Shown: piece by piece, positions 1-64,000 of the stretch | Position numbering within the stretch: the stretch's first letter is position 1 | Layout of the letters: every line of letters begins with the position of its first letter | DNA from: Litchfieldia sinesaloumensis | GTDB lineage: Bacteria; Bacillota; Bacilli; Bacillales; Bacillaceae_L | NCBI RefSeq assembly: GCF_900156865.1 | Contig: NZ_LT732529.1 | Location: forward strand, 328,300-392,299 | Length of the DNA: 64,000 nt | Direction of reading: 5' to 3' | Notes under the pieces: generated by a model | The model's input: only the letters and a program-made list of their open reading frames with translations | Databases searched by the model: none | Told to the model about the DNA's origin: nothing | Translations under genes and position numbers: made by a program

Positions 1-2
1 CT

Positions 3-434
3 TTACTGGAAACTGGATTACCACCTCAATTCTTAACTCTTGAGCTTACAGAAGGTGTGATGCTACGGAATATATCCCATAGTGTTTACGTCATGAAGGA
101 GCTACAGAAATTGGGTGTCAAGGTTTCAATTGATGATTTTGGAACAGGCTACTCATCACTAAGTTATTTAAAGGATTTGCCAATCAATCACTTAAAAATT
201 GACAGAACATTTATCAATAACTTGAAGTTAAATACGTCAGACATAGCGATTGTGAAGGCAATTATTACGATGGGGCATGGGTTATCTGTTAAAGTGGTAG
301 CTGAGGGGGTTGAAACCGATGAGCAGATTGCATTACTTAAGGAACTTGAATGCCATTATGCGCAAGGTTTCTTCATCGATCGACCAATGAGAAGTGAAGA
401 CTTCGAAAAAGGACTAGCTAAACTAAAAATATGA
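3..434 (+). CDS. EAL-domain c-di-GMP phosphodiesterase, C-terminal part
   Basis: The reading frame is open from the window edge, so the start lies upstream; only the last 143 codons are visible. The segment carries the second half of an EAL domain: a TLELTEG block, the conserved DDFGTGYSSLSYLKDLPI loop, a KIDRTFI strand, VVAEGVET, and the final QGFFIDRPM block. EAL proteins hydrolyse cyclic di-GMP to pGpG using two metal ions held by Glu and Asp residues. The metal-binding DDFGTG and the VVAEGVE glutamate are intact, so this part looks catalytically competent. Any sensory, PAS or GGDEF domains would be upstream and cannot be judged. Confidence 0.93.
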   Translation, partial: LLETGLPPQFLTLELTEGVMLRNISHSVYVMKELQKLGVKVSIDDFGTGYSSLSYLKDLPINHLKIDRTFINNLKLNTSDIAIVKAIITMGHGLSVKVVAEGVETDEQIALLKELECHYAQGFFIDRPMRSEDFEKGLAKLKI

Positions 435-446
435 TACAAAGAGAAA

Positions 447-475
447 GGGCTGTTCAACTGAGAACAGCCCTATTT
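447..475 (+). terminator. Rho-independent terminator after EAL gene
   Basis: A perfect 9-bp stem GGGCTGTTC / GAACAGCCC (447-455 with 462-470) is followed by a T-rich stretch just after the EAL gene stop. Confidence 0.85.
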
Positions 476-518
476 TACCCTTTTTAATCTGGTGGAAAAT
501 ATTTTAAGATACAACTGA

Positions 519-1082
519 CTATCTGCAAATGGTTGAAAGAATTGTTCGTTTACCGTTAGCTAATGTAAATTCGAACCGGTCCTTTCTCAACTTACCACGT
601 GAATAGTGGTGGTGGACAGATAAAATCATTTCTGTATTATCAAACATTAAAAAATTAACACCTTCTTGCTCATCATCACCTTGATGATACATTAATTGAT
701 TATGGCATAGAGTACAGTCATATAATGAAAACATAAGCTTATTTAAAGTGGATGTAAACCGTAAAAATTGGTCCTCGGAAAAACTCTCCAATAGTTCCTT
801 GTAAGCAAAGGTCAGGTTTTTGCGAAAACGAAGGCAATCTCCATTATCAAGTTTGTAAAAATAACCATTCATCTGAATCAAACCGTCTTCGACAAAGATC
901 CCTTTTTCCCATCGGTTTAACGTGAATAATTCTACTTCCTTACCAATCATTTCTTCAATCATTGATGCTTCGTCTGTTTCAGCATCAAAGAAAATCCACT
1001 GATCGTTAATACACTCTGTTGTACCCGTGATAAAGGAACGTTTTTGTTCATTTATGCTGCCAAGACGTTGTTGTAAGTCCAA
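519..1082 (-). CDS. DUF2777-like protein of unknown function
   Basis: Predicted cytoplasmic protein of 187 residues with no signal peptide or membrane segment. It resembles, from memory, the Bacillus-restricted DUF2777 family: a GTTECINDQWIFFD block near the N-terminus, then NRWEKGIFVEDG, and a region with a Cys-x-x-Cys pair (YDCTLCHNQL). The frame can be extended to a TTG at 1130, but no ribosome site precedes it. A GGAGG sits 8 bases before the TTG at 1082, and the protein from there aligns better with what I recall of family N-termini, so that start is chosen. No function is known. It is a single gene between two convergent or isolated neighbours. Confidence 0.7.
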   Translation of the reverse strand: MDLQQRLGSINEQKRSFITGTTECINDQWIFFDAETDEASMIEEMIGKEVELFTLNRWEKGIFVEDGLIQMNGYFYKLDNGDCLRFRKNLTFAYKELLESFSEDQFLRFTSTLNKLMFSLYDCTLCHNQLMYHQGDDEQEGVNFLMFDNTEMILSVHHHYSRGKLRKDRFEFTLANGKRTILSTICR

Positions 1083-1184
1083 AGTTAAATCCTCCATCCA
1101 TTCCTGTTGTATTATTCTCTTTTTAGACAAAAGAATGGAAATTTATAACCAATGATTTCAGTCCTGATTTGTTTTTTAAATCAT

Positions 1185-1210
1185 AAAAAAAAGCCTGAAC
1201 GATTCAGGCT
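1185..1210 (-). terminator. Terminator of MATE gene
   Basis: Read on the minus strand, the stem AGCCTGA / TCAGGCT (1192-1198 with 1204-1210) is followed by a run of T. The stop codon of the MATE gene (1204-1206) lies inside the stem. Confidence 0.85.
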
Positions 1211-2574
1211 GTTACGTTTGTATTTTCAACCGGTGTAGAAAATGTTTTCTTTTCCCATGCGCGTGAACGCCAACGCCAAAGCATAACTACTCCACGTACC
1301 CATTCGTCGACAATGAACGATATCCAGACACCTACTAGACCGAGTTCAAAGTGTATGCCAAGTACATAGGCAATAGGTACACATATTCCCCACATCGAAA
1401 GGATTCCCATATAAACTGGTAATCTAACATCTCCAGCAGCTCTTAAAGCATTAATAAGGACAAGATTGAAAGCTCGACCAGGTTCAAGAATAATGGTTAA
1501 TAGTATAAGCACTCCACCAACTTTAATGATGTCTTGATTAGTAGTAAAGATAGTAAGGAGTGGTTCCTTAAAGAATGAAAATACAATTGCCATACCTAAC
1601 GAAATATAAATCGCAAGCTTTAAGCTTTTTAAAGCTCTTAAATAAGCATCATTTATCTGACGAGCACCAATCATTTGCCCAACTAGGATTTGAGTTCCCT
1701 GACTAATTGCAATACTAAATAAGAAAATGAACATCATGAGATTTTGCGCGTATACCTTCGTTGTGAGGGCTTGTGTTCCCATAATCGTTATAAAATAGGT
1801 AATCACCATTTGTGAGGAATTATAGGATATCTGTTCTCCTGCGGAGGGTATTCCAATTTTAAGTAAATTTTGAATATGTTCCTTTGGTAGTGTGAAGACC
1901 TTTATAAATGGAAGACCATTATTTACCCGTTTAAACAAAAGATAAATGATGACAAGTAATCCTACAAATCTACTTATTGATGTTGATATTGCTACACCCT
2001 CGACTCCGAGAACAGGTAACCCAAATGGCCCAAATATAAAAATATAGTTTCCTATTACATTAAGGATATTCATACCTATCGTTACGTACATCGTATCTCG
2101 TGTAAAACCATAACTTCGAATCACTGCTCCAATGGTCATAATCAGTGCCTGGAGAAAAGAGAATAACCCTACGATTCTTAGATAGCTATCCGCTTCGTCT
2201 AATAACTCAATGGGTAAATCCATTAATAGCAAAAGTTTTTTGCTCCAAATAAACACGATGAGACTAAGAATAAGACCAAATACTAGATTTGCAGCTATTG
2301 AGACTACTGCAACCTCAGCAGCGCTCTTTTCATTTTTTGCTCCAAAATGCTGAGCAACTAAAACAGCTGTGCCAGTGGCAACGAAACCGAACATCACAAT
2401 AATTAATGATAAGATTTGGTTGGAGACCCCAACTGCCGCAACAGAGTTATCCGAATACATGCTTAGCATAAGGGTATCAGCATTCCCCATTAACATATGT
2501 AAGAGCAATTCAATAAAAATGGGCCATGTTAATGCAAACAGTGTTAACTTTTTCGTATTTATTGAAGTAGCCAA
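1204..2574 (-). CDS. MATE family multidrug exporter
   Basis: A 456-residue integral membrane protein with about twelve hydrophobic helices in two similar halves, typical of MATE exporters that extrude drugs and cations in exchange for Na+ or H+. Supporting family features are the N-terminal WPIFIELLLHMLMGNADTLML block, GFVATGTAVLVAQHFGA, and the matching IAISQGTQILVGQMIGA in the second half. The start is a TTG with GAGGGG seven bases upstream. The last residues are charged and cytoplasmic. It is a single gene with its own terminator. The substrate cannot be predicted from sequence. Confidence 0.93.
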   Translation of the reverse strand: MATSINTKKLTLFALTWPIFIELLLHMLMGNADTLMLSMYSDNSVAAVGVSNQILSLIIVMFGFVATGTAVLVAQHFGAKNEKSAAEVAVVSIAANLVFGLILSLIVFIWSKKLLLLMDLPIELLDEADSYLRIVGLFSFLQALIMTIGAVIRSYGFTRDTMYVTIGMNILNVIGNYIFIFGPFGLPVLGVEGVAISTSISRFVGLLVIIYLLFKRVNNGLPFIKVFTLPKEHIQNLLKIGIPSAGEQISYNSSQMVITYFITIMGTQALTTKVYAQNLMMFIFLFSIAISQGTQILVGQMIGARQINDAYLRALKSLKLAIYISLGMAIVFSFFKEPLLTIFTTNQDIIKVGGVLILLTIILEPGRAFNLVLINALRAAGDVRLPVYMGILSMWGICVPIAYVLGIHFELGLVGVWISFIVDEWVRGVVMLWRWRSRAWEKKTFSTPVENTNVTA

Positions 2575-2850
2575 GCTGTCAACCCCTCTAAGATTCTTAT
2601 TAAAAACTATATAAGTTTATCACAGAATCCGAGTTGAAAACACAGTAAATAGTAAAGAGAATGTTTGGTTTTTTTATGAGATAATTAATTGATAAATTTG
2701 TCGGAAATATGAACAAGTACCTGTTATATTTGACTTTTAAGAGGGGAAAAGGTTACTTTAAAGTATGATATGACTGTATTACGCATTCACCCCAAATTCC
2801 ATATTCGGTATGAATGCAACAGAGTATACAATTTGTGGGGGTTTAATGTG

Positions 2851-4245
2851 ATGAAGAAGATGATATACATAATAGCTCTATCTATTCCAATGCTACTTTT
2901 ATCTGCAATCCATTCTGTGGCTGCTGATGAACATACGAAAAGAAATATAGAGGAAGAAAGCATTTATTATATTGTAGTTGATCGCTTTAACAATGGTGTC
3001 AGCGCGAATGATTTTGATGTGGATATATCCAACTCAACAGCCTATCATGGTGGAGATATTCAAGGGATTATTGGCAGACTTGATTATGTGAAGGATATGG
3101 GCTTTACATCCATTATATTATCACCTGTCTTTGAAAATGAATCGACTTCATATTACCCGTATCAAATTGAAAATTATAAGGAAATCAATAAGCACTATGG
3201 TACTCCAGATGACTTGAAGGAACTTGTTAAAGAAGCACATGATAGGGACATGAAAATAGTACTTGATCTTGGAATAGATTCAGATGAGGTTATTACTGAT
3301 CTGTTTATTGAAACTGCAAAATGGTGGATTCAAGATACAAATATCGATGGATATAAGCTAAATCTTGTTGAAGGTGTTTCACCAAATGAAATTGCTACAT
3401 TAGCGACAGCACTTAAATCAGAAAAAGAAGATTTCCTATTAATTGGAGAGTCAAGAAGTTTAAATAACTTAGATAGATTTAAAGAAGCAGGCATAGATAT
3501 GTTTTACAATACTGCTCCCTATGAAGGAATCCAAAGTTTTAGTGTTGTCGACGAGGCGTTTAGAAATATCGAAATGACGTGGGAACAAGCTCAGGAATTG
3601 GATAGTCCCAGTTCTTTAGTCAATTTTATTGATACCTTGAATACAGTTCGATTTACTTATAGGGCGGTAGAAGCAAATGAACACCCTGCACCACGACTTA
3701 AGTCAGCCTTAACCTATATTTATACAACACCAGGTATTCCAATGGTTTTATATGGTACGGAGATTGCGTTAAATGGCAGCGAACCACCTGAGAATATCGG
3801 TTTAATGGACTTTAGAACAGACCAGGAGTTAGTTGAGTATATTACTTTACTTTCAAAAATAAGGTCTGGTGTTCCGGCATTAACAAAAGGGACAATTGAA
3901 TTAGTTGTGAATGATGAAGGACTACTTGTATTCAAAAGAGAGTACGAAGGTGAAATTGCATTTGTTGCAATCAATAATACAACTAAAACACAAAATTTCA
4001 CGTTAACGACAGACCAAATAGGAGAAGAAAAAGAATTAACAGGACTTATCACTGAAGACCTAGTCCGTCCTACTGACGATGTATTCCATATGGTTGTCAA
4101 TCGGGATGTCTCAGAAGTGTTTGTAGTTCGAGACACTACAAAGATTAATTATACATTATTATTTAGCGTATTTATTGTACCGGTATTAATGGTTGGATTT
4201 ATCTATTTAAACAAAAGAAGACATGGCAACAAGAAACCTGAATAA
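2851..4245 (+). CDS. Membrane-anchored GH13 alpha-amylase-like protein, probable pseudoenzyme
   Basis: A 464-residue protein with an N-terminal signal peptide (about residues 1-24, ending AVAA-like SVAA), a GH13 (beta/alpha)8 barrel with a small C-terminal beta domain, one C-terminal membrane helix (about 436-456) and a basic tail. The barrel motifs are recognisable but eroded. The nucleophile motif GFRLD reads GYKLN, with Asn at 171. The fourth region, normally FLDNHD, reads FIDTLN, with Leu263 and Asn264 in place of His and Asp. Only the acid/base Glu200 (LIGES) remains. It is therefore unlikely to hydrolyse glucans by the usual mechanism. The start at 2851 follows a GGGGG site; an in-frame ATG at 2770 would put 27 residues before the signal peptide. 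Confidence 0.85.
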   Translation: MKKMIYIIALSIPMLLLSAIHSVAADEHTKRNIEEESIYYIVVDRFNNGVSANDFDVDISNSTAYHGGDIQGIIGRLDYVKDMGFTSIILSPVFENESTSYYPYQIENYKEINKHYGTPDDLKELVKEAHDRDMKIVLDLGIDSDEVITDLFIETAKWWIQDTNIDGYKLNLVEGVSPNEIATLATALKSEKEDFLLIGESRSLNNLDRFKEAGIDMFYNTAPYEGIQSFSVVDEAFRNIEMTWEQAQELDSPSSLVNFIDTLNTVRFTYRAVEANEHPAPRLKSALTYIYTTPGIPMVLYGTEIALNGSEPPENIGLMDFRTDQELVEYITLLSKIRSGVPALTKGTIELVVNDEGLLVFKREYEGEIAFVAINNTTKTQNFTLTTDQIGEEKELTGLITEDLVRPTDDVFHMVVNRDVSEVFVVRDTTKINYTLLFSVFIVPVLMVGFIYLNKRRHGNKKPE

Positions 4246-4332
4246 AAGTGAAGGGGCTGTCCGAAAAGTCATTGAAAAGTGACTTTTGAGGACAGCCTCT
4301 TCTTTTATATTATTTTCTGGTTAAAACATAGT

Positions 4333-4461
4333 GTTGATTTCCGCTGCAGGTGCTCGCTTTCCGCGGGCGGTCCGGAAGCCTCCTCGTCGCTAGCGCTCCT
4401 GCGGGGTCTCCCCTGGCCTCGCTTTTCCCGCAGGAGTCTCGCACCTTCCACTCCAATCAAC
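4333..4461. repeat. GC-rich dispersed repeat with GTTGATT/AATCAAC ends
   Basis: A 128-bp segment far richer in GC than its surroundings, bounded by the inverted heptamer GTTGATT ... AATCAAC and holding CCTGCGGG / CCCGCAGG-type arms. From memory, near-identical blocks are scattered through many Bacillaceae genomes, often beside IS1182 copies. The open frame across it (4279-4470) is not a gene. Confidence 0.7.
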
Positions 4462-4591
4462 AAAGTGTGATTATAAAAATCCCGGATTTACAATATAATT
4501 GAATATACTTTAAAATAACGCACAAAAAAATCGTCTTTTCTAGTAAAATTGTAAGTGACCAAACCAACAATTTTCGTAAGGACGATTTTTT

Positions 4592-4901
4592 ATGAGTAAT
4601 CAAATGATCACTGAGCTAAATTATAACACGGAACAAACTAGCCTTCCACTAAATATCCAGACCCAAGAAGAAACTTGCGTTTCAACAAAGAGAGAACTAC
4701 GCCCCACATTCATTCCATACACGCAGATTTTCCCTGCGTGGACTCGATAAGGTCCATGTCGAGTTTGGGATTGTGGCATTAGCACACAATCTATTGAAAG
4801 TAGCAGGCATCCGCCTTGCTACTTCTAATAATCAAAATCCAACAAAAAAGCAGCGAAAGGAAAATATAAAATTTTTTTCTTTCGCTGCTTTACTATTTTA
4901 G
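4592..4901 (+). pseudogene. IS1182-family transposase remnant
   Basis: The first 52 codons (starting MSNQMITELNYN) match the N-terminus expected of IS1182-type transposases and run into a stop at 4748. The C-terminal end (LRGLDKVHVEFGIVALAHNL ... KVAGIR) continues in the next frame to a stop at 4899-4901. The join near 4720-4735 removes the whole catalytic DDE core. A ribosome-binding-like GTAAGGA precedes the ATG. The gene is not functional. Confidence 0.75.
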
Positions 4902-4970
4902 GGACTTCTTAGACAGCCCCTATTTTTTTTGTTGTTCACCATCAACGTGCTTGCGTCTTCCGTCTTAAAA

Positions 4971-5834
4971 CTACCCATTCACGATTTCTCCACCGTTCAC
5001 GTGAAGAATTTGTCCCGACATATAGGAAGCATCATCGCTAGCAAGGAAAATATAGCTAGGTGCGACTTCCTCTGGTTGTCCCGGACGTTTCATAGGAGTA
5101 GTTGATCCGAATTTTGAAACCTGATCGCTTGTAAAGGTAGAAGGTATCAATGGGGTCCAAATGGGCCCCGGAGCAACTCCGTTTACTCTAATGCCTTTTC
5201 CAGCTAACTGCATAGAAAGTGAGCGGGTAAAGGAAACAATTGCTCCTTTTGTTGCTGAGTAATCCACCAGTTGTTCGTTACCCTTATAAGCTGTAACTGA
5301 AGCTGTATTAATAATTGAATCTCCTTGTTTTAAATGGGGGAGCGCAGCCTTCGTTAAATAGAAAAACGAAAAAATATTGGTACGAAATGTTCGTTCGAGC
5401 TGCTCAGCCGTAATATTACTAATGCTTTTTTGTGGATGCTGTTCAGCCGCATTATTGACTAAGATATCAAGCTGGCCAAATGTATCAATTGTTTTCTTTA
5501 CAATTTCTTTGCAGAATTCTTCATCCCCAATATCACCGGATAGAAGTAAGCACTTTTGACCTTCCTCTTCAACTTGCCGCTTTGTTTCCTCTGCATCTTC
5601 ATGCTCATCCAAATATACGATAACAACGTTTGCTCCTTCTTTCGCATAATGAATAGCTACTGCCTTACCAATGCCGCTATCGCCCCCAGTAATAATTGCT
5701 ACTTTGTCTTTTAATTTGTTGCTACCTTGATAGGAGTAGTCCTCTGAGACTGGCTTTGGCACCATATCAGTCTCGGTTCCTGGTTGATGATTTTGATGCT
5801 GTGGTGGTAAAACTTGCTTCTCTTGATTAGACAA
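4971..5834 (-). CDS. SDR-family NAD(P)-dependent oxidoreductase (YhdF/YdaD-like)
   Basis: A 287-residue short-chain dehydrogenase with the N-terminal extension rich in Gln and Pro seen in the Bacillus stress-associated YhdF/YdaD/YhxC group. The Rossmann motif TGGDSGIG (near residue 50), the NNAA motif, the catalytic Ser in NTASVTAY and the YSATKG Tyr/Lys pair are all present, and the C-terminus ends HVNGGEIVNG. It is probably a soluble oxidoreductase of the general stress type; substrate unknown. The GTG at 5843 overlaps the ribosome site, so the TTG at 5834, eight bases after GGAAGG, is the likely start. Confidence 0.92.
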   Translation of the reverse strand: MSNQEKQVLPPQHQNHQPGTETDMVPKPVSEDYSYQGSNKLKDKVAIITGGDSGIGKAVAIHYAKEGANVVIVYLDEHEDAEETKRQVEEEGQKCLLLSGDIGDEEFCKEIVKKTIDTFGQLDILVNNAAEQHPQKSISNITAEQLERTFRTNIFSFFYLTKAALPHLKQGDSIINTASVTAYKGNEQLVDYSATKGAIVSFTRSLSMQLAGKGIRVNGVAPGPIWTPLIPSTFTSDQVSKFGSTTPMKRPGQPEEVAPSYIFLASDDASYMSGQILHVNGGEIVNG

Positions 5835-5989
5835 AACAAACACCTTCCTTTTAGTAAATGTACTTTACTTACTTTTTAATAAAATAGGTTTGAATATACA
5901 TTTCTATGAATTATTAAGTATTTATAAAAAATCAAAGAGGAGGTTAAATCTTGCTTTATAATGAAAATAGATAGAAAGAGGGGTTATCC

Positions 5990-6700
5990 ATGGAAAAGCC
6001 TGAAAAGATTCTACTTGTTGAAGATGATAAAGAAATAGCACGTATTGTTTGTGATCACTTACGAAAAGAAGGATATAGCGTAACATGGGCTTCAACTGGA
6101 AAAGAAGGTTGGGAGGATTTTAACGAGGATCAATTTGACCTTGCTTTAATTGATTTAATGCTTCCAGAAATGGATGGCTATACACTGTGTAAAACCATTC
6201 GATTAGAAAGTGAAATACCTTTATTAATTGTGAGTGCACGAAATGAGGATGAAAGTAAAATAAGAGGGCTCAATTTAGGGGCAGACGACTATGTAACGAA
6301 GCCGTTTAGTCTTGAGGAATTAAGTGCGAGAATCAGCTCTCATTTGAGAAGGTACAGAAGGTATAACAATAAAAATATAAATGAGAACCGGATTAACTAT
6401 ATGAACGGGCTGACAATTGATTTTACAAATGACCTTGTTTATCTAAATGATAACCTTGTTCAGATAAGTTCCAAAGAGAGAGAACTCTTATTTCTCTTAG
6501 CCAAGAATCCCCTACAAACCTTTTCGAAAACAGATATCTACGAGCATATATGGCGCCAAGAAGACGTGGATGGAAACAACACGGTCACTGTTCATATTAA
6601 AAGTTTGAGGACAAAATTGGGAGATAACACAAGATCTGCTCGATTCATTCAAACAGTCTGGGGTATTGGCTATCGGTTCATTGGAGAACAACTTATATGA
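5990..6700 (+). CDS. OmpR-family response regulator
   Basis: A 236-residue regulator with an N-terminal receiver domain (acidic pocket EDD at 11-13, phospho-acceptor Asp55 in LIDLMLP, Lys in TKPFS) and a C-terminal winged-helix DNA-binding domain (SSKERELLFLLAKNP ... VTVHIKSLRTKLG ... WGIGYRF). The ATG follows AGAGGGG. It overlaps the downstream kinase by ATGA, so the pair is translationally coupled. It presumably controls its own operon, which continues with a lipoprotein and an M48 protease. Confidence 0.95.
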   Translation: MEKPEKILLVEDDKEIARIVCDHLRKEGYSVTWASTGKEGWEDFNEDQFDLALIDLMLPEMDGYTLCKTIRLESEIPLLIVSARNEDESKIRGLNLGADDYVTKPFSLEELSARISSHLRRYRRYNNKNINENRINYMNGLTIDFTNDLVYLNDNLVQISSKERELLFLLAKNPLQTFSKTDIYEHIWRQEDVDGNNTVTVHIKSLRTKLGDNTRSARFIQTVWGIGYRFIGEQLI

Positions 6701-8190
6701 AGATAAAACTGTGGTTAATGGTTAGTTTTTTTATCGTCATGCTACTACCGGTTGTCGCACTGTATTTTCTATATGTAAGTATTAGTGAACTTGATGATAA
6801 GCAAGCACTGCTTGAATATATTGAGATGACCAAAAAGATGGAAGAAATCGAGCCTAAGCTTTTGGATCCGAATTTATACAGGCTTGGTCCGAAAGAACAG
6901 TATAACAGTGTTCAATCTTTAGCGAATGAATCCATCAAGATTACATTGTACCGGTCAGACGGAGTAGTCGTATATTCAAGCATACCTGATCCCAGTTCTT
7001 ATGGATTTTTCTCGGAGAATATTGAACAGGTTTACCGAGACTTAAATGACCTTCAAAAGAATTCTCGAACCTTCTCATTGAAAAAACAAGTCATGAATGA
7101 TGGTGAAGTCATAGGGGTTTTTGAGATTTCGATTGCTAGGGAAGAGTGGATAGAGGGGCTAACTGATCGTTATATCTATTTAGCTGTAGTTTTCGGTATC
7201 TTCTTTATCCTGCTTTATATTGTTGTTGTCATTCAATTGAATCGTAAATTAAATCGGCCATTGAGTCATCTACAAGCACAGATGACAGCTTTTGCTAATG
7301 GTGAGAAACTTGAGAAGCAAATACGTGAGTCGAATGATGAAATCGGGGAGTTAATTAAACATTTCCAAAAAATGAAATCACAAATAGAACAAACACAGGA
7401 AGAATTGGCTGTTCAACAAAAGGAAAAAGAGTTTATTGTGGCAGCTTTGTCTCACGACTTAAAGACTCCTTTAACAGTCATTCGTGCATATACTGAAGCC
7501 TTACAAAAAGATGAATATTTATCCGTACAAGAGAAAAATGAATACAAAGAAATCCTATTTGAAAAGCTCGAATACATGAAACAAATGCTTGATGATTTAA
7601 CCATGTATACAGCATTACAATCTTCCGAACAACAGACAGTACTAGTTGAGGTTGATGGAGAAGAATATTTCGATATGCTCTTATCAGGTTATGAGGAACC
7701 ATGTAACCGAAAAGAGATTTCGCTTACCGTTACTCAATCTGTTAAAGAGTCCTATATGGTTGATCCAAAACAAATGGTGAGAATTGTTGATAACATCATG
7801 AGTAATGCCATTCGTCATACAGAGAGAGGTGACCGAATCTGGCTAGCAGCTTTATCAAGTGATACAAAACTACCAGAATGGATGTTTCGAGAATTCCATG
7901 AGGTTGTTGATATCTGGAGAAGAAAAGGAACGATTATCCTGATTCAAAATGAAGGGAATGGAATAGCAAACGAACAACTGGACAGAGTATTTCAACCCTT
8001 TTACCAAGCAGAAGGTGCTAGAAATAATGGAGGCAGTTCAGGACTAGGCCTTAGTATTTCAAAAATGTTAATGGAACAACAGAGAGGAAAAATTGATATC
8101 TGGTCAGCAGAAAATAAAGGGACATTGTTGGCCTGCTGGTTGGAAGAAGGTAGGGAATTAAATGAAGAAAATACAAATGTTATTGATTAG
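6697..8190 (+). CDS. HAMP-domain sensor histidine kinase
   Basis: A 497-residue membrane kinase: a first membrane helix at 5-27, an extracytoplasmic sensor of about 130 residues, a second helix at about 160-180, HAMP linker, and a HisKA dimerisation domain with the phospho-acceptor His253 in ALSHDLKTPLT. The ATPase domain shows the N box DNIMSNAIRH and GLGLSIS. The extracellular part has no family I recognise. The genes downstream (LolA-like lipoprotein and membrane protease) suggest that it monitors the cell envelope. Its 3' end overlaps the next gene by 29 bases. Confidence 0.95.
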   Translation: MKIKLWLMVSFFIVMLLPVVALYFLYVSISELDDKQALLEYIEMTKKMEEIEPKLLDPNLYRLGPKEQYNSVQSLANESIKITLYRSDGVVVYSSIPDPSSYGFFSENIEQVYRDLNDLQKNSRTFSLKKQVMNDGEVIGVFEISIAREEWIEGLTDRYIYLAVVFGIFFILLYIVVVIQLNRKLNRPLSHLQAQMTAFANGEKLEKQIRESNDEIGELIKHFQKMKSQIEQTQEELAVQQKEKEFIVAALSHDLKTPLTVIRAYTEALQKDEYLSVQEKNEYKEILFEKLEYMKQMLDDLTMYTALQSSEQQTVLVEVDGEEYFDMLLSGYEEPCNRKEISLTVTQSVKESYMVDPKQMVRIVDNIMSNAIRHTERGDRIWLAALSSDTKLPEWMFREFHEVVDIWRRKGTIILIQNEGNGIANEQLDRVFQPFYQAEGARNNGGSSGLGLSISKMLMEQQRGKIDIWSAENKGTLLACWLEEGRELNEENTNVID

Positions 8191-9241
8191 TGCAATTCTA
8201 CTAACTGTCCTGTTATCAGGCTGTAAGGGAGAGATGGCAGTGTCATCAGAAGAGATTGTATCAAATGTATTGTCTGCAAAGGAAAATAATCTCTCTTATT
8301 ATGGAGAAGGTGTCATGAAACTTACTGCAAATGATGATGTAACAGAGAATTTCGGTTTTAAAGAGTATGTTGCAGAAGATGGAAAACGAAAAATGATTAC
8401 GACAGACCTTACAAATAATCACGAATCATATGCTTTAAATGACGGAAATCAGATAATCTCCTATGAAACGGGAAGTGAAAAAGCATTTAGCATAGACTTA
8501 TCTGGAGAGGAATTACCAGCTTTTTCGGCTTCACCCAAGGAACAACTTATGACAATGTTTGGAGCAATTAAAGAAACCCACGATTATGAAATTATTGGTG
8601 AAGAAAAGCTGTTAGATTTGGATGTCTATCATTTGAAAGCTACACCATATAAGGATGGCAGTTTTTTAGGAGAAATTGACATCTGGGTTGACCAAAAGAC
8701 ATGGTTTATGGTGAAATTCATTTCAGTTGTTGGGGATGCGAAATCAGAGGTTGAATATAGTCTACTCGATTTTTCACCTAATTTTGAGGAGAGCACATTT
8801 AGCCTAGACATACCTGAAGATGTTACCATTACTCCGATTGACTCGGATCTTGGATCTACCTATGGGACAGTCGAGGATGCACAAACGGCTTTAGAAGAAC
8901 CTTTCCTCGTCTTTGCTGGTGATGAGAATACAATTGAGAATGTTGAGATTACAAACTCACAAGGAGAAATTAATCGTACTGAGATAACTGTCTTTTATAT
9001 GAGTCAGGATATCCCGTCTGTGTTAGTTTCTGTTTTCAAGACACCAAAGGAATCTGGGTTGGAAATTCAGCCTGGAACATGGAAAGTTCGTGGAAAGGAT
9101 GCAGAATTTGATGAGTTTATTAATGCGTTGACATGGGATGAGGGCGGCTTACGCTATACAGCTATTATTCAGAATCCAGATTTAGCTGTAGAAGAAGTAA
9201 TAAAAATGACGGAAAACATGGTTCTAAGCAATGAAATGTAG
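8162..9241 (+). CDS. LolA/RseB-like lipoprotein
   Basis: A 359-residue lipoprotein with a signal peptide and lipobox LLSGC (Cys near residue 21). The following 200 residues have the alternating beta-strand pattern of LolA/MucB-type folds, including the DIWVDQKTWFMVKF segment typical of outer-membrane-lipoprotein-carrier-like proteins in Gram-positives. The remainder (about 220-359) is a second domain I cannot assign. The start ATG has GGTAGGG upstream inside the kinase gene, giving a 29-bp overlap. In Gram-positives such proteins sit on the outer face of the membrane. A partnership with the kinase sensor or the adjacent M48 protease is an inference from position only. Confidence 0.8.
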   Translation: MKKIQMLLISAILLTVLLSGCKGEMAVSSEEIVSNVLSAKENNLSYYGEGVMKLTANDDVTENFGFKEYVAEDGKRKMITTDLTNNHESYALNDGNQIISYETGSEKAFSIDLSGEELPAFSASPKEQLMTMFGAIKETHDYEIIGEEKLLDLDVYHLKATPYKDGSFLGEIDIWVDQKTWFMVKFISVVGDAKSEVEYSLLDFSPNFEESTFSLDIPEDVTITPIDSDLGSTYGTVEDAQTALEEPFLVFAGDENTIENVEITNSQGEINRTEITVFYMSQDIPSVLVSVFKTPKESGLEIQPGTWKVRGKDAEFDEFINALTWDEGGLRYTAIIQNPDLAVEEVIKMTENMVLSNEM

Positions 9242-9250
9242 GTGTAATTA

Positions 9251-10966
9251 ATGCTTCCAAGTTTGAATATAATGGTACTTTTTATCATAGCAGGAGTTGG
9301 AATTCAACTAGTAGGGCTATTATTTGAGAAGGTGAATAAGAAAGTAGGGACGACGATAGAAATCATACTTGCCCTGCTTTCACTAGGGAGTATTTTTTAT
9401 CATTACTCATTTATGGATGGGTTCATCTATATTGCCTTGGTTTCAAGTGGTTACTTTTTAGCAATTTCCTTAACCACTGGTCATGAGAAACGAAAAGAAA
9501 TTGAAAAAGAATTACATCATATTATAGTAGAAGAAATTGCTTTAGAACGCGGTATTTCTAGGATAATTTTAGATTTATTCATAACAGGGTTAGTGGTAAT
9601 GGGCGCGATCTTGTTCTACATCTTTGGTCCTGATTATAGTGCTCTAAAATATATGATTATCTTTGGACTTGTTAGTACGGTTACAGAAGTAATCAAGCGG
9701 ATAGGTGGATACGCAACTGTTAAACTATTCTATGACAAGGAAGAAAAGCAATTATACATTTTATCACGATTTGAGTCTCGAAAGATTCCTATTGAGGATG
9801 TTGAGGAAGTAGAGGTAGAAACAAATGTAGACCTGTTAAAACTTCATCCTTTATTAACGATGTTTTCTTCAAATACAGATTTTACAACAAACTTTCAGAA
9901 AGTGTTGAGAATAACTGTTCCAGGCGAGACGATATATGTAACGATCCAGGAACCCGAAAAGTGGAAATCAACAATAGTGAATATGATTAAAGTCGAAGGA
10001 GAAGAGAGTTCTCCGCAACTTGTACTGCCATTTTGGCATTGGAAGAATGGGAAGCGATTAATTGGAAAACTCTATTTTGCATCAACAGTAAAAGGTATTT
10101 CAGCTTATACGGGGCTGCTCCTTCTTTTATATTATTTTGAGGTTCCCTCATCGATCATGATAGGGGTTGCTTTAGCGTATTGGGTTTTTAATCTATATAT
10201 TTCTGATCAGGTATTAAGAGTTGCCATGGATGCAAAGGAAACACAAAATCCTAGAATTATTCAACTATCACAGCGGATTTTCGAAAAAGCTGGTATACCA
10301 AATGTCCGCGTGTATGAAACAGAAAGTACAGAGTATAACGGTTTGGCAACAGGCATGCATATTGGGAAAGCAATGGTTACCCTAACGACTGCGACTTTAA
10401 AACTACCAAACGAAGCAATCGAAGGAATCCTAGCTCACGAGGCCATCCATATACAGAAACGTGATGTGCTATGGGGACAGATTTGGAGATTTGTTTATAT
10501 GGCACTAGTTCTAGCTCTTGTTTTATACATTCAAACATATGTAACTAATTTAGAAGAGTATAAGGTTCCTATTTTCTTAGGGGTGTGGACTTTAATGATG
10601 CTATTTCCTATCATGCAATCCTTTTGTTCTCAGTGGATGGAGGTTCGTGCTGACCATCTCGGAGCATCTCTTCTTGAAGGTAAAAGCGAACAAATGGTAA
10701 ACAGTTTAATTATCTTATCACAGAAACAAGATGAAGCAATCAATAAGTCAATATCGTATAGTACAGTCCAAAAAAATGAGGATGAAAAGGAAGTATCATC
10801 CATAGAACGAGATTCATTACTCTGGAGATTTATCGAGTTTCAGTTTATGTTACATCCACCAATGTATTGGAGAGTTCAGACTTTAAGAGAGAATAAAGAA
10901 GGTTGGGGAAAGAAAATTCGAAAGCGTTGGATGGTTGATCGGATAAAGGAGTCAGTCTTGAGATAG
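9251..10966 (+). CDS. M48-family membrane zinc metalloprotease
   Basis: A 571-residue integral membrane protease. The C-terminal half carries the zinc site HEAIH (His396, Glu397, His400) and the third ligand in EVRAD (Glu464), as in HtpX/Ste24-type enzymes. The N-terminal half is unusual: four or five hydrophobic helices followed by a roughly 130-residue soluble segment (about 160-260, with an ERK-IPIEDVEEVEVE-like beta region) before the protease domain. HtpX proteins are about 290-300 residues, so this is much longer. It probably degrades membrane or surface proteins. It is fourth in the two-component operon, ten bases after the lipoprotein. Confidence 0.85.
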   Translation: MLPSLNIMVLFIIAGVGIQLVGLLFEKVNKKVGTTIEIILALLSLGSIFYHYSFMDGFIYIALVSSGYFLAISLTTGHEKRKEIEKELHHIIVEEIALERGISRIILDLFITGLVVMGAILFYIFGPDYSALKYMIIFGLVSTVTEVIKRIGGYATVKLFYDKEEKQLYILSRFESRKIPIEDVEEVEVETNVDLLKLHPLLTMFSSNTDFTTNFQKVLRITVPGETIYVTIQEPEKWKSTIVNMIKVEGEESSPQLVLPFWHWKNGKRLIGKLYFASTVKGISAYTGLLLLLYYFEVPSSIMIGVALAYWVFNLYISDQVLRVAMDAKETQNPRIIQLSQRIFEKAGIPNVRVYETESTEYNGLATGMHIGKAMVTLTTATLKLPNEAIEGILAHEAIHIQKRDVLWGQIWRFVYMALVLALVLYIQTYVTNLEEYKVPIFLGVWTLMMLFPIMQSFCSQWMEVRADHLGASLLEGKSEQMVNSLIILSQKQDEAINKSISYSTVQKNEDEKEVSSIERDSLLWRFIEFQFMLHPPMYWRVQTLRENKEGWGKKIRKRWMVDRIKESVLR

Positions 10967-10979
10967 AAGAGGTGAGTTG

Positions 10980-11126
10980 ATGAAAATTGCAAAGCTTTTA
11001 TTTGTACTTGGTGCACTTGTTTTTCCGTTAGGTATCTATTTATCTTCGATTAGCCCTATAGGGGTTGTCTTAGCCATTGCTGGGGGACTTACAGTTTTTT
11101 TTAGTACTCCGGCTATGCAATCATAA
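10980..11126 (+). CDS. Small hydrophobic membrane protein, 48 aa
   Basis: A 48-codon frame starting at an ATG preceded by GAAGAGGTGAG, fourteen bases after the M48 protease stop. It encodes two hydrophobic stretches (about 4-22 and 26-42) separated by a short Ser-Ser-Ile-Ser-Pro turn, so it is a probable two-helix membrane hairpin. It completes the two-component/lipoprotein/protease operon. No family is recognised; it may be a partner or regulator of the protease, by position only. Confidence 0.6.
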   Translation: MKIAKLLFVLGALVFPLGIYLSSISPIGVVLAIAGGLTVFFSTPAMQS

Positions 11127-11185
11127 TCTTGGATGGCGCATTAAGGCTATGGTACGATGATAGCAAAGTTGAGAGGAGTGGTAAT

Positions 11186-11626
11186 ATGGAGTTAACAGTT
11201 TATTTAGCTGGACAAATTCATGACAATTGGCGTGAGGAAATTAAGGAGAAGGTAAAAGCTGAAGGACTTCCTTTAACCTTTGTAGGTCCACAAACAAACC
11301 ATGACAGATCTGACAGTATAGGCGAGCAAATTTTAGGTAAACAACCTGATAGCTTATATAAGGATGATGCGGCATCAGATATTAATAACTTCAGAACACA
11401 GGTATTGATGCAAAAATCAGATGTGGTTATTGCGTTGTTCGGTGAAAAGTATAAGCAATGGAATACAGCTATGGATGCGAGTGCAGCGATTACGATGAAT
11501 AAGCCAACAATTATTGTAAGACCCACTTCACTCATACACCCATTAAAAGAGTTATCTAACAAAGCAAATGTAACAGTTGAAACAATTGATCAAGCACTTG
11601 AAGTGCTACGATATATTTATGAATAG
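11186..11626 (+). CDS. ytoQ: YtoQ-family protein
   Basis: A 146-residue soluble protein matching B. subtilis YtoQ as I remember it: an initial ELTVYLAGQIH strand, FVGPQTNHDRSD, SDINNFRTQVLMQKSDVVIALFGEKYKQWN and a DASAAITMNKP block. The fold resembles nucleoside 2-deoxyribosyltransferases (substrate-binding YLAG and DVVIA-type motifs), but activity in this family is not established to my knowledge. The frame extends upstream to 11129, but the ATG at 11186, after GAGAGGAGTGG, is the clear start. Confidence 0.88.
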   Translation: MELTVYLAGQIHDNWREEIKEKVKAEGLPLTFVGPQTNHDRSDSIGEQILGKQPDSLYKDDAASDINNFRTQVLMQKSDVVIALFGEKYKQWNTAMDASAAITMNKPTIIVRPTSLIHPLKELSNKANVTVETIDQALEVLRYIYE

Positions 11627-11631
11627 ACAAA

Positions 11632-11663
11632 TTGCAGTGGAGACATATCCACTGCAGTTTTTT
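11632..11663 (+). terminator. Terminator after ytoQ
   Basis: Stem TGCAGTGG / CCACTGCA (11633-11640 with 11649-11656) followed by TTTTTTT. Confidence 0.9.
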
Positions 11664-11809
11664 TATATTCGTCATCCTAACTTAGTAAAATTAACCTTTT
11701 ACAGATGTTTGTATTGCAATTTTAGTAGTAAAGTATGAAAATGATTAAAATAGGGTGAAAGTTTAAAATGTTTAATTCTACTAGACAACATCTGAAGGGA
11801 CGTAAGGGT

Positions 11810-12457
11810 ATGAGTGAAAAAAGAAGAGTAAAAGAGTTATTTTCAACAATGAGTAAAAAAGAAAAGGTCAAGTATCTCTGGGAGTATTATAGATACTACC
11901 TATTTGGGCTTATATTCGTAATCGCCGTAACTGTTTTTCTAGTAAACGAACAATCTGGGCAAAAAGAGTATGCGCTTACTATTCATGTTTTAGCAGATTC
12001 AGTATATTCAACGGAAATCGAGAAAATTGAGCAAAGACTTAATGAAGAAATTCTTTCAGAAGAAGAAAGAGAAACACATGAAGTTTCCATTCAGGTCCTT
12101 CCTTATTCATCTAATCCAGCGGATGTAACGACTGTACAGGCTACCTTACAACGATTAGTTGCTGAAATTTCAGTTGGTGACCTTGACGTTGTTTTTATTG
12201 ATAAGAATCAGTATGAGATTATGAATAGGGAAGAGTATTTTTATAATCTAAACGAGTTGATAGATGGAAGTTTACCTGTTGAGGAACAGTTTATCTTCTA
12301 CGATGCCAATGGACAAGCAGTAGGGATTGATTCATCAGGAGTACCACTATTTAATCAAGTAATTGGTGGGACAGAACCGGTGGTAATGGGGGTACTAAGA
12401 AATACAAAAAGGGAAGATAAAATAAAAGAGCTATTTAACGTTTTATTCGAAAAATAA
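11810..12457 (+). CDS. Single-span membrane protein of unknown function
   Basis: About 215 residues: a basic, Lys-rich N-terminus, one membrane helix (about residues 32-50, YYLFGLIFVIAVTVFLV), then an extracytoplasmic domain rich in Glu and beta strands. The second half (TVQATLQRLVAEISVGDLDVVFIDKNQYEIM ... GGTEPVVMGVLRN) resembles the lobe of a periplasmic-binding-type fold, but I do not recognise a family. An upstream ATG at 11768 would add 14 residues; ATG 11810 has GAAGGG upstream and gives a conventional cytoplasmic start. It is transcribed alone between two terminators. Confidence 0.72.
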   Translation: MSEKRRVKELFSTMSKKEKVKYLWEYYRYYLFGLIFVIAVTVFLVNEQSGQKEYALTIHVLADSVYSTEIEKIEQRLNEEILSEEERETHEVSIQVLPYSSNPADVTTVQATLQRLVAEISVGDLDVVFIDKNQYEIMNREEYFYNLNELIDGSLPVEEQFIFYDANGQAVGIDSSGVPLFNQVIGGTEPVVMGVLRNTKREDKIKELFNVLFEK

Positions 12458-12475
12458 TATTCAAAATATAATTCA

Positions 12476-12515
12476 AAGGATAAGGACCCACATTCTGGAA
12501 TCCCTTATCCTTTTT
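12476..12515 (+). terminator. Terminator
   Basis: Stem AAGGATAAGG / CCTTATCCTT (12476-12485 with 12503-12512) followed by TTTTATTTTT. Confidence 0.9.
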
Positions 12516-12558
12516 ATTTTTCTAAAAGTGTTGGAGTATTTTAGGTATCTATAAATAT

Positions 12559-12593
12559 CATAAAAAAACACAACCAATTGTAAGGGTTTCCAT
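12559..12593 (+). promoter_or_regulatory. Shared upstream element, copy 1 (possible YesN or CcpA site)
   Basis: CATAAAAAAACACAA, four bases, then ATTGTAAGGGTTTCCAT. The same two-part arrangement occurs at 17107-17141 upstream of the first permease, and the first half recurs at 20414-20428 upstream of the binding-protein gene. The second half (TGTAAGGGTTTCCA) is also a weak match to the catabolite (cre) consensus. It lies about 180 bases before the wall-protein gene. The remaining 12594-12769 holds only the probable promoter and leader. Confidence 0.5.
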
Positions 12594-12769
12594 AGAAATT
12601 AACTATATGCAATGTGTAAGATGAGTTGTATATGAGAAAGGCCTTGTGCAGAAGGGGGAAGGTATAGAGAAAAAGTAGGCTTTAGGTACTACATCCTTTT
12701 AGCGTTATTTTATTCATCTTAGAGAATCTACTAAACGATTCATAATAAGAGAGTAGAGGAGATTTGGTA

Positions 12770-15700
12770 TTGAAAAAGATGAGAAAAACCATTTTCGGAC
12801 TATTATGTATTCTGTTAGTTTTAGGACAATTCCAAGGAGTAAGTGCACATGCGGAAGGTGGAGATGAAATGCCTTCCAATAAGATTATGATTAAGCCAAC
12901 AGATGATACGCATATTGAGGCTGCTAATCAAACAAAGGTAAATGGGACTAGTTCAAACTTATTTACTGCTAACGATGAGCATGATAATCCTCGGCGGATT
13001 TTCTTAAAGTTTGATGTCAGTGAGTCAGATTTAGCGAATATGTCGAATGCCACTTTACGCTTATATAATTCAGATACGAGATACTCTCGAACGGTGACAG
13101 CGTACAAAGTGGAGAACAACGAGAATAATTGGGAAGAGGCAACACTTAACTGGGAAAATGCACCTGCACGAGGTGGTGAAATCCTGACAAAAGAAGGATT
13201 ACCAGCTTCATTTGATGTTGAGAAAGTAGCAGATAATGATGCAAGTGGAGATGACCGTCTAGAAGGTGCAAAGTATTATGAAATGGATATTACCTCCTAT
13301 CTAGAAGAAGTAGGTGCTGATGGACAAGTGGCAATAATCGTACAAGGTAGTGGGTATACAGCATTTGCTAGTAAAGAATTTAAAGAAGGACAGTTTTCAC
13401 CTGAGCTAGTAATCAGTAAAGAGAAAGAAGTTATTCTAGATGTAATAGATGATACGCATATTGAGGGAGAAGTAGGGAAAACAACCAATAGTAATGGAAC
13501 TAGCTCAAATTTATTTATTGCAAACGATGGACACACAAATCCTCGTCGAATCTACTTAAAGTTTGATGTAAGTGAAATTGATTTAGCTGAATTTCCTAGT
13601 GCGACGTTACGAGTCTATAATTCAGATACAAGATATTCACGTACCGTAACAGCTCATAAAGTGGATGCAAATTGGGAAGAGGCAACACTTAACTGGGAAA
13701 ATGCACCCCAACCTGGGGAAGCGATCCTTTCAAAAGCAGGATCACCAGCGCAAATAAATGTTGAAAAATTCTCAGATTCCTCAGATACACGTTTAGAAGG
13801 TGCAAAGTATTATGAAATGGATATCTCTCCTTATCTAGAAGAAGCAGATGCGGATGGACAAATCGCGATTGTTTTACTATCCAACGGGTATACAGCATTT
13901 GCTAGTAAAGAATTTCAAAATGGGGAATTTCCTCCACAATTAGTATTAAGCACAGAAAAGTCAGAAGGTCCGGTAGAAGAACCAGCTGATTTGTATAAAG
14001 ATTTAACTGATGGTAGAAGTAGTCTTTACCCAGAAAATTGGTATCCAGGTTTCGGTGATGATGAAGGGCGTTTCCTGCATGATTTCTCATACGCGGGTTA
14101 TAAAATGGGAGAAGTTCCAATCCCAACCACTATTTCTGGAATGAAAATTGATGTTACTGAAGCGCCGTATAGTGCGGATAACACCGGTGACACAGATGTA
14201 ACAGCAATTATTCAAGCAGCAATCGACGAAGTAGCAACTGCTGGAGGTGGAGTTGTCTACCTTCCAGAAGGTACGTACAGGATTAAACCACAAGAAGGTA
14301 CAACTGAATCGTTAAAAATAAACAGTAGTGGTGTTGTTCTTCGTGGAGCTGGGCCAGATAAAACGTTCCTCTTTAATGATGAACCAGTTATGAGGTCGAA
14401 AAATATTATAACGGTTAGATCTGAAAGTAGTAGTTTCAAGCCAGTACAAGGAACTTCAACTCTAGTGAAAAGAGACCTACTTAAACCGACCGTGATTATC
14501 CCAGTACAAGATACTTCAAATTTTGAGGTAGGGGATTGGGTACAAATTACAAACCAATATACATCAGCACTTGTTAAAGAGCATAATATGGAAAATTGGT
14601 GGGACACATATGTAGGACAAACAGGTGTTATTTTCAATCGAAAAGTACTTGCTATAGATACTGATAATCAAACAATAACGATTGATATCCCAACACGTTA
14701 CGCTTTGAAATTAAGAGATCATGCGTCCGTTTCTAAATTAAATGATCCTATAAGTGAGATTGGGATTGAAAATCTCTCAATCGGAAATATTGAGAACTTA
14801 AAACAAGGAATTTCAGAGGATGATCATGGCAAAGAAGGAACGGCGGGTTATGATGCTGACGCGACAAATGTAATTCAGTTTGATCATGTTGTCGATTCAT
14901 GGGCGAAAAATGTCCACACATACCGACCAAGTCAAAATTCTGCTGATTACAATTATCACATTTTATCAAATGGTATTGAAATTGCTCATTCTAGAAATGT
15001 AACCGTAATCGATTCAAGTATGAGTAACCCGTTATATAGAGGTGCTGGAGGTAATGGTTATCTCTATGAACTTAGAGGAAGTGAAAATTTAATTATTGAT
15101 TCCTATGCAGAAGGTGGAAGACATAATTATACATTCTCAAATATGTATGCAAACGGAAACGTCATTCGTAATTCAGTATCCAAAGATCCAACACATGTAA
15201 TTGATTTTCATCAGCGCTTAAGTATGGCAAATCTGTTCGATGGAATGATATTAGAGGGTGATACGATTCAAGGTGCAGTTAGACCTTATCCATCAAGTAG
15301 TCAAACACACAGACATGGACAAACAACATCTGAGAGTGTTTTCTGGAACACGATTGGTAAGAAAGCACATGTTAAATACAATGATATTATCATTGATTCA
15401 CGTCAATTTGGTCATGGATATATCATTGGAACGTCAGGTGAACACCCAAACGTTCAAATTACACCAGTAATCCATTCAGCTAGAGATACAGCACCGATTG
15501 ATTTTGCAGAAGGAATTGGACAAGGGGAACAATTAAGTCCACAATCCCTATACCAAGATCAACTGGCGAGACGAATTGCAAGAAAAGATTTGGATTTAAA
15601 ATCAGTTTTGATAAACGGGGAACCACTAGTAAACTATCAATTTGGAACACGTACGTACGATGTTGTCTTACCGCATGGAACAAGTAAAGTACCAAATGTT

Positions 15701-16936
15701 ACAGCAACTGCATTCTCAGGAGCAAATGTTACAATTTCTGATGCAGAGCAGTTACCAGGTACAACAGCTATTACAGTAACTGCAGGTTCTACTTCTACAG
15801 AATATAAACTGAATTTTACAGTGGCAGAAACAGCAGCGGTTTTAAGTCAATTGATTGTTTCACCTGACAACACGAAGCCAGGATGGCAATCAGGTTTTAA
15901 AATTACAAATGGTGATGAGGCATATTTAAATGTATTCGGTATAATGTCTGATGGCTCAATTGCAGATAATGAGGCCGCAACAATTTCATATGCAACTGAA
16001 AATGAAGCAGTATTAACTGTTGATGCAAATGGAAAAATAAGTACAACGGGTGTTGGTACTGCAAATGTTACGGTATCAATGTCCATTAATGGCGTAGAGG
16101 TAACGAGTAAGATTGAAATAATCTCAGTTAAACCAGTTAAGCCAGCTTTAGAAGAAATAATTCCGATTGTGTCAGTAGTAGCAAGTACTGACGATGGGAA
16201 TGTAGCAGAAAATGTTCTAGATGAGGATTATGATACAAGATGGTCTGCTCAAGGTGATGAACAGTGGTTAATCGCAGATCTTGGTGATATCCATAACGTT
16301 GGTTCAGTAAGTCTTTCATTCTATAATGGACATACTCGTGCATCAATTTTCGATATCGAAGTTTCTGAAGATGGTGAGAACTGGATAAGAGTGTACGACA
16401 GGAACGAAAATGGAAATTCAAGTGGAACAGGCAATGATCTTGAGTTATTCGAATTTGACCAACCTCAACCAGCTAGGTATGTGAAATATGTTGGGTTTGG
16501 CAATACGTCGAATGCTTGGAATAGTATTACAGAAATGAGAGTTCATCCGCACTTAGGTGACGAAGATGACGATGACAATGACAATGAAGATCCAGGTACT
16601 GGAAATGAAGACGAAAATGACAACAATGAACCTGGCAACGGCAACGGCAACGGCAACGGCAATGGCAACGGTAACGGCAATGGCAACGGCAACGGCAATG
16701 GCAATGGCAACGGTAATGGCAACGGCAATGGCAATGTCAATGGCAATGGCAATGGCAATAGCAATAGTAATGACAATGGCAACAGTAATGGAAATAACGA
16801 AGATAAAAAGGGTAGCAATAATGAACTACCCAAAACTGCTGGAACAATGTATAACTGGTTATTAGTTGGGATTACTTCTCTAGTAGTCGGGGCTGCATTA
16901 TTTGTAGGAGTTAGAAAAAAGCTGGCATCAAGGTAA
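12770..16936 (+). CDS. LPXTG-type cell-wall-anchored beta-helix protein with DNRLRE modules (putative polysaccharide lyase)
   Basis: A 1388-residue surface protein. In order: signal peptide (1-26); two tandem DNRLRE modules (about 38-220 and 221-398), closely similar to each other; a right-handed beta-helix domain of pectate-lyase-superfamily type (about 455-940; AGGGVVYLPEGTYRI opening); a beta domain; a Big2-like module (about 1020-1120); an F5/8C-like sugar-binding module (about 1130-1260, ENVLDEDYDTRWSA); an acidic Asp/Glu/Asn stretch; a (Gly-Asn)n spacer; and a sorting signal LPKTA (1353-1357), membrane helix and basic tail. The neighbouring GH88 enzyme and uptake system suggest that it cleaves a uronic-acid polysaccharide at the wall; substrate and catalytic residues are not identified. 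The TTG at 12770, seven bases after AGAGGAGA, is the likely start. Confidence 0.85.
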   Translation: MKKMRKTIFGLLCILLVLGQFQGVSAHAEGGDEMPSNKIMIKPTDDTHIEAANQTKVNGTSSNLFTANDEHDNPRRIFLKFDVSESDLANMSNATLRLYNSDTRYSRTVTAYKVENNENNWEEATLNWENAPARGGEILTKEGLPASFDVEKVADNDASGDDRLEGAKYYEMDITSYLEEVGADGQVAIIVQGSGYTAFASKEFKEGQFSPELVISKEKEVILDVIDDTHIEGEVGKTTNSNGTSSNLFIANDGHTNPRRIYLKFDVSEIDLAEFPSATLRVYNSDTRYSRTVTAHKVDANWEEATLNWENAPQPGEAILSKAGSPAQINVEKFSDSSDTRLEGAKYYEMDISPYLEEADADGQIAIVLLSNGYTAFASKEFQNGEFPPQLVLSTEKSEGPVEEPADLYKDLTDGRSSLYPENWYPGFGDDEGRFLHDFSYAGYKMGEVPIPTTISGMKIDVTEAPYSADNTGDTDVTAIIQAAIDEVATAGGGVVYLPEGTYRIKPQEGTTESLKINSSGVVLRGAGPDKTFLFNDEPVMRSKNIITVRSESSSFKPVQGTSTLVKRDLLKPTVIIPVQDTSNFEVGDWVQITNQYTSALVKEHNMENWWDTYVGQTGVIFNRKVLAIDTDNQTITIDIPTRYALKLRDHASVSKLNDPISEIGIENLSIGNIENLKQGISEDDHGKEGTAGYDADATNVIQFDHVVDSWAKNVHTYRPSQNSADYNYHILSNGIEIAHSRNVTVIDSSMSNPLYRGAGGNGYLYELRGSENLIIDSYAEGGRHNYTFSNMYANGNVIRNSVSKDPTHVIDFHQRLSMANLFDGMILEGDTIQGAVRPYPSSSQTHRHGQTTSESVFWNTIGKKAHVKYNDIIIDSRQFGHGYIIGTSGEHPNVQITPVIHSARDTAPIDFAEGIGQGEQLSPQSLYQDQLARRIARKDLDLKSVLINGEPLVNYQFGTRTYDVVLPHGTSKVPNVTATAFSGANVTISDAEQLPGTTAITVTAGSTSTEYKLNFTVAETAAVLSQLIVSPDNTKPGWQSGFKITNGDEAYLNVFGIMSDGSIADNEAATISYATENEAVLTVDANGKISTTGVGTANVTVSMSINGVEVTSKIEIISVKPVKPALEEIIPIVSVVASTDDGNVAENVLDEDYDTRWSAQGDEQWLIADLGDIHNVGSVSLSFYNGHTRASIFDIEVSEDGENWIRVYDRNENGNSSGTGNDLELFEFDQPQPARYVKYVGFGNTSNAWNSITEMRVHPHLGDEDDDDNDNEDPGTGNEDENDNNEPGNGNGNGNGNGNGNGNGNGNGNGNGNGNGNGNGNVNGNGNGNSNSNDNGNSNGNNEDKKGSNNELPKTAGTMYNWLLVGITSLVVGAALFVGVRKKLASR
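12880..13957 (+). repeat. Internal tandem duplication encoding two DNRLRE modules
   Basis: Two units of about 530-550 bp (12880-13428 and 13429-13957). Stretches such as GAGGCAACACTTAACTGGGA and GGTGCAAAGTATTATGAAAT are identical in both copies at DNA level, pointing to a fairly recent duplication or ongoing gene conversion. Confidence 0.85.
16634..16769 (+). repeat. GGCAAY hexanucleotide repeat in wall-protein gene
   Basis: About two dozen consecutive copies of GGCAAC, GGCAAT or GGTAAY encode the Gly-Asn spacer just before the sorting signal. Each unit adds two residues without changing frame. Open frames on the other strand and in shifted frames across this stretch are artefacts of the repeat. 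Confidence 0.95.
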
Positions 16937-16957
16937 ATAAATAGTCTTTTTCCTCGC

Positions 16958-17006
16958 CTAACACACTATTTCCCTCATATTCTGAGGCAAGATAGTGTGT
17001 TTTTGA
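16958..17006 (+). terminator. Terminator after wall-protein gene
   Basis: Outer stem ACACACTAT / ATAGTGTGT (16961-16969 with 16992-17000) with an inner CCTCA/TGAGG pairing, followed by TTTTTG. Confidence 0.82.
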
Positions 17007-17106
17007 TACTTTGTGAAAAAATATATTTTCTTGCCTAACGCTCAATCTCCTCTTTGAGACAAAAGGACTATCATTCATTAGATTTTATTCTATGGATAGA
17101 TACAAT

Positions 17107-17161
17107 CGTAAAAAAACACAAGTAATTGAAAGTGATTCCATGGTGTATGTAAACGCTTAGA
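17107..17161 (+). promoter_or_regulatory. Shared upstream element, copy 2, plus cre-like site
   Basis: CGTAAAAAAACACAA, four bases, then ATTGAAAGTGATTCCAT matches copy 1 at 12559 in sequence and spacing. Immediately after it, TGTAAACGCTTAGA (17148-17161) matches the CcpA cre consensus except at the penultimate C. Both lie upstream of the permease pair, so this transcription unit is probably inducible and catabolite-repressed. Confidence 0.6.
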
Positions 17162-17207
17162 TGTAAATTAAGTATATAAATAATAAATTAGAAAGAAGGT
17201 GGGTCTG

Positions 17208-18170
17208 GTGTCGAGTTTAGCTCCACAAAAAGCTGCAGGTACACAACCGAGTATTCGCAGCAAGCGGCGGGCCATATGGGGAAACATTTGGAAGTTTAAG
17301 ACATTATACTTATTATCTTTACCTGGTATTCTATTTTTCCTAGTTTTTAAATATGTACCACTCCTAGGAATTGTTATAGCATTTAAAGATTATAATCTTT
17401 TCAAAGGTGTCACAGATAGCCCTTGGGCAGGATTAAAGCACTTCCAACGAATGTTTGAACACTATGAGTTCGTCGATATCCTAACGAATACATTATTAAT
17501 CGCATTCTACGATATGATATTTGCCTTTCCGGCTCCAATTATCTTAGCTTTACTGTTAAATGAATTAAGGAAAGTTATATTTAAGCGTACACTACAAACC
17601 GTAATTTATATGCCTCACTTCTTGTCATGGGCCGTTATAGCTGGGATCATGATTGAGATATTATCACCATCTGGTGGTTTAATTAACCGTATCATTGAGA
17701 TGTTAGGATTTGAATCGCGATATTGGTTAGGAGAAGAAAGCTATATCCGTTCAATCCTTGTAGGATCTGGTATCTGGAGGGATGCTGGTTATGGGACGAT
17801 TATATATTTAGCAGCATTAGCTGGCATAAATCCTTCATTATACGAGGCGGCAGAGATGGATGGAGCGAATCGTTGGAAACAAACATTGTACATCACTTTA
17901 CCAGCACTACTACCAACAATTACAATCTTATTCTTACTTCAAATTGGTAACTTCTTAGATTTCGGATTTGAACGTGTTTACGTATTCTTGAATCCGCTTA
18001 ACTCTGCCAATGCGGATATTTTAGATACGTATATTTATAGAGTTGGTTTAGTTGAGATGCAATATAGTTACACGACTGCTGTAGGTGTCTTTAAATCAGT
18101 TGTCGGGTTAATCCTAATTGTGGTAGCTAACCAATTAAGTAAAAAAGCAACAGGAAATAGTCTGTACTAG
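17208..18170 (+). CDS. Carbohydrate ABC transporter permease, LplB type
   Basis: A 320-residue membrane protein with six predicted helices. It belongs to the LplB/YtcP class of CUT1 sugar permeases: LLSLPGILFFLVFKYVPLLGIVIAFKDYN near the N-terminus and the EAA loop YEAAEMDGANRWKQTLYITLPAL. The GTG at 17199 overlaps the AAAGAAGG site, so the GTG at 17208 is the better start. It pairs with the next permease and the solute-binding protein at 20529. No ATPase gene is present; such systems typically share a general ATPase (MsmX in B. subtilis) encoded elsewhere. The cargo is likely an oligosaccharide with an unsaturated uronic acid, inferred from the GH88 gene. Confidence 0.93.
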   Translation: MSSLAPQKAAGTQPSIRSKRRAIWGNIWKFKTLYLLSLPGILFFLVFKYVPLLGIVIAFKDYNLFKGVTDSPWAGLKHFQRMFEHYEFVDILTNTLLIAFYDMIFAFPAPIILALLLNELRKVIFKRTLQTVIYMPHFLSWAVIAGIMIEILSPSGGLINRIIEMLGFESRYWLGEESYIRSILVGSGIWRDAGYGTIIYLAALAGINPSLYEAAEMDGANRWKQTLYITLPALLPTITILFLLQIGNFLDFGFERVYVFLNPLNSANADILDTYIYRVGLVEMQYSYTTAVGVFKSVVGLILIVVANQLSKKATGNSLY

Positions 18171-18185
18171 GAAGGGGATGAAATA

Positions 18186-19055
18186 ATGCGAAGAAAATCA
18201 ACATCTGAAAAAGTATTTGGAACTCTGATTGTCATATTTTTAGTTATCTACGGTGCCCTTGCTTTATTCCCTCTTCTGCATGTATTTGCACAGTCATTAA
18301 GTAGTGCATCGGCGATTGGTTCGGGGAAAGTATTTTTGTGGCCAGTAGAGACTACATTCGAGAACTATCAAGAAATATTAAAGAATCCCTCGATTTGGCA
18401 AGCACTTAGAGTAAGTATTTTTATTACAGTTGTCGGAACCATAATTAACTTAGTCATGACAGCCAGTCTCGCTTATCCGTTGTCCAGAGATGAGTATAAA
18501 GGGAAAAGATTTATATTATTATTGATTCTGTTTGTATGGATTTTTAATGCACCGCTGATCCCAAACTATCTACTACTTAAAGAACTAGGAATGGTTAACA
18601 CCTTATGGGCACTTATGATTCCGAATGCTATTACAACCTTTAATCTCCTTGTTATGAGGTCATTTTTCTTGGCAATACCAAAAGAATTGATTGAATCTGC
18701 CAGAATGGATGGTGCTGGGGAATTACGTACATTATGGAGTATTATCCTTCCGTTATCAAAGCCTGTAATGGCTACAATGTGTTTGTTATATGCTGTCATG
18801 CACTGGAATACGTATACAGCAGCGATCTACTATATACAGGATGCTTCTTTAATGCCAATTCAGGTAAAGTTGGCGCAATATGTAAAGGAATCGGCTGATG
18901 CATTACTTCCCAATGATGAAATCGTTTCAATGACTTCAGAAGAGGGGATTAAGATGGCCGTAGTTGTAATCGCAGCAATTCCAATCATAATCCTGTATCC
19001 TTTCCTCCAGAAACATTTCGTTAAAGGTATGACACTTGGTGCTGTTAAGGATTGA
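18186..19055 (+). CDS. Carbohydrate ABC transporter permease, LplC type
   Basis: A 289-residue second permease of the heterodimer with six helices and the EAA loop ESARMDGAGELRTLWSIILPLSKP. It starts fifteen bases after the first permease, with GGAAGGGG upstream. The C-terminus FLQKHFVKGMTLGAVKD is typical of LplC/YtcP-like subunits. It functions with 17208-18170 and the binding protein at 20529 to import oligosaccharides. Confidence 0.93.
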   Translation: MRRKSTSEKVFGTLIVIFLVIYGALALFPLLHVFAQSLSSASAIGSGKVFLWPVETTFENYQEILKNPSIWQALRVSIFITVVGTIINLVMTASLAYPLSRDEYKGKRFILLLILFVWIFNAPLIPNYLLLKELGMVNTLWALMIPNAITTFNLLVMRSFFLAIPKELIESARMDGAGELRTLWSIILPLSKPVMATMCLLYAVMHWNTYTAAIYYIQDASLMPIQVKLAQYVKESADALLPNDEIVSMTSEEGIKMAVVVIAAIPIIILYPFLQKHFVKGMTLGAVKD

Positions 19056-19127
19056 GCATAATTAAGAATTATCAATAGTAATTTGCATGTTATGAGAGCA
19101 CTATCAGGGTGAAATATGTCTTGTTTC

Positions 19128-19154
19128 CTTTTCTAATTAAAACGATTAGAAAAG
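19128..19154. promoter_or_regulatory. 10-bp perfect inverted repeat upstream of GH88 gene
   Basis: CTTTTCTAAT - 7 bases - ATTAGAAAAG. It lies 45 bases before the GH88 start and lacks a T-run, so it looks more like an operator or mRNA stem than a terminator. Confidence 0.5.
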
Positions 19155-19198
19155 TCCAAATGTATATGAATTAAAATAATGAAAAGTTGGTGGTTTGA

Positions 19199-20377
19199 AT
19201 GATGCAAAAGAACTTCACATTTACTGATTATCATAAGCTGGATGACGCGTTACCAGAGTTATGGGAGGCATTGCAGCAGAAAGTTTCTCGAATGACTGAA
19301 CAGATTGGAGATAAATCCCCGCATGTTGCACCAAGGGACACTGGTATATATGATAACATGAGTATAGACTGGTGGACTTCTGGTTTTTGGCCGGGTATGT
19401 TATGGATCATGTATGATATGACTGGTGAAACACGGTATAAAGATGCGGCATGGGCATGGGATGAACGTATGGAACGAAAGATGATAGAGAAAAATCGTTT
19501 CCACCATGATGTAGGGTTTCAATTCTTACCAACATCTGTTATTAAATATAAGTTGACACAAGACCCTGATGCACGTCGTCGAGGGCTTGCGGCAGCAAAC
19601 TTTTTAGCTGGTCGATTTAATATCGCTGGACAATACTTAAGAGCGTGGAATACAACCGAGAATAAAAATTCATGGAATCATGAAAATACAGGTTGGTCAA
19701 TCGTTGACTCAGCATTGAACATTTCTATTTTGTTTTGGGCTGCAGAAGAAATTAAAGATCCTCGTTTTTCTCATATAGCCAAAGCACATGCAGATACGGT
19801 TGTTAAGCATTTTATTCGTGATGATGGGTCCGTGAACCATGTTGTAAATTTTGATCCATTAACAGGGGAGTATATTGAATCCATTGGAGGACAAGGTGCA
19901 TCATCAGATTCAGCTTGGAGCCGTGGAGCGGCTTGGGCCTTGCATGGAATGGCGAACACTTATAGATACACTGGGGATGTGAAGTATTTACAAGCGGCCC
20001 AGAGAGTGGCTCATTTCTTTTTGGCAATGCTACCTGAGGATTATGTATCACATTGGGACTTTAGAGCAAATGAAACACTAGAAGGTGAGCCTCGTGACAC
20101 CTCGGCAGCAAGTTGTACCGCTTCCGGTCTAATTGAAATAGCTAACTCTCTTCCAGAGAATCAGGGAAGACCATATAGGGAAGCGGCTAAGCGAATACTC
20201 CTTTCATTGACACAAAATTATGGGACATGGGATCGTCCAGAGCACGAGGGGATTTTATTGGAAGGGACAGGTAATAAACCGACAGGAACAAATATTGACG
20301 TGTCACTTATTTATGGAGACTATTTTTATTTGGAAGCAATAGTTAAGTTACTAGGTTGGAAGAACCGTATTTTTTAA
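19199..20377 (+). CDS. GH88 unsaturated glucuronyl hydrolase
   Basis: A 392-residue cytoplasmic (alpha/alpha)6-barrel enzyme of family GH88. These enzymes remove the 4,5-unsaturated glucuronyl residue left at the non-reducing end by polysaccharide lyases, by hydration of the double bond. It matches the Bacillus sp. GL1 enzyme pattern: WWTSGFWPGMLW, HHDVGF with Asp104 and GWSIVDSALN with Asp170, corresponding to the two catalytic Asp residues (88 and 149 in that enzyme), and SAWSRGAAWALHG. This is closer to GH88 than to the GH105 rhamnogalacturonyl hydrolases YteR/YesR. Typical substrates come from glycosaminoglycans, gellan or xanthan. There is no signal peptide, so imported oligosaccharides are expected. 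Confidence 0.9.
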   Translation: MMQKNFTFTDYHKLDDALPELWEALQQKVSRMTEQIGDKSPHVAPRDTGIYDNMSIDWWTSGFWPGMLWIMYDMTGETRYKDAAWAWDERMERKMIEKNRFHHDVGFQFLPTSVIKYKLTQDPDARRRGLAAANFLAGRFNIAGQYLRAWNTTENKNSWNHENTGWSIVDSALNISILFWAAEEIKDPRFSHIAKAHADTVVKHFIRDDGSVNHVVNFDPLTGEYIESIGGQGASSDSAWSRGAAWALHGMANTYRYTGDVKYLQAAQRVAHFFLAMLPEDYVSHWDFRANETLEGEPRDTSAASCTASGLIEIANSLPENQGRPYREAAKRILLSLTQNYGTWDRPEHEGILLEGTGNKPTGTNIDVSLIYGDYFYLEAIVKLLGWKNRIF

Positions 20378-20413
20378 AACCTAAGACTAAAGTCACTAGT
20401 ATAAATATGATTC

Positions 20414-20501
20414 CATAAAAAAACACAACAGAAACATAATTAAGCCAATAGGCTTAAAAAAATACAGGTGCTATATTAGTAGTGTACTGAAAGCGCTTTA
20501 T
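20414..20501 (+). promoter_or_regulatory. Shared upstream element, copy 3, plus strong cre site
   Basis: CATAAAAAAACACAA at 20414-20428 repeats the first half of the elements at 12559 and 17107. TGAAAGCGCTTTAT at 20488-20501 contains the perfect cre core AAAGCGCTTT, 27 bases before the binding-protein start, consistent with CcpA repression. Confidence 0.68.
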
Positions 20502-20528
20502 TTAAAAGATAAGAAAAGAGGGGACAAA

Positions 20529-22133
20529 ATGAAAAGAAAGTTAAGCTTTATGGGAATCCTACTTCTCGTACTAGTAATGTTCTTGGCTGCATGTAGCGGG
20601 AATGAGAGCTCCAGTAACGAGGAATCAAATGACAAAAAAAGTAGCGATGAATCAGCAGAGAAGCAAACGATTTCAATCGTTGCAGGAAGTAACAAGAACC
20701 AAGTTGCAACCGACACTGCAGATATTAATAAGGAAGAATGGGTGTTAAAGCTTGCAGAGGAAACTGGGGTAGATTTAAATTTCCGATTATTACAACAAGA
20801 TAACATCCGTGAAGCGATTGGTATCATGTTTGCGAGTGGAGATATCCCGGATGTATTGCATACTCAACAAGGAATGTTACCACTTGATCCAACTATGGCG
20901 GGCTCAGTAGAGGCTGGCGTGTTTATGCCACTTAATGACCTTTTAAAAGAACATGGACAAAATCTATTAAAAGAAATCCCTCAAGAAGCGTGGGATGAAG
21001 TAACTGTAGATGGTAACATCTATGCAATACCTCAATATCTATCAAACAATTCAAGACGTGGTGTTGTTGTTAGAACGGATCTAATGGAAAAGTACGGAAT
21101 TGAAACACCGAAAACGGTTGATGAATTTATAGATATGCTTAGAGTATTTAAGGAAAATGGTCACGAGGCCCCATTTGGTGCTAGATCAGGTTTTTCATAT
21201 TCACAGGCAATTTTCGGTGCGTATGACGTAATGTTTGGTAACAACATGTTTGAAAAAGTGGGAGATGAAATTGTTCCAAAATTTGCTGATGTAGAAAATA
21301 TGACTAAAGCACTTGAGACTTGGAAAACGATGCTTGACGAAGGATTAGTAGCTCCTGACTTTCCTTCACATGGTAGTTCTGAAAGAGGTAAAAATATTGA
21401 TGCTGGGGATACAGTTGTTTTCGAATACAATGTAAACAGTCTTCTTTCATTCGAAGAGAAACAACAGACTAATATTGATCCTGAAAGAAAATGGGATGTT
21501 ATTCCTTCACCAGTAGGTCCAGACGGTAAAGGTGGTAACATGCTTTACGGTGCTACACTTCGCTTAAACTATGTGAATGCTGATATTTCTGAAGCAAAAG
21601 CAGAAGCAATCATTAAATTCTTCGATTGGATGGTAACGGAAGAAGGTAAGACATGGTTCTCATTCGGTATTGAAGGCGAAGACTATGAAAGAGACGCAAA
21701 TGGAAATATTATTTTTAAAGAAGCTGAAACTGAAGAAGAAGCTAGACAAGCTGGTTTCCGTAATTCATGGTTGCAGTTAGTGGGAGACCTAGCAATTGAT
21801 GAAGTTAAGACAGCGCAATTGCCAAATGGTCAGAAGGTATTTGATGCAATGGATTTAGTGTCTAAAGAAGGTCGTGAAGGAATTTCCTTTGTAAGACCTC
21901 TTGAAGCATATTCTATTAATCCAGATATTACACCTGGATTCGATACAGCACCTAAATTAATTGAAGATGCTATGATTCAAATGATTTACGGTAAAATGCC
22001 AATTAGCGATTATTCGAAAGTAATTGAAGATTGGAAAGCTAAGGGCGGAGCAGAAGTAATCAAAGAAGCAACTGAATACTGGAATAAACAGGAAAACATC
22101 TTCCGAGTTGGTCCAGATGCTAACGTGAACTAA
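20529..22133 (+). CDS. Extracellular solute-binding lipoprotein (LplA/YtcQ type)
   Basis: A 534-residue lipoprotein: signal peptide with lipobox FLAAC (Cys at about 22), a Ser/Asn/Glu-rich linker, then a large family-1-type solute-binding domain (WVLKLAEETGVDLNFRLLQQDN, GNIYAIPQ, RRGVVVRTDLMEKYGI). This size and pattern fit the LplA/YtcQ group that feeds LplB/LplC-type permeases. It is the substrate receptor of the transporter encoded at 17208-19055. It has its own promoter region with a cre site, allowing higher expression than the permeases, and ends at a strong terminator. Confidence 0.92.
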   Translation: MKRKLSFMGILLLVLVMFLAACSGNESSSNEESNDKKSSDESAEKQTISIVAGSNKNQVATDTADINKEEWVLKLAEETGVDLNFRLLQQDNIREAIGIMFASGDIPDVLHTQQGMLPLDPTMAGSVEAGVFMPLNDLLKEHGQNLLKEIPQEAWDEVTVDGNIYAIPQYLSNNSRRGVVVRTDLMEKYGIETPKTVDEFIDMLRVFKENGHEAPFGARSGFSYSQAIFGAYDVMFGNNMFEKVGDEIVPKFADVENMTKALETWKTMLDEGLVAPDFPSHGSSERGKNIDAGDTVVFEYNVNSLLSFEEKQQTNIDPERKWDVIPSPVGPDGKGGNMLYGATLRLNYVNADISEAKAEAIIKFFDWMVTEEGKTWFSFGIEGEDYERDANGNIIFKEAETEEEARQAGFRNSWLQLVGDLAIDEVKTAQLPNGQKVFDAMDLVSKEGREGISFVRPLEAYSINPDITPGFDTAPKLIEDAMIQMIYGKMPISDYSKVIEDWKAKGGAEVIKEATEYWNKQENIFRVGPDANVN

Positions 22134-22157
22134 AAGAAATTTCTTAATAATCAGTTT

Positions 22158-22199
22158 CCCTTGTGGTATAATATATTAATATACTACAAGGGTTTTTTT
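22158..22199 (+). terminator. Terminator after solute-binding protein gene
   Basis: Stem CCCTTGT / ACAAGGG (22158-22164 with 22186-22192), with further AT-rich pairing inside, followed by TTTTTTTG. Confidence 0.88.
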
Positions 22200-22223
22200 G
22201 TTTTATAGAATGGGGGGATTTCT

Positions 22224-23258
22224 ATGAATAAAGTATTAGTAGTGGATGATGAGTTTATCATTCGGAAGGGTATTACAAAAATGGTAGAACAATTCTCAAG
22301 AAGACAAATGGATGTCTATACTGCTGGGAATGGATTGGAAGCGCTTGCTTTACTTAGAAAACATGATATTCAATTGGTGTTGACTGATATACGTATGCCA
22401 AAGATGAATGGACTTGAGCTTTGTGAGAGCATTCATGCTGAATACCCTAGTACTCAGGTAGTGATTATTTCAGGCCATGATGATTTTAACTATGCTAAGC
22501 AAGCTATGAGATACGGTGTTAGAGATTATTTGTTGAAGCCAGTATTACCTGATGATATTTTTAGTGTGCTAGACAGGTACACTGATGAGCAAAGTGAACA
22601 GAAACCAGTTCATTTTTCCCTGTCCGATTATGAATCATGGATGGAGTTATTAGAGGAAGTGCTGTGGAAGCTAGAAAAAGACCGAATACCAGAAGTATTG
22701 GCTATGTGGGGGGAGCTTTGTGAAAAGTCGGGTTTACGTAACGAACAAATTGCGCAGCTTCAAATAGAAAGCCTAGTCAATATCAAAAAAAGACTATCGA
22801 AACGCTCATTTCAAGCACAAGTTAATCTTCCAGATGATTTGAAAACGCTTGAGGTTCGGGACATGTTGAGGCAATTCACTGGGCAAATTATGTCTATAGT
22901 TGAACAATTAGAAAACATGCGAGGAGCAAAATTTAAGAATCCATTTGAAGAAGCTAAAGCGTTCATTGATGCCAATCTTGCAGAAGAAATCACCCTTGAC
23001 GAAGTTGCCCAACGTGTCGGAATGTCATCAACCTATTTTAGTTATTTGTTTAAGAAGGAAAGTAAGGAAACGTTTGTGCAGTACAGGATTCGTAAACGAA
23101 TGGAAAAGGCGAAGGAGCTTATGGAAATTCCTCATTATCGAATCATCGATATTTGTCAAGACGTAGGTTATGCAGATTATCCACATTTTACAAAGACCTT
23201 TAAAAAGTTTTATGGGTACTCCCCTTCTGAATATAGAGCTAAAATGGGAATTGCATAA
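22224..23258 (+). CDS. AraC-type response regulator, YesN-like
   Basis: A 344-residue regulator with a receiver domain (phospho-acceptor Asp55 in LTDIRMP, Lys in LKPVLP), a helical linker, and a C-terminal AraC/XylS double helix-turn-helix (about 245-344; ITLDEVAQRVGMSSTYFSYLFKKE ... YADYPHFTKTFKKFYGYSPSEYR). YesN-type regulators activate polysaccharide-utilisation genes in response to YesM-type kinases. The stop codon shares its last A with the kinase start (TAATG), so the two are coupled. The repeated elements at 12559, 17107 and 20414 are candidate binding sites. Confidence 0.93.
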   Translation: MNKVLVVDDEFIIRKGITKMVEQFSRRQMDVYTAGNGLEALALLRKHDIQLVLTDIRMPKMNGLELCESIHAEYPSTQVVIISGHDDFNYAKQAMRYGVRDYLLKPVLPDDIFSVLDRYTDEQSEQKPVHFSLSDYESWMELLEEVLWKLEKDRIPEVLAMWGELCEKSGLRNEQIAQLQIESLVNIKKRLSKRSFQAQVNLPDDLKTLEVRDMLRQFTGQIMSIVEQLENMRGAKFKNPFEEAKAFIDANLAEEITLDEVAQRVGMSSTYFSYLFKKESKETFVQYRIRKRMEKAKELMEIPHYRIIDICQDVGYADYPHFTKTFKKFYGYSPSEYRAKMGIA

Positions 23259-25090
23259 TGCCTAAGTTCAGTTTATTCTATCGAATATTTTTCTATTTTT
23301 TAATTGTGATCTTAATCTCCTTAGTTGCAACTGCTACGATTACATATTGGCAATCTGCGAAGGAATTTGATAAATATATGTACGATCGTATGTCACAGAC
23401 GCTAAATAATGCTGTACATCATACAAACCTCTATCTTAAAGACTATGAAACTACTCTTTTGTCTTTACTTGCAACTGAGCAGGTTCATAAATTTGTATCC
23501 CTATCGGGAAACGACTATTTCGGCCACTTAAACTATGGATCAACGATTAAAGAAATATATTTTCAAAATGCTATCATTCGTAATCCTGAAATTGCTTCAT
23601 TGTACTTAATTAGTAGAAATGGTCAGTATGTAACGATATATAATAATCTTAAAGGCTTAGGCTTGGAGGTATATGATCGTTCTTTTGAGGGGAGGAAAGT
23701 TTATGAACTTTTAGACAAAGCCTCAGATAGAGGAGGGAATATTCAAGTTTTCGAAAATAGTATTATTTCTCCTGAGAATAACAAGCTAATGACATTGTCT
23801 AAAAAAATCTCATCACAAAACAATGTACATGACTACGTCGGAGTCATCGGTATTGAGATTCACAAAGATAACTTAGAATGGCTGTGGGAAGGAATTGATC
23901 TTGGAGAACAGGGGTACTTTTTCGTTATGGATGATAGTGGACAAGTTATCTACCACCCCAATCAAGACAAAATTAATACACATTTAGAGGTAGAGTTGGC
24001 TAGTAAGATTAGTAACAGAACAAATGAAATAATTTACGACAACTCAGGAGAAATAAAGACAGTGTATCTTTCTCGTCCTTCAAACTATGCAGATTGGAAC
24101 CTAGTTGTTTCTATGCCACTTAATGATCTGAGAAAGCCTATAAATAATATAAGAACTAATACTTTTATTATGAGCGGAATTACTTTAATTATTGCCTTGT
24201 TTTTAGCTATCCGATTTGGACATATAATTATTGGGCCGATTCGAACATTGAAAAGAGGGATGATTGAGACAGAGAAAGGGAACTGGGTTCACCTCCCGCT
24301 AACAGGACGACAAGACGAGATGGACGATTTGACTCAAAGGTATAATATGATGGTTTCACGTCTGTCGCAACTGGTAGATAAAGTGTATAAAGCAGAACTT
24401 AAGGAACGCGAGATTCAAGTGGAGAGAAATAAAGCCGAGCTACAAGCCTTGCAATTACAAGTTAATCCTCACTTTTTATATAACACGTTGGAGACCATTG
24501 CTTGTTATGCGGTAATCAACGATTCTGACGAGATAACAGATATTGTAAAATATTTATCGCAGATGCTTAGATATGCAGTTAGGACTGATTTAGAAGAGGT
24601 TACGGTAGCTGATGAGCTAACTCACGTCCAAAGTTATATGAATATTCTTAACCATAGGACGGGAATGGAATTTGAAATTGATGTCGACATTCCATCAGAG
24701 TACTTTTCAAAAAAGATGGTTAGACTTACTCTGCAACCGATTGTTGAGAATGTATTCAAGCACGCTTTTCCAGATGGTATTGAGGAGCATCATTTTATCC
24801 GAATTTATACCATCATAGAAAATAGTGAATATGTAATTTGCGTAGAAGATAATGGTATAGGGATATCAGAAGAAGTCTTGCAGGTTTTAAAACAAGTTCT
24901 AAGTGGAAATAAGCAGGGATTCAGTACCTCTCAAGATGGAGGGGGAATTGGTTTGGTGAATGTACATCGCAGAATTCAAATGGTGTTTGGTGATGAGTAT
25001 GGATTGTCAATTGATAGCGAACCTAACATGGGAACTAAAATGTACTTACGTATGCCATTAAACCAACCCAACACTAAAAAAATCCAGTGA
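23258..25090 (+). CDS. Sensor histidine kinase, YesM-like
   Basis: A 610-residue kinase: membrane helix at 9-30, extracellular sensor of about 270 residues with a Cache-like pattern (GYFFVMDDSGQVIYHPNQDK), second helix at about 305-327, HAMP, then a His_kinase/HATPase region of the YesM class with the phospho-acceptor in QVNPHFLYNTLE and the N box QPIVENVFKHAF, DNGIG, GGGIGLVNV. The ligand is probably a sugar or a sugar-loaded binding protein. The order here is yesN-yesM, whereas B. subtilis has yesL-yesM-yesN. Confidence 0.93.
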   Translation: MPKFSLFYRIFFYFLIVILISLVATATITYWQSAKEFDKYMYDRMSQTLNNAVHHTNLYLKDYETTLLSLLATEQVHKFVSLSGNDYFGHLNYGSTIKEIYFQNAIIRNPEIASLYLISRNGQYVTIYNNLKGLGLEVYDRSFEGRKVYELLDKASDRGGNIQVFENSIISPENNKLMTLSKKISSQNNVHDYVGVIGIEIHKDNLEWLWEGIDLGEQGYFFVMDDSGQVIYHPNQDKINTHLEVELASKISNRTNEIIYDNSGEIKTVYLSRPSNYADWNLVVSMPLNDLRKPINNIRTNTFIMSGITLIIALFLAIRFGHIIIGPIRTLKRGMIETEKGNWVHLPLTGRQDEMDDLTQRYNMMVSRLSQLVDKVYKAELKEREIQVERNKAELQALQLQVNPHFLYNTLETIACYAVINDSDEITDIVKYLSQMLRYAVRTDLEEVTVADELTHVQSYMNILNHRTGMEFEIDVDIPSEYFSKKMVRLTLQPIVENVFKHAFPDGIEEHHFIRIYTIIENSEYVICVEDNGIGISEEVLQVLKQVLSGNKQGFSTSQDGGGIGLVNVHRRIQMVFGDEYGLSIDSEPNMGTKMYLRMPLNQPNTKKIQ

Positions 25091-25100
25091 CATAAATAAG

Positions 25101-25134
25101 AGCGTTGTTACAACTTAGGAAGTCGTAACAACGC
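25101..25134. terminator. Bidirectional terminator between yesM-like and yesL-like genes
   Basis: Stem AGCGTTGTTAC / GTAACAACGCT (25101-25111 with 25124-25134) lies between the convergent genes and overlaps the last codons of the minus-strand gene. T-richness is modest on both sides. Confidence 0.7.
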
Positions 25135-25744
25135 TTGATTTTGTATGCCCAGTTTTTTCTTGCGGAATTAATTTTGCGAATTTACGGTCAGCAATCCAGT
25201 AAATAAAATCAGCAGCAACACTGAAAAAGAAAAAGAAAATCAAGAATGGAAAATTCAACGAAAGAACTGACCATGCTATGAGAATGATCATTCCAAAAAT
25301 GGTTAGATGAATTTTATATAGTCCAAATTGTATGCTTGAAATACAGAGATTTTTGAAAGAAGTAACCGTATTAACCATTAATGGATATACACTAATAAAG
25401 GAAAGAAATATAAGAAAGGAAATTCCTGTGAGAGCCAAGTATATATACGTTTTGTTAGGTATGTCTATCTGATTTAAGAATAATAAATTAGATACTAAAA
25501 GATAACCGATAATCGTAAAAACAATACCAACCAAATAACTTTGCTTCCAATTTTCAACAAACTTATTCTTATATTGCGAAAAAACAGCTACTTCATTCTT
25601 AGTTCTCCACTCTCTTACAACTCCAAATAGCGCAGCAATTGCAGGGTATATTGTAACAATTGGTATACAACTAATAATAAATAATATATTTAAAAACATA
25701 AATTGATAGATCCAATTACACATTTTATATAGATAACCATCCAT
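25115..25744 (-). CDS. YesL-like DUF624 membrane protein
   Basis: A 209-residue membrane protein with about five hydrophobic helices. The N-terminus (MDGYLYKMCNWIYQFMFLNILFI) and the PIVTIYPAIAALFGVVREW segment are typical of DUF624 proteins, which are found almost only beside YesMN-type systems and LplABC-type transporters. The function is unknown; a role in sensing or transporter assembly is often supposed. It is convergent with the kinase gene. The upstream interval 25745-25960 holds its promoter region, including TGTAAGCATTTCCATG at 25844-25859, which resembles the second half of the shared upstream element. Confidence 0.88.
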   Translation of the reverse strand: MDGYLYKMCNWIYQFMFLNILFIISCIPIVTIYPAIAALFGVVREWRTKNEVAVFSQYKNKFVENWKQSYLVGIVFTIIGYLLVSNLLFLNQIDIPNKTYIYLALTGISFLIFLSFISVYPLMVNTVTSFKNLCISSIQFGLYKIHLTIFGMIILIAWSVLSLNFPFLIFFFFFSVAADFIYWIADRKFAKLIPQEKTGHTKSSVVTTS

Positions 25745-25960
25745 ACTAAAAATATGAAAAACCTCCCATCAGTGAGACAATATATGAAAATAGTATATTT
25801 ATACTAATTATAGCAAATTGTAAAAATTCATACAATGAAAGAATGTAAGCATTTCCATGACAGTGATATGGGAGACTTTGGTCTTAATATAAAAGCATAT
25901 ATGTTCTTTAATTCATTATGGAATCGAAAAAAACAGCGGTACTTGTCCGCTGCCTTTTAT

Positions 25961-26452
25961 CTATCTGTAGTTTATAAACTGAACATCAATCGGTAAATCA
26001 GCTTCGCGTACAGCGTTGATGATTTGTTGTAAGTCATCTCTGCTTTTACCTGTGACACGCACCTGATCATCCTGAACCTGACTTTTTACTTTTAGTCCAC
26101 TGTTTTTGATAATTGTGTTAATTTTTTTCGCGTTATCTTTGTCAATACCTTGAATAAGCTTTGCCCGTTGACGGACAGTACCACCAGATGCATTTTCAAT
26201 TTTTCCATAATCAATGTTACGTGTTGCAACTCCACGCTTGATCATTTTACTAATAAGTACATCCTTTAATTGCTCAAGTTTGTATTCATCGTCTGAGACA
26301 AGGACAAGTTCTTCCTTATCTAAAGTGATGTCACTTTTACTCCCTTTGAAATCATACCGATTTTGTATCTCTTTCTTCGCAATACTAATTGCATTTGTCA
26401 CTTCAGGCAAATCAACCTTTGACACTATATCGAATGAGCTTTCCTTTGCCAT
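25961..26452 (-). CDS. yitK: YajQ-family nucleotide-binding protein (YitK)
   Basis: A 163-residue soluble protein of the YajQ family, with two related alpha-beta modules ([75 protein letters not shown]). Some family members bind cyclic di-GMP or RNA; the role in Bacillus is not settled. It corresponds to B. subtilis yitK and lies divergent from yitL as expected. A TTG at 26458 abuts the GGAGG, so the ATG at 26452 is chosen. Confidence 0.93.
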
Positions 26453-26613
26453 TGCCAACCTCCAAAAATAAGTTTATTTTCCTTGATTATAGTCAATGTT
26501 AGCAATTAGGACAACTTTTTCCAAAAGTATACTAGTAAATGATGGGCAAAAACGTCTATACTATGTAAGACAATAGCAATTAGCTAAGCACAAAAGAAAG
26601 AGGGCTTTAATAA

Positions 26614-27477
26614 ATGAATGCATTAGAACCAGGAACGGTTGTAACTTTACGTGTTGATAGAGACGCTCCATTTGGCTACTTTTTAACAAACGGTGAAGAT
26701 GAAGTTTTGTTACATACAAACGAAATTGAAGATGGATTTGATCCTGAAGGGGACGTAACGGTTTTTCTGTTTCAAGATCACCAAGGAAGACTAGCAGCCT
26801 CAATGAAAATACCAAAAGTTCAAATTGATTCCTATGATTGGGCTACCGTAGTTGAAACCAAACATGACTTAGGAGCTTTTGTAGATATCGGTATAAGTAA
26901 AGATATACTGGTCTCAAAGGATGACTTACACGAAGTATGGGATCTGTGGCCAGAACCAGGTGATCAACTATATGTTTCGTTACGAATAGATAAAAATGGG
27001 AGACTATTTGGAAAACTTGCGACGGAAGATGTCATTCGCTCCATATCAAAACCAGCGACCCGAAAGGACTTTAATAAAAACATTACTGGAACGGTATATC
27101 GGTTGTTAATGGTTGGGTCATTTATGATTTCGGAGGAAGGTTACCTCGGCTTTATTCATGAAAGCGAGCGGACAAGAGAGCCTAGAGTAGGGGAGAAGGT
27201 ACAAGGCCGAATTATTGATGTAAAAGATGATGGTACCGTAAATGTTTCCCTATTGGGCAGAAGCCATGAAATAATGGGAGATGACGCAAGTAAAATCTAT
27301 CAGTATCTTGAGAGTCGTGGTGGTGCAATGCCATACTGGGATAAGAGTACACCCGATGATATCTCAGCTAGATTTGAAATGAGTAAAGCCGCATTTAAAC
27401 GTGCCCTTGGTAAGCTAATGAAAGAGGGGAAAATCTACCAAGAGGACGGTTGGACGTATTTCAAAAAAGAAGAGTAA
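26614..27477 (+). CDS. yitL: S1-domain RNA-binding protein CvfB/YitL
   Basis: A 287-residue protein with three S1-like oligonucleotide-binding domains and a C-terminal winged helix, as in CvfB of S. aureus and YitL of B. subtilis. Visible blocks are TVVTLRVDRDAPFGYFLTNG, the second domain DLGAFVDIGISKDILV, the third VGEKVQGRIIDVKDDGTVNVSL, and the terminal winged helix ISARFEMSKAAFKRALGKLMKEG. It affects virulence-factor or regulatory gene expression in staphylococci. The ATG follows AAAGAGGGC. A strong terminator follows. Confidence 0.94.
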   Translation: MNALEPGTVVTLRVDRDAPFGYFLTNGEDEVLLHTNEIEDGFDPEGDVTVFLFQDHQGRLAASMKIPKVQIDSYDWATVVETKHDLGAFVDIGISKDILVSKDDLHEVWDLWPEPGDQLYVSLRIDKNGRLFGKLATEDVIRSISKPATRKDFNKNITGTVYRLLMVGSFMISEEGYLGFIHESERTREPRVGEKVQGRIIDVKDDGTVNVSLLGRSHEIMGDDASKIYQYLESRGGAMPYWDKSTPDDISARFEMSKAAFKRALGKLMKEGKIYQEDGWTYFKKEE

Positions 27478-27481
27478 ATGA

Positions 27482-27516
27482 AAACGCATCGGTTGTAAAT
27501 GGCCGATGCGTTTTAT
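27482..27516 (+). terminator. Terminator after yitL
   Basis: Stem AAACGCATCGG / CCGATGCGTTT (27482-27492 with 27502-27512) followed by TATTATG. Confidence 0.85.
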
Positions 27517-27521
27517 TATGA

Positions 27522-27643
27522 TGTCTAGCCCCAGTGCCAAGCCAATCGAGGTCATAAGCCAATCCGTCAAGAAGGTCAAAGAACAACCTTCTCGCCGTAT
27601 CGTCCTATGCTTGTTAGGACTGAACAAGGGACTTGCGCTTTTC
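27522..27643. repeat. Possible dispersed Bacillaceae non-coding repeat
   Basis: This GC-richer stretch begins GTCTAGCCCCAGTGCC and ends CTTGCGCTTTTCC. The ends and length resemble the roughly 100-120 bp GTCTAGCTCCAGCGC ... CTTGCGCTTTTC repeats that I remember from many Bacillus genomes. The interior has diverged. No coding potential is evident. Confidence 0.5.
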
Positions 27644-27775
27644 CTATAAATGATCTGTTTTCTTTGAATACTGATGTTTGCCAGCCTTACGATTCTTTTC
27701 TCTCATCATGTTTTTTTCATGGCGTAGAGCATTATTATCTTGGGCTTTTTTATCATTATCACTTGTTCTTGGCAT
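27644..27775 (-). CDS. Small basic protein, 43 aa (DUF3941-like)
   Basis: A 43-codon frame with ATG preceded by GAAGGGAGTG. The protein (MPRTSDNDKKAQDNNALRH...) is very rich in Lys, Asn and Asp, has no hydrophobic segment and is probably unstructured. From memory it resembles the short DUF3941 family of Bacillus. Function unknown; many such small basic proteins in Bacillus are made in sporulating cells, but nothing in the sequence proves that here. Confidence 0.65.
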   Translation of the reverse strand: MPRTSDNDKKAQDNNALRHEKNMMREKNRKAGKHQYSKKTDHL

Positions 27776-27846
27776 AATTAAACACTCCCTTCAATCCTTT
27801 CAATTTTAGGATATCCAGTCGTTTTTCAAACTATGTAAGATCAGCT

Positions 27847-28704
27847 TTAAGGCAATTTGTTTAAAAAGAAAACCGAAATAGTTCCAGGTCCTACATGTGA
27901 ACCAATTGCAGCACCAATCATGTTAACATAGAATGATTTACATCCGAATTTTTCTTCAAATACTTTCTGTAATTCAAGAACTTCAGGCTCAGCATCGGCA
28001 TGGCTAATCCCAATTGTCTGTTTTGATAAATCTGTGCCGCGTTCAGTCATAAGCTCAATAATTCGTTTGTACACTTTCTTTTTACCACGAATTTTTTCAA
28101 GAGGAATAAGTTTTCCGTCTTCCATATTTAATAGTGGCTTAATATTTAGAAGTCCACCTACAAATGCAGAAGTTTTACTAATTCTTCCCCCGCGCGCTAA
28201 ATATTCTAAATCATCAACAGTAAAAAGATGCTCCATGTGAGTGCTATAAAATGTTGCTAGGTTTACAACTTCATCTTTTGTAGCACCGCTAGCGGCGAGT
28301 TCCGCAGCCGCTTTTACAACCAACCCTTGTCCAAGTGATGCACATTTTGTATCAATAATTGTTAAATCTAGGTCAGGGTACTCTTCTTTCACTTCTTCAC
28401 TCATCATTACTGCCGTTTGATAGGTTCCTGACAATTGCGATGAAAAAGCAATGTAGACTGCAGATTGTTTCTCTTTTGCAATTTCAGTGAAAACCTCTTT
28501 AAAACGATGAGGAGAAACCTGAGATGTTTTTGGAGCACTTCCTTTTCGCATTGCGTCAAATACAGTTACAGGTTCAATTGTCGCAATATCTTCATAGTCA
28601 TTGCCATCTAGATGAACTCCTAAGGAGAGTAAGGTTACATTGTTTTCTTCAAAAAAATGACGTGGTAGGTCACTCCCACTGTCTGTAAGAATTTTAACGG
28701 TCAA
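27847..28704 (-). CDS. yitS: DegV-family fatty-acid-binding protein (YitS)
   Basis: A 285-residue DegV/FakB-like protein. DegV proteins hold a fatty acid and present it to the kinase FakA. Family marks are the opening VKILTDSGSDLP, TSQVSPHRF, YIAFSSQLSGTYQTA, the ARGGRISK motif and the C-terminal GSHVGPGT. The frame runs open to 28905, but the TTG at 28704, six bases after AAGAAGGTGAG, fits the family start. It corresponds to B. subtilis yitS and is divergent from yitT. Confidence 0.92.
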   Translation of the reverse strand: MTVKILTDSGSDLPRHFFEENNVTLLSLGVHLDGNDYEDIATIEPVTVFDAMRKGSAPKTSQVSPHRFKEVFTEIAKEKQSAVYIAFSSQLSGTYQTAVMMSEEVKEEYPDLDLTIIDTKCASLGQGLVVKAAAELAASGATKDEVVNLATFYSTHMEHLFTVDDLEYLARGGRISKTSAFVGGLLNIKPLLNMEDGKLIPLEKIRGKKKVYKRIIELMTERGTDLSKQTIGISHADAEPEVLELQKVFEEKFGCKSFYVNMIGAAIGSHVGPGTISVFFLNKLP

Positions 28705-28867
28705 ATGTCTCACCTTCTTTTCATTGGTCAAGTGTGTTTGAAAATAAACATACTTAAAGTAAGTGTAGCGAGTATTGGATAAAATTACAACAAGTGTGGG
28801 AAAATTTTGTATGACTACTTTTTTATAAAAAGGAAGAAAAGAATGCAGTTCCAGGAGGACTAGTTGA

Positions 28868-29710
28868 ATGGTATCACGAGAAATAAAAAAAATACTTATC
28901 GTCATGTTTGGAGCATTATTAAATGCAGTGGCCTTAAATCTGTTCTTAATACCGGCAGATGTTTATTCTTCAGGCTTTACAGGTATTTCACAATTGTTGT
29001 TTAGAATTCTTGGTGACTATACGCCATTACATATTTCAACCGGTGTAATCTTATTGTTATTAAATATACCTGTTGCGATACTAGGTTGGAGAAAAGTTGG
29101 GAAGTCATTTACGCTTTATAGTTTTATTTCTGTTGCGTTAACAACACTGTTCTTATCCATTATTCCCCTTGAACGTATTTCGAATGACATCTTACTCAAT
29201 GCGGTTTTTGGTGCTGTCATACAAGCAATTGGGATTGGTCTCACTTTAAAGTGGGGGGCGTCAACAGGGGGCTTAGATATCATTGCCCTTGTATTATCAA
29301 GGTCGAAGGATAAACCGATTGGCACCTATATATTTACATTAAATGGTTTAATCATACTTACAGCTGGTTTTTTATTTGGCTGGGAAAAAGCCCTTTATAC
29401 ACTTGTGGCCTTGTATATTTTAACAAGGGTTATCGATACGGTCCATACGAGTCATGTAAAAGTAACTGCGATGATTGTTACAAAGAAATCAGATGAAATG
29501 AAACAAGCCATTCATTCAAAGCTTGTGAGAGGAATTACACTGATACCTGCAAAAGGAGCATTTTCAAGTGAAACAAAGGACATGCTAATGATTGTTTTAA
29601 CACGATACGAATTATATGATTTAGAGCGGATCATTCAGGAAGTGGATCCCCAAGCATTTACGAATATCGTACAAACAATTGGGGTTTATGGATTATTTCG
29701 TAAAGAATAG
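28868..29710 (+). CDS. yitT: YitT-family membrane protein
   Basis: A 280-residue protein with five or six N-terminal membrane helices (opening IKKILIVMFGALLNAVALNLFLIPADVYSSGFTG-like) followed by a cytoplasmic DUF2179 domain (about 200-280; VTAMIVTKKSDEMKQAI ... GITLIPAKGAFS ... DLERIIQEVDPQAF). The GAVIQAIGIGLTLKWGASTGGLDI segment is characteristic. The function of the family is not established. The ATG follows AGGAGG with nine-base spacing. Same neighbour order as B. subtilis yitS-yitT. Confidence 0.93.
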   Translation: MVSREIKKILIVMFGALLNAVALNLFLIPADVYSSGFTGISQLLFRILGDYTPLHISTGVILLLLNIPVAILGWRKVGKSFTLYSFISVALTTLFLSIIPLERISNDILLNAVFGAVIQAIGIGLTLKWGASTGGLDIIALVLSRSKDKPIGTYIFTLNGLIILTAGFLFGWEKALYTLVALYILTRVIDTVHTSHVKVTAMIVTKKSDEMKQAIHSKLVRGITLIPAKGAFSSETKDMLMIVLTRYELYDLERIIQEVDPQAFTNIVQTIGVYGLFRKE

Positions 29711-29759
29711 TAACTTTTTTAATGGAGCTAACGACAAATAAGTTAAAGGGGTGACAAAC

Positions 29760-30638
29760 ATGAGAAAATGGCTTCTAGTAGCCTTAGTATTTGTAATGAG
29801 TTTATTTATCATTTCAGGATGTGGAACAACATCGACAGAAGATGCTCATCCAGTGAATTCAGGTGGCGGTGAAAAGGTAGAGGCAGAAACACCACCAGAA
29901 GAACAGGAAAGCGAAGAACCTGGAGGTGCTGAGAATATGGTAGAAAAGCTTCAAACAAATCTTTCTATTAAAACAGATGATAACGAAGCAATTTTTACTA
30001 TCTCATTAAAAAACACGGGTGACAAACCTGTGAAAGTGACCATTCCGGGAGGTCAAAAATATGAAATTGTTGTAAAGAATGCAAATGGAGATGAAGTATA
30101 TCGCTATTCAATCGATAAAATGTTTATTCAATCTATCGAGGAAATGGAACTCCAACCAGGTGAAGAAAAAGTCTGGGAAGAACCGTGGGATTATACAACA
30201 AATGATGGCACAAGACTTGCTGCAGGTGAATATAAAGCAAACGTATTTCTTACTGCATCCGAGGTAAATGGCCAAAAGATTGAAAGTAATACACTGCAAA
30301 CCGAGCAAAGTTTTACTATCCCTGAAGAAGGGAATACTGCATTCCGCAAAGTTCAAGTCCTTGGTGAAAATGGAGAATATACGGTATCAGGGGAAGTACG
30401 CGTGTTTGAGGCATCATTCTTCTATGCAGTCGAGGATGGACATGACTATGTGATCCCCGAGACTGTACAAATGGCTTCAGAAGGAGCACCGTCATGGGCA
30501 CCGTTTGAAATTAAAATCTCAATACCAAAAGAAAAGTTACCGAAAAATGGAGCTTTAATTCTTCATCTTTATGAAAGAAGTGCAAAAGACGGCTCTATCA
30601 CTAATCTGTATCACGCGAAACTTCAACAATTTCAATAA
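29760..30638 (+). CDS. Lipoprotein with BsuPI (intracellular proteinase inhibitor) domain
   Basis: A 292-residue lipoprotein: signal peptide with lipobox IISGC (Cys near 21), an acidic Glu/Pro-rich linker, and a BsuPI-type beta domain (about 68-180; LKNTGDKPVKVTIPGGQKYEI, EEKVWEEPWDYTTNDGTRLAAGEYKANV). A second beta domain of unknown type follows (about 195-292). In B. subtilis the equivalent position holds ipi, a short intracellular inhibitor; here the domain is exported and enlarged. The ATG at 29760 after AAAGGGG is preferred over GTG 29751. Confidence 0.85.
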   Translation: MRKWLLVALVFVMSLFIISGCGTTSTEDAHPVNSGGGEKVEAETPPEEQESEEPGGAENMVEKLQTNLSIKTDDNEAIFTISLKNTGDKPVKVTIPGGQKYEIVVKNANGDEVYRYSIDKMFIQSIEEMELQPGEEKVWEEPWDYTTNDGTRLAAGEYKANVFLTASEVNGQKIESNTLQTEQSFTIPEEGNTAFRKVQVLGENGEYTVSGEVRVFEASFFYAVEDGHDYVIPETVQMASEGAPSWAPFEIKISIPKEKLPKNGALILHLYERSAKDGSITNLYHAKLQQFQ

Positions 30639-30645
30639 AAAGGGG

Positions 30646-30675
30646 AAGGGTCAGACTTAGCGTCTGACCCTTTTT
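30646..30675 (+). terminator. Terminator
   Basis: Stem AAGGGTCAGAC / GTCTGACCCTT (30646-30656 with 30662-30672) followed by TTT; it can also serve the convergent small gene. Confidence 0.9.
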
Positions 30676-30690
30676 GCAATTGCCAGCTGG

Positions 30691-30888
30691 CTACTGCAGT
30701 TGATCTAGTTCATTTTGTAGTTCGCGGAGTTGCTCTTTTTCGGCTGTTGTAGAGTTAGCATATGCAGATGAAAGAGCATTTTTTGCAACCGAAATAGCAT
30801 CCTGTAAGGAAGTATCACTTTGACCCGCACTTGATAATTTTGCTATTTCAACGGTTTCACGGGCTTTTTGGAACAAACGGTTTCCCAT
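30691..30888 (-). CDS. DUF3813-like small protein, 65 aa
   Basis: A 65-residue, mostly helical soluble protein (MGNRLFQKARETVEIAK ... DAISVAKNALSSAYANST ... LRELQNELDQLQ). The pattern fits the small Bacillus DUF3813 family as I recall it; function unknown. The start is the ATG eight bases after GGAGG, not the further ATG at 30921. It follows the 49-residue gene by one base, so the two form a small operon between the ipi-like and yitU genes. Confidence 0.78.
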   Translation of the reverse strand: MGNRLFQKARETVEIAKLSSAGQSDTSLQDAISVAKNALSSAYANSTTAEKEQLRELQNELDQLQ

Positions 30889-30889
30889 G

Positions 30890-31039
30890 TTAAATTCCTC
30901 CAAGTGATGAATTTTCGACATTTCGCTCTTTCTTTTCTTCTGCTTCAGCTAGAGTTGAACGGTAAGGAAAGCGCTGAGAATGTTGTTGAACAGCATCTGC
31001 ACCTTGATGAACAAATCGTTTTGATTTATTACTACCCAT
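30890..31039 (-). CDS. Hypothetical small protein, 49 aa
   Basis: A 49-codon frame with ATG after AGGGGGAATTTACGG. The protein (MGSNKSKRFVHQGADAVQQHSQ...) is basic at the N-terminus and acidic, Glu/Lys-rich near the end, with no membrane segment. Its 3' end contains the GGAGG site used by the downstream DUF3813-like gene, so the two are coupled. I do not recognise a named family. Confidence 0.65.
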   Translation of the reverse strand: MGSNKSKRFVHQGADAVQQHSQRFPYRSTLAEAEEKKERNVENSSLGGI

Positions 31040-31190
31040 CCGTAAATTCCCCCTTTAACAGCTTAAAAAGAAGTGCTTTCTAGAAGCACTAGTACTATTG
31101 TTTGAAATTTAAGAGTGGGTTATATCAGGTAATTATTTCTGAATGAAATGGAACTGCATTAGTAAATGAGTTATTGATTTAGTAAATGAA

Positions 31191-31700
31191 GACATCGTCC
31201 CCGTGAATGAGGAGAATCAGGGTTACCAGCGGTAATCATCCTTGATTATGGATAAAAATAGGAGAAAGCAAACCAGGAAAGGCTGTAATCATCCTCAAAA
31301 ATGGATAAAAATAGGAGAAAGCGAACCAGTAAAGGCGTTAATCATCCACGCAAATGGATAAAAGTAGGAGAAAGCGAACCAGCAAAGGCGTTAATCATCC
31401 ACGCAAATGGATAAAAGTAGGAGAAAGCGAACCAGTAAAGGCGGTAATCATCCACGCAAATGGATAAAAGTAGGAGAAAGCAAACCAATAAAGGCGGTAA
31501 TCATCCTCGCAAATGGATAAAAATAGTAGAAAGCGAACCAGCAAAGGCGTTAATCATCCTCGCAAATGGATAAAAATAGTAGAAAGCGAACCAGCAAAGG
31601 CGTTAATCATCCACACAAATGGATAAAAATAGGAGAAAGAGAACCAGTAAAGGCAGTAATCATTCTCATAAATGGATAACATATAAAAAAGAACCAGTAA
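31191..31700. repeat. 53-bp tandem repeat array, about nine units
   Basis: Units begin at 31231, 31284, 31337, 31390, 31443, 31496, 31549, 31602 and 31655 (partial), with an exact 53-bp period. A decayed unit lies just before (about 31191-31230). Each unit contains TAATCATCC, an ATCC ... GGAT inverted pair, ATGGATAAAA, TAGGAGAAAGCGAACCAG and AAAGGC. The period is not a multiple of three and no frame stays open, so it is non-coding. It fills most of the gene-free interval 31040-31711. Confidence 0.97.
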
Positions 31701-31708
31701 TCACTGGT
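31685..31708 (-). terminator. Terminator of yitU
   Basis: On the minus strand, ACCAGT-GATT-ACTGGT is followed by TCTTTTTT. The arm GAACCAGTAA resembles part of the adjacent repeat unit. Confidence 0.85.
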
Positions 31709-31711
31709 CCC

Positions 31712-32533
31712 CTAGTCATTGCCTCCTAATTTGAGTACTTCTTCTAAATATAGGGCAATGCCGTCTTCTTCGTTTGTTAATGTTACATGGTTTGCGATAT
31801 TTTTAAGCTCATCTATCCCATTGCCCATCGCAATTCCATGGCCAGCATATTCAATCATTTCCAAATCATTGTCTTCATCTCCGAAAGCAATAATCCTGTC
31901 TTGTGGAATTTGAAAATAGTCTGCGACTTTTTGAATGCCAACAGCTTTATTTAATCCAGACTTTACAATTTCGATCACATGCCAAGGTGCAGCCCATTTG
32001 CGATGATCGACTACTTCAGCATGTATTTCAGTAAGGTATTTACGGATTTTTTCAGCTTTTTCTTCGTCAGGGTGAATCAGCAGAGAAGTCGGGTTATGTT
32101 TTAAAATCTTTCGTAAGTCCCCAGTTTCAATATTCGGTTTTCCCATACCGAAAATGTCTAGCATTGATTCATCGTGAAAATGAAAATATACATCATCTAT
32201 CACTTCTGCCAAAATATTTTTCACACGAAGTTCATCAGCAACTTCAACAATTTCTTTAACTGTTTTTAAATCAAGCGTGTCGTGATAGACACCCCAATTC
32301 TGATCAAGCGGGTGGTGGACAAAGGCCCCATTAAAATTCACGATTGGTGTTGTAAGACCGAGCTCTTGATAATACATGGAACTTGAGCGAAAAGGTCTTC
32401 CGGTCGCAATCATAATTGCATGGCCTGCTTGTTTTGCTTTTTCCAAAGTAGTTTTGGTTTTATTCGAAATGGTTTTATCGTCTTTAAGCAATGTACCGTC
32501 TAAGTCAAGTGCAATTAAGTGTTGTTTTGTCAT
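31712..32533 (-). CDS. yitU: Cof-type HAD phosphatase (YitU)
   Basis: A 273-residue HAD-superfamily IIB (Cof) phosphatase. It shows the nucleophile motif DLDGTLL near the N-terminus (Asp10/Asp12), motif II IATGRP, the cap domain, the Lys of motif III and the terminal GDEDNDLEM acidic pair. These enzymes dephosphorylate small sugar phosphates or FMN precursors; the B. subtilis YitU has been linked to the riboflavin-pathway phosphatase step. The ATG follows AAGGGGAT. It is divergent from yitV, as in B. subtilis. Confidence 0.93.
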   Translation of the reverse strand: MTKQHLIALDLDGTLLKDDKTISNKTKTTLEKAKQAGHAIMIATGRPFRSSSMYYQELGLTTPIVNFNGAFVHHPLDQNWGVYHDTLDLKTVKEIVEVADELRVKNILAEVIDDVYFHFHDESMLDIFGMGKPNIETGDLRKILKHNPTSLLIHPDEEKAEKIRKYLTEIHAEVVDHRKWAAPWHVIEIVKSGLNKAVGIQKVADYFQIPQDRIIAFGDEDNDLEMIEYAGHGIAMGNGIDELKNIANHVTLTNEEDGIALYLEEVLKLGGND

Positions 32534-32674
32534 AACAATCCCCTTTGTCCCTTTTATCCTTACTTAACCAGATATTAGAAAAATCGTCAATGCAAAGTCA
32601 AAGTTTTTAGAAAAACTTAAAATAAATGTTACACTATAGAATAGTTAAGTTCTTACTAAAGGAGTACATACAAG

Positions 32675-33445
32675 ATGATTACTGTTGAGAAAAAGAAGTA
32701 TGCCGAAATACCAGTTTTACATATTGTGAAAAATCAACTAAAAGATGACAAACTGCCGCTAATCCTATTTGTTCATGGATTTGGTAGTGCGAAGGAGCAT
32801 AATCTTCATTATGCCTACTTATATGCTGAAGAGGGATTTCGTGTTGTGTTACCAGAGGCTGACTTTCATGGTGAGCGGGACCAAGGTCTTAACGAACTTG
32901 AAATGAACTTTAAGTTTTGGGATATTGTCATAAATGAAGTTAAGGAACTACAAATTATAAAGGATGAATTAAGCGACCAAGGGTTAATCGATGAAGCTAG
33001 AATCGGGGTTGCTGGAACTTCAATGGGGGGAATTGTTACATTAGGTGCATTAACGCAATACCCATGGATAAAAACAGCTGTAAGCTTGATGGGAAGCCCT
33101 TATTATGAAGAATTTTGCCGAGGGCAAATAGAAGCGATGAAGGACAACGATATTGATATCCCACTTTCAAATGAAGAACTAGATGAGTTGTATAGAGAAC
33201 TGAGAAACTTCGATCTTACTCTTCAACCAGAAAAGCTAGATGGAAGACCATTATTATTTTGGCATGGTGAAAGAGACAAGGTAGTACCATTCCGCTATAC
33301 GTATGACTTTTATCAAGATATAAAACCTCTTTACAAGGATAATCCAGAAAATATTGCCTTCATTGTTGATACAACAATGGATCATAAAGTGAGTAGAGAG
33401 GGTTTACTTGCATCAGTTGATTGGTTTAAAAAGCATTTATTATAA
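32675..33445 (+). CDS. yitV: Alpha/beta hydrolase (YitV)
   Basis: A 256-residue serine hydrolase with oxyanion block LFVHGFGSAKEHN, nucleophile elbow GTSMGG (Ser about 118), an Asp in HGERDKVVPF, and a terminal His in DTTMDHKV. It matches B. subtilis YitV in position and size. The substrate is unknown (ester or acyl group). ATG after AAAGGAGTAC. Confidence 0.92.
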   Translation: MITVEKKKYAEIPVLHIVKNQLKDDKLPLILFVHGFGSAKEHNLHYAYLYAEEGFRVVLPEADFHGERDQGLNELEMNFKFWDIVINEVKELQIIKDELSDQGLIDEARIGVAGTSMGGIVTLGALTQYPWIKTAVSLMGSPYYEEFCRGQIEAMKDNDIDIPLSNEELDELYRELRNFDLTLQPEKLDGRPLLFWHGERDKVVPFRYTYDFYQDIKPLYKDNPENIAFIVDTTMDHKVSREGLLASVDWFKKHLL

Positions 33446-33450
33446 ACATA

Positions 33451-33478
33451 AAGAACGTGTCGCAATTGACACGTTCTT
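33451..33478. terminator. Hairpin between convergent yitV and yitW
   Basis: Perfect stem AAGAACGTGTC / GACACGTTCTT (33451-33461 with 33468-33478) between convergent genes; T-runs are weak on both strands. Confidence 0.7.
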
Positions 33479-33509
33479 ACCAATTTTAGAAGCTTGCGCA
33501 ATTATTTTT

Positions 33510-33818
33510 TTATCGAATTCCTAATGCGATTTTTGCGTAACGGCTCATCATGTCCTTGTTCCAAGGTGGATTCCAAACGATGTTCACATCTACATCTTTT
33601 ACCTCAGGTAACTCGGTTAGAACACGTTTAACGTCCATTGCAATAGTACCGGCGAGTGGGCACCCCATAGATGTTAGTGTCATTGAAATTTGAGCGACGC
33701 CCTCATCATTCATATCAACATCATATACAAGTCCTAGGTTAACGATATCAATTCCTAATTCAGGGTCGATTACTTGCTCAAGTGCACCTAACATATTTTC
33801 TTTTAAAGCTTCATCCAT
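33510..33818 (-). CDS. yitW: MIP18-type Fe-S assembly factor (YitW)
   Basis: A 102-residue DUF59/MIP18 protein: VIDPELGIDIVNLGLVYDV, SMTLTSMGCPLAGTI (conserved Cys) and the terminal VNIVWNPPWNKDMMS. The family, like SufT, helps mature iron-sulfur proteins. It has its own AAGGAGAG ribosome site, 77 bases after the paralogue upstream, and marks the last gene shared with the B. subtilis yit order before the anaerobic block. Confidence 0.92.
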   Translation of the reverse strand: MDEALKENMLGALEQVIDPELGIDIVNLGLVYDVDMNDEGVAQISMTLTSMGCPLAGTIAMDVKRVLTELPEVKDVDVNIVWNPPWNKDMMSRYAKIALGIR

Positions 33819-33895
33819 TTGTAAACTCTCCTTTCGAGAAATAGCTTATCTAAAGTATAACGAAACATAGTAAGAAAGTGAAATGCGATGACTTA

Positions 33896-34195
33896 TTAAC
33901 TGCGTAGTTGCTTCATTGCTTCTGCTGACATGCGATCTGGAGACCAGGCAGGATGCCAAACCATTAATACCTCAACATCATTTACTTCATCAAGATATGC
34001 TACAGAGTGCTTCACACCGCTTGTAATACTATCGTGTAATGGGCAACCAGGTGTTGTTAATGTCATTTCAATATATACATTATTATTTTCTTTAATTTCA
34101 ATTTCATATATTAGTCCTAAATCGACAACATTTATATTTAATTCAGGGTCAATTACTTGTTTTAACTGATCAATGATCTTTTCTTTTAATTCCAT
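33896..34195 (-). CDS. Second MIP18-type Fe-S assembly factor
   Basis: A 99-residue paralogue of YitW with the same layout: VIDPELNINVVDLGLIYEI, TLTTPGCPLHDSIT with the conserved Cys, and LMVWHPAWSPDRMS. It is last in the four-gene FNR/Fur-type operon beginning at 35918, so it may serve Fe-S proteins needed without oxygen or damaged by nitric oxide (inference). The upstream ATG at 34201 is too close to the GGGAG site, so 34195 is preferred. Confidence 0.88.
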   Translation of the reverse strand: MELKEKIIDQLKQVIDPELNINVVDLGLIYEIEIKENNNVYIEMTLTTPGCPLHDSITSGVKHSVAYLDEVNDVEVLMVWHPAWSPDRMSAEAMKQLRS

Positions 34196-34207
34196 TCTCA
34201 TTCTCCC

Positions 34208-35449
34208 TTATTTAAAAAGTACCTTGATAATGCTATAGCTAAAAAATATGATCGAAGCGACAACAAAACTTTGACCGATAGAGAAAATTAGCAAATGACC
34301 GGTTGCTATCGATAAAACGACAATTAAGCATCCAGCTACGAATCCTGAGAATATAGGAATTGCCACTTTCTCGTCAATCATTTGCTTTAAGGTAGGTACA
34401 TCCTTTTTTCCAATAAGCTTGCTGTATCGGTGTGTCCACCAGAGAAACGGGATAATTTTATATAGATAACCGAGAATACTACAAGCAATCCACAAAAAGA
34501 TGTAAAGAAAAATAAGGACACCGTACATTTCATATAATCCAGGTAAAAATGAGAGAATTACAGCCGAAAAGTGAATAATTAAACCGAAACCTATTGCAAT
34601 TAACGAGAATAAAAATGGTTTATCAAGCTTTTTCTTTAATCTAACCTTGATGATGGTGGTAATGTGGTAAGAAAATATAGCAAAACCGGTGAACAGGAGG
34701 GTCATACCAACCTGTAACAATAGATAATTCTCCGTCATGAAGCTAGAAATAGTAACAATCAGCCCACTAGCATACATTATATAGACCCATTTAGCTGGCT
34801 TCATTGAAAAACCATGTGCTAGTGAAAACATCGGGACCATCTTATAAGAAAATCCAAATATTAAGAACGTAAACCAGCCAGCAACACCAAGTAGAATATG
34901 ACTTTTTAAAACTGCAATATGATTCAAGTTCGCAATTCCCATACCTAAATTCATGATTAACAATATACCAAGTGTAATCGTTACTAATAAACAGATTAGC
35001 GCACTACCTACCAACACGGTTAGAATATTTTTTTTTGCTTGCTTTTTCATTGTCATAAACATTTGGACGATAAATAGCAGAATCCCAACTAAAGCTAGTA
35101 GGCCGGTAAAAATAGATATTGTTGGTGAAAAGGAAAGAGTGATACCGAATCCACCAAATCCAAACGCTGTAATCCAAAACTGAATAAACCCAAATTTCTC
35201 ACTCCAAATCGGAGTTAGAAATGCTACGGGGACAAGCTGGTACATAGCGCCCATCGCAACCATTAATGCCCATCCAAGTATAAGTAAATGGGCCGAAGAG
35301 AGAAGGGCGGGTGTTCGAAAATTTCCGTCAATCACCATATGACCATTAAATAATAGGATTACTTGGGATGCGACTAAGGCCACGACACTAAAGATAATAA
35401 ATGAGAATGGCAGCCTTATATCTGTTTCATTCGATAATTGAGGCATCAT
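34208..35449 (-). CDS. Polytopic membrane protein, NnrS/cytochrome oxidase subunit I-like
   Basis: A 413-residue protein with about twelve membrane helices. Conserved His residues occur at helix starts in AHLLILGWALMVAMGAMYQLVPV and SHILLGVAGWFTFLIFGFSYKMVPMFSLAHGF, reminiscent of NnrS and of the CoxI helix II region, where His binds heme. The full set of copper ligands (HH pair, GHFH) is absent, so it is not a heme-copper oxidase. NnrS proteins help cells resist nitrosative stress. Its place after two DUF2249 genes under FNR- and Fur-type sites supports an anaerobic or NO-linked role. AAGGAG lies ten bases before the ATG. Confidence 0.7.
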   Translation of the reverse strand: MMPQLSNETDIRLPFSFIIFSVVALVASQVILLFNGHMVIDGNFRTPALLSSAHLLILGWALMVAMGAMYQLVPVAFLTPIWSEKFGFIQFWITAFGFGGFGITLSFSPTISIFTGLLALVGILLFIVQMFMTMKKQAKKNILTVLVGSALICLLVTITLGILLIMNLGMGIANLNHIAVLKSHILLGVAGWFTFLIFGFSYKMVPMFSLAHGFSMKPAKWVYIMYASGLIVTISSFMTENYLLLQVGMTLLFTGFAIFSYHITTIIKVRLKKKLDKPFLFSLIAIGFGLIIHFSAVILSFLPGLYEMYGVLIFLYIFLWIACSILGYLYKIIPFLWWTHRYSKLIGKKDVPTLKQMIDEKVAIPIFSGFVAGCLIVVLSIATGHLLIFSIGQSFVVASIIFFSYSIIKVLFK

Positions 35450-35463
35450 TTACAAGCAGCTCC

Positions 35464-35670
35464 TTATTTCGTAATCTCAATTTTAAAGCCGCCATCAGGA
35501 TGTGGTTCAGTTGTATGCTTAAGTCCAAGTTCATCAAGCTGTTCGTATAAGAACATTGGTCGACGATCATTGATAATCGTCAAAGTATCACCTTTGTTTA
35601 AACACTCGAGAGCTTTCAGTGTTCTCATCATTGGTGTAGGAGGTTCAAGTCCTCGATTATCAAGTTTCAT
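35464..35670 (-). CDS. DUF2249/TusA-like small protein
   Basis: A 68-residue protein with the DUF2249 pattern: LDNRGLEPPTPMMRTLKALECLNKGDTLTI and a C-terminal GGFKIEITK strand. The fold is TusA-like, but the Cys of the TusA CPxP motif is replaced (PPTP), so it is not a sulfurtransferase of that type. It overlaps the preceding DUF2249 gene by ATGA. The frame open to 35706 lies within that gene. Confidence 0.85.
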   Translation of the reverse strand: MKLDNRGLEPPTPMMRTLKALECLNKGDTLTIINDRRPMFLYEQLDELGLKHTTEPHPDGGFKIEITK

Positions 35671-35918
35671 TCTTTTGCACCTCTTTTGGTAAAGGTAACC
35701 TTCCAATGTTTTTTATCAATTTGCTCTGCTTCATTTGAGAATCCCTTTGCTTTTAAAATTGGAAATAAAGGTGTAGGCTTAAAAGGTGCATGTAAAATAA
35801 AGACATCTCCATCCTGAAGAGGTTTAACTGCTTCCATAATCTTTTGAAATGGTTCGATTTTATTTTTTAGGTCTTCCCTAACATCTACTTCTACAATATT
35901 TGATTCAACTTGACTCAT
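35667..35918 (-). CDS. DUF2249-domain protein
   Basis: An 83-residue protein (VEVDVREDLKNKIEPFQKIMEAVKPLQDGDVFILHAPFKPTPLFPIL, then KHWKVTFTKR) with the DUF2249 beta-alpha fold. It is the first gene of the operon DUF2249-DUF2249-NnrS-like-MIP18. DUF2249 proteins are common next to denitrification and RIC genes; the molecular role is unknown. AAGGGGGC precedes the ATG. An FNR box and a Fur-like box lie upstream. Confidence 0.87.
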   Translation of the reverse strand: MSQVESNIVEVDVREDLKNKIEPFQKIMEAVKPLQDGDVFILHAPFKPTPLFPILKAKGFSNEAEQIDKKHWKVTFTKRGAKE

Positions 35919-35946
35919 TATGAGTGCCCCCTTTGAAAATGTTTAA

Positions 35947-35965
35947 CTTAATGATAATCATTTTC
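35947..35965 (-). promoter_or_regulatory. Fur-like box over the -10 of the DUF2249 operon
   Basis: CTTAATGATAATCATTTTC matches the classical 19-bp Fur box at 16 positions. It covers TATCAT (35956-35951 on the minus strand), the -10 predicted from the FNR box spacing. Confidence 0.65.
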
Positions 35966-35977
35966 AATCAGGAATGA

Positions 35978-35993
35978 TGTGACATGAATCACA
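35978..35993 (-). promoter_or_regulatory. FNR box before DUF2249 operon
   Basis: TGTGACATGAATCACA is a perfect match to TGTGA-N6-TCACA. Its centre is about 41.5 bp upstream of the start site predicted from the TATCAT -10, the spacing of an activated promoter. Confidence 0.85.
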
Positions 35994-36028
35994 ATATCTA
36001 TAAATTTGTACCCCAGATTAATTATTCC

Positions 36029-36721
36029 TTAAAAGATTTCATCATGTAACTTCATATGGTCTAATAGGTAATATCCATCCGGAGTCAAATCCACAATTTG
36101 TTTCTTTTTCAATACAGAAATTGTACGACTCACAGACTCGCGTGTGGTTCCAATCATGTTAGCAAGTTCACGATTTGTAAAATGGGTTGTAAGCTTGAAC
36201 CGAGTCCCTATCTTTTCACCATTGCTTCTACATAAACGGAGCAAGAGCATTATTATTTGTTCTTGCGTATTTAATAAGATTTGTTCCTCCAACCGCTTTT
36301 GCAGGTCAATTATTTTTTCACCAAGAACTTTAAAAATTTTGATGCAAAGTTCTGGGTTTTTAAGTAAAATTTCTTCGAATTGATCAATAGGGGTAAAGAT
36401 AATGTTTGTGTCCTCGATTACTTCAGCATGGGCAGGATATCCACCCTTTCTGAAGAAGCCAGCATGTGGGAACATTTCGCCTGCTTCAAGCACTGAAACA
36501 ATTTGTTCCTTACCGTGCATATCAGACTTGTAAATCTTGACCTTTCCAGATTGTATGAAGAAGACACGATCAAGTGGATCATCTTGCATAAAGATAAACA
36601 TTTTTTGTTTATATAATCGTGATTGAGATATATCAACAATTGGTTCGAGTTCTTCTGTTGTTAATTCCCGAAATAAGGGAACTCCTTTCAATTGTTCACG
36701 AATGGATGGTAGTCCCATCAT
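36029..36721 (-). CDS. Crp/Fnr-family regulator without iron-sulfur cysteines
   Basis: A 231-residue regulator: N-terminal cyclic-nucleotide-binding-type barrel (LYKQKMFIFMQDDPLDRVFFIQSGKVKIY), dimer helix, and C-terminal helix-turn-helix (TNRELANMIGTTRESVSRTISVL). The Glu and Arg residues for TCACA recognition are present (TTRESVSR). Unlike the Fnr at 40080 it lacks a C-terminal Cys cluster, so it senses something else, perhaps NO through heme as in DNR/NnrR (inference). A GTG at 36727 overlaps the AAGGAG, so ATG 36721 is used. An FNR box lies upstream. Confidence 0.9.
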   Translation of the reverse strand: MMGLPSIREQLKGVPLFRELTTEELEPIVDISQSRLYKQKMFIFMQDDPLDRVFFIQSGKVKIYKSDMHGKEQIVSVLEAGEMFPHAGFFRKGGYPAHAEVIEDTNIIFTPIDQFEEILLKNPELCIKIFKVLGEKIIDLQKRLEEQILLNTQEQIIMLLLRLCRSNGEKIGTRFKLTTHFTNRELANMIGTTRESVSRTISVLKKKQIVDLTPDGYYLLDHMKLHDEIF

Positions 36722-36766
36722 CCTCACTCCTTGTACTAGTTAACTATGATTGATATCTCCATTTTT

Positions 36767-36808
36767 AGTGTAGCAATATTACTTTTTTAAACTGTGATTT
36801 ATATCATA
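36767..36808 (-). promoter_or_regulatory. FNR box and -10 of Crp/Fnr paralogue gene
   Basis: TGTGATTTATATCATA (36793-36808) has one mismatch to the FNR consensus. TACACT (36772-36767 on the minus strand) is a -10 at close to the spacing expected for a box at -41.5. Confidence 0.65.
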
Positions 36809-36844
36809 CCTAGTGAGTAATACAATTAATGTTCAAAAATTAGA

Positions 36845-36876
36845 CACAAAAAAACCAGGAGTTATTTCTCCTGGTA
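36845..36876 (-). terminator. Terminator of the small Cys-rich gene
   Basis: On the minus strand, ACCAGGAG / CTCCTGGT is followed by TTTTTTTG. Confidence 0.88.
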
Positions 36877-36877
36877 G

Positions 36878-37012
36878 TTAATCGTTGGTCTCTTCCGCAC
36901 AATCAAAACAAAGAATTCCTTGTTTATCTTCTGATACGACTCCGTTAATGAATCCATCCAAACAATAAATTTCTTTTTTACATACGATACAAGTACTTAC
37001 AAGTTCCTTCAT
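36878..37012 (-). CDS. Small Cys-rich (zinc-ribbon-like) protein, 44 aa
   Basis: A 44-codon frame with ATG after GGGGTGA and its own strong terminator. The protein has two Cys-x-x-Cys pairs (CIVC near residue 8 and CFDC near residue 35) about 24 residues apart, plus an extra Cys at 17, the layout of a one-zinc knuckle. It resembles Gin/SR1P-type mini zinc proteins of Bacillus only in general layout. Position beside the anaerobic regulators suggests a small redox or regulatory role; this is inference. Confidence 0.7.
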   Translation of the reverse strand: MKELVSTCIVCKKEIYCLDGFINGVVSEDKQGILCFDCAEETND

Positions 37013-37140
37013 CCAATTCACCCCGTTACACCTTTTAAACTCTACTAATAAGAGCTAGATAAGAGATTTATGTGGTATATATAGAATTTCTTTTATTATC
37101 GCATACAATTCTAGACATATGATTAAAAACATAACTACAT

Positions 37141-37183
37141 AGTGATAAGATTCACTTCATCTTGTGTTGGGTGTAGTTACAAT
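37141..37183 (+). promoter_or_regulatory. FNR box and -10 before DUF2249 gene
   Basis: AGTGATAAGATTCACT (37141-37156) retains the GTGA-N6-TCAC core. TACAAT (37178-37183) sits exactly where a -10 is expected for a box centred at -41.5. Confidence 0.75.
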
Positions 37184-37214
37184 GGAGCCATAAAACATAA
37201 GGAGGAAGATTAAT

Positions 37215-37445
37215 ATGGTATTTGCAGCGAAAGTAAACGCACCAGATTACGCACCGAAGGATAAGCATCCTACTATATTTAGAACATTTGACAGTTTACA
37301 ACCAGGTGAAATCATGGAGCTATCAAATGACCATGACCCAAGACCACTACAATACCAATTTATGATGGAGCGTGGCAATGCTTTCACTTGGGAATACCTC
37401 GAGCAGGGCCCAGAAGTATGGCGAGTTGCAATTGGTAAGAAATAA
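37215..37445 (+). CDS. DUF2249-domain protein (monocistronic)
   Basis: A 76-residue protein: HPTIFRTFDSLQPGEIMELSNDHDPRPLQYQFMMERGNAFTWEYLEQGPEVWRVAI. It is the Trp/His-containing DUF2249 type that is often found beside RIC proteins. The HDPRPL block is the family signature, with His and Asp that could bind metal. AAGGAGG precedes the ATG. It is expressed alone from an FNR-type promoter and ends at a strong terminator. Confidence 0.88.
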   Translation: MVFAAKVNAPDYAPKDKHPTIFRTFDSLQPGEIMELSNDHDPRPLQYQFMMERGNAFTWEYLEQGPEVWRVAIGKK

Positions 37446-37474
37446 CTAATTTTTATTCCTCAAACTACTGACAG

Positions 37475-37513
37475 TGTAGACAAAGTTGCTTTAGCTTTGT
37501 CTACATTTTTTTT
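37475..37513 (+). terminator. Terminator after DUF2249 gene
   Basis: Stem TGTAGACAAAG / CTTTGTCTACA (37475-37485 with 37495-37505) followed by TTTTTTTT. Confidence 0.92.
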
Positions 37514-37585
37514 GTAAAAGATTCTGTTTGGAAGACCGTTAATTTCATGCTACGATGTAGAAAAAGGAAAAAGGGATGTTTAATT

Positions 37586-38191
37586 ATGAATCAACCAAAG
37601 GTGACTGGAATTGTTTTGGCGGGTGGAGAATCAAGAAGATTTGGAAGTCATAAAGCATTTGCAAAACTTCATGATAGGGAATTTTATGATTATGCAATTG
37701 ACGCATTGGATAAGAACGTGAGCCAGCTTTACCTTGTAAGTCATCCTGATTTAGAAGAAGAGTTCCAAAACCGAACAACCGCAATAATAGTACAAGATCT
37801 ACCAGAATTTAGAGGGGACGGACCACTTGCTGGTATATATACAGTCATGCAGAAAACCATGTCGGATTGGTTTGTAGTATTACCTTGTGATACACCTTTT
37901 GTTACAAATAATCTAATTAAGCAGCTTATCTCCTTCACTAATGATAAGAACATCGACGCGATTGTTCCCGTTATCAACGAAAGAAAGCAACCTCTTATAG
38001 CCGTTTATCATTCTAGAGTATCCGAAAAAATTGAAAAAATGCTTATGGACAAAAATCTAAAGATGAGTAGTTTACTTGCTGAATGCAACGTTAAATACGT
38101 GACAAATCAAGAATTACAATTCCAAGATATGGAGTTTGAGAATATCAACAATATAAGTGAATACGAAAAATTACAACAAAAGCCAATTTAA
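37586..38191 (+). CDS. mobA: Molybdenum cofactor guanylyltransferase MobA
   Basis: A 201-residue nucleotidyltransferase that attaches GMP to molybdopterin to make the MGD cofactor of nitrate reductase and related enzymes. The GTP-binding loop LAGGESRRFGSHKAF, the GDGPLAGI segment and the metal-binding PCDTPF are intact. The frame begins at 37547, but ATG 37586 after AAAAAGGGATG gives the family N-terminus (NQPKVTGIVLAGG). It is separated from the other Mo-cofactor genes (47.0-49.5 kb). Confidence 0.92.
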   Translation: MNQPKVTGIVLAGGESRRFGSHKAFAKLHDREFYDYAIDALDKNVSQLYLVSHPDLEEEFQNRTTAIIVQDLPEFRGDGPLAGIYTVMQKTMSDWFVVLPCDTPFVTNNLIKQLISFTNDKNIDAIVPVINERKQPLIAVYHSRVSEKIEKMLMDKNLKMSSLLAECNVKYVTNQELQFQDMEFENINNISEYEKLQQKPI

Positions 38192-38227
38192 GGTCCGTAC
38201 AAGTGGGCACAAATTGGCTTTTGTTTT
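38175..38227 (+). terminator. Terminator after mobA
   Basis: Stem AAAAGCCAATTT / AAATTGGCTTTT overlapping the mobA stop codon, followed by GTTTT. Confidence 0.75.
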
Positions 38228-38310
38228 AAATTTCATAGCTCATTCACTCATAATTTTCTGAAAAGTACGATAAAATGATAATATGAAGTCTTTGGAAGGA
38301 GGGATATTAC

Positions 38311-38604
38311 TTGAGAGTAGGCTTGATTCTAGGTATATTAACCTCTGGTCTTCTATTGATAATAGGTTTGTCTACTCAACAATTTGAAACGTATTCTGTT
38401 ATTTCGGGGACACTTGGGATTATCTGTTTTTTGCTTGCAGGAATCGTATCTGATGCTTTAACAGGCGAGGACCGGATTAGGTCGAATTATTTCTCAGAAA
38501 ATAAAAAAAATCATAAAAAAGGAATCCGGTGTTCGTATTTATTCTTCCTCTTGGGGGCTCCGAACCTACTAGTAGCTGTAGTGTTAACCCTCAATTACAT
38601 TTAA
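38311..38604 (+). CDS. DUF5316-like small membrane protein
   Basis: A 97-residue protein with three hydrophobic helices (about 2-18, 28-47 and 76-95) and a charged loop (GEDRIRSNYFSENKKNHKKG). It resembles the DUF5316 family of small Bacillus membrane proteins as I recall it; function unknown. It starts at a TTG eight bases after AAGGAGGG. No FNR box is visible before it, so its place in the anaerobic block may be incidental. Confidence 0.72.
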   Translation: MRVGLILGILTSGLLLIIGLSTQQFETYSVISGTLGIICFLLAGIVSDALTGEDRIRSNYFSENKKNHKKGIRCSYLFFLLGAPNLLVAVVLTLNYI

Positions 38605-38663
38605 AATCCTTCAATTTAAATATTCTTCAATTTTCACTCACGAAATTAATGATAAGATTCAGG

Positions 38664-38790
38664 TGACTTGATTAGGATTATACGCAGTGCTCGTATAATG
38701 TTCATCATCTCTGTCAGGTCGGCAAGAGACTCTAAAGTTTGGAACAGGACTGCCTGTCTAAGCTGGAATTATAGCACCTTTCACTTTTCC
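38664..38790. other. Intergenic segment with strong hairpin, possible structured RNA
   Basis: The gap 38605-38894 holds a GC-richer portion that encodes no protein. ATTATACG-7-CGTATAAT (38677-38699) is a perfect 8-bp stem, and a little further on CAGG-ACTG-CCTG (38745-38756) and flanking complementary stretches could fold. No T-run terminator follows. It lies immediately upstream of the FNR promoter, so it is not the leader of the radical SAM gene unless an earlier promoter is used. Confidence 0.35.
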
Positions 38791-38823
38791 CATTTGTGAA
38801 CAATTTTAAACACCTCCGTAACC

Positions 38824-38866
38824 TGTGATGTACCTCACATTATTCACTTATTTATAGTGTTAAAAT
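38824..38866 (+). promoter_or_regulatory. FNR-activated promoter of radical SAM gene
   Basis: TGTGATGTACCTCACA (38824-38839) is a perfect FNR consensus. TAAAAT (38861-38866) as -10 puts the box centre at about -41.5. Confidence 0.88.
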
Positions 38867-38894
38867 GTGGGCATTAACAAGGGAGGTTTGCCTC

Positions 38895-40016
38895 ATGTTT
38901 GAAAGAGACTATAATAAGGATCCATTTATTGTCATTTGGGAGCTTACAAGAGCTTGCCAATTAAAGTGCCTACATTGCCGCGCAGAGGCACAGTATACCC
39001 GAGACCCACGAGAGCTTTCCTTTGAAGAGGGGAAAAAGCTAATTGACCAAATATATGAAATGAATAATCCGATGCTTGTATTTACTGGTGGAGATCCCTT
39101 GATGCGCCCGGATGTCTATGATATTGCGGATTATGCAATTAAAAAAGGTGTACGTGTATCAATGACTCCAAGTGCAACACCAAATGTTACAAAAGAAGCA
39201 ATTGAAAAAGCCAAGGAAGTTGGCTTAGCACGTTGGGCTTTTAGTCTAGATGGTCCAAACGCTGAAATTCATGACCATTTCCGCGGTACAAAAGGATCTT
39301 TTGATTTAACGATGAAAGCCATTAAATATTTACATGAACTTGAAATACCTATCCAAATCAATACGGTAATTTCACGCTATAATGTCCATGCGTTAGATGA
39401 AATGGCAAAATTAGTTGAGGATCTTGATTGTGTACTATGGAGTGTCTTTTTCCTTGTACCCACTGGACGTGGAAAGGACACCGATATGATATCTCCAGTT
39501 GAACATGAAAAAGTGTTCCGCTGGTTATATGATCTAAGTAAACGTGTAAAGTTTGATATTAAAACAACGGCTGCTCAGCATTATCGTCGTGTAGTTATTC
39601 AATCAAAAATGCGTGAAACAAAAGAGATGGAAAAACAAATTCAATATGCAGATGCGCTAATGCAAGGTAAAACAGGGCAAATAGATGGACTTGGCAGAGC
39701 GCCACAAGGGGTAAACGATGGTAATGGGTTTGTCTTTATCTCTCATATTGGAGATGTGTTCCCAAGTGGCTTGTTACCAGTAAAAGCAGGGAATGTCCGT
39801 GATACACCATTAGCTGAAATTTACCGTGAATCACCAATCTTTAAAGATTTACGTAATCCAGATAAATATAAAGGGAAATGTGGAGTTTGTGAATTTAGGC
39901 ATGTATGTGGTGGCTCACGTTCCCGTGCTTATGCTATGACTGGGGATTACATGGAGAGTGAACCATTCTGTGTATATATCCCAGAAGCAATGCGTAAGAA
40001 GGAAAAGACTTTGTAA
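38895..40016 (+). CDS. Radical SAM/SPASM protein, NirJ/AhbD-like
   Basis: A 373-residue radical SAM enzyme with Cys21-x3-Cys25-x2-Cys28 (CQLKCLHC) for the SAM-binding cluster, TGGDPLMRPD, and a C-terminal SPASM-type Cys set (GKCGVCEFRHVCGGSRSRAYA ... PFCVY) for a further cluster. The overall pattern matches the group around TIGR04053, related to heme d1 protein NirJ and the alternative heme enzyme AhbD. A heme-modifying or peptide-modifying role is possible; no precursor peptide gene was seen nearby. ATG 38895 after GGGAGG is the start rather than 38865. A perfect FNR box drives it. Confidence 0.85.
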   Translation: MFERDYNKDPFIVIWELTRACQLKCLHCRAEAQYTRDPRELSFEEGKKLIDQIYEMNNPMLVFTGGDPLMRPDVYDIADYAIKKGVRVSMTPSATPNVTKEAIEKAKEVGLARWAFSLDGPNAEIHDHFRGTKGSFDLTMKAIKYLHELEIPIQINTVISRYNVHALDEMAKLVEDLDCVLWSVFFLVPTGRGKDTDMISPVEHEKVFRWLYDLSKRVKFDIKTTAAQHYRRVVIQSKMRETKEMEKQIQYADALMQGKTGQIDGLGRAPQGVNDGNGFVFISHIGDVFPSGLLPVKAGNVRDTPLAEIYRESPIFKDLRNPDKYKGKCGVCEFRHVCGGSRSRAYAMTGDYMESEPFCVYIPEAMRKKEKTL

Positions 40017-40036
40017 ATTAAAAAAAGTGGAGAAAA

Positions 40037-40064
40037 GAGACCCATGGAGAGCCCCATGGGTCTT
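40037..40064. terminator. Hairpin between radical SAM gene and fnr
   Basis: Stem AGACCCATGG / CCATGGGTCT between convergent genes. On the minus strand it is followed by a CTTTT stretch, so it best serves fnr. Confidence 0.7.
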
Positions 40065-40079
40065 CGTATTTAGACAGGC

Positions 40080-40784
40080 TTATTCAATACTACAATATTT
40101 AGCAGGGCATTCCTCACACTGAATTTCTTTCTTTATGTAATCTAAGTCGTGTATTGTAATATATCCTTTTGAAACGGTAATGATCCCTTTTTCTCTTAAA
40201 TCATGGAGCATCCGATTTACGCTTTCTCTTGTTGTAGCACAGAAGTTAGCGAGTTCTTGGTTTGTTAAATGTAGGTCGATTAGAATTCCGTTATCCTTTT
40301 GAATACCGTAGCTATTTGTCATTCTAATTAGGGTTGAGTACATGGCTCCTTTTTTACCTAACAAAACAAGATCTCTAAACTTTGTTTGAGTTTTTCGGAA
40401 ATGATCACTCATCCATTTCATGAATTCAAATGCAAGGGATGTATTTTCAAAGAGTCTTCTCTCCAACTCATCCTTTTGAATCACTGCAATTTTGCTATCC
40501 TCTAAAATTCTGCAATCAAAAAGATATTTTGGTTCGTCTGTAAATAGTGTCAATTCGCCTACAATCTCATTTTGACTGCAAATCCGCAATGATAATTCAT
40601 TTCCATCAGATGTACCTTTGCTTACTCTAACACGTCCTGAAAGAATGAGATAGAGTTCGGAAGACTTCATACCTTCCCGGAATAAATATTTTCCCTTTTC
40701 CATATGAATGACATGGTTGGCTGACTTTAAAAGCTCGTTTAATTCGTTTGAAAGTGTTGGCTTTTCTAATGTCGTTGGACCCAT
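40080..40784 (-). CDS. fnr: Anaerobic regulator Fnr
   Basis: A 234-residue Crp/Fnr-family activator with the Bacillus-type C-terminal cluster CEECPAKYC, whose three Cys plus an Asp hold a 4Fe-4S cluster that is lost with oxygen. The helix-turn-helix TNQELANFCATTRESVNRML contains the Glu/Arg recognition residues for TGTGA-N6-TCACA. In B. subtilis Fnr turns on narK, narGHJI and other anaerobic genes. ATG 40784 after GGAAGGTGG is chosen over an upstream ATG. An FNR box upstream suggests autoregulation. Confidence 0.93.
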   Translation of the reverse strand: MGPTTLEKPTLSNELNELLKSANHVIHMEKGKYLFREGMKSSELYLILSGRVRVSKGTSDGNELSLRICSQNEIVGELTLFTDEPKYLFDCRILEDSKIAVIQKDELERRLFENTSLAFEFMKWMSDHFRKTQTKFRDLVLLGKKGAMYSTLIRMTNSYGIQKDNGILIDLHLTNQELANFCATTRESVNRMLHDLREKGIITVSKGYITIHDLDYIKKEIQCEECPAKYCSIE

Positions 40785-40830
40785 AGTTACCACCTTCCTA
40801 AGCAGGAATGCTATAATTAGTTCTATATAA

Positions 40831-40873
40831 ATCATATAATGTATACCAGTTAGTAGGTGTAAAATAAATCACA
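40831..40873 (-). promoter_or_regulatory. FNR box and -10 of fnr
   Basis: TGTAAAATAAATCACA (40858-40873) deviates from consensus at one base. TATGAT (40836-40831 on the minus strand) is a -10 placed for a box centred near -41.5. The divergent modB promoter could also use the box, but no well-placed -10 is seen on that side. Confidence 0.75.
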
Positions 40874-40952
40874 CTTATGTCATAATTGGTGCAGGAATAG
40901 TAGATTAAATAGCTTTATGCATTTTTGAACATTTTTTAACAATTGAGGTCTA

Positions 40953-41609
40953 ATGATGGATTACACTTTTTGGGCACCTATAAAACTATCAATATCTATT
41001 GCAATAACGGCTGGCTTACTTGTTTTACTTCTTGGTTTGATTTTAGGTAAATGGATGGCACATAGGCGTTTTAAAGGGAAGTTATTTATTGAGACTTTTT
41101 TAATGTTGCCATTAGTACTGCCACCTTCAGTTGTAGGCTTTTTATTAATTGTGATATTCGGAAGAAATAGCTTTATCGGATCAATAATTGAAAAATTAAC
41201 TGGTCACTCCATCATGTTTACTTGGTGGGCTGCAGTGATTGCTGCAACGGTTGTTGCTTTCCCACTCATGTACCAATCCGTAAAGACTGGATTCCAATCC
41301 GTAAATCCTGATATTGAGGATGCGGCGAGGACGGATGGAGCAAGTGAATTCAATATTACTTTATTTGTTTCGATTCCATTAGCGATAAAAGCGATTGTAA
41401 CAGGATTTATTTTAAGTTTTACAAGAGCGCTAGGAGAATTTGGAGCAACATTAATGTTTGCTGGTAACATACCAGGAAAAACTCAAACATTGCCTACTGC
41501 TATCTATGTAGCGATTGATAGTGGAAATATGGAATTGGCTTGGCTCTGGGTTATAACAACGATATTCATTTCGTTTCTCATGCTAGCATCAACCTACTTA
41601 ATTAAGTAA
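40953..41609 (+). CDS. modB: Molybdate ABC transporter permease ModB
   Basis: A 218-residue permease with five or six helices: FWAPIKLSISIAITAGLLVLLLG at the N-terminus, LPLVLPPSVVGFLL, the EAA loop EDAARTDGASEFNITLFVSIPLA and RALGEFGATLMFAGN, all typical of ModB. It would import molybdate together with binding protein ModA and ATPase ModC, but neither gene adjoins it here, and it sits between terminators as a single gene. GAGG lies five bases before the ATG. Confidence 0.92.
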   Translation: MMDYTFWAPIKLSISIAITAGLLVLLLGLILGKWMAHRRFKGKLFIETFLMLPLVLPPSVVGFLLIVIFGRNSFIGSIIEKLTGHSIMFTWWAAVIAATVVAFPLMYQSVKTGFQSVNPDIEDAARTDGASEFNITLFVSIPLAIKAIVTGFILSFTRALGEFGATLMFAGNIPGKTQTLPTAIYVAIDSGNMELAWLWVITTIFISFLMLASTYLIK

Positions 41610-41612
41610 ACA

Positions 41613-41650
41613 TAAAAAGACACATTCTTGACAAGAATGTGTCTTTTTAT
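41613..41650 (+). terminator. Terminator after modB
   Basis: Stem AAAAAGACACATTCTTG / CAAGAATGTGTCTTTTT followed by ATGTTTTTT; long and strong. Confidence 0.92.
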
Positions 41651-41665
41651 GTTTTTTAATCACTT

Positions 41666-41681
41666 TGTGACAAACTTAACA
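41666..41681 (+). promoter_or_regulatory. FNR/NnrR-like half-degenerate box before CuA reductase operon
   Basis: TGTGACAAACTTAACA matches TGTGA-N6-TCACA with one mismatch. No -10 is found at the exact position seen at the other promoters, so it may be used differently or by the second Crp/Fnr protein. Confidence 0.5.
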
Positions 41682-41742
41682 GATTTAAGCCAAGGCAATA
41701 TGTGACAATTCTGGTGAAAATAGAAATTAGGAGGGGGATCCT

Positions 41743-42267
41743 TTGTACCAAACAGCAGCTTGGTATCTATCCATTATTTTAATAACTTTAATTACCGTGA
41801 TTTTTATTACAGTCGTATTAAAAACAAATAAACGAAGAGAGTATGAATCGATTCAGAAAAAATGGTACCGCTTTAGAACTTTTTATTTCATCGTATTAGT
41901 AGTTGTATTTGGTACGGCCACGTATTTTACACTTCAAGATCTTCCGTTTGAAAGACCCGTATATGGTCAAGAGGAAAATCCAGTAATTGTTGATGTAGAA
42001 GCAATTCAATTTGGGTGGAATATGAGCAAAACGGAATTTAAAGTCGGTGAACCTATCGAGTTTGATGTTACAAGTTCTGATGTTAACCATGGATTTGGTA
42101 TCTATGACGTAGACATGAATTTATTAGCCCAAACTCAGGCGATGCCGGATTATACAAACACTGTATACTACACTTTCACAGAGCCTGGTACGTATCAAAT
42201 TTTATGTATGGAATACTGTGGACTTGCACACCATGTCATGATTGGTGAAATTGTTGTAACAAATTAA
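41743..42267 (+). CDS. CuA-domain subunit II of heme-copper (probable NO) reductase
   Basis: A 174-residue protein with two N-terminal membrane helices (about 5-25 and 44-63) and an extracytoplasmic cupredoxin domain. All CuA ligands are present: an early His in VNHGFGIY and the CMEYCGLAHHVM block (Cys-x3-Cys-x3-His-x2-Met). It receives electrons and passes them to subunit I, the next gene, twelve bases downstream. The TTG start has AGGAGGGGG five bases upstream. Short B-type (ba3-like) oxidases and the CuA nitric oxide reductase of Bacillus azotoformans share this arrangement. Confidence 0.88.
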   Translation: MYQTAAWYLSIILITLITVIFITVVLKTNKRREYESIQKKWYRFRTFYFIVLVVVFGTATYFTLQDLPFERPVYGQEENPVIVDVEAIQFGWNMSKTEFKVGEPIEFDVTSSDVNHGFGIYDVDMNLLAQTQAMPDYTNTVYYTFTEPGTYQILCMEYCGLAHHVMIGEIVVTN

Positions 42268-42279
42268 AGGAGGGTAACA

Positions 42280-43767
42280 ATGTCTACTAATCTTCAAGTT
42301 GGAGGGACACATACCTCCGGAAAAAGAACAATTACAATGTATTTACTAACAGGAAGTCTGATAATTTTAGCAATGATGATATTTGGGGTCTTGATGCTTC
42401 TTGCTCAAGGGAAAATGATTAATATAGACCCAGGTTTTTTTTATGAGATTATGACAGTCCATGGAACCGGTATGATTGGTGCAGCTGCGTTATCTGCAGC
42501 AGCTGTTATGTGGTACTTCCTTAGTAAATATGTTCAATTAAGTAAAAACATTTTAATTTTGAATTTCTTTACCTTCATCTTTGGAGTAGTAATGGTGTTG
42601 GTAGGTATCTTTGGATTTGATTTTGCAGGTGCATGGACCTTCTTGTATCCTCTACCAGCAATTTCGGCTGCTGGCTGGGGAGTAACGGGAGCTGCTCTAT
42701 ATCTAGGGGGTATGCTAATACTAGGTGTGGGGTTTTTACTACTAAATTTAGATGTTGCCAGAGCGATTATTAAAGAATACGGAAGCTTAGGTGGAGGTCT
42801 AGGGTGGTCAATTGTTTTTGGTAAAGAAAAAGGCTATGGTCCACCACCTGCTGTAGTAGCAAGTACAATGGTTGCAATTGTAAATACAACGGCATTAATT
42901 GCAGGTGCAACAGTGCTGATTATGAACCTTATTAATCTATTTATACCATCAATTTCAATCGATCCAATGCTTGCAAAAAATCTAACATATGCGTTTGGAC
43001 ATATATTTGCAAACTCCATTATTTACATGGGCGTTATTGCAGTTTATGAGATTTTAGCAACTTATACAAATCGTCCTTGGAAAGCAAATCGTCCTTTCTT
43101 AATTGCGTGGAATTGTTCAACATTATTTACGATTACAATTTATACTCACCATCTGTTGATGGACTTCTCTTTACCGAAGTGGATGTTAATTGTTGGCCAA
43201 GTGTTATCTTATGCAAACGGGTTACCCGTATTAGTCGTTACAGCTTATGGGGCACTAATGATTGTCTATCGATCAGGTATTAAGTGGGACATTGCTTCAT
43301 CATTTATGTTTCTATCGATGTTTGGTTGGGTCGTTGGGGTAGTACCAGCGATTATTGATGCAACAATCGTTGTCAACCATGTAATGCATAATACAAAATG
43401 GGTTCCAGGACATTTCCATATGTACATGGGATTAGGTGCAACCGCTATGCTATTTGGTTTTATGTATTACCTGATAAAAATAAGTGGAAAAGAAAAGGAT
43501 TCAGCACTTGATCCAATTAGTTTCTGGGTGTACATTATGTTTTTCCTAGGATTATGTGGATCCTTCCTATACTCCGGAAAGGTAGGGGCACCTAGAAGAT
43601 GGGCAGAGCATTTCCAAGAGTGGGTTTCTTATGACCGCATTGGAGCAATTTTTGGAATCTTTATCGTTCTTACCGTATTAACATTCATTATTCGTTTTTG
43701 GAACTATGCAAGATCAATAAATGGTAAGGATCAGGTAAAGACAGGACAAAATCGCCATGTTGCGTAA
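42280..43767 (+). CDS. Heme-copper reductase subunit I, probable CuA-type nitric oxide reductase
   Basis: A 495-residue protein with twelve or more helices. Low-spin heme ligands are His61 (VHGTG) and His380, the active-site heme ligand is His378 (VPGHFH), and metal ligands are His241 plus the His290-His291 pair (THHLL). The decisive difference from oxidases is the helix VI motif: GHPxVY of B-type oxidases reads GHIFAN, so the redox Tyr crosslinked to the copper His is Asn245. That replacement marks NO reductases derived from B-type oxidases. Context (RIC, FNR boxes, NnrS-like, Mo cofactor) supports reduction of NO to N2O, with electrons via the CuA subunit. Experimental proof is needed. Confidence 0.82.
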   Translation: MSTNLQVGGTHTSGKRTITMYLLTGSLIILAMMIFGVLMLLAQGKMINIDPGFFYEIMTVHGTGMIGAAALSAAAVMWYFLSKYVQLSKNILILNFFTFIFGVVMVLVGIFGFDFAGAWTFLYPLPAISAAGWGVTGAALYLGGMLILGVGFLLLNLDVARAIIKEYGSLGGGLGWSIVFGKEKGYGPPPAVVASTMVAIVNTTALIAGATVLIMNLINLFIPSISIDPMLAKNLTYAFGHIFANSIIYMGVIAVYEILATYTNRPWKANRPFLIAWNCSTLFTITIYTHHLLMDFSLPKWMLIVGQVLSYANGLPVLVVTAYGALMIVYRSGIKWDIASSFMFLSMFGWVVGVVPAIIDATIVVNHVMHNTKWVPGHFHMYMGLGATAMLFGFMYYLIKISGKEKDSALDPISFWVYIMFFLGLCGSFLYSGKVGAPRRWAEHFQEWVSYDRIGAIFGIFIVLTVLTFIIRFWNYARSINGKDQVKTGQNRHVA

Positions 43768-44365
43768 AAGTGTTGGAATTCTATTTGCACTAGTAGCGGG
43801 TCTCTCATTGCTATGGGTAGGTACAGATGGATTTCGTGCTTTTACAGCAGAGAAAGCAAGGATAATAGAATTAGAGAGGGAGCAGCCGAAGCTCCCTACT
43901 GCTACATTAATTGATTCAAATTCACAATCCTTCCAGTTACAAGAATTAGCGGGGAAGTACGTACTTTTGACCTTCATGTATACTACTTGTGGGGACGTTT
44001 GTCCCGTATTAGAACGAAATTTTGCTGAAATCTATGAACGTATTCCAGAGACGATTCTAGGAAAAGATGTTGTTTTAGTGAGTATCAGTTTCGATCCCGA
44101 GCATGATTCTCCAACAGTCTTACAATCATACTCAGACCATTTTGGAGCTGATGGAAATCAGTGGAAGATGGCGACAATTCAAGATGAGAAAGAACTACAG
44201 AGTGTATTAGATACGCTTGAAGTCATTGTTATACCAGATGAATATGGTGGGTATGAACATAATTCTGCATTTTATGTGATTAATCCTGAAGGTAAACTAA
44301 CAAATATCTTTGATTATCAAACTCCGTTAGCGGTTGTGGAATATTTAGATAACTTTCTATTTTAG
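43757..44365 (+). CDS. SCO1/SenC copper chaperone
   Basis: A 202-residue membrane-anchored thioredoxin-fold protein: N-terminal helix (about 5-25), then the copper site TTCGDVCP (Cys-x3-Cys) and a distal His in GGYEHNSAFYVI. SCO proteins deliver copper to the CuA centre, which fits its position directly after the CuA subunit II/subunit I pair; it overlaps the subunit I gene by 11 bases. It probably matures this reductase specifically. Confidence 0.92.
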   Translation: MLRKSVGILFALVAGLSLLWVGTDGFRAFTAEKARIIELEREQPKLPTATLIDSNSQSFQLQELAGKYVLLTFMYTTCGDVCPVLERNFAEIYERIPETILGKDVVLVSISFDPEHDSPTVLQSYSDHFGADGNQWKMATIQDEKELQSVLDTLEVIVIPDEYGGYEHNSAFYVINPEGKLTNIFDYQTPLAVVEYLDNFLF

Positions 44366-44374
44366 AGGTGAAAT

Positions 44375-45025
44375 ATGCACCGTTATCCTTTTTTATTTTT
44401 TGGGCTACTTTTATTTCTAATCGTTTCAATCCCGAATGTAAAGTCTTTGTTAGAAGAAAACATGGTCGGTACGATGCTTATACAATACCCTTTGTTAGTC
44501 GGAAGTGGATATCTTCTAGCGAAGGGATTTCCAAGAAGATGGCGAGGCTTTTTCTTGTATTTCAATGAAAATGGAATTGCAGGGATAGTATTCACGATAT
44601 GTGTTGTAGGGTTTTGGATCTTGCCACGGTCAATTGATTCGGCATTGAATAATCCAATTATGGAAATTGCAAAATATGGTAGTTTATCACTACTCGCAGG
44701 GGTGTTTTTATCTTATAGCTGGCAGTTGCTTGGCCCAATTAGTAAGTCTTTTATTTGGGCAAATCTTATCTCAATGATTTTTGTAATGAGCTGGCTTTAT
44801 TCAGTGTCACCAGCAAGACTTTGTAATAATTATCTTGTGACAGCACAGCAAGAGCTAGGAAAAGCAATGTTTATTTTAGGACTCGTGATATGCATGTTAT
44901 TTATAGGGAGAGTTTTTGTTGGGAAAACGGTATTTAGCGAGCCTCCAAAGAAGAGCAATAGGAATTGTATGAGCGTGAAAATAGCATCTAAGGATGTTAA
45001 TGAGGGGTTAATGCGAAAAAATTGA
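44375..45025 (+). CDS. Polytopic membrane protein of unknown function in CuA reductase operon
   Basis: A 216-residue protein with five or six hydrophobic helices, nine bases after the SCO gene and last in the operon. Charged residues are few: an RRW turn after helix 2, LPRSIDSALNNP in the middle, and SPARLCNNYLVTAQQELGKAM before the last helix. This weakly resembles copper-delivery proteins of the CtaG type (CtaG-like PxxL...QQxLG ending), but I cannot assign it firmly. The tail (KKSNRNCMSVKIASKDVNEG) is hydrophilic. An assembly role for the reductase is inferred from position. Confidence 0.75.
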   Translation: MHRYPFLFFGLLLFLIVSIPNVKSLLEENMVGTMLIQYPLLVGSGYLLAKGFPRRWRGFFLYFNENGIAGIVFTICVVGFWILPRSIDSALNNPIMEIAKYGSLSLLAGVFLSYSWQLLGPISKSFIWANLISMIFVMSWLYSVSPARLCNNYLVTAQQELGKAMFILGLVICMLFIGRVFVGKTVFSEPPKKSNRNCMSVKIASKDVNEGLMRKN

Positions 45026-45048
45026 GCTGAAATGATTTCAGCTCAATT
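45020..45048. terminator. Terminator after CuA reductase operon
   Basis: Stem AATTGAGCTGAAA / TTTCAGCTCAATT (45020-45032 with 45036-45048) then TTACTTTG, between convergent units. Confidence 0.82.
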
Positions 45049-45089
45049 TACTTTGTACATAGTAATCTATTGCAACGCGCAGTAAATTT

Positions 45090-45797
45090 TTATTCTCCAG
45101 CTGCTGCTCTCGGGAATAGAATATTATTTTCTAAATGAATATGTTCAAAAAGGTCTGATTCGAGAGCTTCTAATCGTTGGTAAACAAGACGGTATGTTCC
45201 GCATGCACCGACTGGAGGCTGGAAATCATTCGTAATAGCGCGAATTTCTTTAATAATTCTACCTGCCTCATCGTGATCGTCCTCTAATTCTGCTACATGC
45301 TTCTTCACAAATTCATGATTTTCTTGTGTAGGTTCTTTTTCAAATCTAACAATAAGTGGGAATGATTCGGCTTCCTCTTTGATTGTATGTTGTTCAAGCT
45401 CTACCTTTAATTGATTAAATAGGGAATGAACTCTAGCAAGATGTTGATGATTACCGCCATGTACTCGTAGTACCTTTGTTACATATGGACTTAATTGTGG
45501 AAGTTCTTCATTTAAATAACGGTGATGTTTATTTATAATATGGTCAATTAGTTCGGAATAACTTGCTGCCTTCCAATCTACTGTTTTTTCAGTTAGATCC
45601 TTCATGTCTTGATATAAAGTATTTAATTTTTCTAGAACCTCGTCTTTTGGTAAGTTTCTTTCCTCAATGGCATCTATAAGTGGTCGGTTACCGCCACAGC
45701 AAAAATCAATTCGAAGTTTTTTGAATAGGTCTCCAGCCTTTGGAAACTCTGTTACAATGTCTCCGATTATATGTTGTTCTGTAAAACTTTGCACCAT
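45090..45797 (-). CDS. scdA: RIC/ScdA di-iron protein for repair of iron-sulfur clusters
   Basis: A 235-residue protein with the N-terminal domain bearing the FCCGG Cys pair (near residue 35) and a hemerythrin-like HHE four-helix bundle with His and Glu ligands (IINKHHRYLNEELPQL, VHGGNHQHLARVHSLF, EDDHDEAGRIIKEI, HIHLENNILFPR). RIC (YtfE/ScdA) restores Fe-S clusters broken by NO and oxidants. AGGAGG lies ahead of the ATG. A palindromic FNR-type box lies upstream, divergent from the chemoreceptor gene. Confidence 0.94.
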   Translation of the reverse strand: MVQSFTEQHIIGDIVTEFPKAGDLFKKLRIDFCCGGNRPLIDAIEERNLPKDEVLEKLNTLYQDMKDLTEKTVDWKAASYSELIDHIINKHHRYLNEELPQLSPYVTKVLRVHGGNHQHLARVHSLFNQLKVELEQHTIKEEAESFPLIVRFEKEPTQENHEFVKKHVAELEDDHDEAGRIIKEIRAITNDFQPPVGACGTYRLVYQRLEALESDLFEHIHLENNILFPRAAAGE

Positions 45798-45829
45798 GTT
45801 TTTTACCTCCTAATAAATAAACTACTTAT

Positions 45830-45872
45830 AGCATATCTTTTTCAAATGAGAAATGAGGTGATACGTATCACA
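45830..45872 (-). promoter_or_regulatory. FNR box and -10 of RIC gene
   Basis: GGTGATACGTATCACA (45857-45872) contains the perfect palindrome GTGATACGTATCAC. TATGCT (45835-45830 on the minus strand) is a -10 at the spacing of a box near -41.5. Confidence 0.8.
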
Positions 45873-45904
45873 CTCTAAAGAAAACCTTTAAAATCGGTTT
45901 AGTT

Positions 45905-45948
45905 TGTGACGAAAATCACAGGTTCAAATAGGTCAAGTTTGGTACGAT
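45905..45948 (+). promoter_or_regulatory. FNR box and -10 of chemoreceptor gene
   Basis: TGTGACGAAAATCACA (45905-45920) is a perfect consensus. TACGAT (45943-45948) gives a start about 41.5 bp after the box centre. This also shows that the true start codon is downstream at 45987. Confidence 0.86.
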
Positions 45949-45986
45949 TAAACAAATATAGATTGCTGCAAGGAGATGTCAGAACA

Positions 45987-46949
45987 ATGTTTGTTCGTAA
46001 ACAATATATAGATGTGCTTGAAAAGGAAAATGAACAAATAAAAATAGAAATGGAACAGTTAATAGAGCAAAGTGAACAACAGAGGGAAAATACAACTGCA
46101 TTTTTCAAAAATTTTTACGAGGAACTTGTAGCAACAATTGAACAGCATGAGCATGTTAATGGGCAGCACCATATACTTGGAGAACTGGTGACCAAAATTA
46201 AATCCAAATTTGATAGAGTTGAAGAATTAAGTTTATTTTCCTTCGATAACTCGACAACATTATATAAAAATGGGCAATCATTGCTTTCTGCCGCAGAGGA
46301 TATGGTTGGTAAATCAACCGAAGGTAAGGGTCAAGTATTAGAAGTTGAAACCATTATGAAAGAACTTGGTACACAATTACATGATACATCTAAAAAAATG
46401 AACCATCTTAACAGCCGTTCAAAAGAAATTGAGAATATTGTACAGGTGATTAAAGAAATAGCCGATCAAACTAATTTATTGGCTTTGAACGCTTCGATTG
46501 AAGCTGCTAGGGCGGGAGAACAAGGTAAAGGATTTTCAGTCGTTGCTGCAGAGGTAAGAAAATTAGCAGAAAGTACGGCGTCTAGCACCGAACATATTAG
46601 TTCTTTAACGAAAGCAATCCAAAAAGAAATTGATGAGTCCTTACAATCAACCACGAATAGTACAAACCTTGTTCTTTCAGGAGTGGAGGCAAGTACAAGC
46701 ACGACAGAAAAATTCAATTATATTATGACTGTGATAAAGTCGGTACAGAAAGAGGTTCATCTTGTTCTGAACACAATTGAAGAGCAAAAAGTTTACTCTC
46801 AGGACGTAATGAATGAAATTTCACATACAAAAGGGTTATTTGATAATGCGAATAATTTAATTATCCAACATATTACGGATGCAAAAGTAGTAGATGATAA
46901 GCTTGAAGAAGGTATTATCCAGCTAAATGAAATCACTGCAAGAAAGTAG
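45987..46949 (+). CDS. Soluble methyl-accepting chemotaxis-type protein
   Basis: A 320-residue cytoplasmic chemoreceptor with no membrane helix. The signalling hairpin tip is intact ([39 protein letters not shown]), so it can join CheA/CheW arrays. The N-terminal 100 residues form a coiled coil ([19 protein letters not shown]) and a His-containing segment ([17 protein letters not shown]) not matched to a known sensor; it is not a globin like HemAT. A perfect FNR box means it is made without oxygen. Directed movement to nitrate, nitrite or NO-related cues is a plausible inference. Start 45987 after AAGGAG. Confidence 0.88.
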
Positions 46950-47008
46950 TGATTTCAACTAAAATATACTACAATAGGTAAAAAGAGTTAATGTGGAGTG
47001 AAAAAGAA

Positions 47009-48277
47009 ATGGTTGAACGACGAACACCCATACCTGTTCCTGAAGCGGTAACACGGGTCATGAAATATGCTGGTTCAGGTATAAACGAATTAGTGCCAAT
47101 TGATGCTAGTTATGGACGGTTTTTAGCAGAGGATGTGGTTGCAGTTCACGATGTACCTCATTTTGACCGTTCTCCTTACGATGGTTTTGCGATTCGAGCA
47201 GGGGATTCAGACGGAGCTGGACAAGACAATCCGGTTGAATTTGAAGTAATTGAAGAAATTGGAGCGGGGTCTGTTACCACAAAAAAGGTAGAAGCTTTTC
47301 AAGCTGTCCGTATTATGACAGGTGCTCAAATGCCTGTAGAATGTGATGCGGTTGTAATGCTAGAATTAACGTCTGAATTTGAACGTAATGGTAAGAAATA
47401 TATGTCAATTAAAAGACCTTTTAAACCAGGAGATAATGTCTCGTTTCAAGGTGAGGACACTAAAAAAGGAACAGTATTAGTAGGAAAAGGAACATTCATC
47501 AACCCTGGTGTAAAGGCATTGTTAGCTACTTTTGGGTATCATCACGTCGAGGTTGCAAAGAAACCAGTAATCGGCATTTATGCTACAGGTACAGAGTTAT
47601 TGGATGTTCATGAGGAACTTGTACCAGGAAAGATTAGAAACAGCAATGCTTATATGATAAGTGCGCAGATTGAAAGAGCAGGAGCAGAACCAAGGTACTT
47701 CGGAAAACTCTCAGATGATTTTGACCTCTGTTATGAGTCAATTAAAAAAGCGATAGATGAAGTTGATATTTTAATAACTACAGGCGGTGTATCTGTAGGA
47801 GATTACGACTATCTTCCTGCAATATACGAAAAATTGGGTGCCGAAGTATTATTTAATAAAATTGCGATGAGACCTGGAAGTGTGACGACAGTTGCACATC
47901 TAGATGGTAAGCTCTTGTTTGGATTATCTGGAAATCCATCAGCTTGTTATGTTGGATTCGAATTATTAGTTCGACCAGTAGTACGTACTAGGATTTTTTC
48001 GAAAAATCCTTATCTTTTAAAAATGAAAGCAATCCTCAATGCAGACTTTCCAAAACCAAATCCATTTACAAGGTTTGTTAGGAGTAAAGTCAGTGCTATT
48101 AATGGGAAAATTGTGGTCACACCAAGTGGTCTTGATAAATCAAATGTTGTTACCTCCCTTGCGGGTGCAAACGCATTTATGGTTTTACCTGGTGGAACTC
48201 GTGGGTTTGAAAAAGGTAATGAGGTCGACGTATTATACTTAGAAGAACAGGAAGGGAGTATATGGCCTTGGAATTAA
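47009..48277 (+). CDS. moeA: Molybdopterin molybdenumtransferase MoeA
   Basis: A 422-residue enzyme that inserts molybdate into adenylated molybdopterin. Domains are in the usual order: N-terminal linker RRTPIPVPEAVTRV, the HFDRSPYDGFAIRA block, the MogA-like domain with TTGGVSVGDYDY and GLSGNPSACYVGFE, and the C-terminal beta domain. ATG 47009 has GGAGTG eight bases upstream, whereas the in-frame ATG at 46991 has none. It begins the run moeA-mobB-moaE-moaD with overlapping genes. Confidence 0.94.
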   Translation: MVERRTPIPVPEAVTRVMKYAGSGINELVPIDASYGRFLAEDVVAVHDVPHFDRSPYDGFAIRAGDSDGAGQDNPVEFEVIEEIGAGSVTTKKVEAFQAVRIMTGAQMPVECDAVVMLELTSEFERNGKKYMSIKRPFKPGDNVSFQGEDTKKGTVLVGKGTFINPGVKALLATFGYHHVEVAKKPVIGIYATGTELLDVHEELVPGKIRNSNAYMISAQIERAGAEPRYFGKLSDDFDLCYESIKKAIDEVDILITTGGVSVGDYDYLPAIYEKLGAEVLFNKIAMRPGSVTTVAHLDGKLLFGLSGNPSACYVGFELLVRPVVRTRIFSKNPYLLKMKAILNADFPKPNPFTRFVRSKVSAINGKIVVTPSGLDKSNVVTSLAGANAFMVLPGGTRGFEKGNEVDVLYLEEQEGSIWPWN

Positions 48278-48774
48278 GGTTTCCACTCCTGCAAATTGTT
48301 GGGTATCAAAATAGCGGAAAAACAACTTTAGTTGAGAAAATTGTAAAAAAAGGTACGGCGCAAGGAATTAAAATCGCTACCATTAAACATCATGGACATC
48401 AAAACAGTCTAGAAAGCCAGCGTATAGAAAAAGATTCCGCTCGACACTTTAAAGCGGGAGCGTTGGCAACAATTGTAGAAGGTGGTGGCAGTCTTCAGCT
48501 TGAAGCAAAGACATCTGGATGGTCTCTTGAGAAGCTCATTCAACTTTATGCCTTTTTTGAAAATGATATGATTATAATAGAAGGTTTTAAGTCAGCAGAT
48601 TATCCTAAAATTGTGTTAATTAGGCATGAAAGGGATTTGGAACTGCTCAACTTATTGACTAATATTAGGGCTGTTATATCCTGGATTCCGATTCAGACAA
48701 ATTTTCCCCTATTTCAAATTGATGAAGAAGAAAAATATGTAGACTGGGTCTTCAATAGTGAGGTAAATCAATGA
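48262..48774 (+). CDS. mobB: Molybdopterin-guanine dinucleotide adapter MobB
   Basis: A 170-residue GTP-binding protein with P-loop GYQNSGKTTL, ATIKHHGH and DMIIIEGFKSADYPKIVLIR, all typical of MobB, which assists MobA in MGD formation. It overlaps moeA by 16 bases and moaE by 4, with GAAGGGAG before the ATG. Confidence 0.94.
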   Translation: MALELRFPLLQIVGYQNSGKTTLVEKIVKKGTAQGIKIATIKHHGHQNSLESQRIEKDSARHFKAGALATIVEGGGSLQLEAKTSGWSLEKLIQLYAFFENDMIIIEGFKSADYPKIVLIRHERDLELLNLLTNIRAVISWIPIQTNFPLFQIDEEEKYVDWVFNSEVNQ

Positions 48775-49244
48775 ATAACAATGCTTTTTTTAGGATTACA
48801 AAGGAACCTATTAATGTTGAAGAGGTCACGAACAAAGTAATTAGACGTGAGGCAGGTGCAGTTACAACCTTTATTGGTACTGTAAGAGAATTTACAAGAG
48901 GAAAGAAGACTCTATATTTAGAATACGAAGCCTATATCCCCATGGCCGAAAAAAAACTTGCGCAGATAGGAGCAGAGATTTCTGAGAAGTGGCCAGAAGC
49001 CAAAACAGCAATTACACATCGAATTGGCAGGTTGGATATTTCGGAAGCTGCTGTTGTTATTGCAGTTTCCACTCCACATCGTAAGGATGCCTATGCGGCA
49101 AATGAATATGCAATCGAACGGATAAAACAAATCGTTCCTATTTGGAAAAAAGAACATTGGGAAGACGGGGAAATGTGGATAGGCGATCAATTAGAAACAA
49201 AGCAATATGCAAATGGTCGACCTGAAAAGGAGGATCTCATATGA
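48771..49244 (+). CDS. moaE: Molybdopterin synthase large subunit MoaE
   Basis: A 157-residue subunit of molybdopterin synthase. Key parts are GAVTTFIGTVREFTRGKKTLYLEYEAY, HRIGRLDISEAAVVIAVS, and the active-site Lys region WKKEHWEDGEMWIG. With MoaD it adds two sulfurs to cyclic pyranopterin monophosphate. It overlaps both neighbours by four bases. Confidence 0.95.
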   Translation: MNNNAFFRITKEPINVEEVTNKVIRREAGAVTTFIGTVREFTRGKKTLYLEYEAYIPMAEKKLAQIGAEISEKWPEAKTAITHRIGRLDISEAAVVIAVSTPHRKDAYAANEYAIERIKQIVPIWKKEHWEDGEMWIGDQLETKQYANGRPEKEDLI

Positions 49245-49474
49245 TTACAATCTTATTTTTTGCCCATTTACAGGATTTAGCAGGAACAGACAGAATTACT
49301 TTAAAGGTAAATGATATTAAAGTTACAGCCTTGAAAAAATTACTAGCTAACGAACATGGAATAAACAATCTAGACGAGATTATGTTTGCTATTAATGAAG
49401 AATATGCAGTCGATGATGACGTTGTAAAAGCAGGAGATACAGTTGCTCTAATTCCACCAGTAAGTGGTGGTTGA
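49241..49474 (+). CDS. moaD: Molybdopterin synthase small subunit MoaD
   Basis: A 77-residue ubiquitin-like protein ending in the required Gly-Gly (IPPVSGG), where the thiocarboxylate forms. It is the last gene of the moeA-mobB-moaE-moaD unit. Its stop codon lies inside the terminator hairpin. moaA, moaB, moaC and moeB were not found in the window. Confidence 0.94.
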   Translation: MITILFFAHLQDLAGTDRITLKVNDIKVTALKKLLANEHGINNLDEIMFAINEEYAVDDDVVKAGDTVALIPPVSGG

Positions 49475-49507
49475 TTTTAAAATCAGCCACTTACTGGTGG
49501 TTTTTTT
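49454..49507 (+). terminator. Terminator after moaD
   Basis: Long stem CCACCAGTAAGTGG / CCACTTACTGGTGG spanning the moaD stop, followed by TTTTTTT. Confidence 0.92.
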
Positions 49508-49560
49508 GTATCCTCCTTTAGCTCAAACGTATTTATTTTTTGTATAAAAAATTTAAACTA

Positions 49561-49604
49561 TTTATAAAAATACAATTGATTTTATTTTTATACGGATTTA
49601 TAAT
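49561..49604 (+). promoter_or_regulatory. argC promoter with ARG boxes
   Basis: TTGATT (49576-49581), 17 bases, TATAAT (49599-49604). Two ARG-box-like 17-18mers overlap it: TTTATAAAAATACAATT (49561-49577) and, inverted, CCGTATAAAAATAAAATC (49595-49578). An AhrC/ArgR dimer of trimers would block the -35, giving repression by arginine. Confidence 0.8.
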
Positions 49605-49645
49605 GATACATATTTCAAAAATTACGAAAACAAGAGGTGGATATA

Positions 49646-50686
49646 TTGAAAGCGGCAATTATCGGGGTTACTGGCTATGGCGGAATTGAATTATTGAGGT
49701 TGTTATCAAATCACCCAGCGATAGACATACACTCTATTCATACTTCGTCACAGACAGGGATGAGGCTTTCAGAGGTCTACCCGCATGTTACTAATCTTGT
49801 GGAACTTTCATTAGAAGAAATTGATATTGCAAAGCTTGCAAATGAAGTGGATGTTGTTTTTCTTTCAACTCCATCAGGAATTTCAACAACTATTGTACCT
49901 GAACTGTTGAAAGAAAATGTAAGGATAATTGATCTTTCAGGTGATTATCGATTAAAAAATACAAGTGAATATGAACAATGGTATAAAAAGACAGCGGCTA
50001 TACAGGAACATTTAAATAAAGCTACATATGGGCTACCTGAATGGCATATGAAAGACATACAGAATAGTAGATTCATATCAAATCCTGGGTGTTATCCAAC
50101 TGCAACGGTACTTGGTTTAGCACCATTAGTAAAGAATAAACTAATTGATGAAAAGTCAATTGTTATTGATGCAAAATCTGGTGTTTCAGGAGCAGGGAAA
50201 AGTCCAACAAGAACGACACATTTTGCTGAAAGCAATGATAATTTTTCAATTTATAAAGTTAATCAGCATCAACATATACCTGAAATAGAACAGGTACTCC
50301 GAAGTTGGGATGAATCAATTCCCTACGTTACGTTTAGTACCCATTTAGTGCCAATGACTAGAGGAATCATGTCGACGATATATAGTAATAGTGCAGTAGA
50401 TTCTTTAACACTTGATCAACTTTACGAACTATATAAAGAAAGTTACCAAGATGCTCCGTTTGTGAGAATTAGAGAGAAAGGGACTTTTCCTTCTACAAAA
50501 GAGGTTTATGGGACGAATTATTGTGATATTGGCCTTGCAATTGACAAAAGAACAAATCGGATTACGGTAGTATCTGTTATTGACAATCTAGTCAAGGGAG
50601 CTGCAGGGCAGGCTATCCAAAATGCAAATATCATGTTTGGTATTGAAGAAAATACGGGATTAAACTACGTACCATTATTTCCATAA
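49646..50686 (+). CDS. argC: N-acetyl-gamma-glutamyl-phosphate reductase ArgC
   Basis: A 346-residue enzyme for the third step of arginine synthesis, reducing N-acetylglutamyl phosphate with NADPH. The dinucleotide loop GVTGYGG, the catalytic Cys in SNPGCYPTAT and the THFAESNDNFSIYKVNQHQHIPEI block are present. TTG 49646, eight bases after AAGAGG, gives the standard N-terminus MKAAIIGVTGYGG; the upstream GTG at 49637 overlaps the ribosome site. It is the first gene of argCJBD-carAB-argF. Confidence 0.95.
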   Translation: MKAAIIGVTGYGGIELLRLLSNHPAIDIHSIHTSSQTGMRLSEVYPHVTNLVELSLEEIDIAKLANEVDVVFLSTPSGISTTIVPELLKENVRIIDLSGDYRLKNTSEYEQWYKKTAAIQEHLNKATYGLPEWHMKDIQNSRFISNPGCYPTATVLGLAPLVKNKLIDEKSIVIDAKSGVSGAGKSPTRTTHFAESNDNFSIYKVNQHQHIPEIEQVLRSWDESIPYVTFSTHLVPMTRGIMSTIYSNSAVDSLTLDQLYELYKESYQDAPFVRIREKGTFPSTKEVYGTNYCDIGLAIDKRTNRITVVSVIDNLVKGAAGQAIQNANIMFGIEENTGLNYVPLFP

Positions 50687-50749
50687 AGAGTAGTGGTGGG
50701 TCATAAAGTCCCTTTTAAACACGCACATATAGAATTGGAGTGACTTTGC

Positions 50750-51979
50750 ATGATTGATATAAAGGAAAATCAAATTTTAAAAGTCAAAGACGGATCTGTT
50801 ATAACACCAAAAGGTTTTAAATCAGCGGGAGTTCATGCTGGATTACGTTATTCAAAGAAGGATTTAGGTGCAATCGTTTGTGATGTTCCGGCTAATGTTG
50901 CCGCCGTTTATACGCAAAGTCATTTTCAAGCGCCTCCTTTAAAGGTGACAAGAGAAAGTATTGCAGTTGAAAATAAATTGCAAGCAGTTGTAATTAATAG
51001 TGCATGTGCAAATGCATGTACTGGAGAACAAGGGTTATTAGATGCATACGAAATGAGAACTGAATCGGCAGCTCATTTTGGGCTTGAAGACCATCTAGTG
51101 GCAGTAGCTTCAACAGGTGTAATTGGTGAGTTATTACAAATGGATAAAATTAAAGCAGGGATTAAACAGCTAGAGCCAACGGATACCGCCGAGGCTGCAG
51201 AAGATTTTCAAACAGCTATTTTAACGACAGATTTGGTTATGAAAAAAGCATGTTACCAAACGACTATAGATGGCAAGACAATCACTATTGGTGGAGCAGC
51301 AAAAGGTTCTGGAATGATACATCCAAATATGGCCACGATGCTTGGCTTTGTAACAACCGACGCAAATATTGACTCAGCATCCCTTCAGACTGCAATGAAA
51401 GCTGTAACGGATGTAACCTTTAATCAGATTACAGTTGATGGTGAAACTTCAACAAATGATATGGTATTGGTTATGGCAAGTGGCATGGCAGAGAATAACC
51501 AACTTACTAGCGAACACCCTGAATGGGAGACGTTTACTGCGGCACTTCAATCAACCTTCGAGGATCTTGCTAAACAAATTGCCAAAGATGGTGAAGGAGC
51601 TACAAAGCTTGTTGAAGTAAATGTAACGGGTGCTTTATCGGATACTGATGCCCGTATTATTGCAAAAAAAATTGTTGGTTCAAATCTTGTGAAAACCGCC
51701 ATTTATGGATCTGATGCGAACTGGGGAAGAATTATCGGCGCGATTGGACACAGTGCGGCAACGGTAAACCCTGATAAAGTTGATATTTCAATAGGAACAA
51801 TACAAATGCTAAATGGAAGCCAGCCAGTGGCTTTCTCAGAAGAGCTTGCAAAAGAGTATCTTGAAGGAACTGACATTGTCATTCATGTAGATCTTCATCT
51901 AGGAGCTGGTTCTGGGACAGCATGGGGCTGTGACTTAACCTATGATTATGTCAAAATCAATGCAAGCTACCGAACGTAG
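50750..51979 (+). CDS. argJ: Bifunctional ornithine acetyltransferase/N-acetylglutamate synthase ArgJ
   Basis: A 409-residue precursor that cleaves itself before the Thr in MATMLGF into alpha and beta chains; that Thr is also the acetyl-carrying nucleophile. SACANACTGEQG and the beta-chain ends are typical. It recycles the acetyl group from N-acetylornithine to glutamate. It starts 63 bases after argC with TTGGAGTG upstream, and its end carries the AGGAGG used by argB. Confidence 0.95.
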   Translation: MIDIKENQILKVKDGSVITPKGFKSAGVHAGLRYSKKDLGAIVCDVPANVAAVYTQSHFQAPPLKVTRESIAVENKLQAVVINSACANACTGEQGLLDAYEMRTESAAHFGLEDHLVAVASTGVIGELLQMDKIKAGIKQLEPTDTAEAAEDFQTAILTTDLVMKKACYQTTIDGKTITIGGAAKGSGMIHPNMATMLGFVTTDANIDSASLQTAMKAVTDVTFNQITVDGETSTNDMVLVMASGMAENNQLTSEHPEWETFTAALQSTFEDLAKQIAKDGEGATKLVEVNVTGALSDTDARIIAKKIVGSNLVKTAIYGSDANWGRIIGAIGHSAATVNPDKVDISIGTIQMLNGSQPVAFSEELAKEYLEGTDIVIHVDLHLGAGSGTAWGCDLTYDYVKINASYRT

Positions 51980-51989
51980 GAGGCTCGAA

Positions 51990-52766
51990 ATGGAGACAAT
52001 TGTTATAAAATGTGGAGGCAGTATTCTATCAGAGCTGTCAGACTCATTTTTTTCAAGTATAAAGGAATTAAAATACAAAGGGTACCGTGTAGTTATTGTT
52101 CATGGCGGTGGGCCAGAGATTGCTCAGACTCTCTCCTCTTTAAATATAAAAAGTGATTTCGTCAATGGTTTAAGAAGGACAACTAAAGAAGTCCTAGATG
52201 TTGTCGAAATGGTTCTATCCGGAACGGTTAATAAAAGCGTGGTTATTGAGCTTGAGAAAGCGGGGATCCCAGCTGTTGGTTTATCTGGTTGTGATGCAGG
52301 GTTACTAAAAGCAAAGCCTGTAGACCTAGAAAATTTAGGGTATGTTGGTGAGGTAGAACAAGTAAATGTTTCCTTCCTTGATACTATTTTATCTCAAGAT
52401 TATGTTCCTGTTCTTTCACCAATCGGAATGGATGGGGAGTTTACAAGGTACAACATAAATGCAGATACAGCAGCCGCTAGTGTTGCGATAGCGCTAAAAG
52501 CAAAGCATTTATTGTTCGTAACAGACGTAGATGGAATTAAGAAGGATGATAAGGTTTTACCTTCACTATCAACGGAATCAGTGGTAACTCTCATTGAAGA
52601 AGGAACCATATACGGTGGAATGATTCCAAAGGTAAAAGCAGCGCTCTCGGCGCTTAATGATGGTGGACTAAATGAAATAACGATTATAAACGGAAAGGGT
52701 TCATTACTTTCTGTTGACGGAACATTAAAAGGAACAAAAATTGTGAAAGAACTAGAGGTGGTATAA
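51990..52766 (+). CDS. argB: Acetylglutamate kinase ArgB
   Basis: A 258-residue amino-acid kinase: [37 protein letters not shown] and GGMIPKV are the ATP and N-acetylglutamate binding elements. The ATG at 51990 follows TAGGAGG with seven-base spacing; the longer frame from 51942 lies in argJ. Its stop overlaps the argD start (TAATG). Confidence 0.95.
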
Positions 52767-53917
52767 TGGATGCACTATTTCCAACATATGCGAGATGGGA
52801 TATAACAGTTGAATCGGCTGAAGGTGCAATTATTATTGATAATACAGGCAAAAAATATTTGGATTTCGTTTCTGGAATTGCAGTTTGTAATCTAGGTCAT
52901 CGCCACCCAGCAGTTGTAAGTGCAGTGCAAGAGCAACTGGAAAAGTACTGGCATGTATCAAATTTATTTAAATCGGACATCCAACAGGAAGTAGCTCAAC
53001 AGCTTGTATTAAATTCTGATTTAGACGCAGTTTTCTTTTGCAACAGTGGTGCAGAGGCAAATGAAGCGGCATTAAAGCTTGCTCGTAAATATACACAAAA
53101 ATCAAAGGTTATTACATTTAAACAATCTTTTCATGGTCGGACATTTGGAACTATGGCCGCTACTGGCCAAGAAAAGATTCACTCAGGATTTGGTCCTCTT
53201 TTGCACGAATTCGTCTATCTCCCATATAATGACTGTGACGCGTTAGAGCGCGAAATGGATGATACAGTTGCAGCTGTGATGGTTGAAGTGGTCCAAGGTG
53301 AAGGTGGGGTTATTCCGGGCACGAAAGAGTTCCTTGGAAAAATTGAAGAGCTTTGTTTACAATATGGCTCGCTCTTTATTATAGACGAAGTACAAACTGG
53401 TATTGGTCGAACAGGAAAGGCATTTGCTTATCAACAATACAATCTTTCACCCGACATTATAACATTAGCAAAAGGTTTAGGAAGCGGTCTACCAGTCGGT
53501 GCTATGTTAGGGAAGGAAAAACTAAAAGAAGCTTTTGGACCTGGTACACATGGTTCTACTTTTGGGGGGAATCCAATCTCGATGGCAGCAGCAAAAGCGA
53601 CCCTCTCAATCATTTTTAACAAAGAGTTTTTAGCTGATGTAGTGAAAAAAGGAGATTACCTACAAAGTGAGCTAACAAAGGCATTTATAGACCAGGATTT
53701 CGTAACAGAGGTTCGTGGTAGTGGATTAATAATGGGTATTGCTTGTCAAAATGAAGTGGCTGGGTCAATTACAGTACTTCGAGAGAACGGATTACTTACA
53801 CTTCCTGCTGGTGCAAATGTGATTCGATTATTACCACCATTAACTATTACTTACGAAGAAATCAATGAAGCAGTTCAAATCATTAAAAATACTCTAGTTG
53901 CTGAATATAGTAACTGA
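52766..53917 (+). CDS. argD: Acetylornithine aminotransferase ArgD
   Basis: A 383-residue PLP enzyme of class [35 protein letters not shown], the [11 protein letters not shown] Asp and the Schiff-base Lys in [15 protein letters not shown]. It converts N-acetylglutamate semialdehyde to N-acetylornithine. It is coupled to argB by overlap; a second ARG operator follows before carA. Confidence 0.95.
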
Positions 53918-53965
53918 CTATGATTTTAATAACTACCGTAATAATTTTAAATTTTTTTGAATACT

Positions 53966-54002
53966 AATGTATAAAAATACGTGTCTGTAAATAAAAATAC
54001 GA
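53966..54002 (+). promoter_or_regulatory. Second ARG-box pair, before carA
   Basis: AATGTATAAAAATACGT (53966-53982) and CTGTAAATAAAAATACGA (53985-54002) are two ARG-box-like 17-18mers directly ahead of the carA ribosome site. This points to an internal arginine-controlled promoter or operator between argD and carA, though no clear -10/-35 pair was identified. Confidence 0.7.
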
Positions 54003-54011
54003 GGTGGAACA

Positions 54012-55088
54012 ATGAAGGGATATTTACACTTAGAAAATGGTGAGAGCTTTGAAGGAGCATTACCTCTAAATGGTCAGGAGACCTTTGCGAAAGGGGAGGT
54101 AGTGTTCTTTACCGGAATGACTGGATATCAAGAGGTTTTGACGGACCCATCCTATAAAAATCAAATCATTGTTTTCACTTATCCACTAATCGGAAACTAT
54201 GGAATAAACGAATTCGACTTTGAAAGTAAAAAGCCGCATGTTGCGGGTGTCATCATATATGAAACAAAGGATTCCCATTCTCACTATAACGGTAAGCACT
54301 CGTTAAAACAGTATTTAGCAAAATGGAATGTACCTTTACTTACCCATGTAGATACTCGAGCCGTCGTAAAAAGAATTAGAGTGGAAGGTACCATGCAGGC
54401 AGTAATCAGTAATGAACCTTTCGTTAAGGTAGAAGCTCAAACCACTGTCCTCAATCCGGTTAAGGATGTAACGTGTACCCAGATTGAAACATTTGGCTCA
54501 GGAGACATGCATATAGTCTTGGTGGATCTTGGCTATAAAAAATCAATTCTACAATCACTTCTTGATAGAGGATGTAAAGTTACAATCGTACCGTATACTA
54601 CTTCCCATAAAGTAATTGAGGAGCTACATCCAAATGGTGTTGTCTTATCAAACGGACCTGGTGATCCAAAGGCAGTTCAAGACTATCTACCGACAATTCG
54701 AAAGATACTTGAACAATTTCCCACACTTGCAATTTGTTTAGGTCATCAGCTAGTCGCTTTAAGTCTAGGTGGAGATACAAAGAAATTGAAGTTTGGGCAC
54801 AGAGGAGCAAATCAACCAGTTACAGATCTTGTAAGTAATAAGGTGTTTATCACATCCCAAAATCATAGCTATGTGGTTGATGAAGATAGCCTTACAGGAA
54901 CAGGATTACAAGCGCGTTTCAAAAACAGCAATGATGGATCAATTGAAGGAATGGCGCACTGTGAGTATCCAATCTTATCTGTTCAATTCCATCCAGAGGC
55001 CCACCCAGGGCCGGCAGAGAGTAGTTGGATCTTTGATGAATTTATCGGTAAAAATTGTAATAGTAGGAGAGAAAAGATATATGCCTAA
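54012..55088 (+). CDS. carA: Carbamoyl-phosphate synthase small subunit CarA (arginine-specific)
   Basis: A 358-residue glutaminase subunit: N-terminal domain GYLHLENGESFEGA and FTGMTGYQEVLTDPSY, and a class I amidotransferase domain with the nucleophile Cys in AICLGHQL and the catalytic pair FHPEAHPGP. Ammonia is channelled to CarB. The arginine-operon location and ARG boxes indicate the arginine-regulated enzyme rather than the pyrimidine one (PyrAA). It overlaps carB by eight bases. Confidence 0.94.
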   Translation: MKGYLHLENGESFEGALPLNGQETFAKGEVVFFTGMTGYQEVLTDPSYKNQIIVFTYPLIGNYGINEFDFESKKPHVAGVIIYETKDSHSHYNGKHSLKQYLAKWNVPLLTHVDTRAVVKRIRVEGTMQAVISNEPFVKVEAQTTVLNPVKDVTCTQIETFGSGDMHIVLVDLGYKKSILQSLLDRGCKVTIVPYTTSHKVIEELHPNGVVLSNGPGDPKAVQDYLPTIRKILEQFPTLAICLGHQLVALSLGGDTKKLKFGHRGANQPVTDLVSNKVFITSQNHSYVVDEDSLTGTGLQARFKNSNDGSIEGMAHCEYPILSVQFHPEAHPGPAESSWIFDEFIGKNCNSRREKIYA

Positions 55089-58000
55089 GGATCATTCTAT
55101 AAAATCTATTTTAGTAATTGGCTCTGGTCCAATTGTAATTGGGCAGGCAGCAGAATTTGATTACTCAGGAACACAGGGCTGTCGAGCATTACGAGAAGAA
55201 GGCTATAAGGTCATCTTAGTAAATAATAATCCCGCAACCATCATGACTGATGAAGTAAACGCAGATCTTGTGTATTTTGAACCGTTAACTGTTGAAAGTA
55301 TAGAGAAAATCATCGAGAAAGAACGACCAGACGGTTTGCTTGCTTCACTTGGTGGTCAGACGGGGTTGAATTTGGCCTTCAGTCTAAGTGAAGAAGGAAT
55401 CCTGGATAAATACAATGTAAAAGTACTCGGAACTCCAATAGAATCGATTAAAAAAGGCGAAGACAGAGAAGCTTTTCGTAATCTAATGAATGAATTAAGT
55501 GAACCTGTTCCAGATAGTGTAATTGTTACAACCGTCGAAGAAGCAATTTCGTTCGTTGAGCAGGTTGGATTACCAGTTATCATTCGACCAGCCTATACAT
55601 TGGGGGGAACAGGAGGAGGCATTGCGTTAGAACACCAACAACTAATTGAACTGACGAAAAATGGTTTGTCCGAAAGCCCGATTACTCAATGTCTAATCGA
55701 AAAAAGTATTGCAGGCTACAAAGAAATCGAATATGAGGTGATGAGGGATAAGAAGGGTACCTGCATTACCATCTGTAACATGGAAAACATCGACCCAGTT
55801 GGAATCCATACCGGTGATTCAATTGTTGTTGCGCCCTCACAAACACTTACCGATGAAGAGTATCAAATGCTTAGAGCTGCTTCCATAAAAATCATTTCTG
55901 CTTTAGGAATTATTGGAGGTTGTAATATCCAATTTGCATTAGATCCTTTCAGTAAAAACTATTATTTAATCGAAGTAAATCCACGTGTTAGTCGTTCTTC
56001 TGCACTAGCATCAAAAGCCACTGGCTACCCAATTGCTAAAATGGCGGCAAAACTTGCGGTCGGCTATACATTAGACGAATTAGTGAACCCTGTAACAGGA
56101 AAGACGTTTGCGAGCTTTGAACCAGCCTTAGATTACGTTGTAGTGAAATTCCCGCGCTTTCCATTTGATAAGTTCATTGATGTGCCAAATACACTTGGAA
56201 CACAAATGAAAGCGACAGGCGAGGTAATGGCTATTGACCGTAATTTAGAAAGTGCCATTCAAAAGGCAATTCACTCATTGGAAGGTGATAATAAGAGCTT
56301 ACGTTTACCTAAGGTAGAAAGTTACTCAAGTGAAGACCTCCTTCAATTAGTCGGAAAAGGAAGTGAAAACCGATTCTTTGCGGTGCTTGAACTTCTAAGA
56401 AGAGGAGTGACAGTTGAAGAAATTCATACAATATCCAAAATTGATCTGTTTTTCTTACACATCTTTAAATCACTTGTTGAATATGAAGGTCAGGTTGTTC
56501 AAAAATCACTAGACGGTATGTCAGTTGACTTCTTACAGGAGTTAAAAGAAAAGGGGTATTCCGATCAACATATTGCTTATCTCCTAGGAGAAGAAGAAGC
56601 CACGGTTCGAGCAAAACGCAAGGAACTTGGTATTATTCCGAGTTATAAATGTGTAGATACATGTGCAGGTGAGTTCGCAGCTCAAACCGCTTATTATTAC
56701 TCAAGTTATTTTGGTGAAAATGAGATAGAGGTTTCAGAAAAACCAAAGGTATTAATATTAGGATCGGGACCAATTCGAATCGGTCAAGGAATTGAATTTG
56801 ATTACAGCTCAGTTCATGGAATATTCGCATTGCAAGAGGAAGGCTACGAGACGCTGTTATTGAATAACAATCCGGAGACAGTGAGTACTGACTATGAAAT
56901 AGCTGATAAATTATTTTTTGAACCATTAACACTTGAACATGTATTAAATGTTATCGAAGCGGAAAAAGTTGATCAAGTGATGGTTCAGTTTGGAGGTCAA
57001 ACCGCGATTAATCTTGCAAAAGGATTAGAACAAGCGGGTATCACTATCGTTGGAATTACACATGACATCATTGACCAACTCGAAGATCGTGACCGTTTTT
57101 ATCAGCTATTAGAAAAGACGGATGTTCCACATATCCCAGGTGAGATTGCTGATAATGCACAGGGATTGGTGAAGAAAGCTTCTAAAATTGGCTATCCGGT
57201 TTTAATCCGTCCATCATATGTAATTGGTGGGAAAGGCATGATTATCGTAAATGACGAGATAGAGCTGGTAACTTTATTAAACGAAATCCAAAACGAAACA
57301 TATCCACTTCTAATTGACGCATATGTACCAGGCTTAGAAATTGAAGTTGATTTACTTTCTGATGGAGAAGAAATTCTAATTCCGACGATTGTAGAGCATA
57401 TCGAAAAGGCAGGCGTCCATTCTGGTGATAGTCATGCGATAATGCCTGCTGTTTCGTTATCTGAAGACGACAAGAAAACAGTTGTCTCTTATGCTAGTAA
57501 GATTGTTCGAGAACTACAGTTTAAAGGTATCATGAATATCCAGTTTGTTATTAGTAACAAGCAGATTTATGTTCTTGAGGTTAATCCACGTGCAAGTAGA
57601 ACAGTCCCAGTGATAAGCAAAATCACAGGTATTCCAATGGCACAATTAGCTTCAAAACTTGTACTCGGTAAATCTTTAGATGAAGTAATATCTCAAAAAG
57701 GCTTATTACCAGATTTACCGTTCTATGCGGTGAAGTATCCGGTATTTTCAACCTATAAACTCATTGGCGACCCGACTGTAGGCCCGGAAATGAAGTCAAC
57801 AGGTGAAGGGATTAGCATTGCAGAGACGATTAATGAAGCATTAACTAAGGTGTTTCATAGCTACATCCTATCAAGAAAAGGCGCAGATGAAATTGTTTTT
57901 GATACGGATTTAATTCCGGACGATTTGAAGCAAAAAGCTAAAGAACTAGGCCTAAAAATGTGTGCAGCTGAAAGTATCACACAATGGAGCAAAAGTGAAA

Positions 58001-58203
58001 AAGCTTTAGCATTTGTGAGTCTATCTAAGGAAAAGAAGGCAAAACAGAATAAATTAGAAGCAAGTCAACAAAGAATTCAGGTATTTACAGAGAAAGAGAC
58101 ATTTCAAGCATTTTTAGAAGCCCTGCGTGATTCTTCATTTTCGGTTATGTCTATACAGGAGCGTAGACATGCAAATATAAAGAAAGAAGTGATAAGCAAA
58201 TGA
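55081..58203 (+). CDS. carB: Carbamoyl-phosphate synthase large subunit CarB (arginine-specific)
   Basis: A 1040-residue enzyme made of two homologous ATP-grasp halves: the first ([22 protein letters not shown]) makes carboxyphosphate and carbamate, the second ([23 protein letters not shown], about 555 onward) phosphorylates carbamate. Metal and ATP residues ([18 protein letters not shown] and [18 protein letters not shown]) are intact. The C-terminal regulatory domain is present but the UMP/PRPP response is not judged. The start is ATG 55081 after GGAGAG; the longer frame from 54871 lies within carA. Confidence 0.95.
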
Positions 58204-59150
58204 CTACTACGTTTAAACATAAATCCCTAAAAGGAAAGGACTTACTTACACTTATTGATTTAACAGGCGAGGAAATAATAGAACTATTGAATTCAGCAAT
58301 TGAACTTAAACAGAAACATAAAAATGGGGAAGAAACACCCTATTTAAAAGGAAAAACGCTAGCGATGATATTTGAAAAGCATTCCACGCGTACTCGAGTT
58401 TCGTTTGAAGCAGGAATGCTCCAGCTAGGGGGCAATGCAATCTATCTTAATAGCAATGATATGCAGCTAGGTAGAGGTGAAACAATTGCGGATACAGCAT
58501 TGGTATTGTCTGAGTATGTTGATGCAATTATGATTCGTACGTTCGGTCATGAAAAGATTGAGGAACTTGCAAAATTCGCAAGTATCCCTGTTATCAATGG
58601 CTTAACAGAAGATTTCCACCCGTGCCAGGCACTAGCTGATTTACTTACTATTTATGAACAAAAGAAATCCTTCAAAGGAAATAAACTTGTTTATGTTGGA
58701 GACGGAAATAATGTAGCCCACTCACTGATGATTGCAGCTGCAAAGGTTGGATTAGATTGTACGGTGGTATGTCCACCCGGGTACTCTCCAAAATCATTTA
58801 TTGTGGATAAAGCTAAAGAAATAGCAATTGAAACAGATGCAATTATCGAGGTTAGCCATGACCCAGTCTTGGGCCTTCAGGGGGCAGATTTTATTTACAC
58901 AGATGTTTGGGCTAGTATGGGACAAGAAGAAGAACAACAAGCTAGACTTCAAGCGTTCATGCCTTATCAAGTAAATTCAGCGCTGGTAGGTGCAGCCAAT
59001 AAAGATTATTCGTTCATGCACTGTTTACCTGCACATCGTGGAGAAGAAGTTAGCGCTGAAGTAATCGATGGCCCACACTCTGTCGTTTTTGAACAAGCAG
59101 GAAATCGCCTACATGCTCAAAAAGCTGTATTGAAAGCAATTTTGGAATAA
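58200..59150 (+). CDS. argF: Ornithine carbamoyltransferase ArgF
   Basis: A 316-residue transferase: the carbamoyl-phosphate loop STRTRVSFE, ornithine site [11 protein letters not shown], and [15 protein letters not shown] near the C-terminus. It makes citrulline. It overlaps carB by four bases and is last in the arginine operon; argG and argH are not in the window. Confidence 0.95.
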
Positions 59151-59160
59151 GATAAATCAA

Positions 59161-59203
59161 AAAGCCTCAGTCTTCTCTGAAAAAAGGGACTGAGGCTTTT
59201 TTT
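59161..59203 (+). terminator. Terminator of arginine operon
   Basis: Stem AAAGCCTCAGTC / GACTGAGGCTTT (59161-59172 with 59188-59199) followed by TTTTTC. Confidence 0.93.
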
Positions 59204-59265
59204 CATGATTTTAGTGGAGAGTGGGAATAGTAATCGTGTACTACTACTAATAAAGGAGGATTATG

Positions 59266-59445
59266 ATGGGGCAAAGTCATGAATTTCGCGCAGGTCAAAA
59301 AGCACCGAATAATGGGATTTATGTTGAAATCGGTGAGCAGGGAGATATGGTTAAGAACCCAAAAAGTGTTAAATTAAGTGCCGGTGACCCATTCCCCGAA
59401 AACTCAAACCACAACCGCAAATGGTCATATAAAAGAAAGCCTTAA
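59266..59445 (+). CDS. yjzC: YjzC-like small protein
   Basis: A 59-residue soluble protein (MGQSHEFRAGQKAPNNGIY ... EIGEQGDMVKNPKSVKL) matching B. subtilis YjzC in sequence and position after argF. It has a basic, Asn-rich C-terminus (NHNRKWSYKRKP). The function is unknown. Of two adjacent ATGs, the second gives six-base spacing from AGGAGG and the family start MGQ. Confidence 0.9.
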   Translation: MGQSHEFRAGQKAPNNGIYVEIGEQGDMVKNPKSVKLSAGDPFPENSNHNRKWSYKRKP

Positions 59446-59477
59446 TTTGCATAGCATGCCCAAAATGATAAAAAACA

Positions 59478-59503
59478 AAAAAGACCCAAACAGGGTCTTT
59501 TTT
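59478..59503. terminator. Bidirectional terminator between yjzC and yjzD
   Basis: Stem AAAAGACCC / GGGTCTTTT with A-run and T-run on either side, between convergent genes. Confidence 0.85.
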
Positions 59504-59507
59504 GCTT

Positions 59508-59705
59508 TTAATGATGGGGTTCCTCTACAGGCTCATTTGGAATTATAGCACCTAGAGTAACAATAAGAGCTGTAACAATAACAGCTACAATTGTAGAAGT
59601 ACTAAAAGAATATGTAGCAACGTTCATTGATCCAACCACATATGCAGCCATTTGGATTAAGAGGAATGTCCAAAAAAATGTCCAAAAATAACGCAATTTG
59701 TTCAC
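59508..59705 (-). CDS. yjzD: YjzD-like DUF2929 small membrane protein
   Basis: A 65-residue protein with two membrane helices (about 5-27 and 36-55) and a short acidic, His-ending tail (EPVEEPHH). It matches YjzD (DUF2929) in sequence pattern and position. The function is unknown. RBS AGGTG lies before the ATG. Confidence 0.9.
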   Translation of the reverse strand: MNKLRYFWTFFWTFLLIQMAAYVVGSMNVATYSFSTSTIVAVIVTALIVTLGAIIPNEPVEEPHH

Positions 59706-59847
59706 CTCATAAACACTTTATAAACTCAGTTTACCACAATTGTAATCGGTTAGAAAAGATATTTATGGGCATTTCCCCCTTTCAACATATTAATTTCAAC
59801 ATACACTGATAATGAAGGACGAAAATCAGGAGTAGGAGAAGGGATCA

Positions 59848-60576
59848 ATGATACAGAACAAACTTTTTTTTAAGCTTGATACGGAGTGGTCTGCTCTTCA
59901 TTTGCCAAAACGTCCAAATGGATTTGCTGTATTAATATTGGGTGATAAGAATAGCTTTGTGGAAGAGAACTCAAGCTATTGGATTCAAAACTATGCAAGG
60001 TCTCAAATCCTAGAATACTTGAAAGATGAAGGCTATACTGTATTCTACTCGAACCTTTATGGTGCAAACTGGGGAAATCCAGGCTCAGTCAAATTAGCAA
60101 CACAACTGTATCATATTGTAATGAAACGAGAAATTCTCAATAAGCGTATCCATATCCTTGCAGAAGGAATGGGAGCATTAACTGCAATGCAAGTAAGTAA
60201 AAAACTTAAAGGCGAGATAAGATCGATGGCTTTCATAAATCCATGCATTGATTTAGCTGCGCATATTGAAAATGAAAAAAACAATAAGTTTTTTTATAAA
60301 AAGTTGATTAAAGAAGTAGCTCACGCCTATCAACTTGAGGAACGGGAAGTTGAAACAAATATAAATAAATTGATAAAGTGGGACAATAACTCATTTCCGG
60401 ATATTCCTATTAAAATTTGGTCTAGCACAAATGAAAAGACATACACTCCTGAAATTCATAGTAAGAAATACGAGAGTAACAAAATGGTTACGTTAAGCTA
60501 TCACATAAGTGAGAACACATATGCATTTAGTCGCTCAATCGGTAGCTTTTATAAAGAGAACGAAAAGGTATTATAA
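59848..60576 (+). CDS. yjaU: YjaU-like protein, putative alpha/beta hydrolase fold
   Basis: A 242-residue soluble protein. The LAEGMGALTAMQVSKKL segment resembles a hydrolase nucleophile elbow, but the expected Ser is replaced (GMGA with Glu before it), so hydrolase activity is doubtful. It sits between yjzD and yjaV as in B. subtilis, where yjaU has no established function. GAAGGG precedes the ATG. Confidence 0.78.
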   Translation: MIQNKLFFKLDTEWSALHLPKRPNGFAVLILGDKNSFVEENSSYWIQNYARSQILEYLKDEGYTVFYSNLYGANWGNPGSVKLATQLYHIVMKREILNKRIHILAEGMGALTAMQVSKKLKGEIRSMAFINPCIDLAAHIENEKNNKFFYKKLIKEVAHAYQLEEREVETNINKLIKWDNNSFPDIPIKIWSSTNEKTYTPEIHSKKYESNKMVTLSYHISENTYAFSRSIGSFYKENEKVL

Positions 60577-60613
60577 AAAGTCCCTTCTTCTTCTAAAAGA
60601 ATAGGGACTTTTT
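60575..60613 (+). terminator. Terminator after yjaU
   Basis: Stem AAAAAGTCCCT / AGGGACTTTTT (60575-60585 with 60603-60613); the A/T flanks make it usable. Confidence 0.85.
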
Positions 60614-60666
60614 GCTAGGCCATTCGCATACGATACTGTAACAAATTGTAATGGGGGATGTTACAA

Positions 60667-61227
60667 GTGAAGAACGTCATACTATTCGATGCTTTGTCGT
60701 TTGTAGGATATGGTCTCTGTCTAAAGATGGTTGACGAAGAAATTCTTGTATGGGGAATCGATAAAACACCAAAGGAAAATAGCCTTGAAGAGGAGAGAAT
60801 GTACCGTATTGGTCGTAATGCCAATTTTCAATTTGTCGAGTATCCAAAGAGCATGTTAGATCAAACAATGTTTAAGCAAGTAGACGCTGTAATCTATCCT
60901 TGGTTGGGTCCATACTCAATAGAACGGAATAAGGTAAAAGATGAGAAACTTCACTCCGTAATTTCACATTGCAATGAAACAAAGACTAAGCTCATACTAG
61001 TATCTTCAAACCTGGCAACGAATGAATCCAGTGATGACTTAGCTATTGCACTAGATGAGGATTGGTTCTCAAAGATTGATATTAAAAATAGTTTGTGTGA
61101 TCACCAAAAGATTCGAACGAAAAATACAGAATTTTTATTTACATTTATTGAATTTTCGAATAATAATATAATTGAAGGAACGCGAAAAAAGGATGAGCAT
61201 TTAGAATGGGTCTCACAGAACTTTTAG
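60667..61227 (+). CDS. yjaV: YjaV-like NAD-binding-type protein
   Basis: A 186-residue protein with a Rossmann-like opening (NVILFDALSFVGYGLCLKMVD) and LILVSSNLAT later, reminiscent of nucleotide-sugar epimerase folds but shortened and without a catalytic YxxxK. It corresponds to yjaV next to med; function unknown. The start is uncertain: ATG 60658 overlaps the GGGGGA, while GTG 60667 has proper spacing and gives MKNVILFDALSF. Confidence 0.78.
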   Translation: MKNVILFDALSFVGYGLCLKMVDEEILVWGIDKTPKENSLEEERMYRIGRNANFQFVEYPKSMLDQTMFKQVDAVIYPWLGPYSIERNKVKDEKLHSVISHCNETKTKLILVSSNLATNESSDDLAIALDEDWFSKIDIKNSLCDHQKIRTKNTEFLFTFIEFSNNNIIEGTRKKDEHLEWVSQNF

Positions 61228-61344
61228 TATAATAATTATTTTCCTTTTAAAAATGTCTAAAGTACACTAAAATAAACATAACTCAAAGTCGCAAATTAGA
61301 TTTAATTAGGATGTTATTGTTTTGTTTTTGAAGGAGCTGTAGTA

Positions 61345-62301
61345 ATGCGAAATCTGTTTAGGTGGGTGACACTCTTATTCCTTTTCACTATCCTCGTATC
61401 TTGTGGACAATCAGATTCTACTACTGGGGTAAAGAAAGTGGGTCTACTTGTACCAGACACGATTAATGACCAAGTGTGGGGCACAAAGGGGTATAAGGGG
61501 TTATTGCAGATAAAATCACAATTTCAAGTTGATGTTTATTATAAAGAGGCTATCACGACAGAGGTTGCGACAAGAACTGCAGTGGATGAATTTGTTAATA
61601 AAGGCGTTAATCTTATATTTGGCCATGGCAATGAGTATGTTTCCATTTTTAATGAGATTGCTGATGAGTATCCTGATGTTCATTTTGTCTTTTTTAACGG
61701 AAATACGAGAAAAGAGAATGTTACTAGCTTAAACTTCGATGGGCATGCTATGGGCTTTTTCGGTGGTATGGTTGCTGGCAAAATGACGGAAGCGAACAAG
61801 GTTGGGGTAATCGCTGCTTTTGAATGGCAGCCAGAGATTAATGGTTTTTATGAAGGTGTATTATTTCAAAATGATGATGTTGATGTAGATATTGGATATG
61901 TCCAGAACTGGGATGATGACGAAAAAGCACTTCGGATTGCGGAAGAAATGATTTCAGATGGAGTGGACATCATCTATCCTGCTGGAGATGGCTACAATGT
62001 CTCCGTTATTGAAAGACTTAAGGAAGATGGTCTTTATGCGATAGGCTATGTATCGGACCAATCTGATTTAGGGAAAGAAACGGTTTACACAAGCACGGTT
62101 CAACATGTTGATCAACTGTATGTGTTGGTTGCAAATAAATTTAATGAAGGTGAACTTAAATCAGGAAATCTCTATTTTGACTTCCAGGATGAGGTCATTT
62201 CATTGGGGACCTTCAGTCCGAAGATTGACGATTCGTTTATAGAAGAATTGAATCAGTATATACAGGAATATAAAGAAACAGGTAATCTACCTTCTAACTA
62301 A
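61345..62301 (+). CDS. med: Competence regulator Med (BMP-type lipoprotein)
   Basis: A 318-residue lipoprotein with lipobox ILVSC (Cys about 20) and a basic-membrane-protein/PBP-I fold (KVGLLVPDTINDQVWGTKGYKGL, IFGHGNEYVSIFNEIADEYPDVHFVF, GFFGGMVAGKM). In B. subtilis, Med is needed for full comK expression, is membrane-anchored and is located exactly here between yjaV and fabH. GAAGGAG precedes the ATG. No comZ frame was found after it. Confidence 0.92.
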   Translation: MRNLFRWVTLLFLFTILVSCGQSDSTTGVKKVGLLVPDTINDQVWGTKGYKGLLQIKSQFQVDVYYKEAITTEVATRTAVDEFVNKGVNLIFGHGNEYVSIFNEIADEYPDVHFVFFNGNTRKENVTSLNFDGHAMGFFGGMVAGKMTEANKVGVIAAFEWQPEINGFYEGVLFQNDDVDVDIGYVQNWDDDEKALRIAEEMISDGVDIIYPAGDGYNVSVIERLKEDGLYAIGYVSDQSDLGKETVYTSTVQHVDQLYVLVANKFNEGELKSGNLYFDFQDEVISLGTFSPKIDDSFIEELNQYIQEYKETGNLPSN

Positions 62302-62302
62302 A

Positions 62303-62338
62303 AGAAGCTGTCGTATTAGTGACAGCTTCTTATTTTTT
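62303..62338. terminator. Bidirectional terminator after med
   Basis: Stem AGAAGCTGTC / GACAGCTTCT (62303-62312 with 62321-62330) then TATTTTTTT, overlapping the stop of the convergent small gene. Confidence 0.88.
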
Positions 62339-62599
62339 TCGAAAATAATCCAAGAGCGGAGACAGTTCTTTTAATAGAGGTTTTAAATTATCAATTGAGG
62401 TCATAATATCACCTAATTGGTTCAATAATTGAGTGTAATCAGCCCCATCTGTTTGGTTAACATGCGTATGTTCTTCTGAATTATTCCATTCCATTCGTTT
62501 AGCGCGTTGTCCAAACATAAGCCGATCGAACGGATCAGACTTTGGAGATTCTTGGCTTTCCTCTTCTTTTATATCGAAATCCTCATGCTCATTACTCAT
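62330..62599 (-). CDS. Small acidic protein, 89 aa, between med and fabH
   Basis: An 89-residue protein: a long acidic, unstructured N-terminus (SNEHEDFDIKEEESQES), the FDRLMFGQRAKRMEW block, then an amphipathic helical end (LLNQLGDIMTSIDNLKPLLKELSPLL). The position corresponds to the small yjzB gene of B. subtilis, but I cannot confirm identity. The ATG has TTGGTGAT upstream. It is convergent with med. Confidence 0.72.
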   Translation of the reverse strand: MSNEHEDFDIKEEESQESPKSDPFDRLMFGQRAKRMEWNNSEEHTHVNQTDGADYTQLLNQLGDIMTSIDNLKPLLKELSPLLDYFRKK

Positions 62600-62740
62600 C
62601 TTTAATCACCAACTTACTTTAGAGATTTTTACAGATCAGTTTTACTATATTCATATGTATCACCACTTAAAATGAGATAGGCCTGTAACACATAAAATAC
62701 TGGGTGAAAGCGGATTCTTATAAAAATAAACGCTTAAATG

Positions 62741-62790
62741 TTGATAACGATTAAAAAATGAATTAAAATTAGTACCAAGTCATAATAATT
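62741..62790 (+). promoter_or_regulatory. fabH promoter with FapR operator
   Basis: TTGATA (62741-62746), 17 bases, TAAAAT (62764-62769). Directly at and after the -10, TTAGTACCAAGTCATAATAA closely matches the FapR operator of B. subtilis (core TTAGTACC). Malonyl-CoA releases FapR, so fabH-fabF transcription should follow precursor supply. The rest of 62600-62868 is AT-rich leader. Confidence 0.83.
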
Positions 62791-62868
62791 GATAATAAGA
62801 ATGGTGAAAAAAATTAAAGCTTATTCCATAAATTATGTTTATCGCAAAATAAAAAAGGAGATGTTTAT

Positions 62869-63801
62869 ATGGGTGTAGGAATAATCGGAATCAATCGATT
62901 TGTACCTGAAAGAGTTGTTACGAACAAAGATCTTGAAAAAATATTAGATACATCAGATGAATGGATACGGACAAGAACAGGAATAGAAGAACGTCGAATT
63001 GCAGATGATGATACAAACACATCAGACATGGCATTTGGAGCAGCAACTAAAGCGATTGAGGATTCAGGAATCAGTCCTGAAGAGATAGATTTGATCATTG
63101 TAGCTACAGTTACTCCTGATCATCCATTTCCATCTGTTGCATGTATGATTCAAGAGCGTCTTGGTGCAAAAAATGCAGCAGCGATGGATATTAGTGCGGC
63201 GTGCGCAGGATTCATGTACGGAATTATCACTGGGAAGCAATTTATTGAGAACGGTGATTATAAGCATGTATTAGTAGTAGGTGTTGAAAAACTCTCTAAA
63301 ATCGTTGACTGGAGCGACCGTAATACAGCTGTATTATTTGGTGACGGTGCTGGAGCAGTTGTTCTTGGCGAAGTTTCTGAAGGCAGAGGTATCCTATCCT
63401 ATGAATTAGGGGCAGATGGAACAGGTTCTAAGCATTTGTACCAGGATGAACATATCATCATGAACGGTCGTGAAGTCTTTAAATTTGCAGTAAGGCAAAT
63501 GGGAGAGTCGAGTGTAAATGTAATTGAAAAAGCAGGATTAAAACGAGAAGATGTTGATTATTTAATCCCACACCAAGCAAATATTCGAATCATGGAGGCC
63601 TCAAGAGAAAGACTTGAGCTACCAGTTGAAAAAATGTCAAAAACAGTGGATAAATTCGGAAATACATCCGCAGCATCGATTCCTATTTCAATCGTTGAAG
63701 ACCTCCAAGCAGGAAAAATTAAGGACGATGACGTAATTGTAATGGTAGGATTTGGTGGAGGACTAACATGGGGTGCCATCTGCATTAGATGGGGTCGCTA
63801 A
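62869..63801 (+). CDS. fabH: Beta-ketoacyl-ACP synthase III FabH
   Basis: A 310-residue condensing enzyme that starts fatty acid synthesis from an acyl-CoA and malonyl-ACP; Bacillus forms accept branched primers. The catalytic triad is present: Cys112 in DISAACAGF, His in LIPHQAN and Asn in FGNTSAAS, with [10 protein letters not shown] at the C-terminus. It matches FabHA by gene order (med-fabHA-fabF). AAAGGAG precedes the ATG. Confidence 0.96.
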
Positions 63802-63870
63802 CCTTAAAACATAAATTGACGATACGAACAACTTAAATTTTAGTAGAACTTAGGTGGAAGGTGAGAGAAT

Positions 63871-64000
63871 ATGGAAAAGAAACGTGTTGTAGTAACTGGT
63901 TTGGGTACAGTTTCACCACTGGGGAACGATACGAAAACAACTTGGGAAAACGCAAAAAACGGTGTGTCTGGAATTGGACCGTTAACAAGAATATCCATTA
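63871..64000 (+). CDS. fabF: Beta-ketoacyl-ACP synthase II FabF, N-terminal fragment
   Basis: The first 43 codons ([20 protein letters not shown] ... [11 protein letters not shown]) are the standard FabF opening; the rest is beyond the window. It lies 69 bases after fabH, with GGAAGGTGAG upstream, in the same operon. It extends acyl chains in fatty acid synthesis. Confidence 0.96.

Follow-up and report, generated by a model that had tools for sequence, protein, structure and literature searches.

Two CuA-containing nitric oxide reductases of Schinkia (Bacillus) azotoformans LMG 9581 are among the described systems closest to the operon analysed here. In the available text of Heylen & Keltjens 2012 (PMC3475470), the locus BAZO_04695-04710 has the gene order SuII-SuI-SCO-orf1 and its subunit I, BAZO_04705, is called a putative type II enzyme, while the purified CuANOR, BAZO_06399, is of type I. 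The sNOR operon norSY-senC-orf1 of ammonia oxidizers resembles the type II locus in its four-gene order (PMC4940428, as far as available). The names bNOR and sNOR follow the accessible parts of PMC11388526, PMC8756737 and PMC12569097. On the basis of transcripts, the available part of PMC6967387 argues that Nitrosomonas europaea may use its sNOR to reduce O2 with high affinity. The literature searched, which covers a minority of subscription papers, listed no study of a purified sNOR.

The window, a stretch of 64,000 nucleotides from Litchfieldia sinesaloumensis, contains a four-gene operon that most likely encodes a membrane enzyme converting NO to N2O, of a class already described but little tested. 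Judged from its sequence, the operon is a qCuANOR type II as set out in the available text of PMC3475470, and falls in the sNOR class. It adds a member to this known class, and constitutes a Bacillaceae case.

Organization of the operon and its surroundings

The order SuII-SuI-SenC-orf1 that is expected of sNOR/qCuANOR type II is present in the window, with all four genes on the forward strand. The norS-like gene for subunit II (41743..42267) starts with a TTG codon preceded by AGGAGGGGG and encodes two N-terminal membrane helices and a CuA cupredoxin domain (Pfam COX2). It is followed by the norY-like gene for the catalytic subunit I (42280..43767; Pfam COX1, 12 membrane helices), the end of which is overlapped by 11 bases by the start of the senC/SCO gene (43757..44365; Pfam SCO1-SenC). 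The last gene, orf1 (44375..45025), encodes a polytopic, DUF1404-like membrane protein of 216 residues belonging to a CuA-NOR-associated family. Convergent to the operon, and outside it, lies the gene for RIC (ScdA/YtfE; 45090..45797, reverse strand), a di-iron iron-sulfur repair protein with Pfam ScdA_N and Hemerythrin domains that scored 276.7 bits on TIGR03652 (cut-off 204.7). In addition to RIC, the flanks contain Moco genes, modB and two Crp/Fnr regulators; one Crp/Fnr-family gene is located at 40080..40835 on the reverse strand. A terminator-like hairpin (41613..41656), read from the sequence by eye and unscored by any program, is present in the gap between modB and the operon; its perfect 16 bp stem (41614-41629/41633-41648) is followed by a T-rich stretch.

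An FNR/CRP-type box, TGTGACAAACTTAACA (41666..41681, forward strand), begins 77 bp 5' of the subunit II start and has one mismatch to TGTGA-N6-TCACA. Comparison with nine close relatives revealed the identical 16-mer at the equivalent place in seven and a one-mismatch site in an eighth (L043); no box was found there in the ninth (L041). Another FNR-type box with one mismatch, GGTGATACGTATCACA (45857..45872, reverse strand), lies upstream of RIC. FNR-type boxes are located 5' of both CuA-NOR operons of the genome, the type II operon of the window and a type I operon.

Conservation of the neighbourhood was analysed in 83 related loci, i.e. the best 80 of 414 relatives plus three plasmid loci; the closest named relatives among these best 80 are Fredinandcohnia and Bacillus timonensis. 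A previous reading based on the sequence only had noted SCO, a membrane protein and RIC nearby. All three are real neighbours, but outside the closest relatives RIC is rarely linked: they account for nine of the only 10 loci having RIC nearby. SCO and orf1 are found within 2.5 kb of subunit I and on the same strand in 39 and 49 of the 83 loci, respectively. The SCO proteins of the type I and type II operons of the genome are 47% identical. Genes for an Rrf2 regulator and for a formate/nitrite transporter adjoin the operon in Ruegeria and Parasedimentitalea.

The membrane protein, left unassigned in that reading, is a member of a conserved family, in which Q37, P39, W81, D88, W116 and C150-N151 are invariant among 37 aligned members. 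A member of this family is also encoded 3' of the SCO gene in the type I operon. The DUF1404 match of orf1 is below the Pfam cut-off (25.3 vs 29.4 bits), and 19 of the 37 members matched DUF1404 at E values up to 1. Foldseek gave no match to the orf1 fold at E < 0.001; the best VIA had a Z of 6.7 over 62 residues. Relatedness to CtaG is unsupported: Pfam Caa3_CtaG was matched by two of the 37 members with an E of only 0.026, and hhalign with the CtaG of the genome itself (PF09678, 202.9 bits) gave a probability of 0.5 percent.

Subunits, active-site residues and phylogeny

Subunit I of the window (495 residues) contains His 61, 241, 290, 291, 378 and 380, i.e. the ligands of a low-spin heme, of a catalytic heme and of a metal site with three His, and Asn245, in the motif GHIFAN, occupies the position of the cross-linked Tyr. 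Both features had been read from the window protein before, and they extend to the related loci: Asn is present in 82 of 83, the remaining locus (L109) having an ambiguous X, and all six His in 81, L105 and L030 being incomplete. Since 82 of the 83 loci carry Asn, Asn245 is due neither to chance nor to a sequencing error. Seven loci obtained by separately searching the order to which the Noviherbaspirillum genome belongs all have Asn, and one of them shares a genome with L111; an AMO-family gene is present in one of the seven carriers of this order.

In an alignment of 82 type II rows, from which L105 and L030 were excluded, the Tyr of GHxxxY is absent throughout, whereas it is present in 10/10 ba3, 4/4 other B-type and 2/2 A-type rows. 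Tyr249, one helical turn past Asn245, is kept in all 82 rows and is Leu or Met in ba3 and type I rows. Tyr288, two residues ahead of His290-His291, is Tyr in 75 and Phe in seven. Helix 271-294 is the helix that bears the C-family tyrosine, six residues ahead of the His pair; this place is Thr or Val in the 82 rows which, together with the Phe at position 288 in seven of them, disfavours a C-family-like tyrosine on helix VII. At the K-path positions of ba3 (Y244, Y248, S309 and T312, Thermus numbering) the window protein has V, Y, V and T. Type I retains Ser at the Ser309 position in 8/8 rows, whereas type II has Val, Ile, Leu or Ala there. The equivalents of Thr312 and Tyr248 are, like Tyr249, invariant in type II, and Glu257 is present in 81 rows. 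Hence, of two characters of ba3 enzymes, the GHxxxY tyrosine and the four K-path residues, the window protein has neither the former nor the complete set of the latter. The ba3/bo3 B-type oxygen reductases (Thermus thermophilus; L003/L126 of the genome itself) resemble the window enzyme in their six His and CuA domain, but unlike it they have the Tyr as well as all four of the K-path residues examined.

The full CuA site ascribed earlier to subunit II is also observed, all six ligands being present (H116, C155, E157, C159, H163 and M166). The full set occurs in 82 loci of the 83, L093 being truncated; because those lacking SCO or orf1 nearby keep it too, a CuA-less subclade was rejected. The best PDB matches of subunit II are CuA domains (2lln, E 1.5e-16; 1ehk_B, ba3-type, E 3.2e-16). 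It has two hydropathy peaks above 1.6 and three above 1.2, in line with the two N-terminal helices of type II.

The phylogeny with B-type oxidases proposed in the sequence-only reading was constructed with the window and 30 type II loci, taken from the 81 left after removal of L105 and L030. Type II formed one clade (support 100/99), which takes in the named S. azotoformans type II locus and proteobacterial members and is separate from ten Tyr-bearing ba3 rows, placing the window outside the sampled ba3 oxidases. For the type I clade, the sister group was formed by those ba3 oxidases of Bacillota that had been sampled (90/78). This tree needs two changes for Asn, and the long branches L029 and L031 were flagged; a single clade of all Asn rows was not rejected by the AU test (p-AU 0.20). 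A single-sequence search with subunit I ranked A-type first, and a seven-row profile ranked ba3 first. The predicted model of subunit I (pLDDT 85.2, pTM 0.88) has 12 helices of more than 20 residues; the 50 structure rows shown for it contain A-type or quinol oxidases and, further down, cbb3; the absence of ba3 among these 50 does not exclude ba3 affinity. Both the sequence and the model find their best PDB relatives among O2 reductases, as expected from homology alone.

Subunit I is 64% identical to BAZO_04705, with which it shares the gene order, Asn for Tyr, CuA and the short 12-helix form (PMC3475470, available part). The flanks differ: none of the neighbour genes of the operon that were searched for was found at the S. 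azotoformans locus (L049). The Ruegeria pomeroyi locus has the same four-gene order (46.8%), and the proteobacterial sNOR members compared show about 45-55%.

Likening the window enzyme to the purified B. azotoformans CuANOR, as had been done before, did not hold. That both are the same enzyme is hardly credible: they share a CuA subunit II, Asn, SCO and orf1, and one clade of all Asn rows was not rejected, but identity to BAZO_06399 is only 24% over 288 locally aligned residues, the two fall in separate clades, subunit I has 563-564 residues in type I vs 495, and subunit II has one N-terminal helix in type I vs two (PMC3475470, available part). Moreover, the true counterpart of BAZO_06399 is encoded elsewhere in the genome (C3:4038651-4040339, 74% identity).

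Denitrification genes of the genome

The genome contains NarG and a NirK that matched nitrite reductase 3x1e with an E of 9.7e-180; on TIGR02376 this NirK scored 195.8 bits, under the cut-off of 296.3. NirS and NosZ were not detected in the genome. With NirK present and NosZ not found, release of N2O would be expected. The cytochrome-c-like N-terminal domain of NorB (PF22085), used to detect qNOR, was unmatched in the whole genome, the Haloferax volcanii control being positive. Five COX1 matches exceeded the cut-off, and Asn is present in two of these; two further matches were partial and weak. Given the lack of a qNOR match, no NOR candidates other than the two Asn enzymes were found. The genome also encodes two A-type oxidases and a ba3 that bears Tyr.

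In a survey of 150 genomes from the order, NirK was matched at E ≤ 1e-30, though never above the model cut-off, in 3/4 carriers vs 7/146 non-carriers (Fisher p 0.0008); two of the four carriers share a genus and hence are not independent. The fourth carrier had no NirK match.

Function and annotation

The absence of the Tyr in a CuA enzyme located outside the sampled ba3 oxidases, together with the nitrate and nitrite reductase genes, makes NO reductase the best reading, and the operon very probably encodes one of the sNOR (qCuANOR type II) class. The NO reductase proposed earlier is thus supported by sequence and genome context, though unproven. Also in favour are the adjacent RIC, the FNR box kept by close relatives, the higher share of NirK matches among carriers, and the Rrf2 and transporter genes beside the operon in Ruegeria and Parasedimentitalea. 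Against it stand the transcript-based argument for N. europaea, the carrier that had no NirK match, the narrow linkage to RIC, and the O2 reductases among which the best PDB relatives fall. Drawing on general knowledge of the heme-copper superfamily, a mechanism can be proposed. At low O2 an FNR-type regulator would switch the operon on, and SCO would assist loading of CuA. Cytochrome c, or menaquinol, would donate electrons to CuA, from which they would pass via heme b to a heme b3-FeB (or CuB) site, where two NO would be coupled and reduced to N2O and water. A site devoid of the tyrosine is short of what normally supplies an electron and a proton for O-O cleavage, whereas two electrons suffice for NO reduction. 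In the cell, the enzyme would clear NO made by NirK alongside the type I CuANOR, and RIC would mend iron-sulfur clusters harmed by NO.

It is improbable that the enzyme instead reduces O2 with high affinity to support microoxic growth, as suggested for the sNOR of N. europaea, lacking the His-Tyr cross-link or using a Tyr elsewhere, e.g. Tyr249. Such a function would agree with the invariance of Tyr249, the frequent Tyr288, an FNR box compatible with microoxic use too, and the 2.7- to 10.8-fold rise of sNOR transcripts upon O2 limitation given in the available part of PMC6967387. However, the GHxxxY Tyr present in every ba3, B- and A-type row is missing from type II, neither the C-family place nor Tyr288 offers a constant substitute, and the genome already holds the Tyr-bearing ba3 and the two A-type oxidases.

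Compatible with an NO reductase, and with a little under even chances, is a detoxifying variant that takes protons from outside and moves no charge, unlike the electrogenic type I CuANOR. The available Table A4 of PMC8756737, modified from Hemp & Gennis, lists zero proton channels for sNOR and one for CuANOR, and the Ser309 of the K-path retained by type I is replaced in type II. Against this, the conserved equivalents of Thr312 and Tyr248, together with Tyr249 and Glu257, make a changed proton path possible. It is conceivable, if unlikely, that the active-site tyrosine moved one turn down helix VI to the invariant Tyr249 and that Tyr256, Glu257 and Thr321 make up a diverted proton path of the K type. 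NO reduction by sNOR would in this case be electrogenic, some O2 might be reduced too, and the zero channels of that table would be contradicted.

Labelling of the class as an oxidase, frequent in databases and anticipated in the earlier reading, does occur: 'cbb3-type cytochrome c oxidase subunit I' is the annotation of the Ruegeria and Thermomicrobium relatives. According to the available text of PMC11388526, KEGG labels bNOR and sNOR coxA, and the genome would therefore be scored NOR-less. It presents a clean Bacillaceae case: no NO reductase candidates were found other than two distinct CuA enzymes, which are prone to being annotated as oxidases. Having bNOR-like and sNOR-like enzymes without qNOR, it suits the question of NO vs O2 as the substrate of sNOR, raised for nitrifiers in the available part of PMC6967387.

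The operon and its residues

ORF calls and Pfam place a four-gene operon on the plus strand (41743-45025), encoding a subunit II with CuA (174 aa), a heme-copper subunit I (495 aa), an SCO protein (202 aa) and the membrane protein orf1 (216 aa). All the subunit I residues named in the sequence-only reading, the His ligands among them, are present; Asn245 occupies the position of the B-type motif Tyr, and the CuA site of subunit II is whole. For this enzyme we infer the electron route, NO as substrate and the nature of the active-site metal (FeB or CuB). Read from the sequence, a hairpin with a perfect 16-bp stem and then a T-run lies between the operon and the upstream molybdate permease gene modB (TIGR02141).

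The subunit I model (pLDDT 85.2, pTM 0.88) has 12 long helices. The best among its matches listed are A-type oxidase subunits (3omi_C: VIA Z 39.6, rmsd 2.9, 458 aligned), and the predicted fold, common to both, is uninformative on substrate.

Class of the enzyme

A phylogeny run with IQ-TREE on 55 rows placed the window enzyme in the type II clade (100/99) together with BAZO_04705 (S. azotoformans LMG 9581 contig40), betaproteobacterial loci, Thermomicrobium roseum and Ruegeria pomeroyi, of the former genus Silicibacter. PMC3475470 classes BAZO_04705 as type II. The purified B. azotoformans CuANOR (BAZO_06399) was recovered from contig 42 (105536-107227), matching a table of the same paper, and sits in a separate clade (98/100), next to the ba3 oxidases sampled from Bacillota (90/78). 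The sequence-only reading thus holds in part, with its comparison corrected: the window operon probably encodes an NO reductase, but one that groups with BAZO_04705 and not with the purified enzyme. A 74% counterpart of BAZO_06399 is encoded elsewhere in the genome (C3:4038651-4040339); it has an SCO and an orf1 to itself, and a perfect FNR-type box precedes its operon. The genome therefore holds both type I and type II, and the window enzyme is the less studied of the two kinds.

An AMO-family gene, of a family that takes in methane monooxygenase too, was present in one of the seven type II carriers of Noviherbaspirillum's order (G231). In the ammonia oxidizers listed in PMC4940428 the order is norSY-senC-orf1, and Table A4 of PMC8756737 gives sNOR with Asn in Betaproteobacteria, Silicibacter, Deinococcus and Geobacillus. 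The window gene order, the Ruegeria relative and the AMO-bearing G231 point to sNOR probably being type II; PMC3475470 instead places the sNOR of N. eutropha with type I. PMC11388526 equates bNOR with CuANOR and keeps sNOR separate. Of the 433 Bacillota genomes in which it counts Nor or Nos, 26 combine qNOR, bNOR and sNOR, and two have sNOR as the only NOR; the window's genome can be taken as a bNOR-plus-sNOR case. The class has been on record since 2012 and is also known from work on sNOR, and the operon is ordinary as a discovery and of use as a model case.

The type I operon of the genome (L142) likewise ends with SCO and an orf1 homologue (L142 7422-7982). This makes orf1, a DUF1404-like protein whose C-N-x-Y is invariant, a putative CuA-NOR accessory common to both types.

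Substrate and proton path

In favour of NO as substrate, NarG is encoded in the window's genome, as is a NirK whose match to 3x1e, a Geobacillus nitrite reductase of solved structure, has E 9.7e-180. This NirK scores 195.8 bits on TIGR02376, below the cut-off of 296.3, as do all 10 NirK matches in 150 genomes of the order. Within that sample NirK occurs in 3/4 genomes that encode this subunit I versus 7/146 that lack it (raw counts, uncorrected for kinship). NirS, the qNOR N-domain and NosZ were not found in the window's genome; four profile matches to NosZ (best 58.2 bits, cut-off 625) are three CuA subunits and NirK. Beside the two Asn enzymes the genome encodes two A-type oxidases and one Tyr-bearing ba3.

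The main rival, proposed in PMC6967387, is that type II/sNOR reduces O2. Tyr249 on helix VI, invariant in 82/82 rows, and Tyr288 (75/82, Phe in seven) are the only nearby Tyr candidates noticed that could serve it. This reading is nevertheless disfavoured, because type II lacks Tyr both where the A and B families carry it and where the C family does, and NO reduction remains the probable activity. As to proton paths, type I keeps Ser309 and Thr312 of the B-type K-path with Tyr244 replaced by Val, and type II has lost Ser309 as well; in their stead type II has the invariant Tyr249 and, in 81/82 rows, Glu257. PMC5826923 reports CuANOR to be electrogenic.

Relatives, FNR-type boxes and neighbouring genes

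A seven-sequence profile run across bacterial and archaeal genomes gave 414 relatives, the best 80 of which, with three plasmid loci added, make up the 83 loci counted here. Asn holds the Tyr position in 82/83 (ambiguous base in one), six His are found in 81 (the remaining two are incomplete), CuA is complete in 82 and subunit II is present at all 83. SCO occurs in at least 39/83 loci, and orf1 in at least 49/83, on the strand of subunit I and no more than 2.5 kb from it; these are lower bounds because contig ends cut some loci. Where the CuA loop is EYCG, SCO or orf1 is adjacent at 49/51 loci, and where it is EYCS or EYCA both are absent nearby at 31/31; L069, L072 and L083, the three of these shown completely, are a bare pair of two genes. 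The EYCS members sampled in the tree, from Neobacillus, Cytobacillus, Mesobacillus, Pseudoneobacillus and Ammoniphilus, group in a single clade (100/100) and thus reflect one evolutionary event, not many. RIC, which repairs damaged iron-sulfur clusters and whose nearness had been noted earlier, is indeed the convergent neighbour of the window operon, but such linkage occurs in only 10/83 loci.

In Neobacillus bataviensis (L093) subunit II is truncated ahead of the CuA loop, as PMC3475470 also notes. A formate/nitrite transporter adjoins the enzyme at three loci (L029-L031, Rhodobacterales and Thermomicrobium), with an Rrf2 regulator at both Rhodobacterales loci.

When up to one mismatch is allowed, the window has eight FNR-type boxes versus 2.3 expected from base composition, and three perfect ones versus 0.07. 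One box begins 77 bp upstream of the subunit II start; 8/9 close relatives have a box at the same place, identical in seven. Seven of the eight lie within 35978-45920, around the NOR operon, RIC, the TIGR04053 radical SAM gene, two genes of the Crp/Fnr family and the Moco genes mobA (37547), modB (40953), moeA (46991), mobB (48262) and moaE (48771). The region has the look of an accessory island that serves nitrate respiration under anaerobic conditions.

The radical SAM/SPASM protein (38865-40016; TIGR04053, 541 bits; runner-up heme b synthase AhbD below cut-off) has a perfect box beside it at 38824. On the minus strand, a gene for a 413-aa membrane protein (34208-35449) with a partial COX1 match below cut-off adjoins two FeS_assembly_P (DUF59/MIP18-like) genes and a Crp/Fnr gene. 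Another perfect box (45905-45920) lies across the GTG (45906) given as the start of a methyl-accepting-type ORF, whose true start is therefore probably further in, for example at ATG 45987.
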